Shown here: positions 1-64,000 of the stretch, in pieces
Numbering within the stretch: the stretch's first letter is position 1
Layout: every line of letters starts with the position of its first letter
Source of the DNA: Chrysoperla carnea
Taxonomy: Eukaryota; Arthropoda; Insecta; Neuroptera; Chrysopidae
DNA length: 64,000 nucleotides
Direction: 5' to 3'
NCBI RefSeq assembly: GCF_905475395.1
Contig: NC_058342.1
Location: 19,254,640-19,318,639 of the forward strand
Program-made: the position numbers and the translations under genes
The notes under the pieces: generated by a model
What the model saw: the letters and a program-made list of their open reading frames with translations, nothing else
Told to the model about the DNA's origin: nothing
The model's database searches: none

Positions 1-259
1 AAAATTACCCAAGGTTTTATTTCCATATCTAAAACATAAAATGATCTAAGATTTTTAAACAGGATATAAAAATATCCATAACTTACAAAGAGTTAAAGAT
101 TTATAATTTATTATCAAAAGTAATAAACGGTATACAGATATAGAATAATATTATACTTGCTAATATTATAAAAATGCGACAGTTTATCTGTCTGTCTGTT
201 TGCCTTAGTTCGGAGAATGGCTTTCTGTGAAACTTTTTCTAACCAATCTTAAAATGTCA

Positions 260-605
260 TTTTTGAAGTGAAACTTTTTATGGGACACTAGCGTTTTGTT
301 ATGAGAGTTTACTCGTCGAGCTAACAAAACTGTTAAACTCCTTGTCTCTTTCTTATTACCATTTACTCCAGCAGAGTGAGAGAGGCCGTGGGACTTGATA
401 ACTGTACATATACCATTTATTTATTAAACAAGGATAGTTCAAACCTACTTACATTTAAATCTTATATGTCGATCTTTATTTATTAAATGTTATTAAAGTG
501 AAACTTTTTATGGGACACTAGCGTTTTTATTAAACAAGGATAGTTCAAACCTACTTACATTTAAATCTTATATGTCGATCTTTATTTATTTATTAAATGT
601 TATCT
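260..605 (+). repeat. Imperfect tandem duplication, about 105-bp step
   Basis: The block TATTAAACAAGGATAGTTCA, then CCTACTTACATTTAAATC and ATGTCGATCTTTATTTATT, occurs at about 421-490 and again at 531-600. The linking segment GTGAAACTTTTTATGGGACA with CTAGCGTTTT occurs at about 270-298 and 500-528. Confidence 0.85.
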
Positions 606-629
606 GTATATATTGTTTTCTGTATATTG

Positions 630-1284
630 TTTTTATACCATGCTATATGAAATATACATAGTATATTAAGTTTAGTCCCAAGTTTGTAACGCTTAAAAAT
701 AATGATGCTAGGAAAAAAATTTTGTCATAGGTGTTCATAGAATCACCTAATTAGTCCATTTCCGGTTGTCCGTCCGTCCGTCCGTCCGTCCGTCCGTCTG
801 TGGACACGATAACTCAAAAACGAAAAAAGATATCGAACTGAAATTTTTACAGCATACTCAGGACGTAAAAAGTGAGGTCAAGTTCGTAAATGAGCATCAT
901 AGGTCAATTGGGTCTTGGGTCCGTAGGGCCCATTTTGTAAACCGTTAGAGATAGAACAAAAGTTTAAATGTAAAAAATGTTCCTTATAAAAAAATAAAAA
1001 ACTTTTGTTTGAAACTTTTTTTTGTAAACATCACTGTTTACCCACGAGAGCGTTAATAAGGTGCAAATTTTATAGTATCTATGTATTAATATAGGAATAT
1101 CAGTTGTGGGCGTGTCTATTTAAAAGTGAATATCTTTTGTTATTTACGTGACGTCAAAAAAACAAACGAATGCGCATCAACACTGTCTATACATTTTTGT
1201 ATGTGTTATGTGATAAAGAAATCAACACTGACTATGCATGGTATTTCAACAATTAACTCAGTCAATTGTTTCTTTTCACTTGTT
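630..1284 (+). repeat. Family A repeat, copy 1
   Basis: Full-length-like copy from TTTTTATACCATG to the 3' hairpin CAACAATTAACTCAGTCAATTG and TTTTCACTTG. It carries about seven (TCCG) units at 769-797. The 3' third is longer than in other copies because of a partial internal duplication of the AATCAACACTG region around 1170-1240. Confidence 0.85.
769..797 (+). repeat. (TCCG)n microsatellite in family A
   Basis: About seven TCCG units. The same site holds CTGT/CCGT/CGTC runs of different lengths in other family A copies (for example 32038-32060 and 45293-45335), so the element carries a microsatellite seed. Confidence 0.9.
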
Positions 1285-1373
1285 ATTCTCTATTATTTGT
1301 TGTTATCTGTATATCTATTATTTGTTGTTATCTGTATATTGTTTTTATTCTCAGTTATTGTCAATGAAGATAC

Positions 1374-1821
1374 AAAAAATGTATGCGTCAGTCCAAAACT
1401 AACAGCGTCAAAAGTGAAACTTTTTATGTAATTCAAAAACTGTCAATGAGTGTACAAAAAAATACATTGCAGCAAAGAAAAATTGACTGGAAATTATAAT
1501 AAAAATGATTTATAATAAAAATCAAGAAAAATCTACAGACTATCCCGAATTAATTACTACGGAAGGTTCACTTGTACGTATATGTATATAGTTTTATGTA
1601 TATGTAAATAATAGTACGTACGAGTGAAACTTCCGTAGTAATTAATTCGGGATAGTCTGTAGATTTTTCTTGATTTTTATTATAAATCATTTTTATTATA
1701 ATTTCCAGTCAATTTTTCTTTGCTGCAATGTTTTTTTTTGTACACTCATTGACAGTTTTTGAATTACATAAAAAGTTTCACTTTTGACGCTGTTAGTTTT
1801 GGACTGACGCATACATTTTTT
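1374..1821. repeat. Near-perfect 207-bp-arm inverted repeat
   Basis: Left arm 1374-1580, loop 1581-1614, right arm 1615-1821. I count three mismatches over 207 paired positions and no gap. The arms contain GACGCTGTTAGTTTTGGACT and a segment (AAAGTGAAACTTTTTATG) also present at 269-286 and 497-514. It lies 90 bp after family A copy 1. A transcript through it would form a long dsRNA. Confidence 0.93.
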
Positions 1822-2140
1822 AATCAGTAGTTTTTAAGTTACGGCCGATCAAAGCTACAAATACATTATAATTTTATTATATGACTAGAAAAATGGCTTT
1901 TTGTAAGGCTTTTTCAAACCACCCCCAAAATGTTCTTCAGGTCGTTTTGACGAAAAAATTCACGACCACAAAACTTTTCAATGAGTAGTTTTCGAGGTAT
2001 GGGCGAGTATTTAAGCTAAACATATATTATATTTTTAGTACCTATATGACTAGGAAAATGGCTTTCTGTGAAACTTTTTCAAGCCGTCAACAAAATATTC
2101 TTCAGATCGTTCTGATTAAAAGCTCTCATCGCCACATAAT
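1822..2140 (+). repeat. Tandem repeat, about 157-bp unit (family E)
   Basis: Two diverged units, each with GTAGTTTTY-AGKTAYGG, ATATGACTAGRAAAATGGCT, TTTTTCAARCC and TCTTCAGRTCGTTYTGA. GTAG anchors at 1828 and 1985. A related fragment is at 212-262, and a partial inverted one at 2760-2845. Confidence 0.75.
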
Positions 2141-2661
2141 TTTTATACCAGGCATATATGTAATAAAGAAGGTATACCAAGTTTGTAACGCTGAAAAATA
2201 TTGATGCCACCCACAAAATTTTGGTGTAGGTGGTCAAAAAATCAATTAATTAGACCATTTTCGGTTGTAAAACGAAAAAAGGAAAAAGATATCAGCTGAA
2301 TTTTTACAGCGTATGCAAGACGTTAAAAGTGTGTTCGAGTTCGTAAATGAGCAACATAGGTGAATTGGTTCTTGGGTCCGAAGGACCCATCTTGTAAACC
2401 GTTAGAGATAAAACAAAAGTTTAAACGTAAAAAATGTTCCTTATAAAAAAATAAACAACTTTTGTTGTAAACATTTTTTCGTAAACATCACTGTTTACCC
2501 GTGAGGGCCCAAATTAGGCGTAAATTGTATAGTATGTATTAAATGGGAATGTCAGTTATGTATGTGTGACATGTATGTATATGTAATGTATGGAGTAGTC
2601 AACACTGTCAATACATGGTATTTCAACAGTTAACTGAGTCAATTGCTTGTTTTTACTTGTT
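2141..2661 (+). repeat. Family A repeat, copy 2
   Basis: Same layout as copy 1, but the CTGT microsatellite is absent after CGGTTGTAAAACG. It ends at TTTTTACTTG. Confidence 0.85.
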
Positions 2662-2746
2662 TAACGGGTAGTTTTCGAGCTACGGCTTTTCAAAGCTACA
2701 AATACATTATAGTTATATACTCCGTAGATCGAAAACTACCCGTTAA
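2661..2746. repeat. 25-bp inverted repeat after family A copy 2
   Basis: Arms 2661-2685 and 2722-2746 (TTAACGGGTAGTTTTCGAGC plus five bases) match at 24 of 25 positions around a 36-nt loop. Confidence 0.85.
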
Positions 2747-3602
2747 AAATTTTGCGACCGTGAGAGATTTTCATCACAATGACCCATAGAACATTTTAAG
2801 AAAACTTTCACAGAGAGCCATTTTCCTATCTAATGCTATTTAAATTTTTTGCGACGATGGGGGTATAAATCTATATTTTTCTATATCCATTGATTCGTAT
2901 TACACTTTTTTGAAAATGATAATTGAAGAATGGTTCGACGAGACAGTTGGTTTACTGCTAGTGTATACATATAAGATAATAAAAATTAATCTTTCAAACG
3001 AATTATGTTTAAAAATATGATAAAATTTACCTACCATAAATAAACGCGCTTAATCTTAATATATATAGACCAAATTTAAAGATAGTAAATACAGGTAGGA
3101 TAGGGACTGTATATACTCGAAGTAGACTTCAAAAACATTATTAAAGCTTTAAACCGTTTTATATTTATACATGTACTTATTTATTATTTCTTTTACTAAA
3201 TATGGATATGAATATTTAGAAAAAGAAATAATACTCACTAAGTAATCATATTAAGAGGTTTCTTACGACTGTACAGAAAGTTAAGAAACACTTGAGGCTT
3301 AATCACATTACATTAAAATATGAAATGATGACGTAAGGTAAATGTACCATATTACGGGATGTTTAGGCATAATGCACTTTGAAGCTGATTAAAATATATT
3401 TTGTCAAAGAAAATGATTTATTGAGAATTACTTTTGATCATTTTTTCACGTCTAAGTCTTTAATTTATGGTATTAATTTTCTGGACTTCAAGTTTTTGTC
3501 TAATTTCGTGATAAAATTTGGTTTAAAACTAATTAAAATGACGGCCGGAAGGCGCTATAAAGCTGCGTGAAAATATTTTTATACCTATTACGCAGGTAGT
3601 AC

Positions 3603-4144
3603 TTTTTTTTTATACCATGCATATATGTAATATGCAAGGTATACTTAGTTTAGCCGCAAGTTTGTAACGCTTAAAAATATTGATGCTATGAACAAAATTT
3701 TAGTATAGGTGTTTATAAAATCACCTTATTAGTGCATTTTCGGTTGTCTGCCCGTCTGTCTGCCAACACGATAACTCAAAAATGAAAAAAGACATCAAGC
3801 TGAAAATTTTACAGCGTATTTAGGACGTAAAAAGTTCGTAAATGAGCAACATAGGTCAATTGGGTCTTGACCTATGGGTCCGTAAGACCCATCTTGTAAA
3901 CCGTTAGAGATAGAACAAAAAAATAAAAATTTCCTTATATAAAAAAACAACTTTTGTTTGAAACATTTTTTGGTAAACATCACTGTTTACCCGCGAGGGC
4001 GTAAATTGTATAGTATGTATTATATGGGGATATCAGTTATGTATGTGTGACATGTATGTATGTGAAATGTGATAGAGTAATCAACACTGTCTTTACATGG
4101 TATTTCAACAATTAACTTAGTCAATTGTTTGTTTTCACTTGTTT
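3603..4144 (+). repeat. Family A repeat, copy 3
   Basis: Starts TTTTTTTATACCATGC and ends TTTTCACTTG, with the internal palindrome and 3' hairpin retained. Confidence 0.85.
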
Positions 4145-5217
4145 TGCTTGCAAACCATAGAATTGTCAAAAATCAATTTCCGACAATATTTAGTATGAAG
4201 AGGTCACCTTGATTATTAAACATATTTTCCAAATGCAGTATCGCAGGTCAACGGAAAGAGGTGAGAGTGTCTTATAACATCATGACCATCAGAATACAGT
4301 TTCTGTGGTTTTGTAGATCTGGTAAAATAAAAAAAAATTTAGTTTAACGTATCAGAGTTAATTAAAAAATAAAATTAATCATCCTTAAATTTTTTTATTT
4401 AAAAAATTTATGTAAAGAACTCATCATAAATACATTTCAACTTTCAATATTTAGGTAATTATTTGTACATTTACCAGTTTAAAGAATTTTCTAATTTATT
4501 AAAATATATTAAATATGATGTGAATTGCATCTTTTTATGTAAATAAATTTACAGATTATTGCATTAATGTACCTACTTATTTTATTTTAGCAAATAATCA
4601 CCAAAAGAAGAAATATCTATGCGGCTTTTAGTAATTTGGTAGTATACGGCAACAGCGTTTGTAGGTCTTAAAAGCGTTGCATAGTTTTTAAAATAAACAA
4701 AATCGTAATTTTTCAAATGATAAAGAGGAAATTGAGAACGACTTATACCAAATTTACCTGCAAAACTAGAATATATTGAATGGCTTTAGAATTATGAAGT
4801 ATCTCTACCTTCTACTAAGTAGTTCTATATAGTTCTTTCCCTACAATCCAGTATGAAATTATTGTCTTATTACCCATTCATTACGTATAGTTATATGCAC
4901 TTTAGTTGTATACATAGCTACACAACTAAACTGCATAGGTCTAAGTTGTTTTACTGCTTACTGTAGTGTACACTATCATAATCAAATACAATACAATTAA
5001 TACACCTATGTAAACTAAATTGGTGAATTTTTATTTTTAATGATTCTAAATATAATATAACTAATTTCTTCTAAATATTAGGTTTTTGTTTAAACGATTC
5101 TCTTTCATTGAAAAAATTAAAAAGATTGCCATTTTCACACAATTCTCCTATACTACGTGTATTAAAAATGTCATTTTTAATTGCAATTATCACATCTCCT
5201 TATGTTGTAAATTGTCT
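4145..5217. other. AT-rich DNA with no recognised feature
   Basis: No open frame, RNA gene or repeat pair recognised. Contains a short local near-repeat of ACTTAGTTGTATACATAGCT type around 4900-4935. Confidence 0.5.
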
Positions 5218-6645
5218 TTAAGGTGATTGTAAACTTACTGTATTGTAAAAAAGTTTTGGTTTATTGCACGGTACATACATATAAATCAAATACATGATTT
5301 GTAGTCAAGTAATGAGAAATTCCTAGCTGTACAATACAAAAATATATAATTTACTGTGTGCAAGTGCTGCTTATAAATTTCATAATATAGATATCGCTCT
5401 TCAATCATCAATACTCTAACTATAGTCGTCTCTGTTCATCAAATGATGGATCTTCGGTGAACTCATAATTAAATTATAATTTTGTTTTTATATCGTCAAC
5501 AATCTTATATTTTTTTGGTATTCTTATAAACTTCAAGATTGTCTAAAAATTTTAGATAGTTTTTTATCACACTTTCTAGGTTTTTTGTTAAACGTTATGA
5601 ATAGTTCCTAACACAAGGTTATTGATTTAAATTTGTAAATATGACCATTCTTGGCATATTCATATGTATTGTATTTCTAATGCAACTCTTTAAAATCATA
5701 AATAGAATACTTGTTAGAAAATTGTTAATTAAGAATATTGGTTGAATTCATTTAACGTTGGCAAACCTGTTTTTATTTTCTTTAATATACAGAAAGTACA
5801 GTAAAACTTTTTTATATGAATATAAATTTGTCATACCAGGATTGTATTCAAGGATTTCATAGAAAAGTTTTATAAACTGTGGGCAGAGTGAATTTAATGG
5901 TTGATAAATAAACCACTGATTGCGTAATGTAATTACATTTTATACCACGACTTTTAAAACTTCAATATTGTTGGTCTTTAGCTTGTTTATAAAACAGTGT
6001 GATAATTCTACACAAAACTATATAATATTGGGTTTGAATGCAGAAGTAACTTTAGTTTTATTTATGTAAAGGAGATATGTAAGGATTGAATAATACTAGG
6101 GATTTCAATAAAACTTTATAAATATATTTTTCTAATAACAAAGTTTCAAAAATCACAAAAATTCCTAGGTCATCGGGCTTTTTATTTTTATTTTATCGTT
6201 TAAAGTTGTCTGAAAAATGATCAATCATATAGTTTATCTTTTTCAATTGGATATTTCTATATCAAAAAATCTAGAAATTGTGGTAAAAAAACTATTTAGA
6301 ATATTTAGACAATCTTGTAGTTAAGAATAATACCATCAAAATATAAGGTTGTCGATGATATAAAAACAAAATTTTAATTTAATTATGAGTTCATCGAAGA
6401 TCCATCATTTGATGAACAGAGACGGCTATTGTTAGAGTCTTGTAGATTGAAGAGCGATATCTATATTATCAAATTTATGCGCAGTACTTGCACACAATAT
6501 ATTATATGTTTTTGTAGTTGCGTGGTATTGTGTAGCTAAAAATAACACATTATTTGACTACAAAGCACCTATTTTGTTTACATGTATGTACCGTACAATA
6601 AACTAAAACTTTGTTTACAATACTGTAGGTTTATAATCACCTTAA
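5218..6645. mobile_element. Fold-back DNA element, family C copy 1
   Basis: Long inverted repeats: 5222 to about 5590 matches, inverted, about 6270-6641 (shared pieces GGTTTATTGCACGGTACATA, ATAGATATCGCTCTTCAATC, TGATGAACAGAGACG). The ends read TTAA-GGTGATTGTAAAC and ...TAATCACC-TTAA, consistent with a 4-bp TTAA target duplication. The centre has no open frame, so it is non-autonomous. Confidence 0.75.
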
Positions 6646-6699
6646 GGGATTACTTTTGTCCCAATTAAATTTTTTTTTTTTATATATATGTAAATACAA

Positions 6700-6826
6700 A
6701 TTACACAACGGCTTTTTCTTGCCGCAACAACTTTAATATACGCTATTGAAGCTGGAATTACCCGGGGTATCGGATGAATCGGATCGTTATTGTTACTGTC
6801 TTCAATACCTGGCATATAAAATGTAC
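6700..6826 (-). other. Possible small exon, unrecognised
   Basis: Just outside the family C element the minus strand has a locally GC-richer open stretch, FYMPGIEDSNNNDPIHPIP and onward through VIPASIAYIKVVAARKSRC, preceded by an acceptor-like TTTTACAG (boundary about 6826/6827). No good donor follows and I recognise no family. It is listed only because its composition differs from the surroundings. Confidence 0.15.
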
Positions 6827-7658
6827 CTGTAAAATTCATTTAAGCAAGTAATGCTTTTTTACCAATTAATACCTAAATAACTTTTATCCTTGATTAACTT
6901 GACGTTTGATTGATTAAAAAAGGGAAATAAATGCTATTTTTATGTGTAATTCTATTTTTTTTTCTGTGTTTTTACATAATATTGTTCATTTTTTCATATC
7001 ACATATGCTTTTATCAGAACATTTTTTATAAAGAACCAATTTTAAAAATATTAATTTTAAATATTGTATTTTAAATATGAAAAACGTAATTTCCTCTTTC
7101 AAATAGAGTTAAGGAAACTAGTTTTTCTATTTTTTGTTTCATTTCAATTTCCCTATAGTGCGGTTGTTTAGCTGAAGTTTTAAAACTATCTAGGTGAAAA
7201 AATCAAAGAGGCTGTATAACACAGTGTAGCCTAAAATCATAGGAAACGCAATAAGTGAATTATTGACCTTTAAAACACAGATCCAAAAAGGGGCCGTCTT
7301 CTCTCTTTGTCTCGCAGCCTGACAAAGCGCGAATATTAATATTTGGAATTATTGTATAAACACGTGCATGTCTGTGTATTTCATAAAGATAGTATAAAGC
7401 AGAAGAAGACTATAAGATCAACCGTTTGGATAGCCACATTATGGTTCTATGTTATTACTTCTCTAGCGATAGAAAATAGAACTATAGTTATGTAGTTCGA
7501 AAATTGTGAGTCTTAAGGCGTTTCGATACCAAAATTAAAATGTTTCTCAAAAACTGTTTTGTGTGTCAATTAATGAGTATTTATTACGCTTTTTGTATAA
7601 ATTCTCTATACGGTCTGCGATAAACTAATTATTAAAAACAGTCCGTTTTACGTGATGG
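6827..7658. other. Unassigned AT-rich DNA
   Basis: No gene or clear repeat pair. 7260-7330 is slightly GC-richer (GGGGCCGTCTTCTC, CTCGCAGCCTGACAAAGCGC) without an open frame. Confidence 0.45.
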
Positions 7659-7949
7659 TATTCGTTGTGTGCCTAGTCATGGTAGGGACAATAAAATCGA
7701 TGCCAGCTCTACCAGTAAAAAATTTTGGCGTTAAAGGAGGCTGTTATGACTAATTTGCAATTCTTTACATGTTAATGTTATAATGTAAATTAAAATAATT
7801 ATTTACTTAAATTTGTGAGACAATAATATTAAATTTTCAATGTAAGTCATAAATGCAATCCAATTATATTTGCATCCATACAAGTCTATAATTTAAGTAG
7901 TGTATCGTTACCATGGAAACGCCTCCAAAAAACTCACGCACGGTGCGAA
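7659..7949 (+). repeat. Family B repeat, copy 1
   Basis: Begins GTTGTGTGCCTAGTCATGG and runs through TAGGGACAATAAAATCGATG and GGAGGCTGTTATGAC to ACTCACGCACGGTGCGAA. Contains GTTACCATGGAAAC at 7907-7920. Related to 12516-12845 and 54473-54824. Confidence 0.85.
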
Positions 7950-8614
7950 TAAGAAGAAGTCGTAATAAATGTTGGTTTTTTAAACAATGAGTGCTTTTAA
8001 AAATGTTACCATTTACAAAAAAACAAAAAAAAAAAACAAAAAACTTTTATCAATTTTTCTCAAGTTTTAAGCTTTATAATCATACCAAAATTAAGAACTA
8101 TGCATTAAAATGAAAAACTTTCTTTTGCTTTTAAACACTTACTGTGATAGTTAATTTCTCATAAACCGTACAGAAAATTGATATGAATTTTTCACAAAAG
8201 ACGTATAAAAGGATAATTTCTATTATATTTATTACAGTTTTTACAAAATTTGAATTTTCATTTTCATTTTTAAGGTATCGAAATACCTTAAAACTGATTT
8301 TAGAACAGACAAACATAATAAAAAAATTCCTCCTAAAAAAAAATTTTAAAGGAAGGGATAGCTACTCTTTACTCTATTGCATTTATTAATTTGTAAAATC
8401 AAGTATGATATTATAAAACTTAACTACTTGAATTTCCTTTGGGAATTTTTCTTAACGATATGACAACTATGAAAATATAACAAGTAGAATTTTCTATTTA
8501 ATAACAATAATAATTGTATATTTGTTACTTGACAAATATATGCGCAACTTTACTTGAAACTTTCGCAGGAAGTTTTCATCAGTAAATAAATCATTTTAAC
8601 TGAGACTATGGTAA
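7950..8614. other. Unassigned AT-rich DNA
   Basis: Low-complexity A/T tracts (8010-8045). Short open frames on both strands at 8130-8390 are low in complexity and lack any recognisable motif. Confidence 0.45.
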
Positions 8615-9039
8615 TCTCTATATATTATAAATGCAAAAGTAAGCATGTTTGTTTGTTTGTTTCGCTTTCACGCGAAAACTAGTCAATGGTTTTTAATGAA
8701 ACTGTACAGCAATATAGCTGATATATCAGAATAACACATGAACTATAATTTATAAAGATATATTAAAAAAAAGTAAAAAAATTAAATTTAATTTGACATT
8801 TGAAATTACCATAAATTACAGATTTCTGTAAAAATAGTCAATATAAAATATTTCAAGGCCATCTTCTCTGATATACTCAATGAATAATTACTATTATACA
8901 TAAAAAAAATATATATATATTTTTTACCTGTCTAAAACAATCCCCACCATCATTTCAATATTTCGAGTGTTATAGAAAAGGGATAAGCGGGAACAATCTT
9001 TACTTTTAAACCCAGCGAAGCAGGTGGGTATCACCTTAG
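8615..9039 (+). mobile_element. Helitron-like non-autonomous element, family F copy 1
   Basis: Starts A|TCTCTATATATTATAAATGC with GTTTGTTTGTTTCGC and TTTCACGCGAAAACTAG. Ends AAACCCAGCGAAGCAGGTGG, then GTATCACCTTAGT. The 5' TC start fits Helitrons; the 3' end is a damaged CTAG. No Rep/helicase coding. Confidence 0.65.
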
Positions 9040-9258
9040 TATAACATAATTTGAAGTACACTTTAATACAAAATCGGTTTATTTTTTTGATTAAAAAGAT
9101 AAAAACGATCAAAAGCAGCATTAATCACTTTTTATAGGTAAACAAATCAATCAGTCAATGAAGTGCCATGTTTGATTAATAAACGTTGGTGATCATGGCC
9201 TTTCACCCGTCCCTGTCGTTGGCGAAATGAAGAATGTCAATATTTGACATGTTTAATT

Positions 9259-9579
9259 TTAAGCTTTTAAGGTAAATATGACGTTTTCTTCCTCTCGCCA
9301 AAGATCCAAAAATTCATATTCTAGGCACTTTTTTCTGATAATATGACCCAAGAATTTGAGCTGACGAAATCTTAAAGTCTTTATTAGTTCACGGCCTGCA
9401 CCCGCTTCTTGTAAAACAAGTTTATTTGTTGGTCGTTGGGTCCCTGATATCCCCTTGGAGCGACGCAGGAACCACATTTCTGCCGCAGCTAATAGTTTTT
9501 CAACAGCAGTTGGCACTGTCCATGTTTCACATGCATATAATAAAACCGCGCTTAATAGGTGAGCAAATAGCGCTTGCAA
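9259..9579 (-). pseudogene. Non-LTR retrotransposon RT C-terminal fragment
   Basis: About 106 open codons without an initiating ATG. Key segments are LLYACETWTVPTAVEKL, AAAEMWFLRR, PTNKLVLQEAGAGRELI and RQLKFLGHIIRK. These match the region after the catalytic domain of RTE/Jockey-like non-LTR reverse transcriptases (general pattern LYxCETWT...EMWxxRR...RxLxxLGHxxR). The catalytic YxDD domain is absent, so this is an isolated, 5'-truncated fragment with no activity. It lies between two family F Helitron-like elements. No host gene is implied. Confidence 0.85.
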
Positions 9580-9875
9580 TAAAAGCCAAAAATATATGTT
9601 AACTTTGCTTAACTGAAAAGTTAAATTACTTTAGATCACACATTTTCATAACATGATTTATATTTACATGATATTGAGGTGTAGTTTTAGAATGTTGTGT
9701 CTCAGCGTATGTCTTAAGGTTATTTATGTCTTAAGGCTTATATTTTACATACCATGCCAAGTTTCAATTTGTTGTTTATTTCATTAGAAATATATTATGA
9801 ATCTTTAGTCTAAATTCCGCATAACATCTGTGTACAGAGTATGCTAAGTTGTCGCTTTTGACTTATACGAACGAA

Positions 9876-10357
9876 TCCCTATATATTATAAATGTGAAAG
9901 AAAGCATGTTTGTTTGTTTGTTTCTTACGCTTCCACGCTAAAACTAGTGAATGGTTTCTAATGAAACTGTACAGCAATATAGCTGATTTATCAGAATAAC
10001 ACATAAACTATAATTTATAAAAATATATTTAACTAAATTTTTTTAAATTAAATTTAATATGACATTTACCATTTTTTAAATTTTTACAGAAATCTTTGAT
10101 TTATGGTTTAAAATGATGATTATAGATGGAGGAGAGATCTCTGATCATCATTTTGAACCATAAATTAAAGAATTCTGTAAAAATTTAAAATAGTAAATGT
10201 CAAACAATCATGGCCATCTATTCTGATATACTCAATAAATTATGACTGTTTATCATTTAACAAAATTGAAAACTGTGTATATCAAGAGAGAGGGTGGAGG
10301 CTATAAAGCGGTGGTGTTTACTTTTAAGCCCAGTGAATCAGGCGGGTATCAATCTAA
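9876..10357 (+). mobile_element. Helitron-like element, family F copy 2
   Basis: Same 5' block (TCCCTATATATTATAAATG, GTTTGTTTGTTTC) and 3' block (TTTTAAGCCCAGTGAATCAG, GCGGGTATCAATCTAA). It carries an inner fold-back at 10061-10201 that copy 1 lacks. Confidence 0.62.
10061..10201. repeat. About 58-62-bp-arm inverted repeat inside family F copy 2
   Basis: Left arm from GACATTTACC through TTTTTACAGAAATCTTTGAT to AAATGATGAT. Right arm is its imperfect reverse complement, ending AATTCTGTAAAAATTT and AGTAAATGTC. The loop is about 20 nt. Confidence 0.85.
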
Positions 10358-10426
10358 TATTTTCATATTGGTTAGCAAAAAAAAAATAAAAAATAAATAC
10401 AATTCTAAGTATTTATCTTTAGTTTT

Positions 10427-10790
10427 TTAACCCCCGAACTAAAAAAAAAAGAGGTGGTATGAGTTTGACCGCTATGTGTGTGTGTCTGCCTGTGACATCG
10501 CACCGTCTAAATAGATGATCCGATTTTGATTTTTTTGGTTTTGTTTGAAAGGTAATTTAATGAAGAGAGTTCTTAGCTATGCTTCACGTACTAATTTACC
10601 GTGTTCCCTACCGGAAAAAAAAAATGGGCAATGATCTTCGAAATCGTCTCAGTTTGGAAAAGGTTTTAAGGAAAAAGGTAATTTAATGGAGAATATTCTT
10701 AGATATGTTTCCAGCATAAATTATTCGGGAGAAATTTGGTGGGGGTTTTTAAAATTTTGTAAATTTCACTTGTGTAAAGAAAAAAATACG
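10427..10790 (+). repeat. Family G repeat, copy 1
   Basis: Begins TTTTTTAACCCCCGAACTAA. Contains a GTGTGTGTCTGCCTGTGACA-type simple stretch, GATGATCCGATTTTGATTT, TTTGAAAGGTAATTTAATG and GAAATTTGG downstream. Shared with 26.8, 35.2, 47.7(-) and 48.6 kb. Confidence 0.78.
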
Positions 10791-11918
10791 TAAATCGAAT
10801 ATTTTATAGCGTAATTTTTCCAATCCATCTATGCCTTTTTCAGTCTTTCGGAATATCCACATTTATATACAGTTTTTTTAAGGTTTTTTGCAATTTTCTG
10901 AAAAACTATAATTTTAGGGTAGTTGTTTTAATATACTTTTGGTTTTTGCGATTTATTATTATGGTTGCTTTTATTTTCACGTAAATTGATTTTGGAATTA
11001 ATAGTTACAAAGCTTCACTGGAAAACTGCTTGCTACTTTTTTTGACTTTTGCCTTAAGCTATCTTAATATCAATCCTTATCCTTGTCTTAAAAGAAAAGG
11101 TGCAAGTTCACGCGAGCTTTTTTCATAAATATATTTAAGAATTCTTTAACTTTGCCTTGTTAAAAAAAATTTCGTCCACAAATCCTGACACATAAAACAA
11201 AAATCTTTGAGTATGATAAATTTAATGCAAAAATTACCTTTTTTAACAGCAAATATGAATCACAAATATTTAATTATTTAAATAGAAACATTAACATTAA
11301 AAACTAATAAATAAAGCGCAAACCTTTGCCTTCAATATAAAAAAATAACATTACGTACTTGCACTAACAAACACAGTAATCGTAAATTGAATGACACGGT
11401 ACATTGAGAGCGACAACAATAATAACATACATCCGTAAGAGCAGATAGATTGCGTCTTCCAAAACAGATGGGAAGCGAGGTTGAGGCAATTCATGTAATC
11501 TGTTTGATGGAGTGGTTACATACCTTCACCAAAAAATAATTTGCAGTGCAAAACAAAAAAGTTTTTTTTCCAGAAATTTGATATAAACACTACACTATGA
11601 GTCGGTCGACACGATTTTTAAACCCTACATATGAAATATATGATTTGAAAAATATATAGTGTTTGCACGAGTATATTTTCATCAAAATGTAGTGATACCC
11701 CAACATCATAGAATATAGTTTCTATTTTACCTTAAAGTTGGTACGTATGGAGGTCAAGAACTATTATTTATTGTGTAAGGTATTAAGTATACAATTTATT
11801 TTTGAAATACTGTGTATGAAAACCAAGAGTCTGAAATGCACATTGCACAACTGGCATACTGTGAATAGAACTCACAAAACTTCATTTTATACAGGAACAT
11901 ATATAGTATTTATTACTA
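10791..11918. other. Unassigned AT-rich DNA
   Basis: No recognisable gene or repeat pair. 11380-11520 has more balanced composition but frequent stops in all frames. Confidence 0.45.
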
Positions 11919-12933
11919 CAGTCAAAACCGGCTATATAGTGCAATAAATAAGCCGGAAAATACCATCAAATGTGGAAAAGTGGTGGAACAGCTCCGATTT
12001 TAAAAATTTGTTGCGTACGTGTGCCTTAGACCTTTAGGAACATTCAGACGCACTAATCTTGGCATAACAGAAAAAACTGTGGAAATTAGGGTAGTTTTCT
12101 CACCTCCAGAGCAATCCAAATAGTAACAGAGAAAACAAATCAATATTTCAACTCGAAAATCGTCTCTCGAGGGCTTTTGAGGTCGCTGATCATGAATTCA
12201 AAAAGCAACTTTATTTAATCTGTTTTGCACAAAGAGCCCTCTGCGCCTCTGTAAAAACTATGCTGGGTACACCATTTATTAAAATTTAAATTAAGCGAAA
12301 TTACAAGTGCATCTGTAGTTGTCAAATTGTCAAAAAAGAAAAAAAATAGACAGTTTTAGTTCACGATAACGATATTCACGACAGATAGGTATCTTATAAT
12401 TTTACGAGATAACGCTACCACATAAATGTTTTGGAAAAATTTTGTTCTTCACGTTTTCTGCGTTTCTGCAGGAATGTTACCAATTTAATTAAATTTATTT
12501 GGTTAAATACTATCTGTATTTGTTGTGTGCGTAGTCATGGTAGGGACAATAAAATCGATACCAGCGCTTCCAATGAAAAATTTTGGCAAAAATGAGGCTG
12601 TTATGACTAATTTGCAGTTCTTTACATGTTAATGTTATAGAAAATGTCAAATTAAAATTATTGAAAAACACTAATTAATTAAACTTAATGGATTAAAAAT
12701 TGTGGAAATAAGAAATCAAATTGCACAAATATTATTTTTAAAATGTAAATCCATACAATTATATATGCATCCATACAATTCTATAATTAAAGTAGTGTAT
12801 CGTTACCATGGAAACGCCTTCTATAAAACTCACGCACGGTGGGAATACGAATTTCACCGTCTTTTTTTCACTGTCTTGGTCGTTATAACCGTTTACTCGT
12901 TATAAGTGATGTCAATATAGTCCATTTTGACTG
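11919..12933. mobile_element. TA-flanked DNA transposon remnant
   Basis: Ends TA-CAGTCAAAACCGGC at 11917 and CATTTTGACTG-TA at 12935, the TA duplication and short inverted ends of Tc1/mariner/pogo-type elements. The right end also carries CGTTATAAC motifs common near such termini. At 1015 bp with no intact transposase frame it is dead. Family B copy 2 lies inside it. Confidence 0.6.
12516..12845 (+). repeat. Family B repeat, copy 2
   Basis: Close match to copy 1 (GTTGTGTGCGTAGTCATGG to CTCACGCACGGTGGGAA), with GTTACCATGGAAAC at 12802-12815. Confidence 0.85.
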
Positions 12934-12935
12934 TA

Positions 12936-13944
12936 TTATTACATTTAAACTCAGAATGAACACGTAAAACTGAAGAAGAATGTATACCTGTACCACTAAG
13001 TCGGTAGATTTGTAATGTAGTCGACTGATTATGTATAATATGTTTCTATACTCAGACTATAAATATAAAGCTCCACAGTTTACAAAGCAGTTGTTATTTT
13101 AACTTTCTCATTACAATCACAAATGAAGAAAAAGAAAACCGTTGTTTATAAAATGTAATCAAATATTGTCTATATAATATATTTCATTTTCATTTATATT
13201 AATTAATTTTCTTTAATCATGATTTTTTAATCAACTTTAACTATTAAGACGATTCTAGGCACATTTTTCAATGGCGTGAAATCATTATGTGATTGGCGTG
13301 AAACTTTATACTTTTTTCTAAGATTTCTCTTAAATATTTGTTTTTGGAAAAAAATATTAATAAAGAAAAGCGATTTTCTGGATAAGAATGATCACAGTTA
13401 AAGTTGAATTTCTGGGACTGCGATTATACCCTCTATCGATTTGAAATCGATATGTTATTTTTCGATAATTCTGTAAATTTTTCCCAATTTTCATTGTTGA
13501 CATCCAGGTATAGTGGAATACGAAAAAGTACCAAAGTGTGAACAACTCTATGAATGGATATATTAACAATATATCGGAAATTAGGCCTCGGATCGAAATT
13601 CCGAAAAGAATTTTTTCGTTCATTTTGACAAGCTTATTCAGGAAGTTAAGTGTTTTACAATTAATTATAGAATAGCCTGTATACATTAATTAAGCCTTGC
13701 AAATTATATAGATTAAACTAAGGTTTGGCCAAAGCTCAATCTAAGGCTAACAAACTAAGTCTTTTAAAATCAATGGTGACTCTACCCCGATTCTACCGTC
13801 AGCATTAGAAGGTTCCAATATGGGACATTGGTTTCTCATAAGAAGTACCAAAATATTTTTGAAAATATTGATCAGTGGCGGGTTTAAATAAAAGTCCATT
13901 GAGAAAAATCTGTAAATAGGACCGTCTTTTTTAGCCTTCGTTAT
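12936..13944. other. Unassigned AT-rich DNA
   Basis: A minus-strand open frame of about 109 codons at 13357-13686 is Ile/Phe/Tyr-rich, lacks domain motifs and looks like chance. Confidence 0.4.
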
Positions 13945-14211
13945 TCAATTTGCTGCGTCCCTTGTGGTGCCTTTTCCTACAAATTTGTTCCCGCCTCCCT
14001 TTTTAATTTTCGTTAATGCATTTTCCCCTTTTGGTACCTTATTTCGAGGGCTCGGTGGACAACTATTCCTTTGCCATCCCTTAAATTCGCCACTATTCGT
14101 ATTTAAAAACTCCAGGAGGTGACGAGTATACCGTTCATCCTGGGCACTAGATATCTCTGAAAAAATTTTCTGTAACAATTCTGTAACAAGTTTGAAACCC
14201 CCGTGTAACAA
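13945..14211 (-). other. Unrecognised open frame, possible coding remnant
   Basis: About 88 open codons without ATG, of higher complexity than most frames here: LLQKIFSEISSAQDERYTRH, LLEFLNTNSGEFKGW, then a Lys/Gly-rich end (KVPKGENALTKIKKGGGNKF). The basic C-terminus could be from a transposon protein, but I recognise no family. The 5' end lies in a short direct repeat (TGTAACAAGTTTGAAA at about 14183 and 14204). Confidence 0.15.
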
Positions 14212-15445
14212 GTTTGAAATTATTTCGTAACTATCAACTGAATTGTGAATTTAGTATTTCACGTAAATCAAATTAGGTCACAAAATTTCCTGACGCTCTA
14301 ATGATTCGAATGCCGAAAACCGCATTCAAATCCAACTTACTGCTCAACTTTTAAGAAACTTTTGCCCTTCGTTTCTTCGTCTATTGGTTCATATCTTAAA
14401 AACCACTTACATTTTTCATAATTGGTCTACAGTTGGAGAAATCGGGAAGGGAACATTGAAACTCTTCCTATCTTTCGAAGTCGGTTAAAGAGAATTTGAA
14501 ATATATATAGAAATCAATTATTTTAGATAAATATTATCTTGAAAATTATTTTAGAATAATTCAACAAGTAGAAATACATATTTATTAGGAAGAATTGCAA
14601 TAAACACAGACAATCGTTAGTATCATAACAATCTTTAAGAGCTAGTAACATTTGAATTTCTTTAAGGTAGTACCTACACGAAAGTGATATTTCAAGAATT
14701 TCTCAAAACTCAGAATATAAAATATTTAATTCATAATACACATGCTGTTAAAATTAGAAGATGATTTACCATGTCATACATGAGATATTAGCAATTAAAA
14801 GTGACGCAATTTGTACGTGTACTAATATAATGTAGAATACTATTTTTAGAAAATATATAAATAAAAATAAAAATTATTTACCATATAGTTTCGATAAAAA
14901 ACTGAAATAAATAACTCGTTTTAGCGATGATTTTTTGTGGAGAGGATATAAAGACTAATGGTAAAGGTATATATCATAGTGTGTGTGTTTATACGTATAG
15001 GAGATACAGTAGTGAGGAACTACAAAACTTCTTGTGAAAATAATATATGGTATAGTCATAGTAGTCATAGCACAGTTAATGCGCTGAATGATAGTATTAA
15101 TCCAAAACTTTTTGACAGGACTGTGGCGGAGGAACTACCTTAACTGCCTGTCATCGATATCTGTTGTAGATCAGACCACTACCACAGTTTTTCATAAAAT
15201 AGTCCAAGTCCCCGAATGTTACTGGGAATGACTAGATCCCATTTATATACATACACATCCCCAAAAAAATTGTCAAATAACATATAAGTCCTAAACGAGC
15301 AACCAAAAACTTGAAACCGTGATGGCTTTGTAGGTTAGCCCAGAACAACATTTTTCCACATAATTTCCAATCCTTGAGAGGCTGTGTAAAAGTGTGGGTT
15401 CGGGGTAATCCACAAAGCCATACTATTCTCAATTTTGCCAGCTTA
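14212..15445. other. Unassigned DNA
   Basis: 14664 begins TTTAAGGTAGTACC, like the ends of the TTAA-flanked elements, but I found no matching right end. 15100-15440 has mixed composition with a 66-codon minus-strand frame of no known family. Confidence 0.35.
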
Positions 15446-16031
15446 CTGAAAAAAAATTCTTAATTCCACCCGATATGAGGTTTTCTCAACCTCATCGCAA
15501 TAATATATATGGCCAATGGTGGGGAGTTAAGTGGTTACCGTGGGGAGTTAAGTGGTGAAGTTGACACAAACGCATGAGTTGGTTGTATGCAAGTAATATA
15601 CTGTCTTACAAATTTTAAATATTGTTGTTTTGAAATGCAACATATATAAAACTCTCTGTTAACTTGTAACAACAATCTTCATAAAGTTGACTCAATCACA
15701 TATGGACTAGACATGGTAGCAAAGTAATTTTCTTTTAATTTATCGATTCGCTTGATTAACACAATTATCTATTCCAACTAAATACAAATTTATTTTTATG
15801 AATAAAATGCATAACTTTAAATTAAAATCAATCTCTTCCATAAAAGTAATGAGTTTGTTTATTAAACTTCTGTGATTTTGTATCAATGAATTCATATTTT
15901 AAATTCATTTCCATTCTATTGTAAATACAAATATTTAGCTGTACTTTTGCCAAGTTTAAAGGTATTTTTACTTTTTTTCAATATAAAACTCCGGGATGAG
16001 GTTGTCATTATTTTAATTTTTTTTTTTTCAG
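15446..16031 (+). repeat. Family H repeat, copy 1 (fullest)
   Basis: Starts CTGAAAAAAAATTCTTAATT with CACCCGATATGAGGTT, and ends GGGATGAGGTTGTCATT, T-tract, CAG. The ends are weakly inverted (CTGAAAAAAAA / TTTTTTTTTCAG). The interior has GTAATATACTGTC, TGTAACAACAATCTTCAT and GACTCAATCACATATG. No coding. Confidence 0.75.
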
Positions 16032-16362
16032 TTGGTTTAAGTAAGTCGTATTTTCCTACAACTTTAGAGACCCTTACTTCCACTTGGGAGATTTAAAATC
16101 ATATAGAAAAGTGTAATTCTGATCTGATCTACTATATACATCAAAGTCAGGTTTTTGATAGCTGACGATATCAAGGTGTTGCTCGCTCACGAGCTACAAG
16201 TAATCAACACGTCGAATGTCTTAACGAAAATACAATTATTATTTTCATTGTAAACAATGATTTTTTTTTAATATCTAATAATTCAATTCATACATTGATA
16301 TTCGATTTTTAATAAATGCAATAAATGGTATTACTCACAAAGAATGCGTTATTATAAATGAC

Positions 16363-16653
16363 TTACCCTAGATTTTTCCGGATCCACGATCCGGAAGAAA
16401 ATTGAAGTATGAAAAAATATTTATGACATCGTACCCCGAGATAGTGCTCATTGTTACTGTGCTTGGGATAAACTGCCACTAATAAAATTAATGGTATCGG
16501 AATATTTTCATTCAAAGTTGAATTATCATAGCCGTCTTGGGCTTCTTTCTTTTGTACCTTTTGTATCTGAATTGAATTTGTAATTTGCATATTTGAGGTA
16601 ATAAATTTTAGGTCAAAGGGAGTGGGCTGATTACTAGTTGTCACAATCAGCCC
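16363..16653 (-). other. Candidate exon with good donor site
   Basis: About 97 open codons on the minus strand (SNQPTPFDLKFITSNMQI, then KEAQDGYDNSTLNENIPIP, LVAVYPKHSNNEHYLGVR). Near its 3' end is a strong splice-donor match, GG|GTAAGTC (about 16365-16370). The upstream side has no strong acceptor or ATG. I recognise no family. It could be a real internal exon, a transposon remnant or chance. Confidence 0.22.
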
Positions 16654-17449
16654 CAAATAAATTTTGACAATCAGATCAAAACAATACTTAAAATATTTTA
16701 ATCCTTAAAAAATTTATAATGAATCTGTTGTTAAGCTTAAATTTATTTAACTAAGATCGTTCTAAGTATATACATTCAAAGTTTATTTCTTGAAATTAAG
16801 GAATTTTTTATAAAAGCATAGGTAACGATTAATTTTGTTTTAGGCACCGTTTGAATAAAAACTTAAGGCATCTGGATTGCTTTCAAAACTTGCTTTCGCC
16901 TTGCCGATAAATTCAGTGCTCTCTTCTATTCTTTTCCTGTGAACACTAACCATGCACAGGCCGCTTGGGCTTTTGTCTTGGGTCTTAGTCGTAACATGCT
17001 AAATGTAAATATTCAATTTTCTCATTGCTACATTTTGCTACAAATTTTATCTTCAAATTTTGTCTTTCAATATATTTTAAATGGTTTGATTAGTGGAAGA
17101 AATCAAAGAGACTACTTTTGTAGATCGTTCAATTTGTTACAAAAATTTTTTAAATGGCATTGGAGGTAAAAATGTAAAGTTAAGCTTAGGGCCTTCCTAT
17201 AAATATCAATAGTTCATATTTGGAGATAATATTTTAGAATTTCATAGTTACAATATTTCGGTTTCGGGAGTTAAATGTAGTAGATTGTTTTGACCCATCC
17301 TGGTGTAGATGCGGATACACCTCACTAAATGTAATCCTGGCGGCGCTCATGTATGTACTAACCAAGAGCCAGAGCTTCATCTCACCAATTTTATTGACAA
17401 GATTTTTTCAAAAATTGCAATTTTTTTTATTCGTATTTTATTTGTTATT
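16654..17449. other. Unassigned AT-rich DNA
   Basis: No recognised gene. The plus-strand open frame at 16939-17169 has no motif. 17285-17390 is GC-richer (CCTGGTGTAGATGCGGATAC, AATCCTGGCGGCGCTCATG) but closed in most frames. Confidence 0.4.
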
Positions 17450-17970
17450 ATTCCATGAAATATGAAATATATCAAGGCATACTAAGTTTAGTCTCAAGTT
17501 TGTAACGCTTAAAAATATTGATGCTACCAAGAAAATTTTGCTATAAGTGTTCATAAAATCACCTTATTAGTTCGCCCGACCATCCGTCCGCCTGTCAACA
17601 CGAGAAATCAAAAACGAAAAAAGATATCAAGCTGAAATTTTTGCAGCGTACTCAGGACGTAAAAAGTGAGGTTGAGTTCCTTAATGAGCAACATAGGTCC
17701 ATTAGGTCTTGGGTTCTTAGGACCAATCTTATAAACCGATATAGAGACAACAAATATTTAAGTGTAAAAAATGTTTCTTATAAAAAAATAAACAACTTTT
17801 GTTTGAAACATTTTTTCGTAAACATCGCTCTTTACCCGCGAGCGCAAATTGTATAGTATGTATTATATATTTGTAACATGTATGTATGTGTAATATGATA
17901 GAGTAATCAACACTGTCTGTACATGGTATTCAATAATTTACTCAGTCAATTGTTTGTTTTTACTTGCTTT
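17450..17970 (+). repeat. Family A repeat, copy 4
   Basis: Complete but diverged copy, with a shortened CCGTCCG microsatellite and 3' end TTTTTACTTGC. Confidence 0.85.
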
Positions 17971-18430
17971 AAGTATAAAATGTATTTATTGTTTCTCATT
18001 TTTGATTAAAATAAAATACTCTCGCATAAACGTACTATCCCGTAATAATGTACTTTTACCTTATATCCTTATATTTTATTGTTACACTGTATACATACTG
18101 AAATGGTAATGGTGGTGGGGGCGGGGTGATTTGATTAAAGTGTGTAAAAAGAGATTAATAATATGAAATAAAATGTCAAACGTGTTATAGTTTTATGTGT
18201 TGAAGCGATAAAATATGTGAATGTGTGTATGTGTTTTCATATGAAAAATTGAAAATGGAAAATCAATCGAATGTCAAATAAATGGAAATTTTAATAATAA
18301 ATTAAATTGCTGATAAAAATGAATAATTTATAAAGACATTGTAAATCTGTGACGGATAACAGACTCAAAGTGTTTATTGTTATTTCAATTCAATCATAAG
18401 TTCTTCTGTGTGTGTATATGCCGGGTGTCA
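17971..18430. other. Unassigned AT-rich DNA
   Basis: Short G-rich spot GGTGGTGGGGGCGGGGTGA near 18110. Otherwise nothing recognised. Confidence 0.4.
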
Positions 18431-18810
18431 CCACATCCAAAATTGCAACTGTACAAAATACATTTTGTTTTTAATTATACGATTAAATTATGTCAGTAAT
18501 ATACTGTCTAACAAATTTTAAATATTGATGAAATTCAACATATATAATACTCTCTGTTAACTGGTAACAACAATCTTCATGAAGTTGACTCAATCACATA
18601 TGGACTATCGATATGCGATCATAATAACCAAATCCTCTATTTTAAGCAAACGCAAAGAAATTTTCTTTAAAATCATCGATTCGCTTTATTTACACAATTA
18701 TATATTCCAACTACATACAATTTTATTTTTCATCAAAAATCGAAACCACATCGAAAATTGGAACTGACAAAATACATTTTGTTTTTAATTATACGATTAA
18801 ATGATGGCAG
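18431..18810 (+). repeat. Family H core flanked by 65-66-bp direct repeats
   Basis: Direct repeats at 18431-18496 and 18746-18810 (CCACATC-AAAATT-, CAAAATACATTTTGTTTTTA, ATTATACGATTAAAT) flank about 250 bp matching the family H interior. Confidence 0.8.
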
Positions 18811-19025
18811 GAAAATTTTTTCTAGCTGGGAAAGTAAGATGGCCATATACAAGTCTTTCATCAGACTATCTACAGAACTGCCAACGAAATACATTGTTCT
18901 TCAGTCATATGTGTATTTTGTGTTAAAATGCAATAATACAGTTAAAAGGGCTATATTGACATCACTTATAACGATGAAACGGGTATAACGCCCGATTGGA
19001 AACGTACAAACTAAATCAAAATTTG

Positions 19026-19267
19026 TCGCCTTGGTAGCTCAGTTGTTAATTCCCGCCGTCGCAACAAAAATGAATTTAATTAATAGTTGTGATGGGCTAG
19101 TGCATGGTATATACACTATACCAAGGAGGTGCACTCTGCCTCTGAAATTGAGGGGCTGAAAAATGAAATTATCAACGGAAAAGGTGGTAAAACACAAATA
19201 TGATATCACAATGGGCTCTATAGGCTAAGTGTGTCCTTCGTGGTCAGCCAATATAACCTAACTTAAC
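19026..19267 (+). mobile_element. tRNA-headed SINE with LINE-like 3' tail
   Basis: A 242-bp insertion flanked by a perfect 15-bp direct repeat, CTAAATCAAAATTTG, at 19011-19025 and 19268-19282. The head begins GCCTTGGTAGCTCAGTTGTT, with a tRNA-like A box at about 19035-19046. I see no clear B box, so it has decayed or the head is only partly tRNA-derived. The last 70 bp (TATCACAATGGGCTC, then GGCTAAGTGTGTCC, CAGCCAATATAACCTAAC) resemble the 3' tail of the LINE at 23.7 kb. That is the expected layout of a SINE that borrows a partner LINE's reverse transcriptase. The intact duplication suggests a fairly recent insertion. Confidence 0.82.
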
Positions 19268-19365
19268 CTAAATCAAAATTTGATTGACAACATAGTTGAC
19301 AACCAAGTTGAATTTATTTGTCACACAAGTACCAACAAGCAAAAGCGTCGTCATCCGCTGGTAAA

Positions 19366-19376
19366 GGGGGGGGGGG
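19366..19376 (+). repeat. G homopolymer
   Basis: Run of 11 G in AT-rich DNA. A second G11 run is at 31841-31851. Confidence 0.9.
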
Positions 19377-19683
19377 TTCCTTTATGGTAATGGGTAAAAT
19401 ATGAATTGTAGATATAAGTAAAAATATAGGAGATTAAACGCGAAAATTTATTTTTATTTTAAAATTAGACCTATTTTACCATTAATTTACCTGAAAACAG
19501 GCGTGAATCTAGAGTTAAATTTTGGGGGATCGCATACACTGGAATCCACTGAACTTTTTTCTGTTTTAGTGTGGGGGCCCTACCCAAAAATTTCTTTTTC
19601 TGCTATTCCTTTTTTCCTTTTCATCGCATACGCCCTCTTGCTAAAAACTTGTTGCCAAAGATGATTTTATTTAGTTTGTGTAC

Positions 19684-20140
19684 CCCATATATGAAATATA
19701 TCAGAGTACCTGTATAAAGCTTAATCCCATGTTTGTTACGCTTAGAAATATAAACCCCACGAGCCAAGTTTTGATAATGGTATTCATAAAATTAACCTAA
19801 TTAGTCCATTTCCGTTTTACATTTAATCTTTACTTCAATCTCTAACAGTTTACAAGATCGGTCCTACGGACCCAAGACCCAATTGGCCTATGTTGCTCAT
19901 TTACAAACTCGACCTCCCTTTTACGTCCCGAGTGCGCTGTAAAAATTTCAGCTTGAAATCTTTTTTCATTTTTGAGTTATCATATTCACAGACGGATGGA
20001 CGGACAACTGAAAATGGGCTAAGTACATGATTTTATGAACACCTATACCAAAATTTTGTTGGTAGCATCAATATTTTTAAGCGTTACAAACTTAGGACTA
20101 AACTTAAAATACTATGTATATCTTATACATGGTATAAAAA
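19684..20140. repeat. Family A copy 5, head-to-head chimera
   Basis: 19684 to about 19817 is the 5' part of family A in plus orientation. From about 19818 to 20140 the sequence is family A in minus orientation, from mid-element out to the 5' end (ATACATGGTATAAAAA). The 5' parts can fold on each other. Confidence 0.8.
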
Positions 20141-21138
20141 CATTATCAGTGGACACACCGTATAATATGGTGCATTCATTATTGTCGAGGTGAAAATCAA
20201 GTAAAATGGTTTTTTCAATTTTCTTTATTAAATGGAAAATTGTTTTATGTAGCGCATGATACAACAATCCCAAACAATTCAGTTCGTTATTACAATATGT
20301 ACACATCTAGCTAACACATACATCATATAAATTTTCAATCAATCGCAATTGTAAACAATTTTGCCTTTTTAATTTAATTTGTTCAATTTTTTTCGAATTA
20401 GTTATGTAATTAAAAAAAAAATGCATTTTAAATACTCAGTTTAGTTTGTATTATTATGTTGGTAGTAAAAAATATAGGTATTATGAAATTTAAAAAAGTT
20501 AAAATTATTGCAAAAATATATTTAAATATTCTGATTTCGAGTCATAAAAGCACATTTTTCTTTTATAATATTAAAATTAAAAATCGTAATTTTTAAACTG
20601 CATATCACGTGACCTAAAACGCGGGCAAGCCCTGATATGATGTCATATCGTACTGAACCATAGATCATCCGTTAGTGTACACAGTGGGTATAATATATCC
20701 ATAGATAATAAATATTTATATTTATTATAATTAGTTGTCTGTGAAAATATCTGTCTAGTTTTTCTGTGTTATTTCGTACAATGATACCGATGGTAAGTCA
20801 CCAAGTCGGATGCCCGCGTTTTTGACAGTTTAAAATTTAAGTTTTTGGCAAGAAAGCGTTTGTATTTTTCCGAAATAAATTTTTGGTGGCTGATAATTAT
20901 CAAAATCAACATGTTGAAGTACTTTTTCAAATATATTAGAATACCCTATTGTTGAAATACCATACAAGAAGAGACGATTGTTAGTAAGAGTTGAGACTCT
21001 TGCTAGGCAAAGTAAACTCTTATTAAAAACATCAGTCACAGTTGATTGAAAATGAGTTAACACACTGTTCCTAAAAAGTGTTAACTATGCCTGCTGTGGT
21101 TTAGTAAAACTTTATGAAGGTACATTAATTTAGTTTAA
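20141..21138. other. Unassigned AT-rich DNA
   Basis: No recognised feature. A minus-strand 77-codon frame at 20830-21063 lacks motifs. Confidence 0.4.
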
Positions 21139-21448
21139 GGGCGTATGAGTACAGTAGTGGGAGCACAAATTTAAAAAATATATATTTTCAATTTTGATGA
21201 GAAATTATTTTAAAACTTGACGATATAAGACAAAAGGTAAGAATACAATTTTTCGATATCTGGAGTAATTTTCAAAATGTCGAAAATTTAAAATTCAGCT
21301 ATCGATATTTCGAAAACCAAGGCACATATCGAAAAACATTTTTCTTATTTTTCGTCTACATTCATGAAGTTATAAGGAAATTCATCATCAAAGTTGAAAA
21401 TAAGATAAAAATAATTTCAACCCTTAATCTACCCTGATCTTACATTCC
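21139..21448 (+). mobile_element. Non-autonomous TIR element, family I copy 1
   Basis: Left end TTTAA-GGGCGTATGAGTACA and right end CTACCCTGATCTTACATTCC-TT are imperfect inverted repeats. The interior has AAAAAATATATATTTTCAAT, TTTCGAAAACCAAGGCACAT and TTTTTCGTCTA-ATTCATGAAG, shared with 41353-41663. Confidence 0.7.
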
Positions 21449-22226
21449 TTGTATGGACGGACCTTTTCCTGAAACAAATATATTCAATTAATTGAACTCA
21501 CATGAAATGAATCAATTCTTTAAAATAAAAAAGTTAAAGTAATTTTTAATTATGCGATGAGTTTTAAATTATGCTAATTCTATGGAATTAATTTTGTTAA
21601 ATATATTAAAATAAGTCATTCCTTTAACTTTATCGATTCCGTTATTAATACCGTAATTCATGTCTTCTCAAAGATGTTTCTTTTAACGGGATTCATTTCC
21701 TTAAATTTATCATAATAAACCATTATTTTCACTTGTCTTACATTTCTTTGTCATTAATTTTTATTAAACTCTAAAAAGAATTGATTCATTTCACATCTTT
21801 TATACAAAAACCTTTCTTTGTTTTTGATTTCTGTTTAGGATTCCGTGCCAAAAAAATTATTTACGAAACCCAGACAGATAGAAAATATGTTATGGCTGCT
21901 TATCTTGCTTAATGCGTTACATACATCTGTATGAAAGGATCCGTGTTAATAAGCGGGATTTTTAGCCCTCAAAGTAAGAAAAATGTCAATTTTTAATAAA
22001 TTTTTAATATAGTTTTTTATAAGTTGCACTGTTTAATTATCATTGGTGACTGAAACTTTGTAACGATTTCGTAACGACGACATTTGTTGTCAAATATTAA
22101 TGATTTTCAAATTTCTGATTTGTGTCTCTATCATTTCAGATATTCAATAAGTGATCAAGAAATAAATGTTTAGTTCTAGTACAGCGTGCCTGAAAAACAA
22201 ATTTATACGCTTATTATTCCTGTAGT
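21449..22226. other. Unassigned AT-rich DNA
   Basis: No gene or repeat recognised. Confidence 0.4.
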
Positions 22227-22344
22227 CTCCTCCACATTCACGCGATGTAGCACCAAGCCGGGCGAGAGACGAGAATGTGGAGGAGATACTAGTGGTAAAC
22301 TAAAAAAAAATCCTAATACCAACCGATATAAGGTTGGTATTAGG
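22227..22344. repeat. Two consecutive perfect 13-bp hairpins
   Basis: Hairpin 1: CTCCTCCACATTC (22227-22239) and GAATGTGGAGGAG (22273-22285) around a GC-rich 33-nt loop. Hairpin 2: CCTAATACCAACC (22312-22324) and GGTTGGTATTAGG (22332-22344), followed by a direct echo ATTGGTATTAGG. Confidence 0.9.
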
Positions 22345-23104
22345 ATTGGTATTAGGTTGGTGAAGATGACACAAACGCATGAGTTGTTTGTATGAAAGTA
22401 ATATACTGTCTAACAAATTTCAAGTATTGTTGTTTTGAAATGCAACATAGTTTTAAACAATCAATTTTTGATTGGTTCTACCCCTCACAAATATTATAAC
22501 AAAAGAGTGATGTGATTGTCATAACTACATGAGCAAGTAAAATAATTAAAAGGTTTATAGTTGCTAAAAGGTTTATTTAAAAAAAATTCGATTTCCTTGA
22601 ATCGGATTTGAATCAGCGACATATGGATTACTATTGATTTTAATGTTGTAAGTGTACAATTTAACTCTCTGTTAATCTGTAACAACAATCTTCACGATGT
22701 TGCCTCAATCACATATGAGCTAAACATGATAGATATGCAATCATGACAGACAAATCCTCTTTTTAAAGCAAACGCAAAGAAATTTTCTTTTACTTCATCG
22801 GTTCGCTTTATTTACACGATTATATATTCCAACTAAGTACAATTTTATTTTTATCAATAAAATGCATGATTTTAAACTAAAATCCATCTCTTTCATAGAA
22901 GTAATGATTTTGTTTAATTAACTTCAGTGATTTTGTATCAATGAATTCATATTTTAAATTCAATTCCATTCTATTGTACATACAAATATTTAGCTGTACT
23001 TGTTCAAATTGATAGGCAAATGTTTGAAAGTATTTATACTTTATTTCAATATGAAACGGGTAACTTCGGGATGAGGTTATTATCATTTTAATTTTTTTTT
23101 TTCA
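22300..23104 (+). repeat. Family H repeat, copy 3, with internal insertion
   Basis: Matches copy 1 at both ends (GACACAAACGCATGAGTTG to GGGATGAGGTTATTATCATT and T-tract CA). About 22450-22660 is not in copy 1. That insert includes GGATTTGAATCAGCGACATA on the plus strand, which resembles the reverse complement of a tRNA T-arm, so it may be a tRNA-derived fragment (weak). Confidence 0.65.
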
Positions 23105-23445
23105 AGTGTAATCGACCCAAATAAGTATAGGCGAGCGGAACCAAGTATACAATTTTTCACTTTTGAATAATTAATTTTAATTTAAATGAACTAAAAATTT
23201 TTAGTCATACATAAAAATAATAACTATATTTATTATTCAGTAGTATTGTTGAACCCGAATAATTTGTATAAACTATTATTAAAAGTATCTAGAATAAAAA
23301 AATTTTAAATTTTTTCGTTATTTTGCAAATATATGCCTTTGTTGTTTAGTTGCTTGCCTGGCATAATGGAAAATTATGATAAATTTTTTTAAAAACCTGG
23401 AATTATCAGAGAATTTTAAAATTATCTTTCTATAGCACCATGTGA
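23105..23445. other. Unassigned AT-rich DNA
   Basis: No recognised feature up to the LINE fragment. Confidence 0.4.
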
Positions 23446-23773
23446 GCCAAACGCCTGGGCCTAGCAGTGTATCACAACTACTGCTGGAGCTGTTACAGTG
23501 GTGAGGAGAAGGAGACAATGTCTCATCTTCTCTGTCACTGCCCAGCTCTGGCTATGAAGAGATGGACTTACTTACTTACTTACCTCTCTTTGACGACCTC
23601 TCCGACCTAAAGTCCGTCGAAGTCAAAGCTCTCTTGCTGTTCTTAAACAGCTCCAAATGGTTCATGGAGTAGTGGCCGGGGATGGCTTAACCCCTTTTCG
23701 GTATCACAACGAACCCTATGGTCTAAGTGTGTCTCACCCCAGGACAGCCACTCTAACGTAACCTAACCTAACC
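23446..23773 (+). pseudogene. Non-LTR retrotransposon (LINE) 3' end
   Basis: 5'-truncated C-terminus of a LINE ORF2 plus its 3' UTR. After an in-frame stop at 23443 the frame reads AKRLGLAVYHNYCWSC, then ETMSHLLCHCPAL, a Cys-X2-Cys...His-X4-Cys arrangement typical of the terminal zinc finger of many insect LINE ORF2 proteins. A run of TTAC repeats near 23566-23582 marks a frameshift. The other frame then continues LFDDLSDLKSVEVKALLLF and ends SSKWFME at the TAG at 23670. The UTR has GGTATCACAACGAACCC, GTCTAAGTGTGTC and ends CCTAACCTAACC. The clade (R1, I, LOA or related) cannot be fixed from this piece. Confidence 0.85.
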
Positions 23774-24189
23774 CTGTGAGGTAATTAACAAATGTTGCTT
23801 GTCATTACTTACATACTGAATATGCTATAAAAATTAAGGGGAAACCAACGAAGGATAACCAACGGAACCCAATTACTAAGACTGCGTTGTCCGCCCATTT
23901 GCAACCAACTGCAATAGTTAGATAACTGAAATTTTGACAGTGTGTATTAAACAAATATTAAAAATCAAGAATATCAACACTCTTGTTTCTTTTACAAAAG
24001 TATTAAAAAAGTACATATATTGTATCTTGTATGATGGAACTGTACCCTTTCTTGTGCGAATCCGACTCGCTCTTGGCCGGTTCTTGGACCGCATGAACGG
24101 AAAAATGTAGTAGATAATTTTAACACCATCTATCCCAAACTTTGCTTATAACATAAATTTTTCTGAATCTAAAAATTTTGAGTAAAACA
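23774..24189. other. Unassigned DNA
   Basis: 24030-24100 is GC-richer (CTTGTGCGAATCCGACTCGC, TTGGCCGGTTCTTGGACC) without an open frame. Confidence 0.4.
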
Positions 24190-24668
24190 AACAAGTGAAA
24201 ACAAACAATTGACTGAGTTAATTGTTAAAATGCCATTTATAGACAGAGTTGATTACTCTATTACATTACACATATACCTATACATGTCACACGAACATAA
24301 CTGATAATCCCATTTTAATACATAATATAAAATTTGCTTCTAATGTGTGCCGTCGTGAGTAAACAGTGATGTTTACAAAAAAATGTTTCAAACAAAAGTT
24401 GTTTTGTTCTATCTCTTACGGTTTACAAGATGGGTCCTACGGAACCAAAACCCAATTGACCTCATTTACGAACTCGACCTCACTTTTTACGTCCTGAGTA
24501 CGCTGTAAAAATTTCAACTTGTTATCTTTTTTTTGAGTTATCGGGTTCACAGATGAACAGACGGACGGACAACCGAAAATGGACTAATTAGATGATTCTA
24601 TGAACACCTATACCAAAATTTTGTTCGTAACATCAATATTTTTAAGCGTTATATATATACATGGTATA
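24190..24668 (-). repeat. Family A repeat, copy 6
   Basis: Reverse-strand copy from CAAGTGAAAACAAACAATTG to ATACATGGTATA. Confidence 0.85.
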
Positions 24669-24851
24669 GCCACCCTTAAACTGATTTTTGCAAACATTAA
24701 GGCAAATTTCAGTTTCCATTTTTCATTTCCAAAACTATACAAAATAGAAGGGCGAACATTTGTAGGTAGCTTCCAATATAGAGTATCTATTGATTTTTAC
24801 CATTTCATACCAAAGCTCATTACATATTTCTTGTTTTTTAAAATTTTCTAA

Positions 24852-25124
24852 TCTACACTAATAGTAGAAAAAAAGGAATTGTTTTTTTTTTTTTGTTTTT
24901 TTTTGTTCTTTTTTTTTTTTGAGAAAACAACAAAATTTGGAATGTTTGTAATGGAGAAACTCAAAAACTACTGGATCGATTAAAAAAATCATTTCACGTG
25001 TAAAAAGCTACATCAGCGAGTAACATGGTTTTATTTTGATTTTGAAAGAAATTAGGGTTTAGTACCTACCCAAAAATTAAAATCCATGAATAATTGCCCA
25101 GTGAAACGGGTGGGTAACTGCTAG
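24852..25124 (+). mobile_element. Helitron-like element, second family, copy 1
   Basis: Starts A|TCTACACTAATAGTAG and ends AACGGGTGGGTAACTGCTAG|T. The TC start, CTAG end and A/T flanks are those of a Helitron. Interior has ACTCAAAAACTACTGGATCG and a T-rich tract at 24882-24920. Non-autonomous, 273 bp. Confidence 0.78.
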
Positions 25125-25806
25125 TTTATAAATAACAGTGTATTATTGTTATTTTAAGACTTAAGAAAAAAGAAACATTTTATTCAGTTTAGTCATCATC
25201 CACCAAAAGTAACGTGCTATAAGAAACTTCTTTCCAAAAACGTTTCGGCAATTTATGGCGTTAAAAACGATTCAGATGTATTTTCTCATAATTTGTGTAA
25301 ATTAAGAAAACATTAATTACGTAAACCATTACTGTTCGATCGCTAAAAAAAATAAAACACCAAACGTGAAAGAATTTATTTTCACGGGAAAAAACTTATA
25401 AGAGAACATAGAGAAAAAAATGAGCGTTTGTAAATAAATGTTGTAATATTTTCATTGTTTCAGCAAAAATCTGATTTATATTTGGAAAATTATACGCAAG
25501 GGAAATCTTTATTATTGTACTCTTTTATTTTCCTCAAATAAAAGATCTTATTTTATATGTTTTTATATGGTGTATCGTTTTGGGTAGAATGAGAGTATAT
25601 TTTCTATATATGTATAGTGTCTCTTTGTATATTTACCCCGTCGAATAAACGAGCGGGTGGTATGCGAATGTCCTTGGATGATGATTTTATTCTTACTGTT
25701 TTTTTCCTTTTAGCATTCCGTATCACACAGGTCTGCAACTAACTCCACAAGAATTTTTAACCGCTCTCTAAATTTTTACCCATTGAAACTGAGTATACAT
25801 ATTAAC
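25125..25806. other. Unassigned AT-rich DNA
   Basis: Nothing recognised. Confidence 0.4.
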
Positions 25807-26338
25807 CAGTGAAAACAAACAATTGACTGAGTTAATTGTTGATATACCATGTATAGACAGTGCTGATTACTCTGTCACATTACACATACATACATGTCAC
25901 ATATATATAACTGATATTCCTAATAATACATGTTATACAATTTGCGCTCTCACGGGTAAACAGTAATGTTCACGGAAGAAGGTTTCAAACAAAAGTTGTT
26001 TATTTTTTATAAGGATTTTTTACCTTTAAAATTTATTGCTATTTCAAACGATTTACAAGAAGAGTCCTACGGACCCAATTCACCTATGCTGTTCATTTGC
26101 GAACTCAACCTCACTTTTTACGTCCTTAGCAATTTCAGCTTGATATCTCTTTTCGTTTTTGAGTAATCGTGATGACAGACAGACAAACAGACAAACAACC
26201 GGAAATGGACTAAGTATAGGTGATTCTATGAACATCTATACCAAAATTTTGTTCACAGTATCAATATATTTAAGCGTTACAAACTTGGGAATAAACTTAG
26301 TATACTTTGGTATATTTCATATACGTGGTATAAAAAAT
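25807..26338 (-). repeat. Family A repeat, copy 7
   Basis: Reverse-strand copy, CAGTGAAAACAAACAATTG to ACGTGGTATAAAAA, with a CAGACAGACAAACAGACAAA microsatellite. Confidence 0.85.
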
Positions 26339-26818
26339 TTTCAAACGGTTTTCAGGTTTTCTTGCAAAACTAATTTGAAAAATTGAAAATTAAAGAATTT
26401 CAGAGGTATAATGCTGAGAAGCAATTTCGCAGTCTTGAATATTGTCAGTTGATCAAATTGCAACAAATTACCGACAACTGATTGGTTTGTGATAACTCAT
26501 GCGGAAAACAGAAAATGACAAACAAATATCATGATGAAAAAAATGTTTCCAAGACAAGAAAGGTAAAGGGACAATTCAGGGGCTAGTATTGTTCAATTCA
26601 ATTTCAAGAATATCGTTCTTACCAACCCCTTCAATAAATTGAATTTTCAATTTTGGACTTTTTTAAATGAGTTTTGCAAACATAAATCTGATACGGTAGA
26701 ATGAAATGGGTACTCTTTTTGGATTCAGCACTCTAATAAACATATGATTTACCAAAAATAGCCCATCCACCTGAAAAAAAAATATTTTGCAGGCCTGTGA
26801 TACTTTTCTACCCATTTC
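26339..26818. other. Unassigned DNA
   Basis: Nothing recognised between family A copy 7 and family G copy 2. Confidence 0.4.
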
Positions 26819-26978
26819 TAAACCCCCGAACTAAAAAAGGGTGTTATAAGTTTAAACGCTATGTGTGTGTGTCTGTCTGTGCGTCTGTCTGTCTGTGGCA
26901 TCGTAGCGCCTAAACGGATGAACCGATTTTGATTTTTTTGGTTTGGTTTGAAAGGTAATTTAATGGAGAGTGTTCATA
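26819..26978 (+). repeat. Family G repeat, copy 2 (5' part)
   Basis: TAAACCCCCGAACTAAAAAA, TATGTGTGTGTGTCTGTCTG, GGCATCGTAGCGCCTAAACG, GATGAACCGATTTTGATTT. Breaks off after TTAATGGAGAGTGTTCATA. Confidence 0.8.
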
Positions 26979-28073
26979 ACTATTTTCTAATCTCAAGAGT
27001 CTAGTTAGTTTCTATTACTTTCTAGTCTAGTCTCCAGAGATTCATTGAATCTCTTGAGAATGGACACAAGTATTAGTCATACACTAATAATAAAATTATT
27101 TTTTATTATTTTAATTATTTAATGTATTATAGTATGTAACACCAAAAACCTTATATACATTCAATTAATAAAAATATTGTAACGATGAGCTTGTCTGTCT
27201 TTCACCTTGAACATGCCATTTTTAAGTATTTTTGTTTTAAATACATACATGGTTCACTTTTGCTAAATTGTTTAATATTTATAACGCGTTTTCTCAGACA
27301 GCTAGCTTTAACATTCCGTTATTATGCGCATTTGAAAACGCAGCTTTTTCGAAAAAAAATCTTAGAGAGAAGTTTGGTAGACTTGCCAAAAGGAATCCAC
27401 TCGCAAAAATTCAAGTATGTATTTATCATTTAACAAAGCATCCTTGCTGTCCTGTGGTCTATTACTCTGAAAGATTCTAAAAAAGGGTAAAAAGATGGCA
27501 AGAAGCGTTTTCCATCCTAGGTTTAACAACACATTAATTAGTTATTTGTGGCTATTGATACAAAACCATCATTTTGTTATTCTTGATACCGACTTGATCG
27601 AATTTTATTTTTTGTAACTGATTCAAACACACAAAAAAAGTAATACAAAGCTGGCTGCTATTCATTTGTTCATTATTTTATTACATAATAGTCCATTAAT
27701 TATAAGGTTATTTAGGTTCGATTCATGTTGAAGTGTTGAATTTTTTTTTTAAAACGGGCATATTAATTCATGAAAATTGTATTGAATTGAGATGTTTGAG
27801 TAGGAATTAAAAAAAACAGTACATAACACTATGGTCTCTTTAAACAGAAATTCCTTTTTCGACGTCGACTTTTAAAGGTTATTGTTTAGTGAAAGTTATT
27901 AATCGATTTCTTTTGTATGTTTAATTTTAGGGCAACACTTTTATCATGTATTTATAATTTTTCCTTTTTTTAACTTAACTCCTATAACTAAGCCCCAAAT
28001 ATCGAAAAACTATCTGATTAAACTCAACGAAACGATACAATTAAATCAAGGGATTTTAAAACTTATATTAAAC
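26979..28073. other. Unassigned AT-rich DNA
   Basis: 27185-27480 has two overlapping plus-strand open frames of 70-82 codons in different phases with no motif. The CTAGTCTAGTCTCC area at 27000-27060 shows a short self-complementary patch (CAAGAGTCTAG and GAATCTCTTG). Confidence 0.35.
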
Positions 28074-28644
28074 AACAGAAAACAAAAAATTGACTGAGTC
28101 AATTGTTGCAATACCATGCATAGACAGTGTTGATTACTCTATCACATTACACATACATAAATGTCACACATACATAACTGATATTCCCATATAATACATT
28201 CTATCCAATTTACGCCTAATTTGCGCCCTAACTGGTAAACAGTGATGTTTACGAAAAAATGTTTCAAACAAAAGTTGTTTATTTTTTTATAAGAAACGTT
28301 TTTTAAACTTTTGTTCTATCTCTAACGGTTTAAAAGATGGGCTCTACGGACAAAAGACCCAATTGACCTATCCGTCATAAATTGCTCATTTACAAACTTG
28401 ACCTCACTTTTTACGTCCTAACTACCTACGCTGTAAAAATTTTAGCTTCATCTTTTTTCGTTTTTGAGTTATCATGTTCACAGACGGACGGACAGATGGA
28501 CAACCGGAAATGGATTAATTACCTAGGTGATTTTATGAACACCTATACCAAATGTTTTTGCGTATCATCAATATTTTTAAGCGTTTCAAACGTGGGACTC
28601 AATTTAGTATACCTTGCATATTACAAATATGCATGGTATAAAAA
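28074..28644 (-). repeat. Family A repeat, copy 8
   Basis: Reverse-strand copy, AATTGACTGAGTCAATTGTT hairpin at the left and ATGCATGGTATAAAAA at the right. Confidence 0.85.
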
Positions 28645-28879
28645 TATGGCAAAATTTAATGAAAAAATACTTTTTTAATATATGATACGTAAGAGTTTGA
28701 AGCATTAACGCTATATGGATCACTGTAAATGTAATTCATGTGTACCTGTGCGCCCCAAGTTTTAACATGTACTCATAAACAGATTATTACCTACAGTAAT
28801 ATGCAGGTGGTAAATTTTTTATTTTGATGAAATATTTAGTTCAATGTTATATAACCACTAATAAATACTAAATACTACA

Positions 28880-28965
28880 CTGAAAAAAAAATTCGTAATA
28901 CCACCCGACATGAGGTTGTCCCAACCTCAGGTTATGCCACCCGATATGAGGTTGTCATGTAGGTA
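28880..28965 (+). repeat. Family H end fragment
   Basis: CACTGAAAAAAAAATTCGTA, then CACCCGACATGAGGTTGTCC and CACCCGATATGAGGTTGTCA match the left end of family H, with the GATATGAGGTT unit duplicated. Confidence 0.65.
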
Positions 28966-29679
28966 GTATGCATTTTCAAAATAACCGCCCTACAGAGTTT
29001 CAGAAATTACCGCCCTTGTAATAAAAATATACCAATAAGTACTCTTTTTTCATTTTCTGGTCGAAGTGAATTTACTGGAAACCCAAAAATAACTTCTGCA
29101 TCGTTTGCCTTTTTTTTTAGTCAACGAGTAATTTATAATTATTTTTTAACCTTCATTCTCCCTCATCAAGAATTTATTTACTTTTTTTTTCTTTGGCTTA
29201 AGCGTGCACCTCCAGTTTACCAATATTGGCACTGCTGTTAAGATATTCACGAATAAAACCAATTTTTCGCCAAAATTTATTTTATTTTTCTTGGGTTGAT
29301 AGTTGTGTCTAGAAGTAATTGCTAATTTATTGTTATAGTTAATGTAATGCTGTAACAAAATTGAATATTTACAGTTCAAGTTTCGTGAATCGATAAAGTG
29401 GTTACAGATAGTGTTACCAAATATTTATAACAGAAACATTCCATATCATTTATTTTAACATTGTAAATATATTTAAAATTTTGTTCTGAACAATTGGTTT
29501 CTGATCACCAGAAATACAGAAAATCGTAAAATAAATACCAAAACATAGAACACAATTATTCATTCTTAATCTTATATTAACTGATTTGAGAAATATCAAT
29601 CACCCCCCGAGTTGAATTCTACATTATTATTAAAATTATGATATACTTTTTCGTGCAATAAAGCGTTTTTTTTTTCTAG
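28966..29679. other. Unassigned AT-rich DNA
   Basis: Nothing recognised. Confidence 0.4.
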
Positions 29680-30660
29680 TTTTATATCATGTACAGTCAA
29701 ACCTGGATAAGCAAGAGATGGGAGCACACTCTCATTCTCGCTTATAGAGGTTTCTCACTAATCCGAGTTTCTCGCTAATGCAGGTACATGGGCAGCATTC
29801 CTCTCTTATAGAAGTAAGAATGTAATAAATATGTCTCTTAAATAATAAAAATAAATAAAGCTCGACTCTCGCTTATAGAGGTATAGATAAGTAGCAGTCT
29901 CACTTACGGAGGTCCATGAGGGAAAAACGACTCTTTCTTACAGAGGTTTCTATTTCTCGCTAATAGAGGTTTTGGGAGCTTAAAATGACGGGTCGTGGCT
30001 ATTACTCTCACTTATAGAGTTTTCTCACTTATCCAGTTTTCACTTACACAGGTTTGACTGTATATGAAATATATCAAGGTATACTAAGTTTAGTCCCAAG
30101 TAACGCTTAAAAATATTTACGTTACGAACAAAATTTTGGTATAGGTGTTCATAAAATCACCTAATTAGTCCCTTTTCGATTGTCTGTCCGACTGTTTGCC
30201 TGTCTGTCTGTCAGTCATTAAGATAGCTCAAAAACGAAAAAAAAATATCAAGCTGAAATATTTATAGCGGGCAAAGGACATAAAAATTGAGGTCGAGTTC
30301 GTAAATGAGCCACATTGGTCGGTTGGGTCTTGGGTCCGTCTATTGACACGATAACTCAAAAATGAAAACTAATGTCAAATTAAAATTTTCTAGCGTCTTC
30401 AGGACGTATAAAAAAATTAACAACTTTTGTTTGAAACATTTTTTCGTAAACATCATTGCTTACCCATTAGACCGCAAATTAGGCCCAAATTATATAGTAT
30501 GTATTATATGGAAATAGTAGTTAAGTGTGTGTGACTTGTATGTATACATCTTTCTTTTCTTATATGACGTAAAAAGACAAACGATTGCTCTTGATATTTC
30601 ATCTATTATTACATGGTATTTCAACAATTAATTCAGTCAATTGTATGTTTTCACTTGTTT
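29680..30660 (+). repeat. Family A repeat, copy 9, interrupted
   Basis: The 5' end TTTTATATCATGTA (29680-29693) is separated from TATGAAATATATCAAGGTAT (30063 on) by the TA-flanked element at 29694-30060. Beyond it the copy runs to TTTTCACTTG and contains a second CACGATAACTCAAAAATG block (internal duplication near 30340-30400). Confidence 0.88.
29694..30060. mobile_element. TA-flanked MITE nested in family A copy 9
   Basis: 367 bp from CAGTCAAACCTGGATAAGC to ACACAGGTTTGACTG, flanked by TA on both sides (29692-29693, 30061-30062). The interior repeats CTCGCTTATAGAGG-like units (29744, 29868, 29948, 30009). Ends and duplication fit a Tc1/mariner/pogo-group MITE. Confidence 0.88.
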
Positions 30661-31129
30661 AAATTAAAATTTATTTTCTTATTTTTTAGTCTCACTAGAT
30701 TAATAAGTGTGTCCCCTTGGGTAACAAAGTAGAATTTAAAGAAAGGAGAGAATCCTCGCTAACAGGAGTATTACTATTCCTATTCCTAGATCATATTATT
30801 AAAGTATTTAAGATAATATTATTCCTACTGATCCTGGACAGGATACTGTAATAAAATTATTAAATTATGCTTTATAAAAAAAAAGTGATTATCAAATTTG
30901 TATATCAAGAAATTGCCTATAAGAAATATAAAATTAATTTCCTTCGTAAGACAAACTGTTTTTAAGAAAATTCAATTTAAGATACTTTTTCATTTGATTG
31001 AATGAGCAACAAAATTCGATTTTAAAATTTTCATATTTCGGTCAATTTCGAAGTTTGAAAGTCGAAAAATGTGCACAAGAACTTAGGCTAGAATTTATTT
31101 GCACTCTTTTTTATTTAATGCATAGTTTT
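30661..31129. other. Unassigned AT-rich DNA
   Basis: Short repeat of ATTACTATTCCTATTCC type at 30770-30840. Otherwise nothing. Confidence 0.4.
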
Positions 31130-31325
31130 TTTGTAATTTGTAAAAAATCTACAAAAATTAATTGATTAAAACCCCCAACTACCACCGAAAAATGGGGATT
31201 GATGTGCCTCTGAGAGGTTGACTTTTTCGATGCTTTTACAACCTAATAAACAACTGTGGAAAATTTCAAAGATGCATTAATTTTTTCTTTTTAGATATTT
31301 ATTATAATTGTACTAGTATTCTAAA
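31130..31325 (+). repeat. Family K repeat, copy 1
   Basis: Shares TTGTAATTTGTAAAAA, CCTAATAAACAACTGTGGAA and AATTTCAAA-AT, TTAGATATTTA with 34677-34855. Confidence 0.7.
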
Positions 31326-31942
31326 CATATTAAATAATACAAAAGAAATGGATTTTGATTTTTAAAACAAAAGGAGGTCTTCATATTAAATTTGAAATTT
31401 AATTTTAAAAAAATTTTTAATACCAATAAATACTAGAAATAATTCAAAGTTTATAAAAAGTATAAAAAATCCAAAAAGTAATAATAGAACATAATATCTT
31501 AATGTACTTTTATTGTTGAAAGCTTCATTTCTTAATATCTTTTGCAAATTAATTTCATGAAAATCCTCAAATGCATTAAGAAATTTTTCGATATTAGAAA
31601 AGTCGAAAGACGCGACAGTGTAATTAGACATAACACCATCAGACATAAAAATATCATAATAAAAGTTGGATATTATAATCTCTTAATGAGAATGCAAGTT
31701 TGAAGTTCATTTAATACTATACAGTAAATAGAAAAAAGAAAATGACGTCAAATACTCCTCTGACTCTGGTATAGTAGATTTTCATAATAAATAAACGTTT
31801 AAGAATTTTTTCTACATTAAAAATGTAATCAGAACGGAATGGGGGGGGGGGAGGGATTTTCAGTAGTTTCTACATTCAGATATTTAAACATGGCAAAATT
31901 TAAAGGGCTGTTTGGCTATAATAGGCCTTCTCGAAAAATGGA
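31326..31942. other. Unassigned AT-rich DNA
   Basis: A minus-strand 86-codon frame (31386-31646) is hydrophobic at its C-terminus but unrecognised. G11 run at 31841. Confidence 0.4.
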
Positions 31943-32439
31943 TTTTTGTACCATGTATATAAAATATATCAAGGTATACTAAGTTAAGTCCCAATTTGGT
32001 AATTAGGTATATCACCTAATTAGTCCATTTCCGGTTGTCTGTCTGTCTGTCGTCTGTCCGTGAGTCATCACGATAACTAAAAAAAATAATATAAAGTTGA
32101 AATTTTTACAGCTTGCTCAGGACGTTAAAAGTGAGGTCGAGTTCGTGAATGAACAACTTAAGTCAATTGGGTCTTAGGTCCGTAGGACCCATTTTGTAAA
32201 TCATTAGAGATAGAACAAAAGGTTAAATGTAAAAAATGTTCCTTATAAAAAAATTATCAACTTTTGTTTGAAACATTTTTTTGTTTTGGGAATATCAGTT
32301 ATGAATATGTGGCTATCCAAAAGTGGATATCTTTCTTTACTTATGTGTCGTCAAAATAACAAATAATTGCGTCATCAACACTGTCTAAACATGGCATTTC
32401 AATAATTAACTCAGTCAATTGTTTGTTTTCATTTGCTTT
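31943..32439 (+). repeat. Family A repeat, copy 10
   Basis: Starts TTTTTGTACCATG, ends TTTTCATTTG. Lacks the AACGCTTAAAAATATTGATG segment (deletion after CCCAATTTGGTAA). Confidence 0.83.
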
Positions 32440-33820
32440 ATAATTATCTAAAAGAAAAATTTTCTAAAAACATCATTTTCAAAAAAACCTAAACTTTTTT
32501 ATTTAAATTATAATATTAATATTTCTAGCTATTTCCATATATCCCCACTTATATATTAAAATAGATACTCAATGAGTACACTGAAAAATATGTATGAAAT
32601 CGTGATAACTTCGCACGGTGCTGACAAATTCGAAGTTGACTCAATGATTCACACAAGTCTGTCGAAATGAAAGTGAGTAAGGAGCTTCCTTTAAATCAAC
32701 TGCCCGAGGGAATTGAAGTTAAGTTTTAGGTGAAATTGAGTCCACTAAATTTGAATTGGATGAATGCATTTGTTTTTGATACAATAAAATAAATAGTACA
32801 ACGATAAATGTACAGTAATTAACCTGAAACTTTTGCATTTCAATAAATTTGTTTTAAAATTCATTTAAAAAATTTGAATGATTTGCAAATTTTTACTAGT
32901 GATTGTTTGAAACATATTATCAAGGAACATAAATGAAAATTTATTTTGATTTCAAATACGTAAAATTGCAATAATTCCTGCATTATAATTGACTAATGGT
33001 GTCTTGCACGGCCAGTATATAATGGGGATTTTTAGAAAAAACGTTTAGAATTTAGAGAAAAAATAACCGAATTATTGTGTTAACTCTCAAATGTGACATG
33101 ATCCTATTTGTTTAAAATATATAGCTATGGGTAAACAGTTATAATTAGATCCATAGATCCTTAAAAATTTCATATTTGAAATAGATAAAAATTTTTCTGA
33201 ACAGCTTACGAATATCATAAACCTAATTCAATAAATCAATTGTAAAAAAATAATCAAAGAATTGAAATGTAGAACTCAAAGAGTTTATATTAAAATCGAG
33301 TCGAAGAGCGATTTTTTCTTCAATTTACTTACTATAAGAAAAGAAATGCAAAAATCGAAAAATTCGAATTTGACAACTCCGCGCGGAATTGTCACGATTT
33401 CATAAATTGTTTTCAGTGTGGCAACATTACCTCTATATAGATGTAAAAAAGATTGACAAAGCATACATTTGTAAAATTTACCATTTCTAAGATAGTATGA
33501 AAATATAATCGGAAATATAAACATATTTTTGTGAATGTTATAAGTAAAGTTTTAAAGGTAGCACAACAAATGTTTTTAAGAAATAGTTATATATAACGAT
33601 ACACACTGACGATATGTTCGCTTTACCGTACAGAACAATACTATAGTAAAAATCGATTTCATTGACATCGTTTATAATGACGGCTAGGTAAAAATTTGAC
33701 AACAAACAAGTTTAAATAAACAATGGCCTGAGTTTATTGTTGAAATACCCTGAAAAGAAGGAGTATTGAAAAAATTTTGAAGTTTTCTATTCTTATCATA
33801 AATTTTGTGAAATTTCACGA
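32440..33820. other. Unassigned AT-rich DNA with a family A scrap
   Basis: 33708-33752 is a reverse-strand scrap of the family A 3' end (AACAATGGCCTGAGTTTATT). 32625-32700 resembles 59105-59190 (GATTCACACAAGTCTGTCG, ATGAAAGTGA). No gene. Confidence 0.5.
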
Positions 33821-34461
33821 CGGGTCGAAAGTAAAAATTCTCTATAAGTTTATCTAACAGTGGAAAAACCGCTTCACTGCCGTCAAATGATAGCCGGTGG
33901 TGCCCTCTTTATTTGCAATCCGTCGCCGCGCACGCCTCGCGCTGTCATGTTTTGTGAGACGACAATACGTGATTTAAACAATATCAAAAGTTGGATTTTT
34001 GAAGTTTACTTATTTGAAATTTACGTCGTATTAATAGCCTGATATTAATCTGAGTGTTTGCATATTATTTCTTGATTACATTGATTGTACGGTTTGATTC
34101 GTTTTTGCCTACTACCATCCGTTTTAAGGTTACCTTTATTGCTTTACCAAAACTGTGGTAGGGTACAAAAGTACTTACACAAGTGGGTACACAAATACAC
34201 AAGTAAAATGTTACTTAAGACTGATATTGAATAATCAGATAAGAATATATGATTATCATATAATAATAGATCTCATTATTTAAACTAAGAAAATATCTTT
34301 CGAGGAGTTAATAATATTGATTTGTTTTCATAAAATATTTAATTTTTGAATGCAAATGTTTATTTTTCTTGTTCATATGAACTTTTTTAATAAGTTTTTG
34401 TGGATTTATTATATCATAGCATATTTATTTCAAATCCCTTTGTTTTGTTACTTTCGACCCG
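33821..34461. mobile_element. Possible inverted-repeat element
   Basis: Perfect 14-bp inverted ends, CGGGTCGAAAGTAA at 33821-33834 and TTACTTTCGACCCG at 34448-34461. Just inside the left end, 33870-33960 is unusually GC-rich (CCGTCGCCGCGCACGCCTCG). Target duplication not identified. Confidence 0.45.
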
Positions 34462-34676
34462 CTAACGTGGTCGAAAGTAGCAACTTACGAATTTTTTCTA
34501 AGTCTATGTGATTCATACAAAATATACAATGAGAAGGAGAATGAAGATACTAATGTAAAGAGCATGCACGGAATTTATATATGGATATAATAATTTCATT
34601 AAAATACTAACGCCAAAATACAAAATGCAATATACTAAGTACAAAATGTTACCGTTGTACCCGGTTTCCCTGCAAA

Positions 34677-34855
34677 GTTTTTTGTAATTTGTAAAAACTG
34701 ATTTAAGACCTTTACTACTCCCCAAAAAAGGAGGTTCAGCACCCCTTCATTTTAGGTACAAAGTTTTAACAGCCTAATAAACAACTGTGGAAAATTTCAA
34801 AAATTCACTTTTTCCCTTTCAGATATTTAGTTTCGTTGTACAATATACTATTATG
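34677..34855 (+). repeat. Family K repeat, copy 2
   Basis: Second copy of the 31.1 kb repeat, with CTCCCCAAAAAAGGAGG in place of the other copy's hairpin-like ACCACCGAAAAATGGGG. Confidence 0.7.
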
Positions 34856-35206
34856 GTAGCTTCAATGTCGTTTTAACCGGTTTTTACTGTATACACTAAA
34901 TACTATATATAATACAATGCCACCAGCCAGCATAAACCACCTTAGTAAAAGGCGAGATAAGCAGAGCGAAGCAGAACGACAGGGTGTTATTGATTTTAGA
35001 CTAACGGGTAGGTTCTTCACTATACAATATATACAAATACATGTGTATCAACACACATATTATATCTGTGTAATACGAGAAAACTTTAACTAGTGTGAGT
35101 GTATTATTTGTTTATATATGTAAAGCAACCTAGACACGGTATGGTTGATCACTTGCCTCGTTTTCAAAAATCCTACTCTAATTCAAAACATTACACCTGT
35201 CACTTT

Positions 35207-36160
35207 TTAACCCCCGAATTTAAAAAAGGTGTGTGTGTGTGTGTGTTTGTCTATATATGGCATCGTAGCGCCTAAACGGATGAACCGATTCTAATTTTTT
35301 TGGTTACAATTAAAAGGTAATTTAACGGAGAGTGTTCTTAGCTATGTTTCAAGTGCGAGTTTAGAGTTCCGTTCTCAAAAAAACTAAAAAATTGGCGATG
35401 ATTTTCAAAATCGATTCAGTTTGTAAAATGCATGACGTATAATTTTAACATATAAATAATTGCTATGGAAATGAATGGTCAAATAAACCTGGCTCAATTC
35501 ATTTTGAAAAGTGAAATGGTAAAATAATTAAGTAATTCTAAACAATAATTCAAAACAATCAATCCAATATCCTTTTCAATAATTCAAGTATCCTTTTCAT
35601 CTCATCTGATGTCTTTGACTATCACTTTGATAATGGTTTAAGGACGTTCATGCGTCAACAAAATTAGTAGAGAAATAAAAAACAATATGATAATGCGATA
35701 ATTTAAATGATTTTCTATGATTTAAGACAGGAAAAATAACCTGTTATCGAATTAATTTAAATTTTTTTAAAGTTTAAAAAATGACTAAAAGTAAGTTTTA
35801 ACATGGGACTAAATGAAAAATATAAATCGATATTTTTCAAAAATTATGTCGATAACCATACTTGAAACTTTTACCAGTTAATAATTATTTAAACTTTTAA
35901 TAGAATTTCAAAAAAATTTTCTATTTTCTATTAATTTAAACTTCTTTAAAATTTACATACTGTTTCCCTATGAACGCACATAGCAAAACAGGTACACGCA
36001 TGAACGTCCTAAAGAAGGAGTGTTACAAGTTTACAAGTGTTTATCTATTCGTCTGTGTGTTTCTCAGTGGCATCGTAAGTTTCCAAAAATCGACTTACAA
36101 GGAATAAATCGCATGAATTTTGTAAATCCTACTTGTTGCAAATGAGATAAAATTTTGGTG
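35207..36160 (+). repeat. Family G repeat, copy 3, interrupted by a MITE
   Basis: Plus-strand copy: AACCCCCGAATTTAAAAAAG, GGCATCGTAGCGCCTAAACG, to CACTTTGATAATGG, then the insertion at 35637-36013, then GAAGGAGTGTTACAAG and GTGTGTTTCTCAGTGGC. Copy 5 at 48.6 kb preserves the uninterrupted order. Confidence 0.82.
35637..36013. mobile_element. TTAA-flanked MITE nested in family G
   Basis: Inverted ends TTTAAGGACGTTCATGCGT (35637-35655) and ACGCATGAACGTCCTAAA (35996-36013). Compared with the empty site at 48.97 kb the flank fits a TTAA duplication with one changed base on the right (TAAA). Confidence 0.85.
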
Positions 36161-37670
36161 GCATGTATAGTTTGATATAAAAAATCATAGAATTCAGAAC
36201 TTCAATGGCTTGATTTGAAAAGTCGTACTTTCTAGTTTTGGCATCTATTGGTCAAAATTTTTAAGATAATATCAAAATTTTGTGCATACAAAGCCATTAC
36301 ACTTCCCATTTAAAAAGTAAAATTGTGTTTATAAGGATATCATGGAAAAAGCTAAAAATTCCAATTCGATTTTGAGCACATCGTGACATGTATGGAAAGC
36401 TTTAGAGACAGAGTGTGGTATGTTTGCTACATTACCGACAATACTAGCTTACTTCTATACTATCTCGTAATGTAAGTGTATAGTTGTCTATTGGTAAAGA
36501 GGTTGGGTTTCTTTTTATTTTCGCGGACAGTTGACAGAAACACATTCATTTAAGTGTCCGTTTAGAGAGAATGGAGGTTAGAAAATCAAGATGGCCAAAT
36601 AGACCTTCTTCTATGTAACAAACATTGATCCACTATACCTAACTACACTAATACTGTAGGTATTTACTTATAAAAATTCTTGTTTTTAATCAAATCAAGT
36701 AGCATACTTCCCTCTTTTAATACTTTTTTTTTATAAATAAATTTACAATGAACACGAGCATTTTTGTATATCATTTTTCACATTTTTAAATTTTCTTACC
36801 ATTTTTGCTAAACATAAACAGTTAACTTATTATAATCGAGTCACGTAAAAAATTTTTATCCTTCAACAAATTTTGAGCTTTTACACTTCGAAGTAAATAA
36901 ATTTCAAAAACGCAAAAATTACCTGTTCACCGCGTTGGATTCAGACCTTTTCTCTAAAACTATAAGAGATAGAAAGTCAAAAAAGTTGCGTTTTCAATTT
37001 ATCCATATAAATGCTTAATTTAATTTCAATCATATTTGATAATCTTAAGGGGATTAAGTTCGATTTCTCAAAAAAATGAATGACCCTTTTTATCGCCTTA
37101 AAGTGAAACTACTCACAAAAAACCAGTAACTTGAACCTAATTACTAAACGAGAACGTTCAATCTTTTAATTTCAGGAAAAAAGCTCTGGAAACCTAAGGA
37201 CACTAAGTTGCGTAATTTTGTTACGATAGATTATCAGCGAAATCTGATACTAGGTTCCATGGACTTGCTGGTGTTTTTTCCCACTATCCTACCCCTCCCC
37301 CTCATTTAACATATTAAGCGTACAAGGTTTGAAATTCGATTTCTCAAAAGAACATTGTCCCCTTTTTCATCTCCTTCATATTATTAAATAAATTGGCACA
37401 AAAAACCAGTAACAAGTTTAAATAGTCCAAATAATCTTGGGATGAATTTATGATAATCTGGAAAAACAAGCTAAAGGAAATCGAGATCAAAATTAGATGA
37501 TCCAAACCATTATCCCTCTTCACTGAGAGAGGACCTTCTTTAAAAAGAGAAAGCCACAAGGCTTTATTATTATTATTGTTATTAAACTTTCGCATTTTCG
37601 GAAAAATCGATATTTAAATAAGTATATACGAGGTATATATTTGTAAAAGTGCTACTAACACTTACGCTTG
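36161..37670. other. Unassigned DNA with a diverged direct repeat
   Basis: 37045-37125 and 37325-37415 share TTCGATTTCTCAAAA, CCCTTTTT-ATC and CACAAAAAACCAGTAAC, so they are old duplicates. No coding recognised. Confidence 0.5.
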
Positions 37671-37992
37671 TCTACACTAATTATACAAAGAGGAAAGATT
37701 TTATTTTTTGTCTGTTTTTTTGATTTTGAATGGATAAACTCAAAAACGATTGAATCGATTTCAAAAATTCTTTCACCTATAGAATGCTACATTATCAGTG
37801 AGTAATATAAGCAGTATTTTATTTCCAAAAAAAAAAAAAAAAATTGGATTCTGCTCCAAAAATTAAATCCTTGATGTCCTGAATAAAAGTGAGAATAAGT
37901 GAGTGCATGGGAAGTGAAGTCTATAAAGCTGTAGTTTTTGTTTTCAATGTAAAGTTTTCCACCCAAGTGGGTGGAAAACTGTAGTCTGCTAG
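37671..37992 (+). mobile_element. Helitron-like element, second family, copy 2
   Basis: Starts TCTACACTAATTATACAAAG and ends CTAG followed by T. A perfect 12-bp hairpin, AGTTTTCCACCC (37953-37964) and GGGTGGAAAACT (37969-37980), lies 8 nt before CTAG, the canonical Helitron 3' structure. Interior shares AAACTCAAAAACGATTGAAT with the 24.85 kb copy. 322 bp, non-autonomous. Confidence 0.85.
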
Positions 37993-38775
37993 TATGATTT
38001 ATTATATGAGGCATACATACTTTTATGTTAGTTTTCCGCCCTCTAGTGGTGAAAAATATAAGTCGGAAAAAACTGTATATACCTATTGATTGAAAATTTT
38101 ACGCTCTACAATTTAGTATTTTTCATAAAAATGCATAATTTAAAAAAAAAAACTCTAAAAAACTGCGGAAAATTATTTTAATATAGATTTTTCCAAAAAC
38201 TTGAAAGATTGGGAACAATGAAAATATTCAAATCGATTGAAAATTTTATAGTTTTTAAAAGAGTGAAAAATTGAAAAAAGTAGTGGAAAAAATGCGGAAA
38301 ATCGTTGATTTTTCCGAAATGACTCGTTTTTTTCCGTATATGAAAATTTTCATTGTGCAGGTGAAAAGCCAAAGTTGATAGATGGCATTGCTGCCTCCAA
38401 AATTTAATAAATTACATGTAATTTGATGGCAGTAACATATGCAAATAAAAATAATCAGTGTAACATCATTTGTATACAAAATTTAATATCTTGTTTTTGA
38501 CCCATCTTGTAAAAACTTGTACAGAATTGTATATGCAAAACAGAGGACTTATTTTGATAATGAAAGTGATATTGAAATGAGACGCGAACGCTACTAACAA
38601 TGAGATGACTATAGTGCGCCCATAAACTTTCATACAATGTAACAAATTTATATATTTATTCATTGAAAATATTTTGTGTACAAATGTGGTGTTCCGTACA
38701 GTAATATGACGACAGCGAATTTGAATATCGTCAAGATTCTTTATGTCTAGTTAATAAAGAAAGTAAAAGTAACAT
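37993..38775. other. Unassigned AT-rich DNA
   Basis: Several overlapping minus-strand open frames at 38178-38663 (60-74 codons, Phe/His/Ile-rich) have no motifs. Confidence 0.4.
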
Positions 38776-39348
38776 TTAAGGAGATATGCAAGGATTAGAT
38801 AATACTAGGGATTTCAATTAAAAAAGATTTTCTGATTAACAAAGTTTCCAAAAATCGCATAAAAAAATTCCTAGGTCATCGGGCTTTTTATTATTATTTT
38901 ATCGTTCAAAGTTAGCTGAAAAAATGATGAAGCATAAAGGTTATGCTTTTCAATTGGATATTTCTATATCAAAAAATCTAGAGAGTGTGATAAAAAACTA
39001 CCTAAAATAATTAGACAATCTTGTAGTTTATAATAATACCATAAAAGTATAAGGTTGCCCATGATATAAAAACAAAATTTTAATTTAATTATGTGTTTAT
39101 CGAAGATCCATCATATGATGAACAGAGACGACTATAATTAGAGTATTGATAATTGAAGAGCGATATCTATATTATCAAATTTATAAGCATCACTTGCACA
39201 CAATACATAATATATTTTTGTAGTTGCGTGGTATTGTAAAGCTAAAAATAACTCATTACTTGACTACAAAGCATGTATTTAGTTTATATGTATGTACCGT
39301 GCAATAAACCAAAAGTTTCTTACAATACTAGATTTACAATCACTTTAA
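38776..39348 (+). mobile_element. Family C copy 2
   Basis: Matches 6064-6641: GGAGATATGCAAGGATTAGA, AATTCCTAGGTCATCGGGCT, ATCCATCATATGATGAACAG, CTACAAAGCATGTATTTAG. Flanked by TTAA at both ends. Lacks the inverted left arm seen in copy 1. Confidence 0.8.
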
Positions 39349-39976
39349 GAATTATAATATATTTTAAAAATTATACTCGTTTTTCCAACCCGACGTTCGA
39401 AAGATGTCATTTTAAAACCGACGTGTGATAGTCAGTAAAAATAGCCTCGTCTAAATAACGATTAATATGCATAAATTTGCTGGGCAGCACGATCAACACA
39501 TTATCCATACATTTATAAAACGTTTTCGCAAAACTATAAACCAATTAAAGGTAGCTATTTGAGCAAGTACGATGAACGTTAATTTGCTTTTAGGTTAACT
39601 GATAGTTCAAAGTCCCTTGATCACAATAAACACAGTTTTGGAGCCTCTTGCAGAGCCCTTCATTTTAAAATTGTGGTTTTTAACACAGTACCTAATGAAA
39701 AAACTCAAAACAAAAATGAACCAATGATTGACCTTCAAAAAAGTTTTCATCATGATGAAAATTTATTACAGATTCTGTTTAGGCAAAAAAAGCCATTACC
39801 TTATGGCGCTTTTCAAAAAGAAAACATGAAAAAACTTTGATTTTTGACGTTTAAACGTCAAAAATTAGTCAAATTGGCGTTAGTCAAGTTTTATCTTCGA
39901 CGATATTTTAAAGTATTAAAAAGCATTTACGTGGTACAAATATTACTTTTGATCATAATTTTATTCAGAACTTAGG
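39349..39976. other. Unassigned DNA
   Basis: Short hairpin TTTTTGACGTTTAAACGTCAAAAA at about 39841-39864 (11-bp arms, no loop). No gene. Confidence 0.55.
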
Positions 39977-40484
39977 TTTAAGGTAGTTCCAGCATGAAAT
40001 CACTTTTCGACAGATTTGGCCGAATTTTTTTTCTCGGGTTTATAATAGCTTTATTTATGAATTCCTAAAATTTCATAATTTTTGGCCGTTTAGATCGCGA
40101 GATATTTAAAGACAAAGTTCGCGATTTTGAGGGTCATGTCCCATTTAAAGTATGTAAAATGTCCGGTCTCTCCAACTATTTTTTATGATATTATTATATA
40201 TTGAAGAAAAAGTAGAAAAAAATGTTTATACAATAAAATTCTAAAAAAAAATTTAGAAATTAATTTTCACTTTCGAGATATTAATTTTGACGTAAATTGA
40301 TCGAAATTGGGACGTTGGCATAATTATTTCCCATTTTAAACTTTCAAAATTTCTGAAACTTTGGGAATTAATAGTAAGCATTATTAAATTCTTAAATTTA
40401 ATTTTTCGTTAAATTATGTCGAAAAAAATTTTAACCATAGCTTTAGCATAGGAACTGCAGATACCATGCTGGAAATACCTTAAA
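39977..40484. mobile_element. TTAA-flanked MITE
   Basis: Ends TTTAAGGTAGTTCCAGCATG (39977-39996) and CATGCTGGAAATACCTTAAA (40465-40484), imperfect inverted repeats bounded by TTAA. Interior has CAAAGTTCGCGATTTTGAGG and is non-coding. Confidence 0.82.
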
Positions 40485-41352
40485 TTAAATGAATATAAAA
40501 TTAATCACTACTATAGACTAGTCACGTGACGGACGAGCTACTTTAAACGACAAGAATTTAATCAGACATAACAAACGTTGACGAATTTCAAATAACTTGA
40601 CTTCAGCATGGTTCCAGTATACACCTCTCTCTATAGTCCCCTATCCACGTACATCCTCATCCTTAAACACCTTATCACTCATTCTGTGCTACATCCCACG
40701 TACAATATTGTAAAAATATGCAAATGAAATAATATTATTTTCTTAACGACTTTTTTAGTTGATTCATTAATTAATTCAAACAAGCATGTATTAATTTATT
40801 CGTTTGGATAAAATAATTTTCGTCATATGCGCTACGCGTCTCATAATATTCAAATATTTCATTTTTCAATTTATTTATTATAGTTTAGAAGTGGAAATAC
40901 TGTTTTTTGGAAAGTTTAAACAAAAGATACTACCAAAGTCGCATTAGATAGTTCGTAACTACGAGGCGGACAGATAATAAATTATTCAGTAATCAACTTC
41001 GGGGTCAGAACTTGGTTGGTTCATTGATCATTTTAACTTTCTTTGGGTTTCTATCGAACCTTCAAAGACTATGCCTACATGAGTTATTGATTTTTAGTTT
41101 TGGTTCAAATTTTTTTAAACTATGGATTAAGGTAGTTTTGATCATGCTGATGGCCTCAATCCTCAAAGACCCTCCTAGCTATGGCCATTCAAAGGGGAAA
41201 AACTCTAGATTTCCGTATTTTCCACACAGTTTCGTAGGTATGGTTATGTGAAGACCCTGTATGTAGACTCAACCCTTGAGAACCCTTTTTTGGAATTTTA
41301 TAAGCATTACGGTCACGAGTTCGTAATTTTAGCACATGTAAAAAAACATTAA
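40485..41352. other. Unassigned DNA
   Basis: A plus-strand 79-codon frame at 41012-41251 lacks ATG support and motifs. Confidence 0.4.
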
Positions 41353-41663
41353 GGAAGTATGAGCATGGTAGTAGGGGGAAAAATTTAAAAAATATATATT
41401 TTCAATTTCGATGATAAATTATATTATAACTTGACAATATAAGACGCATAGTATGATTAAAATTTTTCAATACCTGGCGTAATTTTCAAAATATCGAAAA
41501 TTGAAAATTTTTTTTCATTATTCAGCTTTCGATGTTTCGAAAACCAAGGCACATATCCAAAAATTGTATTATTATTTTTCGTCTATATTCATGAAGTGAA
41601 ATTTCATCAAAGTCGAAAATAAGATAAAAATAGTTTCAATCCTTAATCTACCCTGCTCTTATA
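41353..41663 (+). mobile_element. Non-autonomous TIR element, family I copy 2
   Basis: Left TTAA-GGAAGTATGAGCATGGTAG and right CTACCCTGCTCTTATATGG. Interior matches copy 1 at 21.1 kb. Confidence 0.7.
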
Positions 41664-42104
41664 TGGACGGAGACACTTGGTAGTTATTCCATTCTTAACA
41701 AAAACCAACTGTATCAATTCCATTAATTTTGAATCAAATGAACAGGCAAATATGATAAAACCACATCTGCTTCAATAAGCTCAAATTGTGAATTCATAAC
41801 TATTACGCAGGAAAATAAAACACTAAAAAAACTGGACTTTACGGTTGGTTCTTAGACGTTTCAGGTTTTACGACATTGAGAAAGCCACCATCATATAGTA
41901 TTAAATATCCCTCTGTCAACATCTAGCTCCAAAATAGAAATTTTTTGGCATTATTTTTCTTAAGGGCGAACTATTAATCTGAACACTTGCTCTTAGTTAC
42001 AGATGAAGAGCAAAAATTATGAAAATCATTATTTGAGAATAAATAACAAAATTTAGGTAGCCTCATTGTACATTGTTAAGGAAGATAAATCATTGCTAAG
42101 AATA
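41664..42104. other. Unassigned DNA
   Basis: Nothing recognised. Confidence 0.4.
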
Positions 42105-42431
42105 CCCTGGTAAAAAAGTGCGATTCAATTCCGATTAAAATTTCCAATTAATTCCAATTCAATCCAATAGAATCCAATATAAAATTTCCAATTCGATCCT
42201 ATTCATGAATTGGAACCAATGAAAAATTTACAATAAGTTCTATCGGAATGAATTGGAATTCAATCGAAATGAATGAATTTTTTTCAATTAAATTTCCATC
42301 TGAAATTTTGAATTGGTTTCAATTGGTATAAATCGGAATAAATCCAAAAAAATTTTTCCAATTGAATCCTACTCGTTCCGATTGGTTGAATTGGAAATTT
42401 CAAACTCATGAATCGGATTTTTTTATCAGGG
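42105..42431. mobile_element. MITE with GGAATT-rich interior
   Basis: Ends CCCTGGTAAAAAAGTGCGAT and ATCGGATTTTTTTATCAGGGA are imperfect inverted repeats. The interior is a degenerate array of AATTCCAATT / AATTGGAATT units on both strands. No coding. Confidence 0.7.
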
Positions 42432-43216
42432 AAGTATTCTTAATAAATTTAATTTATATTATAATAGAGACTCAAGAGTACTACCATGGGGAACACCTTC
42501 GATGATGAAAGTGACAAAAGCTTATTGATTAATATTTCTTATAGTTTTTGTATTAATTACACGAAAGAAGGAGTTGATCAAGTGTAGTTATAATCTACGA
42601 AACCTCATATAAATATCTATTTATAAAAAAAAATACTACCTCCCTTTTATTATTTAAAATCAAAACAAAATACAAAAAACTACAACAAAATACATTAACG
42701 TTATAAAAAAAAAAAAAAATTAAAATTTCATGATTGTTAAATAATTGTTAAAGGTAAAAGTTTTTTTTAATGAAATAACAAAAAAAATTCAAAAATATAA
42801 AAATGAAAAGTAGTACTCGACGAATACCGTTTAATCATATTAAATAATTTACACATAGAGAGAGAGTCGTCACGTCATCATGAACAATTGAATTTTTATT
42901 GGGTTTTATTTTGTGTAACTCTTTATGCAGTAAAATGTTATACATAACATTTTTTTTCAGTTTTTTGATTGAAAGTTACTGTATTCACACCGAAAAAAGA
43001 AACCCAAATTTTTAGAATATATTCAGGGATGGCGATGTTATATTATGAATTCAGCATTTAACACGCAGAACAGTCAACGAAAATTTAACTGTGACTTCAT
43101 TTTTATTTTCTACCATCTTCTCGTAAACTATCAATTTTTTCAAAGACCATACAATTTGTGGTCAACCATTCCAGTGGCGGATCTACCCATATGTGCATGA
43201 TGGAAATCAGATAAAT
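42432..43216. other. Unassigned AT-rich DNA
   Basis: A-rich tracts around 42627-42790. No gene. Confidence 0.4.
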
Positions 43217-43594
43217 AGATATCGAGCTGAAATTTTTACAGCGTACTCAGGGCGTAAGAAGTGAGGTCAAGTTCGTAAATGAGCATCATAGGTCAATTGG
43301 GCCTTGGGTCCGTAGGACCCATCTTGTAAACCATTAGAGACAGAACAAAAGTTTAAATGTAAAAAATGTTCCTTATTAAAAATTAAACAACTTTTGTTTG
43401 AAACATGTTTTCGTGAACATCACTGTTTACCCGTGAGGGCGCAAATTAGGCGGAAATTTTATAATATGTACTATACTTGATTATCAGTTATGTATGTGTC
43501 ACATGTTTGTATGTGTAATGTGATAAAGAAATCAACACTGACTATGCATGGTATTTCAACAACTAACTCAGTCAATTGTTTGTTTCCACTTGTT
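43217..43594 (+). repeat. Family A repeat, copy 11 (5'-truncated)
   Basis: Starts mid-element at GATATCGAGCTGAAATTTTT and runs to TTTCCACTTG. Keeps the palindrome GGTCCGTAGGACC. Confidence 0.85.
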
Positions 43595-44527
43595 ATTTTG
43601 TTTAAAAATTCGTTTCAAAGCATGTAGACTCCAAAAATTGAAAACAAATACTAGCGAAATCGTCAAAAGAGTACTTACGGAAATCAATTTACATACCCCT
43701 ATATTATATTTCGTTATCAATGAACCAAATGTTGGTGTCAAGTACTTGTATATCGATATCCAACTTGTATATCGATATCCACACAATAAAAAAAGTGGTT
43801 CAAATGTATCGGCGATTCATTAATGATAAAGAATCAACTATTATAAATGAATAATGACTCTGGATGGTCAAATGAAAACAGAATGTGAAAATAATTCCAC
43901 CATATCAGCGTCGGTTACTCATCTCATTGAAGCATGCGGCCAAAATTTATAGCATAACTCTTCCGGGTTGCGTGCCTCAATGGGACAGAAAAGATTATTC
44001 GGGCTTGTTTTCCTAAACATCTGGAAATCGCTGATATTATCGACGCTTTCGCGAAAAAAAAGCTTGAATTAAGAAAAGAACCTATGTCAAATTATTTAAT
44101 GTGAAATGTATACTGGCGTTTAATTTGATTTGAAGTTGTAAAAGTTCCATCAAAATTGGTTCCGTAGTTTAGAGTCTAAATTTGACACTGTCTAAACGGA
44201 AATTTACTTTTGTAATGTTTGTGAGCGAACAAGCTAACATTTTACAGGTTTATTAATTTACAAATACACTGCATCTTGATCAGGGCCTCATATATTTTGT
44301 TTACAGCTCTTTTATAAGAATGCACTATATCGATCGTAAGCGAGTTCATACTCCGAATCTAATTTGGCTGGTTTTCGGATGCTCTGCCGCGTCCATCAAC
44401 TTTTTTGAGGGCTGGATCTTCACTTGAACCATTCCGGTTACTATAAATGGAGAATTGTTTTACACTTTTGAATTTATTGTATTTTTTTGCAATTAATTAA
44501 TCTTAAACTAACAATAGTTTAGTCTGT
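43595..44527. other. Unassigned DNA
   Basis: Direct repeat ACTTGTATATCGATATCCA at 43744 and 43765. 44330-44430 is GC-richer without an open frame. Confidence 0.5.
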
Positions 44528-45020
44528 CTCATTACACATACAAACATGTCACACACATATAACTGATACACCCATATAATACATACTATACAATTTGGGA
44601 ATAATATGCGCTCTCACAGGTAAACAGTGATGTTTACGAAAAAAAGTTTCAAACAAAAGTTGTTTTTGTACGAAACATTTTTTACATTTAAATTTTTGTT
44701 CTATCTATAACGGCTTAGAGGATCCTACGGACTCAAGGCCCAATTGATCTATGTTGCTCATTTACGAACTCGACCTCACTTTTTACGTTCTGAGCATGGT
44801 GTACATGGTGTAAAAATTACAGCAAGATATCTCTTTTCGCTTTCGATTTATCGTGATGATGGACAGACAGACGACAGAGAGACAGACAGGCAACCGGAAA
44901 TGGACTAGTTAGGTGATTTTATGAACACCTATACCAAAATTTTTTGCTTAGCATCAATATTTTTAAGCGTTAAAAACTTGGGACTACACTAAGTATACCT
45001 TGGTGTACTTCATATACATT
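44528..45020 (-). repeat. Family A repeat, copy 12 (3' hairpin missing)
   Basis: Reverse-strand copy starting inside the element (TCTCATTACACATACAAACA) and ending near the 5' end (TTCATATACATTC). Confidence 0.83.
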
Positions 45021-45148
45021 CTCATTTTTTTTATACAAAGAGGTCATACCTCATTTGTTTAAAGCCTCCCTGTTTCTGTTTCTGTTTTTTTTTTCTTTTT
45101 TTTGCTCAATAGATGTAAGGAATTCGTTATTAGCCTATAGGAAATAAT

Positions 45149-45714
45149 TATACCATTTTTATGAAATATACCAAAGTATAAGTATATTTAGTTTAGTCCC
45201 AATTTTGTAATGCTTAAAAATATTGATACTATGAACAAAATTTTGGTATAGGTGTTCATAAAATACATAATTAGTCCAATTCCAGTTGCCTGCCTGTCTG
45301 TCTGTCGTCTATCTGTCGTCTGTCTGTCCGTCTGTCATCACGTTAACTCAAAAACGACAAGAGATATCAAGCTGAAATTTTAAGCGTGCTTAGAACGTAA
45401 AAAGGGAGGTCGAGTTCGTAAATGAGTAACATAGTTTAATTAGGTCTTAGGTCCTTAGGACCCATCTTGTAAACCGTTAGAGATAGAACAAAAGTTTAAA
45501 TAAAAAATGTTTCTTATAAAAAAAACAACTTTTGTTTGTAACATTTTTTCGTAAACATCACTGTTTAACCGTGAGAGCGAAAATTATGCGCCAATTGTAT
45601 AGTATGTATTATATAGGAATATCAGTTATGTATGTGTAATATGATAGTATAAACAACACTGTCTATTCAAGGTATTTCAACAATTAACTCAATTGTATGT
45701 TTTAACTTGTTTTT
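45149..45714 (+). repeat. Family A repeat, copy 13
   Basis: Plus-strand copy with an extended CTGTCTGTCGTCTATCTGTC microsatellite. Ends TTTTAACTTG. Only 128 bp from the head of inverted copy 12. Confidence 0.85.
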
Positions 45715-46140
45715 AAAATAACTTATGTATTAATAAAAGCAATGAATTATTTCATATAAAATTTACTGATGCTACATTCTAAGGTCACATCTACCACGGT
45801 TTGTTTTCATAGAAAATAAAGTTAAAAAGTTTTTTTCATAATAAAATTAATATTATTGTATATTTACTTCATTTGAATATTCAATTTAAATCAATTTATT
45901 TTTGTTGAGTAAAAAATTTAAGTTATATACTCTGACTGTATTTTCCCCATACTTGTTGTATGCTTGTGCTTGGTGTGTGTTAAACAGACGGACGTATTTT
46001 TAGATTTAGATAAAATTATAATTTATGTTTCAATTTACCGTTGATTAAACTTCGTGTATTCTCAATGAGGATTTATCTTCATTAATAAAAATAACTGAAA
46101 TTTTTTACAAAAATTTTGTGTGAACGACACACAATAGCTA
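45715..46140. other. Unassigned AT-rich DNA
   Basis: Nothing recognised. Confidence 0.4.
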
Positions 46141-46142
46141 TA

Positions 46143-47139
46143 CAGGATGATTTTTTAAAGGACCTCGCGCAAAATATATGCAATCTGCATTTTGGTCAAA
46201 CTTTTTCAAATTTTGGCAAATGATAGCTTAAATCATTCTAAATTAAAGTTCCCATGGTCACAAGTTATAAAAATGGCAGAATTTCATGTTATAGCTAAAT
46301 TAAACTTGGAAAATGTACTTATTTGTATAATGTATGCTTATGTGTATATAGGCAAATACATATACAGATATGTAAAACTACATGCATACGTGTGTTTTTT
46401 AATGTAAGGGTGTTGTTTTTTAATTCTTGTTTTCTTTGAAGAATATGTCACGAAATTCAAAGAAGAAGCAGTGTTAAATGATCAGTGGATCAATAATATG
46501 AATTGTTAAGATCTATATTTTCAGCTACATATATACGTACATGATTTTTGACAATTAAATTACAATAATTTTTTTAATATAGTGAGTACATTTTTCAATT
46601 TTAATTTAGCGATAACTTGAAATCCTGTCATTTTCATGACTTGTAACCATTGAAATTTTTATTCAGAATGACAAACTATTATTCCCCAAAATTTGAAAAA
46701 GATGGACCGAAATAGAGATTACATATAATTTGTGCGAGGTCCATTTTCAGCTCATTTTTTCAAAAATGGATTGAAATATGAGATAACGGTAAAATACGTT
46801 TATTTTATTTTCGAGATGAATGAAAAAAAATTGTTTAGTTTTTTTTTCCGAAAGCGCCTTTAAGGGGAATTAGTTGGAAAATACATAACCAACAAATTCT
46901 TAAAATAATAATTTTTCTACAGATTTGTTTCCTATAATATTTCTACAGTTTTTAACCCTCAAAAATAGTAAAAACAGCTGCCATAAATTAAAGTAATTCA
47001 ATTTCAAAAAACAAAGGTGACCGTTGTTTGACCAGGAAAACACTTGCAGAAAATAAAACTAGATCCATATTTCACCGTTTGTTGCTATTCTAATCCGTTT
47101 TTGAATAAATAAGCTGGTAACTTCTTAAAAATCACCTCG
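46143..47139. mobile_element. TA-flanked DNA element with long internal fold-back
   Basis: Ends TA-CAGGATGATTTTTTAAAG and TTCTTAAAAATCACCTCG-TA fit Tc1/mariner-like termini. Arms of about 150 bp, roughly 46160-46310 and 46598-46745 (GGACCTCGCGCAAAATATAT versus its inverted counterpart), lie inside. No transposase frame. Confidence 0.65.
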
Positions 47140-47141
47140 TA

Positions 47142-47710
47142 TGTAAACTGATGTCTGTTTCCATCTCTCTTTAAGCGAATTTTCTCAACGGTGTAAACGT
47201 AGCTATTGCATTTGTACTGTAAATTCAAATATGTGTAAATTCTTTTCAAAAATGAACTTTAATAAAATGCAATCAGTCTTAAACAGTAGAACCTCGTCAA
47301 TTGGGAAGTCAAGAGACCTAAGATTTTTGATCACTTACACAGACTTTAAACAAACGTGTCGCAACCTTTGCAGGTCAATAATTAAAATGGAAAATTATTA
47401 TTATTTGGCCTGCCTACTTAGACAGGTTATTGAGCTAAAAAGTCCCATTTATGGAGGAAAACATCGGAAAAATAGAAAAAAGTACATTTTAGCGGGGTGG
47501 TATATTATGGTAATTGGGTAGATGACTAACCTCGAATTTGCCACATTACCCATAAAAATGTAATAGTAGACTTGATACCATTATAAAATTTGAAAGGTAC
47601 ATTAAAATTGATTAAAAAAGCCAAGAAGTGTCTAGCCTTTTCTTAGAAACATCTCATTAATATATTTGATGAGATAGGTACTTTGATAATTTAAAAATAA
47701 CTATATTATA
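47142..47710. other. Unassigned DNA
   Basis: A 96-codon plus-strand frame at 47231-47521 (MENYYYLACLLRQVIELKSP part) is unrecognised. Confidence 0.35.
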
Positions 47711-48002
47711 ATTTTTCGGGTACGTAACCCTAAACTCGGACTTGAATCGAATCTAAGAACACTCTCCATTAAATTACCTTTTTCCTAAGAGCCTTCTCCA
47801 AACTGAACCGATTTTGAGGATCATCGCCTATTTTTAAGCTGTTCCGGGTACGTAACCCTAAACTCGCACTTTAAACATAGCTAAGAACACTCCCCATTTC
47901 TTTACCTTTCAAACGAAACAAAAAAATCCAAATCGGTTCATACGATTAGGCGCTACGATACCACAAACATAGAACATCACCTTTTTGGTTCGGGGGTCAA
48001 CC
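47711..48002 (-). repeat. Family G repeat, copy 4
   Basis: Reverse strand: TTCGGGTACGTAACCCTAAA twice (47717 and 47843), CTAAGAACACTC-CCATT, AATCGGTTCATACGATTAGG, GGTTCGGGGGTCAA. The first third is tandemly duplicated. Confidence 0.78.
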
Positions 48003-48604
48003 AATAAAAATGATGAAATTTTTCAGTATTCTATTGAGCAAATTCGTTTAGTTTACGCACTTCCTATGATACTATTTTTTCTGTTAGTTATTTGATTTAT
48101 CAATAAATTATTAACGTTGAAGAATATTTGAAAGTGGAAAATGATGTGAACTTATACCGAGACATTTAATGCATTTATTGTGTTTAATGAAGTAAGTATT
48201 TGTGCAATTTAATGAGATTGATATCTCTCTCCGTACTTCTGCATCAATTATATTATTCCAACTTATAGTTATAAAGAACCACGCACTTTATTAAAAATTG
48301 CTCTCTGTAACTCTCTGGTAGATATTTACGTTCAATGTTCTAAAACACAAAATTTTGGCTTTTGGCATAAAATCATAAATTATTGTCTCCGTAAATAATA
48401 GCGTTAAAAAGAATTATATATTTTAGTAAATTTCATTTTTTACAAGTTTGCTGATTATAAAAGTTAAATTACAAATCATATCTCATTAATGACACTTCGG
48501 TTCCAGAAACTGCAAAGGATTTTTTTAATGCAAATTCGAATAGAATTTTTGGTATTCTTCTCTCTCTATTTATCTGGGACACGCTGTGAATAGTCGTACT
48601 TCAT

Positions 48605-49195
48605 AAGGCGAAAGTAATAATAAGTGTTCTTAGCTATGTTTCAAGTGCGAGATTAGTGTTACGTACCCGAAAAAACTAAAAAATTAGCGATAATCTTCAA
48701 AACTGATTTAGTTTGAAAAAGTCATGACATATAATTTTAACATATAAATAATTACTATGGAAATTAAAGGTCAAATAAATCTAGCTCCATTCATTTCGAA
48801 AAGTGAAATGGTAAAATAATTAAATAATTCAAAAAAATAATTCAAAAGAACTAAGTCAACTCAAATATTTCAATTTCGATTAAAATATTTTCAAAAATTT
48901 GTCCCAAAAAATGATAGTTCTTTAAGTATCCTTTTAATCTCTTCTGATGTCCTTGACCATCACTTTGATAACGATTTAAGAAGGAGTGTTATAAGTTTAT
49001 TGTGTTTATCTGTGCGTCTGTGTGTTTCGTAGCCCCAAAACGGCTACTTCGTACCCCCAGAGGCATCGTAGCCCCTAAACGGTCGAACGAGCCTTGATTG
49101 AGAACATTTTACAGCTAAGTTTCCAAAAATTGGTTTACAAGTTATAAATCGCATTTGTCGGGTTTTTTTTAAATTTTGTAAATTTCACTTGTTGA
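48605..49195 (+). repeat. Family G repeat, copy 5
   Basis: Plus strand: AAGTGTTCTTAGCTATGTTT, CATATAAATAATTACTATGG, CACTTTGATAACGATTTAAG, AAGGAGTGTTATAAG, GGCATCGTAGCCCCTAAACG. It lacks the MITE found at the same place in copy 3. Confidence 0.8.
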
Positions 49196-49871
49196 TATAT
49201 TACAATAAAAAATATTCTAATCATTAAAAATGTCTTTAATTATTTTAAATAGTGAATATTCACTAAAAATAGTGATTTTTCACTAACAAATAGTGATTTT
49301 GCACCATTTTAATTTTAGAGAGTGTGAATTGGAAATGAATTAATGTTAGACAGTGAACAAAAGGTGAAAATGGAGCGGGATTTTTTATACCGATTCACTC
49401 TCTGTATTTCTTCTTTGAGTGGTGTGCGTAAAAAGGCTTCATTTCAAAAGTAATTTGAAAGAATTGATTGAATCTCACACTTTTTTATTCCACTGTGTAC
49501 AAGAAAACACCTGAAATAAAGTAAACGTATGAAAATCATTACAACAGTTTTAGATTCTTTTTCAAATTTTATGACCCCAAAACTGCCTGTTATCACAAAA
49601 AGGCACGTACGATGGAACTTGAAAAGTGAGATGACACAAAGCATATAGGTAATAATAATAAATAAAAAATCAAAGAATAATAAAAAAGCCAAAAATCTCA
49701 TAATTTTGATAAGATCCCCATATGTTCAAATACGTTCCTGCACCCATCCATTCACCATTGTGTTATAGTACAACAATGTCTATGACTCTAACATACATAT
49801 ATTAAATAGCCAAAGTCATCGGAAGTGTCAAGATGTTAGTACAAGAAATACTGAGTTTCCGCGCAAAAATT
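49196..49871. other. Unassigned DNA
   Basis: Local AATAGTGA-TTTTTCACTA repeats at 49250-49300. An 85-codon minus-strand frame is not recognised. Confidence 0.4.
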
Positions 49872-50395
49872 TTAACAAGGTAATTTAGTCTGGTTAACAA
49901 GTTCAAGTTAGTGAAATATAGAAACTATGGTCATAAAATTGTTAATTGATGTCTAGAAAATTGTTCCAGAAGCATATTTCAGCACATAAAAGTTACAAAA
50001 GTTATAAACAATTAAATATAGAAAAAAAATGGTTTTTGTTTTTAAAAAATTAGTTCAATTTTAAAAAAAGATTCCTAAGTTATAAGAAATTTCCAATAAA
50101 AACTCCCCCTTCTAGAAGTCTTCATTATTTATTAGTTGAATTTAACGCTGAAAATAGGTCTTTTTCGTCCCTTTTAAAGTGTCAAAAACGAGTATCTCAT
50201 AAATTTTTTTAAGGTATTAAATATTTATTTAAAAATTTGAAACAATTATGGCGTGGTCTGAACAGTCTAAGGAATTTATAATCGTTGGAAAAACTTAAAG
50301 TTAACTTTTTAACAAGTGAGACAATTGTTTTTCCGAAAATTTTCTGAAATTTTCGTTTTAATTGTAAACTAAAAAAAAAAAAAGTTTAAATAATT
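49872..50395 (+). repeat. Family J repeat, copy 1
   Basis: Shares GTGAAATATAGA, ATGTCTAGAAAA, AAGTATTAAATATTTATTTA-like and AAAGTTAACTTTTTAACAAG blocks with 53895-54430. Confidence 0.7.
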
Positions 50396-50639
50396 GGCAT
50401 ATATATGGAGAAAACAAGATGACGTCAATAGTAGTTTAAAAATTTTTAATACTTTGTTTATTTTTGCTCACTTTAAAAATTATTTATCACGTACTCATCC
50501 TTCGTTTCGGCATTTTTCAATGAATGATGGTAACGCAAAACTAAAGTTGAAGGTCATTGAGACTCAGAGTAGTTAAGTTTGGAATTTGTGAGTTAAATAA
50601 GATTAAGTAAGTAATCAACAAAACAATATTATCACAGTT

Positions 50640-50875
50640 CTCAGTTGCAGAGGTTAATGCATATAAAATTCACTCGTTGTCTTAGTTATATAGAGGTAAT
50701 TATGACAATAAAATCGAATCTGAGATCGAATCACAGATATAGAGGTTTACTTCGTCCCACTAACAGAGGTAATTCAGTGTAAAAGTCTTGAGACCTCAAC
50801 ATGAGTTCCAGTTATGCATGTTTCTCACATATCAAGGTCCCACTTAACCAAGCTCCACTGTATTAATATTGTATA
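50640..50875 (+). mobile_element. Degenerate relative of the 29.7 kb TA-flanked MITE
   Basis: TATAGAGGTAATTATG, AGATATAGAGGTTTACTTCG, CCCACTAACAGAGGTAATTC and a final GCTCCACTGTA resemble the TATAGAGGT interior and GACTGTA end of that MITE. Left terminus not identified. Confidence 0.45.
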
Positions 50876-50930
50876 GGAGGAACTTTTACAAAAAATTTTA
50901 AACAAATATAATTTTGGTTTCATAGTAAAA

Positions 50931-51825
50931 CAAGTGAAAACAAACAATTGACTGAGTTAATTGTTGAAATGCCATGTATAGAAAGTATTGATTACTCTGT
51001 CACATTACACAATTTACTTCCTAGTAATTTTTTTTAAATGTAACCTATTTTTTTCAAGCTAAATTCTCACTCTAACTTGGTTTTTTCTTATTACATTCAA
51101 CTTCCCTTAAGTACCAATTATTTCTTATCTTACCCACAATTCGAAAATTTGTTTCCGTTTCATTAAAAATTTACCGTACCAAAAATCATTCGTTCAAATC
51201 AAATTAAGGGCTCTAGTCTACGTCACAACTGAACCACAACGTCATCAACACTCTACACACTCTCCCTTGTCACATTTTTACATGTATTTTTCCTATACCA
51301 CATTTTAAATCTAATACGATTTCTTTAATGCTGAATAACATAGGTGTTTGATACCGTATTCTCATAGCTTAACTACTTAAATACATGTCACACATATATA
51401 ACTGATATTCCCATGTAATACATACTATAACATTTACGAATAATTTGCGCTCTCACGGGTAAACAGTCATGTTTACGAAAAAATGTTTCAAACAAAAGTT
51501 GTTTATTTTTTTTTAAAGAATATCTTTGACATTTCTTTTGTTCTATCTCTAACGGTTTACCCAATTGACTTATATTGCTCATTTACGAACTTGACCTCAC
51601 TCAGTACGTTATAAAAATTTCAGCTTGATATCTCTTTTCGTTTTTGAGTTATCGTGATGATAGACGGACAAACGACAGACGACTGACAGACAGATAGACA
51701 ACCGAAAATGGACTAATTAGGTGATTTTATGAACACCTATACAAAAATTTTGTTCATAGCATCAATATTTTTAAGCGTTACAAACTTGGAACTAAACTTA
51801 ATATGATATATTTCATATACATGGA
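50931..51825 (-). repeat. Family A repeat, copy 14, split by 370 bp
   Basis: 50931-51010 is the inverted 3' end (CAAGTGAAAACAAACAATTG to CTGTCACATTACAC). 51381-51825 resumes at ATACATGTCACACATATATA and runs to the 5' end. The intervening 51011-51380 is foreign. Confidence 0.85.
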
Positions 51826-52187
51826 TACGAACTTTGACTATTTTATACCTTTTCTATTACTTTTAATCAAATTTTAAGCGATTTTCTAAAATTTTTGGGA
51901 TAAAAATCTGTATTTCTTGTACTATTGGTTGTATCTTCTTTTCATAGATACATAAACGTACTATAAATATCTAGATAGATAACTTAAAAACATTATTTTA
52001 TTTTTGTAGCTCTGATACTTTTTGTAACTGTAAATCGTGTTTTGAATATATTTAAATATTAACAGCACACATATAGTACTAAAACCAGCTCTGATGGGAA
52101 AGGTCTTTGAGAGCTAGATCCATAATTTTCTGATAAATTATTTTATTTGTGGTTCAATTATTAAAGTAATCATGTTGATGAAAATAA
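51826..52187. other. Unassigned DNA upstream of the tRNA array
   Basis: Nothing recognised. Confidence 0.4.
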
Positions 52188-52226
52188 GCTCTAGTGGTGC
52201 AATTGGTTGGCGCTCGATACTTATAG
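52188..52226 (+). pseudogene. tRNA-Ile(UAU) 5' half, 3' half lost
   Basis: GCTCTAGTGGTGCAATTGG followed by a D-arm-like stretch and ACTTATA matches the first 38 nt of the intact genes with several changes (GTGC for GCGC, TCGATA for ACGGTA). The sequence then diverges just after the anticodon. It overlaps in content with the 3' fragment at 52863 (both carry the TAT anticodon), so these are two separate broken copies, not one gene split by an insertion. Confidence 0.75.
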
Positions 52227-52862
52227 GACATTTATAATAAATAAATTTCCTTGGGCAAAATTAAAAAGGAATGGGAAATTAATAAACCAAAGACAACAAT
52301 ACTCACATCAAGAGTAACCATCCTTTTAAAATAACGAAAGGAAACAGCTGTCCATAGGACGATTAAAGCACATAACACAAAATTTCTACAAAATGAATAT
52401 TCTCTAGTCGATCTATAATCTTTTTATTCAATGAAAATAATCAGCTAGATGACCTGATGAAAGGTTCATTTTTTTACTATCGTGGCGTTGAGATATTCAA
52501 AATATTCTCGGATAGGTTGTCGAATAAAGTTGGACTTTGCTTTGCTAGCCCTGACTAATTCTTATTTTATTGAAATTTTTGGAATTTACTGCCATTTGCA
52601 GCTAGCCAAGGTAGACCCATTTTTTTTATAATCTTAAAAAAAATCTAGAAAATGCTTCATTTTGCCTGCGTCCGACTTGAATTGGCAGACAAGAAAACAA
52701 ACTTAAATAGGGAATATTCACGAAATTTAAATTTGGTTCAAATATATTTAAATACTGTTAGCGCCGCACGCCGGGTGTTACCTAATATTTGTCGTGCTAC
52801 GAAACATATTACAAATGATGTATGTATAATTTGTACTGTTATTGATAAAATAAAGATTTTAT
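52227..52862. other. Unassigned DNA between broken tRNA copies
   Basis: No tRNA sequence and no clear element ends. Open frames at 52652-52926 partly overlap the tRNA fragment and are not genes. Confidence 0.5.
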
Positions 52863-52934
52863 AATGGTTAATGGTACTTATATGACAGTATGTGAGCAAT
52901 GCCGAGGTTGTGAGTTCGAGCCTCACCTAGAGCA
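52863..52934 (+). pseudogene. tRNA-Ile(UAU) 3' part, 5' end lost
   Basis: From the anticodon stem onward this matches the intact copies, including the TAT anticodon, the intron (one change, TATGTG for TATTTG), the T arm and the acceptor 3' strand CTAGAGCA. The 5' acceptor strand and much of the D arm are replaced by unrelated AT-rich sequence, so no acceptor stem can form. It sits about one array period upstream of copy 1 and has the same downstream flank, so it is the decayed next unit of the array. Confidence 0.85.
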
Positions 52935-52940
52935 TATTTT

Positions 52941-53166
52941 TTATTTAAATAGATAAAAAAATTTCAAGTTTACAAATTTATAAAATTTAAATAAATTATT
53001 ACAAGCTCTAGTGGCGCAATTGGTTAGCGCACGGTACTTATATGACAGTATTTGAGCAATGCCGAGGCTGTGAGTTCGAGCCGCACCTAGAGCATATTTT
53101 TTATTTAAATAGATAAAAATTTTCAAAAAGTTTACAAATTTATAAAATTTAAATCAGATATTACAA
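52941..53166 (+). repeat. Spacer of tRNA array unit
   Basis: The AT-rich spacers between tRNA copies are tandemly repeated with the genes. Each reads T-rich terminator, TTTAAATAGATAAAAA, AAGTTTACAAATT, AAATTTAAAT, TTATTACAA. Small indels make the first full period 162 bp and the next two 160 bp. Apparent minus-strand open frames across this region are products of the tRNA sequence and are not genes. Confidence 0.85.
53005..53094 (+). tRNA. tRNA-Ile(UAU), intron-containing, array copy 1
   Basis: This tRNA would decode AUA isoleucine codons. The 90-nt gene has a 7-bp acceptor stem (GCTCTAG/CTAGAGC) with discriminator A, a D stem GCGC/GCGC, an anticodon stem CGGTA/TGCCG and a loop CTTATA plus A with anticodon TAT. 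A 16-nt intron (53043-53058) lies after the base 3' of the anticodon, the standard eukaryotic position, so the mature tRNA is 74 nt. The internal A box (TGGCGCAATTGG) and B box (GTTCGAGCC) are present, and a T6 run just downstream suits Pol III termination. This copy differs from its neighbours: the T-stem 3' strand is CGCAC instead of CTCAC, which makes an A-G mismatch, and the variable loop has T to C. It may therefore be less stable than the other copies. Confidence 0.88.
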
Positions 53167-53256
53167 GCTCTAGTGGCGCAATTGGTTAGCGCACGGTACT
53201 TATATGACAGTATTTGAGCAATGCCGAGGTTGTGAGTTCGAGCCTCACCTAGAGCA
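53167..53256 (+). tRNA. tRNA-Ile(UAU), intron-containing, array copy 2
   Basis: Complete cloverleaf with anticodon TAT. The 16-nt intron is at 53205-53220, and acceptor, D, anticodon and T stems (GTGAG/CTCAC) are all paired. It starts 162 bp after copy 1. The flanks are shared with the other copies: a TTACAA leader just upstream and TATTTTTTATTTAAATAG just downstream, which contains a T6 Pol III terminator. Shared flanks show that the array grew by tandem duplication of gene plus flank, not by retroposition. Confidence 0.95.
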
Positions 53257-53326
53257 TATTTTTTATTTAAATAGATAAAAATTTTCCAAGTTTACAAATT
53301 TAAAAAATTTAAAACAGTTATTACAA

Positions 53327-53416
53327 GCTCTAGTGGCGCAATTGGTTAGCGCACGGTACTTATATGACAGTATTTGAGCAATGCCGAGGTTGTGAGTTCG
53401 AGCCTCACCTAGAGCA
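53327..53416 (+). tRNA. tRNA-Ile(UAU), intron-containing, array copy 3
   Basis: Identical in the tRNA body to copy 2 by eye, with the same 16-nt intron (53365-53380) and T6 terminator. It starts exactly 160 bp after copy 2. The AT-rich spacer is nearly identical too. Copies 2 and 3 are the best candidates for the functional consensus. Confidence 0.95.
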
Positions 53417-53486
53417 TATTTTTTATTTAAATAGATAAAAATTTTCCAAGTTTACAAATTAATAAAATTTAAATCAGTTATTACAA

Positions 53487-53576
53487 GCTCTAGTGGCGCA
53501 ATTGGTTAGCGCACGGTACTTATATGACAGTATTTGAGCAATGCCGGGGTTGTGAGTTCGAGCCTCACCTAGAGCA
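53487..53576 (+). tRNA. tRNA-Ile(UAU), intron-containing, array copy 4 (last)
   Basis: Complete cloverleaf with anticodon TAT and intron at 53525-53540, exactly 160 bp after copy 3. It differs from copies 2 and 3 by one A to G change just after the anticodon stem (TGCCGGGGTT), in the variable region, so pairing is unaffected. Its 3' flank departs from the repeat unit (ACATTTTTTTAAATT), but still has a T7 terminator. The array ends here; the following sequence is unrelated. Confidence 0.93.
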
Positions 53577-53894
53577 CATTTTTTTAAATTAAAATATTAA
53601 TTTAAAAAATTTAATCATCTTTGAGACAATCACACTTCACTGAAAAAACAAGTTCAAGTTCTGAAAAAATGTTTTCTTATCAAGCAATTTTCTTGTTTCA
53701 TGAAATATTTCTTATATTTAATTTTAAAGCTTTTTATTATTCAAAGTATGGAGATCTTTAACCAAAGAAATGTTTACTTGATTATTCGCCAATTAAATAC
53801 GTTTACATGAATTAATTATTTTTTAATATGAAACTTACAGGAAATTGCCCTTATACTCTAGGAGATGTATAACAGTGACTCAAATATCGATATT

Positions 53895-54430
53895 GGGAGT
53901 GTAAAGTGAGTAGTCTAGCCAACAAGTTTAAATTGGTGAAATATAGAGATACGGGTCGTAAAAATAAGTGTGATAGCTCATTGGATTCGGAATTATGTCT
54001 AGAAAAATGCGCCTGAAGCATTTTTTAGTAGGTACATAAAAAATTGCACCATTTATAAAAAATTAAAGATGAAAAAAAAAGATATTTCATTTTTCGTCAA
54101 TATTTCATAAAATATTAATATTTATGAAATTCTCAAAAAAGTAAACCTATCGTTATTATTTATAACTTTAATTTAACGCTGAAAATAGCGTCATTTTTAC
54201 ATTGTTGTTATACTGTAAAAAGACGAATATCTCACACTAAATAACATTTTTAAGGTATTAAATATTAATTTAAAAGTTTGAAAAAAATTGTGGTGGATTG
54301 TGAACACTCTTTTTATTACCGTTGGAAATTTATCTTAAAGTTAATTTTCAACAAGTTATACAATTCTTTATTAATAAAGTTTTCCTGAATTTTCGTTTTC
54401 ATTTTAAACTAAAAAATTTTTTTATAATTG
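53895..54430 (+). repeat. Family J repeat, copy 2
   Basis: Diverged copy of 49872-50395 immediately after the tRNA array (about 320 bp gap). Confidence 0.7.
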
Positions 54431-54472
54431 GCGTAAAATTTGTTGGCTTCGTGGAGCTCTTCATATATATAG

Positions 54473-54824
54473 GGACAATAAAATCCAATCCAGCGCTTCC
54501 AGTGAAAAATTTTGGCGATAAAGGAGGCTGTTATGACTAATTTGCAATTCTTTGCATGTTCATGTAATAAAAAATGTCAAATTAAAATCATTGAAAACAC
54601 TAATTAATTAAACTTTAATGCATTGAAAATTGTGAAAATAAGAAATCAAATATTATTTTTTCAAATGTAAATTATCATTATTATTATTATCAATTATTTA
54701 TTTAAATTTGTGAGGAAATAATATTAAATTTTCTATGTAAGTCATAAATGCAATATATACAATTCTATAATTGAAGTGTCGTTACCATGGAAACGCCTCC
54801 TATAAAACTCACACACGGTGCGAA
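54473..54824 (+). repeat. Family B repeat, copy 3
   Basis: GGGACAATAAAATCCAATCC, GGAGGCTGTTATGACTAATT, to CTCACACACGGTGCGAA, with GTTACCATGGAAAC at 54781-54794. The 5' end is truncated relative to copies 1 and 2. Confidence 0.83.
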
Positions 54825-55197
54825 AATTTGAGAATTAATGTTTTAATTAAACATTGATTTTCTAATACATCAGAAGGGTTAAATTAAATCATTTTTATTC
54901 CTTAGGTAAAGTAATAACAGATGGCATGGGAGTCGAAAAATAAATAGTTCACAGTATAAAACAGTGAGCATATATCCTTCAATGTTTAATTCACAATTTA
55001 GTATTTCGGGATGAAAACCATCACTTTTTATCAGAAAGTTAAAAACTTATGGTGGGTGCTTGTTGGTGGTGTCTGCTATGCTGTTGTTGTTACTAGTTAA
55101 ACTAAAAGATGTCTTTTTTGCAATAAATGAAGACAAAATCGTTTTATTGAATTTTTAACAGTATCTATAATCTATAGTAGGGTGTTGTGGTGCTATA

Positions 55198-56778
55198 CAG
55201 TCGAAACGGGTTATAAAGACTTTGAGGGGATCGTTCAATTATTGTCCTTATATTCAATAAAGCCTTTATAATTGAGAACTAATTTAGATACACTTTTACT
55301 AAAGCAAAACAAAAATGAACTCTTTGGTTGTTTCAGCTTGTATTTTTCCAATTGAGTTTTCATTTTTTTTGAAATTTAAGAGTTTCTGAAACAGTCAAAG
55401 CGAGCTCCCAGAAACAAAACAACACAGGTCTCTAAAAAAACTTAAGTTATTTATGTTTATAACAGTTCTAGATACAAAAATAATATCCATTCCAATCTAT
55501 CAAGATAGATTTTCTTGCAAAAATCAAAACTAAAAATCGAAAATTTGATTAAGTGTAGGGGTTCGCAGGAATGATATTACCTAGGGCTAGTAGGTTATCA
55601 CAATTGCCAAACGCATTAATTTTTTTCTTAAGGTGCGGGGTCCTTTGAAATATCCACGGCAAGTACGTCGTTCTACCCATTTTTGCTAAGGTCCATTCAC
55701 TAATTACGAAAACATTTAAACGGAAGTGGGGTTTTTAAAAAACTATTCATGTGCTTAAGTAGGGGGAAGGGAGCGAGGGCTAAGCCCATTCTTACATAAG
55801 ATTTTATTAGTTGAAGTGTAATATTAGAAATAATCTATGTAATACTTCGCGAACTATAGCCTGTGCTAATGAACAAAAATGTTTAATTTACGTCAAACTG
55901 TGGGATTAGTGTAACTAATCCTTTTCTAACCACCTTTTATTATTCGGAAAAACGAGATTGAATCTTACGTAGGCAGGGGGAGGGGGTTCCAGAAATTTTA
56001 TGTATGCTTTTATGTTTTCAAAAATCGTCATAATTATGATTACGTAATAGGGAATATTCATGTATTTTTTTACATATTTTTAAGTCATTGTTTACACCAT
56101 TGTTGTTATAACATAGTAAAAAATATAAATACTGTTTAAAAATGCGTTAATAATAAAAAAATATTTAAAATAGAGAATAATTTTGAGATGTTTAAACGCA
56201 GTCTTTTGGCGCTCTCTGTTGATGGCGTATTATTATGTTCTGTCAATTGGTGACAGTTCAATATGTAAGTTACACTTTACAAAAATTAATTTACAACAAA
56301 GAATTTACACTCGTTATTATTAAGTTTTTTAATAAAAAGTCGTAGAATAATTTAACTCAATGTAATACCATACAAAATATAACTAATTAATAACATACAG
56401 TATGTCAACAAATTTGACAAGCTAACGTTATGTCCGCAAACACTATAACGTTATGTCCGTTTTAAAGTTTTAATTTCCGTTTTAGAAATGTTGAATATCT
56501 TTCACTGAATTTGCATTTTTATTAACTAATTTTAATTAATTAAAAAGATATTAATCACTAAAATAATGGTTTAGTTGAAATGTCCAGCCAATAAAGTTGC
56601 GGAAAAAAAATATTTGAACCAAATTTAAATTTCATGGATATTCCCTATTAATGAATGGCCCCTTATAGATGCTATGTTCATATATGTATTTATGTTTAGA
56701 TTAAGCTTGGATCTTTGTAACTCGTTGTAAAAACCAATTAATCGTTATAAACGATGTCGTTATATCCGACTTTGACTA
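55198..56778. mobile_element. TA-flanked pogo/Tc1-like remnant (1.58 kb)
   Basis: Left TA-CAGTCGAAACGGGTTATA and right CGTTATATCCGACTTTGACT, A, TA are imperfect inverted repeats with TA flanks. Size is near that of an autonomous element, but much of the centre is occupied by another inverted-repeat element (55690-56667) and no transposase frame survives. Confidence 0.55.
55690..56667. mobile_element. Inner element with GGNCCATTCA ends
   Basis: Left GGTCCATTCACTAATTACG and right CCCTATTAATGAATGGCCCC are inverted. The interior carries two G-rich tracts (GTAGGGGGAAGGGAGCGAGG at about 55760, GGCAGGGGGAGGGGGTTCC at about 55973). Confidence 0.55.
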
Positions 56779-57131
56779 TACGTGGTACTATATAGTTTGG
56801 TGGATGTGTGCTGTTGTGTAAGACATATAGCCCATTGATATCATCCTTTACAATGTATCTATTTTATATTGGTGCACATAAATCAAATCTTTTTGGTGGT
56901 TGTATGAATATGAGTATGGGTGTGTGTGTGTGTGTGTACAAGTGTGTATGTAGTATGCGAATCATCATCATAGTCATCGTCTTCTTGCGAACCCTTCTAT
57001 GTGTAACCTGACGTAGCTAATCTGAGCAATAAATTGCTTAAACTTTGAATATAGTCCCAAATTCAAAGTACAGGCTTTCAAAAAGCTTAAAACTGAAAAT
57101 ACGACTACTCTGCCAAAAAACGAAAAAAAAA
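56779..57131. other. Unassigned DNA with GT microsatellite
   Basis: (GT)n at 56920-56937 and neighbouring GTGTGTATGTA. The open frame across it is low-complexity. Confidence 0.5.
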
Positions 57132-57648
57132 AAGTGAAAAACAAACAATGGACTGTGTTAATTGTTGAAATACCATGTATAGATAGTATTGATTACTCAT
57201 GTAACACATATATAACTGATGTTCCCATATGATATATACTATACAATATGTGCATAATTTGCGCTTTCACGGATAAACAGTGATGTTTACGAAAAAATGT
57301 TTCAAACAGAAGTTGTTTCTTTTTTGATAAGGAACATTTAAACTTTTGTTCTATCTCTAACGCTAAAATTAAGACCCAATTGACCTATGTTGCTCATTTA
57401 CGAATTCGACCTCACTTTTTACGTCCCAAGCACGCAATTTCAGCTTGATTTCTCTTTTCGTTTTTGAGTTATCGTGATGACAGACAGACGACAGACTAAC
57501 GACAAATAGACAGACAGACAATTGGACTAATTAGGTGATATTATGAATAAATATACCAAAATTTTGTTTACAGCATCAATATTTTTAAGCGTTACAAACT
57601 TGGGACTGAACTTAGTATACCTTGGTATATTTCATGTACATGGTATAC
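57132..57648 (-). repeat. Family A repeat, copy 15
   Basis: Reverse-strand copy, AAGTGAAAAACAAACAATGG to TGTACATGGTATA. Head-to-head with copy 16, 106 bp apart. Confidence 0.85.
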
Positions 57649-57754
57649 TCATTTATTCGCTGACTAAATTGTAATTGCACTTGGAGGACCATTCTATGGA
57701 ACACTTTTTTAATTAAGAGTCGCTTTGTATGTATAGGTTAACAAATCAAACTGT

Positions 57755-58269
57755 TTTTTATATCATGTTTATATGAAATATATCATACTATACTAAGTTT
57801 AGACCCAAGTTTGTAACGCTTAAAAATATTAATGTTACCAACAAAATTTTGATACAGGTGTTATTATAATCAACTTATTAGTCCATTTTCGTCTGTCCGT
57901 CTGTCTGTCGACACGATAACTCAAAAACGAAAAGAGATATTAAGCTTAAAAAAGTGAGGTTGAGTTCGAAAATGAGCAATTTAGGTCAATAAGGTCTTAA
58001 ATGCAAAAATGTTCCTTTTAAAAAAATAAAAGAAACTTTTGTTTGAATCATTTTTTCGTAAACATTACTGTTTACCCACGAGTGCGCAAATTAGGTGCAA
58101 ATTTTTTAGGATGTATTAAGCGGGAATATCAGTTATGTGTGTGTGGCCATCTAAGAGTGGATACCTTTCTTTACTTACCTGACATCAAAAACATACGATT
58201 GCGTGATCAACACTGTCTATACATGGGATTTTAACAGTTAACTCAGTCAATTGTTTACTTTCACTTGTT
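57755..58269 (+). repeat. Family A repeat, copy 16
   Basis: Plus-strand copy, TTTTTTATATCATG to TTTCACTTG. Internal deletion removes the GGGTCCGTAGGACCC palindrome. Confidence 0.85.
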
Positions 58270-59197
58270 ACTTTTACATTCGTTTTTTGGCAAAGAAATC
58301 GTGTTTTTTTTTTTTTTTAATTATTTATTTTAAAGTTAAAAATATGTCTCTCAGTAAAGAAAAAATATTAAACCTCAATATTTTGATGCAAGTTATAACC
58401 TTAATGTCGTAGTAAATCATGTTACACTTTTGAATAGACTTTGTTCGAGGGACGCTGCATGTTCTTGAGAATTTTACATTTAAAATGGTAACTACGTCAA
58501 GAAAATATTTTAATTCTATATTCTTTTTAGGGGCCAACTAGTCTTCTAGCAAACCCTTCTGTGTGTACGCTGGACTCATTACTCATGGCTCATAAGTTGT
58601 ACACATACAACACCAATTACACTCAATAACATATAACCATAACACATAGTAAACATTTCTTCTTTGTTTTAAACATAAGAACGTCCATAAAAACTTTTCT
58701 CATTTAATATATTTTATGTGACTACCGAGATAGCTTACAATCAGTATAAGAACTTCTATCCAAACTATCAAGAACGCGAATACAAATAGTGCTCAAATTA
58801 CATAGACCGATGTAGTGTACTGCTCCTCTTAACACGTAGAAGTATGTGTGGTTGTTTCTTGGAGAGTATTCGCCGCGAACCAAGGAACATAATTTATCAA
58901 AATATGAGTACCTACACGAATATTTATGTATGCTTTATCGCTCCTAAGTAATAAAAAAATATATTGTTTTATTATTATCGCTTAAGGAGATATAATTGAT
59001 TTCATAATTAGTGTGCCTTGTTCAGGTTGTTTATTCAAATAATAGTCATTTGAAATTAGTGGTTATACAGAATTTTCTATTAAGAACGATCGAACTGTAA
59101 GCTTATATATAATTATTATGATTCACACAAGTCTGTCGGTATGAAAGTAAACTTTTTTTTAAACCAACTTTGAGACAGAATTGAAGTTAAGTTTTAT
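58270..59197. other. Unassigned DNA
   Basis: Nothing recognised apart from a 59105-59190 segment shared with 32.6 kb. Confidence 0.4.
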
Positions 59198-59534
59198 ATG
59201 AAACATTTTTTACATTTAAACTTTTCTTCTATCTCTAACGGTTTACTAATGGGGCCTACGGACCCAAGACCCAATTGGACCCTGTTGCTCATTTACGAAT
59301 TCGATCTCACTTATTACGTCCTAACCAAGCTATAAAAGTTTCAGCTTGATATCTCTTTTCGTTTTTCAGTTATCGTGATGACAGACAGACAGACAACCGG
59401 AAATGGACTAATGAAGTGATTCTATAAATACCTATAGCAAAATTTTTTTGGAAGTATCAATATTTTTAAGCGTTACAAACTTGGGACTAAACTTAGTATA
59501 CCTTGATATATTGTATATGTACATGATATAAAAA
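59198..59534 (-). repeat. Family A repeat, copy 17 (3'-truncated)
   Basis: Reverse-strand copy from mid-element (GAAACATTTTTTACATTTAA) to TGTACATGATATAAAAA. Keeps the CAGACAGACAGACAACCGG microsatellite. Confidence 0.83.
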
Positions 59535-60365
59535 CCAAAATTATTGATCGTGTAATTACCGAGATATGGTGACTCAAAGTTTTCGAAGTTTATTGTTAAC
59601 AGAAACGACTATAGTTAGAGTATTGATAGTTGAAGAGAGAAGAAAGACTTTATTACGAGAATATCTCCGCATTGTTCATTAGAGTTAAAGATAGTAATGC
59701 ACTATACTTGAATCGAAGCTAAAATTTAAAAATAGAAAGTACATTTTTAAAGCACATTGTTTAATTTAAGTAGTTCGATCTTTTAATTTTGTTATTAGTC
59801 TATACATTTACCAACGAAGGTAATCAAAGTTTACTTACTTCGACAATTGATTAAATATGTCTTAATAAATTTTGCCAAGAATGTTGAAAATATTTTTTCC
59901 TAGAGTATTATAAAAAATAATTAGCACAGAAACATGTTTCAAAAACATTGTGTTTCTTAAAATGATTGTTAGTTCACATTCAAATAATAATTTATTTATA
60001 TGCATCAAATCTTACAACCAACTTTCCATCTACCAATGCTAAATCATTTTCATGAAACTTTGCATACATCTATTTAATTCCCATGATAATAGAACATTAT
60101 ACATCACTTATCTGATATCATAAAATTCGAAAATACGCCACCTAACAAAAATCTGATAGTAACTTTCGATAAAATTCGAAAAGTTAAGTTTATTTTTTGA
60201 ATTATATTTTATCTGAATTCTTTCATGTAAAAACTCGAAAAGACTCATATACCTTTCAAAATTTTACCCATGCTAATCCATACTTTTTTACAATAATTTT
60301 TATTATTTTTGGAAAAGGCTAGAATTGTTCAGCAAAGTGGGTAAAGTCGTGCATGTTCTCTGCAG
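59535..60365. other. Unassigned AT-rich DNA
   Basis: 59600-59640 is a scrap of family C (ACGACTATAGTTAGAGTATT). No gene. Confidence 0.45.
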
Positions 60366-60666
60366 TTAAGGAGGGTGACTCGCCAGTAAATAGAAAAAAT
60401 TAATTAGTAGATAATGATGCGAATTTTTAGTGTCCTATACTTAACTATACCTTTTATAATATCAAAAAACAATTTAGGTACCTAATCGATCAATTAGGAG
60501 AGTAATTATTCCTTAAAAATACTGATATGAAGATATTATTCGATTATTTTTAATTAATAGTATTCTCTTAATTGAACGGTAAGGTACCCAAGTTTTTTTT
60601 TTTATATATTAATATGTTTCGTAAACTTAACTATATATTCTAATATTGGCGAGTCACCCTCCTTAA
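60366..60666. mobile_element. TTAA-flanked MITE with clean inverted ends
   Basis: TTAA-GGAGGGTGACTCGCCA at 60366-60385 and TGGCGAGTCACCCTCC-TTAA at 60647-60666 are perfect over 16 bp plus TTAA. 293 bp between duplications, non-coding AT-rich interior. Confidence 0.93.
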
Positions 60667-61543
60667 TCATATTTATTACGATGCTGAATCCAAAGTGAAA
60701 TATCATTTTCTTTCTAACACACTAGATTTTTTACAGGATTCATTTATAAAAGCCCAAAATCAGAAATTTGATTAATTAAAAAGGGTTAGGATGATAATAA
60801 TATCTGAAATTGAATAGGATTATATTAGGGATGATACTAACCCCTTATATGCTCGTTTACCCTTTTTTGTCTTTAAAACAAGTTTACCATTTTTGTCTTT
60901 GAAATATTTTCTTCTACGATCTTTCATCTTTTGTTTTCGCATGAATTATCACAAACTTGTCAGGTATCGTTAAATTGTTGGAATTTGATCAAGTGATAAT
61001 TTCCTGCGATGCGAGATTCCCTCTTGAGTCAGCACTCATGCCTATTATTATTCTGAATTCTTAGAATTTTCGATTTTTAAAATGAGGTTTACAAGGATAC
61101 TTAACGTGATAATTTTAAGCGAATTTTCTCCGAAGGAAATTTAGCTATTGCTTTTGTACTGATGGTTTTTGAAAAATTTTCTTCAAATGTTTTTATACAT
61201 TTATGTGCCTGTACCCTCTATAGCGGCTGCAATTGAAGTCCGATTTGAATAAAATTTGGTATAAAGAAAGGTTTGGTATTTGAAAGGTCAAGTTTGTAAA
61301 TGAGAAAAATCGACAGGTAAACAAGGGGGAGGGTTTTGTGTAAATACATAATTTTAGAAAATAAATAATAAATACATAATTTTAAAAAGAATTTAAATAT
61401 GTTTTGATCAGTTTTGAGCAAAAAAGTAGCATGTGATTTTTACTCAGGCGCTTAGTTTTCAAAATAAAATTCTTGAAAAATTAAAATTGCACTTTTTAAT
61501 TTTCAAAAATTCTCATGTATATTTATGCATATACTAGAGTGAT
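60667..61543. other. Unassigned AT-rich DNA
   Basis: 61110-61150 repeats TTAAGCGAATTTTCTC and TTGCTTTTGTACTG seen near 47170-47220 (old shared repeat). No gene. Confidence 0.45.
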
Positions 61544-61860
61544 ACCAACCCGCTTCGTTGGGTTTAAAAGTAAATCCCCCTTATCGCCTTTCTATAACAC
61601 TCGAAATAATGGTAAGGTAAGGCTTGTTTTACACAGGTAAAATATATGTATGGTTTTCTATTTTTTTATATGTATAACAGTCGTAATTATTCATTGAGTA
61701 TATCAGAGAAGATGGCCGTGAAATATTTTATATTGACTATTTTTATGTGCTGCACAGTTTCATTAAAAACCATTCGCTAGTTTTAACGTGAAAGCGTAAC
61801 AAATAAACAATCAAACAAATAAACATACATGCTTACTTTCGCATTTATAATATATAGAGA
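61544..61860 (-). mobile_element. Helitron-like element, family F copy 3
   Basis: On the minus strand it starts A|TCTCTATATATTATAAATGC and ends AACGAAGCGGGTTGGTATCA, CTCTAG|T. TC start, CTAG end and A/T flanks are intact, making it the best-preserved member of family F. 317 bp, non-autonomous. Confidence 0.82.
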
Positions 61861-62280
61861 TAAATGTGTTTTTTTTTTCAATCTCTTAAGAGGGATTTTG
61901 GGAATATATTATCCAGGTTCAATGGGTAAAATTTTATAAGAGTTGCAGTTAAAAATCCCAAAGTAGTTTAGTTGCAGACCTGTGTAATCTTTCTTCATTG
62001 AAGCAGTAATTAAGTTAAAAATAATAGCCATTGAATTGAATATTAAAAGGAACAGTTAATAATTGATTAAATAAATGTATTTCATAAAATCAGACTTTAT
62101 TCCAAGGAATAATAATTGTAAATTAGAACGTATTACATTAAATTAAGTTAGTGGAAACACAACCTCAAATATGTATGATATATTTTCAATTACATTATTT
62201 ATTCATTTGATGAAAATCTTATGTGATATTTTATTATATACAATGTTGTCAACTTTTAACTATACGCTCTTTTTATATGT
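61861..62280. other. Unassigned AT-rich DNA
   Basis: Nothing recognised. Confidence 0.4.
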
Positions 62281-62288
62281 ATATTGAT

Positions 62289-62976
62289 CAGGACCGTGAC
62301 TAGAGTGTGGCAAAGGAGGTACCCTCCACCGGCGCAACAGAAATTGAGCCGCAAAACAAAAAGAATGTTTTGTACGTAAAACAAAATTTTTGTAAAGAAT
62401 CATATAAAAAACGCAATCGTAGAGAATTCTCTGAACTCCGGAATAACTTGGCGGCACCAATAGTTTATATATTTAAATTTTCATGCAGCAAAAATGTTTA
62501 TTGGCTCCAAAGTTATTGCGAAATAAAGGGCGGATTTTCTAAATTTATTATAAATATTTATATTCTTCGCTTTCATTAAAAATGGGAATGAAGTTATTCT
62601 TTAAATTTATTATGATTTATTTTAGAATAACTTTGGACCTAATTAAAACGAAATTTCGGAAATTTCTAATGATTCTGGCTCATAGTTTAATTATTTGGCG
62701 CTGGTTAAATTACAAACGCTTTTTTTATGGCTAATCTTAAGCATCAAAGCTAAAAAGACCTTTACCTTTGAAAAATAAGCTGGAGATAGAGAAGACAAAA
62801 TCGATGCCTCTTATAATTTTCCGAGATGACCCTACTACATAAATATTTTGGAAAAATTTTGGAAAAATCTGCAGTATGTCACCAATATAATTTACTCTTG
62901 TGCTTAATACTCTCTGTATCAGAATTTTCAGAATTAAAATCGTAAGAGTTAATCCCGATATATGGTTACGGCCCTG
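62289..62976. mobile_element. Non-autonomous hAT-like element
   Basis: Ends CAGGACCGTGAC and GTTACGGCCCTG are inverted repeats. The flanking 8-mers ATATTGAT (62281-62288) and ATTTTGAT (62977-62984) differ at one base, consistent with an 8-bp hAT target duplication. 688 bp. A 90-codon frame inside has no transposase motifs. Confidence 0.72.
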
Positions 62977-62984
62977 ATTTTGAT

Positions 62985-64000
62985 TTACTGTTTGGTTCTT
63001 AAGACGGGAGTTACTTCTTAATGTGCATTCATGTGGAAATTTCTTTATATATTTTTCAAGAATATCTACAGGAAAATATTGTTTGATTTATTACTAGGGT
63101 TGCCAACTCCAAAATTATCAACTACAATTACTTATGTATTTATGATTAATTGTTTAAAAATTTTCATACGATTTATGAGGATTTGAAGCGCAAAAATGAT
63201 CGTTCTCATGGTTGAAAATAATGTTAAAAATTAAATTTTTAAGCTACCAAAATTCGTAATAACTATCGTTTGAAACAAAATCTTATCAGATTTCTCCATT
63301 TCTAAGCAAAAATTTTATTGTTCAAGTTTGCTGTGATTAAATTGCAAAAATTATTTATTATTAATACTGTAATAGAATTGCAAAAAACAAACTAAATAAA
63401 AAATATTGGCACGTTCGTTAAAAATTAACTATAATTATTTTAATAATTATTTAAGAATTTTTGTAGACATAAAAATTGCATTTTGTACATTAATTTTCTT
63501 GTCTTAAAAACGACTGTTTTTGCATCTTTTTTTAAAAATAAACTATTTCCATTGATTGATATATACAGAATTTTTGATAAAAAAAAGTTCTTCGCTTAAA
63601 TGCGTAGAATTCATACCTTTATCCGGGGACCGAAGACGCACCTCGAAAACATTATAGCTATTAACATTATTGTTATAGCATACCCTTTCTAGCGCTAACA
63701 TTGTTGACACAAAAATCAAGAACTTTGCTTCAAAATGAAAGAACAAAAAAACTTTGCCTAAATATAAACTATAATTTCCCACTACTACTCAATTAATTTG
63801 ACATTTTTTCAAGTCGATTGGTGAATTTTCAAATACGTAAAGAACAGAAAACGTAATTTTGGCTGGTTTACCCATTTTCGGAGGGGCTGCAAGGAAATAT
63901 TTTAAGTTTTCCCATATGTTTAAAGAAATTCCCAGTAGAATGTCGAAAACCGCATATTTCATTCATATCGAAAGACCCAAGAATAAAATTTTTCGACATG
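62985..64000. other. Unassigned AT-rich DNA to window end
   Basis: A 79-codon minus-strand frame at 63543-63782 is unrecognised. No repeat pair identified. Confidence 0.4.

Follow-up and report, generated by a model that had tools for sequence, protein, structure and literature searches.

The tRNA-Ile(UAU) array in the window

The locus analyzed here raises the question whether its near-identical tRNA-Ile(UAU) genes form a true tandem array, how such an array would have arisen and whether it is unusual. In the window, which is the whole 64-kb stretch of DNA under analysis and corresponds to positions 19254640-19318639 of contig C6, ARAGORN identified four tRNAs in total, all of them Ile with the anticodon TAT and all on the + strand. 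They start at 53005, 53167, 53327 and 53487 with a spacing of 162, 160 and 160 bp, and TRF describes the same row (array A) by a period of 160 bp, 4.4 copies, 95% matches and a score of 1287. Both tools agree with a preliminary description of the locus, which had reported four genes on one strand at a period of 160-162 bp. Its statement that all four contain introns was confirmed as well: each gene carries an intron of 16 nt at position 37/38, and the mature form has 74 nt. The features of the locus and of a related array (array B) are as follows.

52188..52230, + strand: tRNA-Ile(UAU) pseudogene remnant consisting of a 5' fragment; repeat search (45 nt, 52186-52230, matching the array copies at 89%) and blastn
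52230..52596, strand not applicable: block F, non-tRNA sequence, 79% identical to the stretch directly downstream of array B (window-frame 97360-97747)
52873..52933, + strand: 3' half of a fifth tRNA-Ile(UAU) copy, its 5' part lost or unrecognisable; repeat search, genome DNA search and blastn
52934-53004, 53095-53166, 53257-53326 and 53417-53486, + strand: shared spacer of 70-72 nt, with a T-run near its start and ATTACAA at its end before the next gene
53005..53094, + strand: tRNA-Ile(UAU) gene a1; ARAGORN, covariance model 47.7 bits; 16-nt intron; T-stem mismatch A52·G62
53167..53256, + strand: tRNA-Ile(UAU) gene a2; ARAGORN, covariance model 55.8 bits; 16-nt intron; all stems paired
53327..53416, + strand: tRNA-Ile(UAU) gene a3; ARAGORN, covariance model 55.8 bits; sequence identical to a2
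53487..53576 (53577 in ARAGORN), + strand: tRNA-Ile(UAU) gene a4; ARAGORN, covariance model 53.6 bits; stems fully paired; G44; own 3' flank
C6:19351560, 19351716 and 19351871, strand not given: array B, three tRNA genes on the same contig (C6) as array A, whose end lies 43 kb upstream of the start of array B

At the gathering threshold, cmscan of the whole window listed three of the four array A genes (53.6-55.8 bits). A permissive run over 51500-54500 also listed the gene at 53005, and the RF00005 scores of all four (47.7, 55.8, 55.8 and 53.6 bits for a1 to a4) exceed the gathering cut-off of 29 bits. The anticodon UAU together with A73, the criterion for nuclear tRNA-Ile(UAU), was found in each gene, and a T-run starts 2 nt downstream of every one. 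Minimum free energy folding of single copies did not return the cloverleaf each time; the covariance model yields it for all. By direct pairing, the stems are complete in three genes, the exception being a1 with A52·G62. The earlier wording of four structurally complete genes therefore holds for a2, a3 and a4 and fails for a1. Judged from this T-stem mismatch, the copies of array A need not all be functional, and a1 may be either a weak gene or a pseudogene of recent origin. Adjacent genes of the same family within 1000 nt are regarded as a homogeneous tandem cluster, and here four such genes lie at 160-162 nt. A small row of duplicated intron-containing tRNA-Ile(UAU) genes is truly present, and it is ordinary rather than surprising.

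The array is shorter than first described. Instead of at 52188 it starts at about 52873, and the stretch 52188-53004 is made up of the 5' fragment, block F, the 3' half-copy and its spacer. The genes differ among themselves at 0-3 of 90 positions. The three spacers between the full genes differ from each other at 3-4 of 70 positions, and the spacer of the half-copy from the others at 6-7 of 70. Shared flanks had been proposed for all units; the units do have the spacer with its T-run in common, but the sequence that follows a4, the last gene, is unlike it.

Other sequences in the window were recorded as well. The stretch 51500-51838 is a dispersed repeat, represented on both strands of the 124 kb around the window by 44 aligned pieces, some of them parts of one copy, so that the copies are fewer. 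An open frame at 9259-9630 on the - strand matched no Pfam family at E<=1; in our view it resembles the C terminus of a LINE-type element. In five 5-kb contig-end stretches (both ends of C6 and a single end of C1, of C3 and of C5), neither strand contains three or more consecutive TTAGG or TCAGG units, an absence that would be compatible with a fly but is no proof of one.

Array B and its link to array A

The middle gene of array B (b2, C6:19351716-19351805) carries the anticodon UGU in an Ile body and is read by ARAGORN as Thr(TGT). It has a C2·A71 mismatch, C73 and a G49·U65 wobble pair, features by which it is most likely a copy in decay whose anticodon has changed. It is extremely improbable that this copy would still be transcribed and charged with Ile at a low level, with array turnover leading to occasional Ile-for-Thr misreading at ACA codons. 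Further tRNA-like debris lies upstream of array B (window-frame 96793-96874), and a spacer-like stretch upstream of the first gene, b1, differs from the array A spacers at 26-27 of 69-70 positions.

Block F is also common to both loci. Within the 124 kb compared by blastn it has one other place, the flank of array B, and it was absent from seven stretches around the dispersed tRNA-Ile loci (blastn, E<=1e-4). In the alignment of the two loci, parts of block F are more similar than the spacers are. Block F links the two array loci, probably by an older duplication. It contains an open stretch of 40 codons (52436-52555), for which no Pfam match above the curated cut-off was obtained (best DUF7458, E 0.041, 14.7 bits versus 27). 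The relative in the array B flank has an in-frame stop. With this stop and without a Pfam match above the cut-off, block F was dropped as a gene candidate and stays an unexplained flank.

Relatives of the array in the genome

A DNA search of the genome assembly (559 Mb, 337 contigs) gave at least 16 matches, i.e., 15 near-full-length genes plus the 3' half-copy that starts at 52873. The count of 15 comes from a single BLAST-type search that skips common words and is a lower bound, because the search missed the 5' fragment at 52188. Seven of the 15 genes lie on C6, in the two arrays 43 kb apart; four are on C3, two on C4 and two on C5. For comparison, the dispersed minus-strand genes C3a, C4a and C3d were turned to the sense orientation. 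Of 42156 first-look candidates in a genome-wide RF00005 search, only 63 were scored; its list includes none of the Ile genes, and it is no tRNA census.

ARAGORN assigns 14 of the 15 genes to Ile(TAT) and one to Thr(TGT). UAU and A73 occur together in 14, and 13 are Ile(UAU) genes with all stems paired, the exceptions by direct pairing being a1 (A52·G62) and b2 (C2·A71). This minor isoacceptor had been expected to be present in few copies, an expectation at odds with at least 15 near-full-length relatives, of which 13 have every stem paired. On copy number of Ile(UAU), the passages of PMC5372738 and PMC7884595 contain nothing.

All 15 genes have an intron at 37/38, with lengths of 16-21 nt: 16 nt in both arrays, versus 19-21 nt in six of the eight genes that lie dispersed. 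Six classes of mature sequence were distinguished. Three acceptor types were found among the 13 fully paired genes, namely GCTCTAG (8 genes), GCTCCAG (3) and TCCCCAG (2). Across the 15 genes, the acceptor-stem pairs 1:72, 3:70 and 5:68 are changed on both sides with pairing retained, and these compensated changes speak for selection on function. Two Ile(UAU) genes on C5, at 17524012 and 59717154, are identical although they lie 42 Mb apart; their acceptor stem, TCCCCAG/CTGGGGA, is remodelled and fully paired.

Origin of the array

Several observations bear on the history of the two arrays. Position 44 is A in a1, a2, a3 and the 3' half-copy and G in a4 and the 11 other near-full-length genes. 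The array A spacers differ from the two array B spacers at 11-20 of 65-66 positions. Genes are better conserved than spacers: when a1-a3 and b1-b2 are pooled, 90 of 393 spacer positions are different, compared with 25 of 540 gene positions. These figures combine six non-independent pairs; the defective a1 and b2 are part of the gene figure, and the diverged stretch upstream of b1 is omitted. In one chosen pair between the arrays, 18 of 65 spacer positions differ versus 0 of 90 in the gene (Fisher p=3e-8).

Array A is very probably a nuclear tRNA-Ile(UAU) tandem array that was built by repeated local duplication of a unit of gene and spacer. The preliminary description had proposed tandem amplification by unequal exchange, and the shared spacers, the half-copies, the A44/G44 split and the related array 43 kb away support this. 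Unequal crossing over or a similar exchange between copies would have multiplied the unit. In the simplest account, an older array locus, block F included, would have given rise to A and B by duplication or by a split. Array A would later have been re-amplified from an A44 unit, with exchange leaving half-copies behind. As far as sequence comparison can tell, the pattern is consistent with tandem duplication and birth-and-death turnover. As is general for eukaryotic tRNA genes, every unit would have a Pol III promoter inside the gene and a T-run as terminator. Each intact copy would be transcribed singly, trimmed, spliced at 37/38 and, when charged, would read AUA.

Extra copies could also have been kept for a high demand of AUA decoding in an A+T-rich genome, an adaptive reading that is compatible with duplication. 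The window has a G+C content of only 29.5%, and the 13 fully paired genes exceed the two Ile(UAU) genes of D. melanogaster. At both array loci, however, the presence of half-copies and of decayed copies resembles neutral turnover, and we consider selection for gene dosage rather unlikely.

It is very unlikely that the copies are mostly pseudogenes and represent a tRNA-derived SINE-like repeat. Such a repeat would fit the truncated pieces at 52188 (5' part) and 52873 (3' part) as well as a1 with its mismatch and the decayed copy of array B that reads UGU, but 13 of the 15 near-full-length copies are fully paired and have introns and T-runs. A SINE is expected to reach a far higher copy number than the 16 matches (a lower bound) in this 559-Mb genome. 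On copy number and paired structure, the repeat reading was rejected.

Short near-identical repeats are a recognised assembly risk and a2 and a3 are identical, but multiplication of one copy by the assembler is hardly credible, because the copies of array A differ both in genes, a1 and a4 each having their own substitutions, and in spacers, all four of which are distinct (3-7 of 70 positions). In addition, one long read exceeds the entire array in length.

Comparison with other tRNA arrays

The contig of array A also holds arrays of tRNA-Lys(UUU). In three sampled 10-kb stretches of C6:28785000-28847999, 31 tRNA-Lys(UUU) genes (7, 9 and 15) were found on both strands, many of the genes near 28.8 Mb being arranged in runs at a spacing of about 165 bp. 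Together with the precedents in flies, these arrays make array A not unusual. The tRNA-Ile(UAU) cluster had been called notable; it is real, but with tRNA-Lys(UUU) arrays at a similar spacing on the same contig this assessment is weakened. The UGU copy and the repeated amplification are minor curiosities. Within about 45 kb, the locus offers a clean small case of tRNA gene birth and death, with paired, half, mismatched and anticodon-shifted decayed copies. Wider importance would require that, among related species, copy number follow the use of AUA.

In drosophilids, pairs of tRNA genes are mostly homogeneous according to passages in PMC2888827, from which the cluster definition of one isoacceptor family within 1000 nt is also taken. 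Tandem tRNA arrays expand and contract between Drosophila species, and anticodon shifts are reported in this genus (both from an excerpt of PMC7919458); alloacceptor anticodon shifts are catalogued in a portion of PMC3923123. The middle copy of array B is like such shifts in that one anticodon base is changed (UAU to UGU) in a body like that of its neighbours. It differs from the catalogued cases by C2·A71 and by C73 in place of A73, and is probably a pseudogene. Drosophila tRNA-Ile-TAT-1-1 was detected by an intron probe (passage in PMC11402290).

More Ile(UAU) copies are present in the genome set than in D. melanogaster. Array A has the same isoacceptor throughout, the same strand and a spacing below 1 kb in common with the homogeneous tandem tRNA clusters of flies and other eukaryotes; the isoacceptor here is Ile(UAU), and otherwise no difference of kind from the fly clusters was seen. 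In the UAU anticodon, the 74-nt mature form and the intron at 37/38, its genes are like the intron-containing tRNA-Ile(UAU) genes of eukaryotes.
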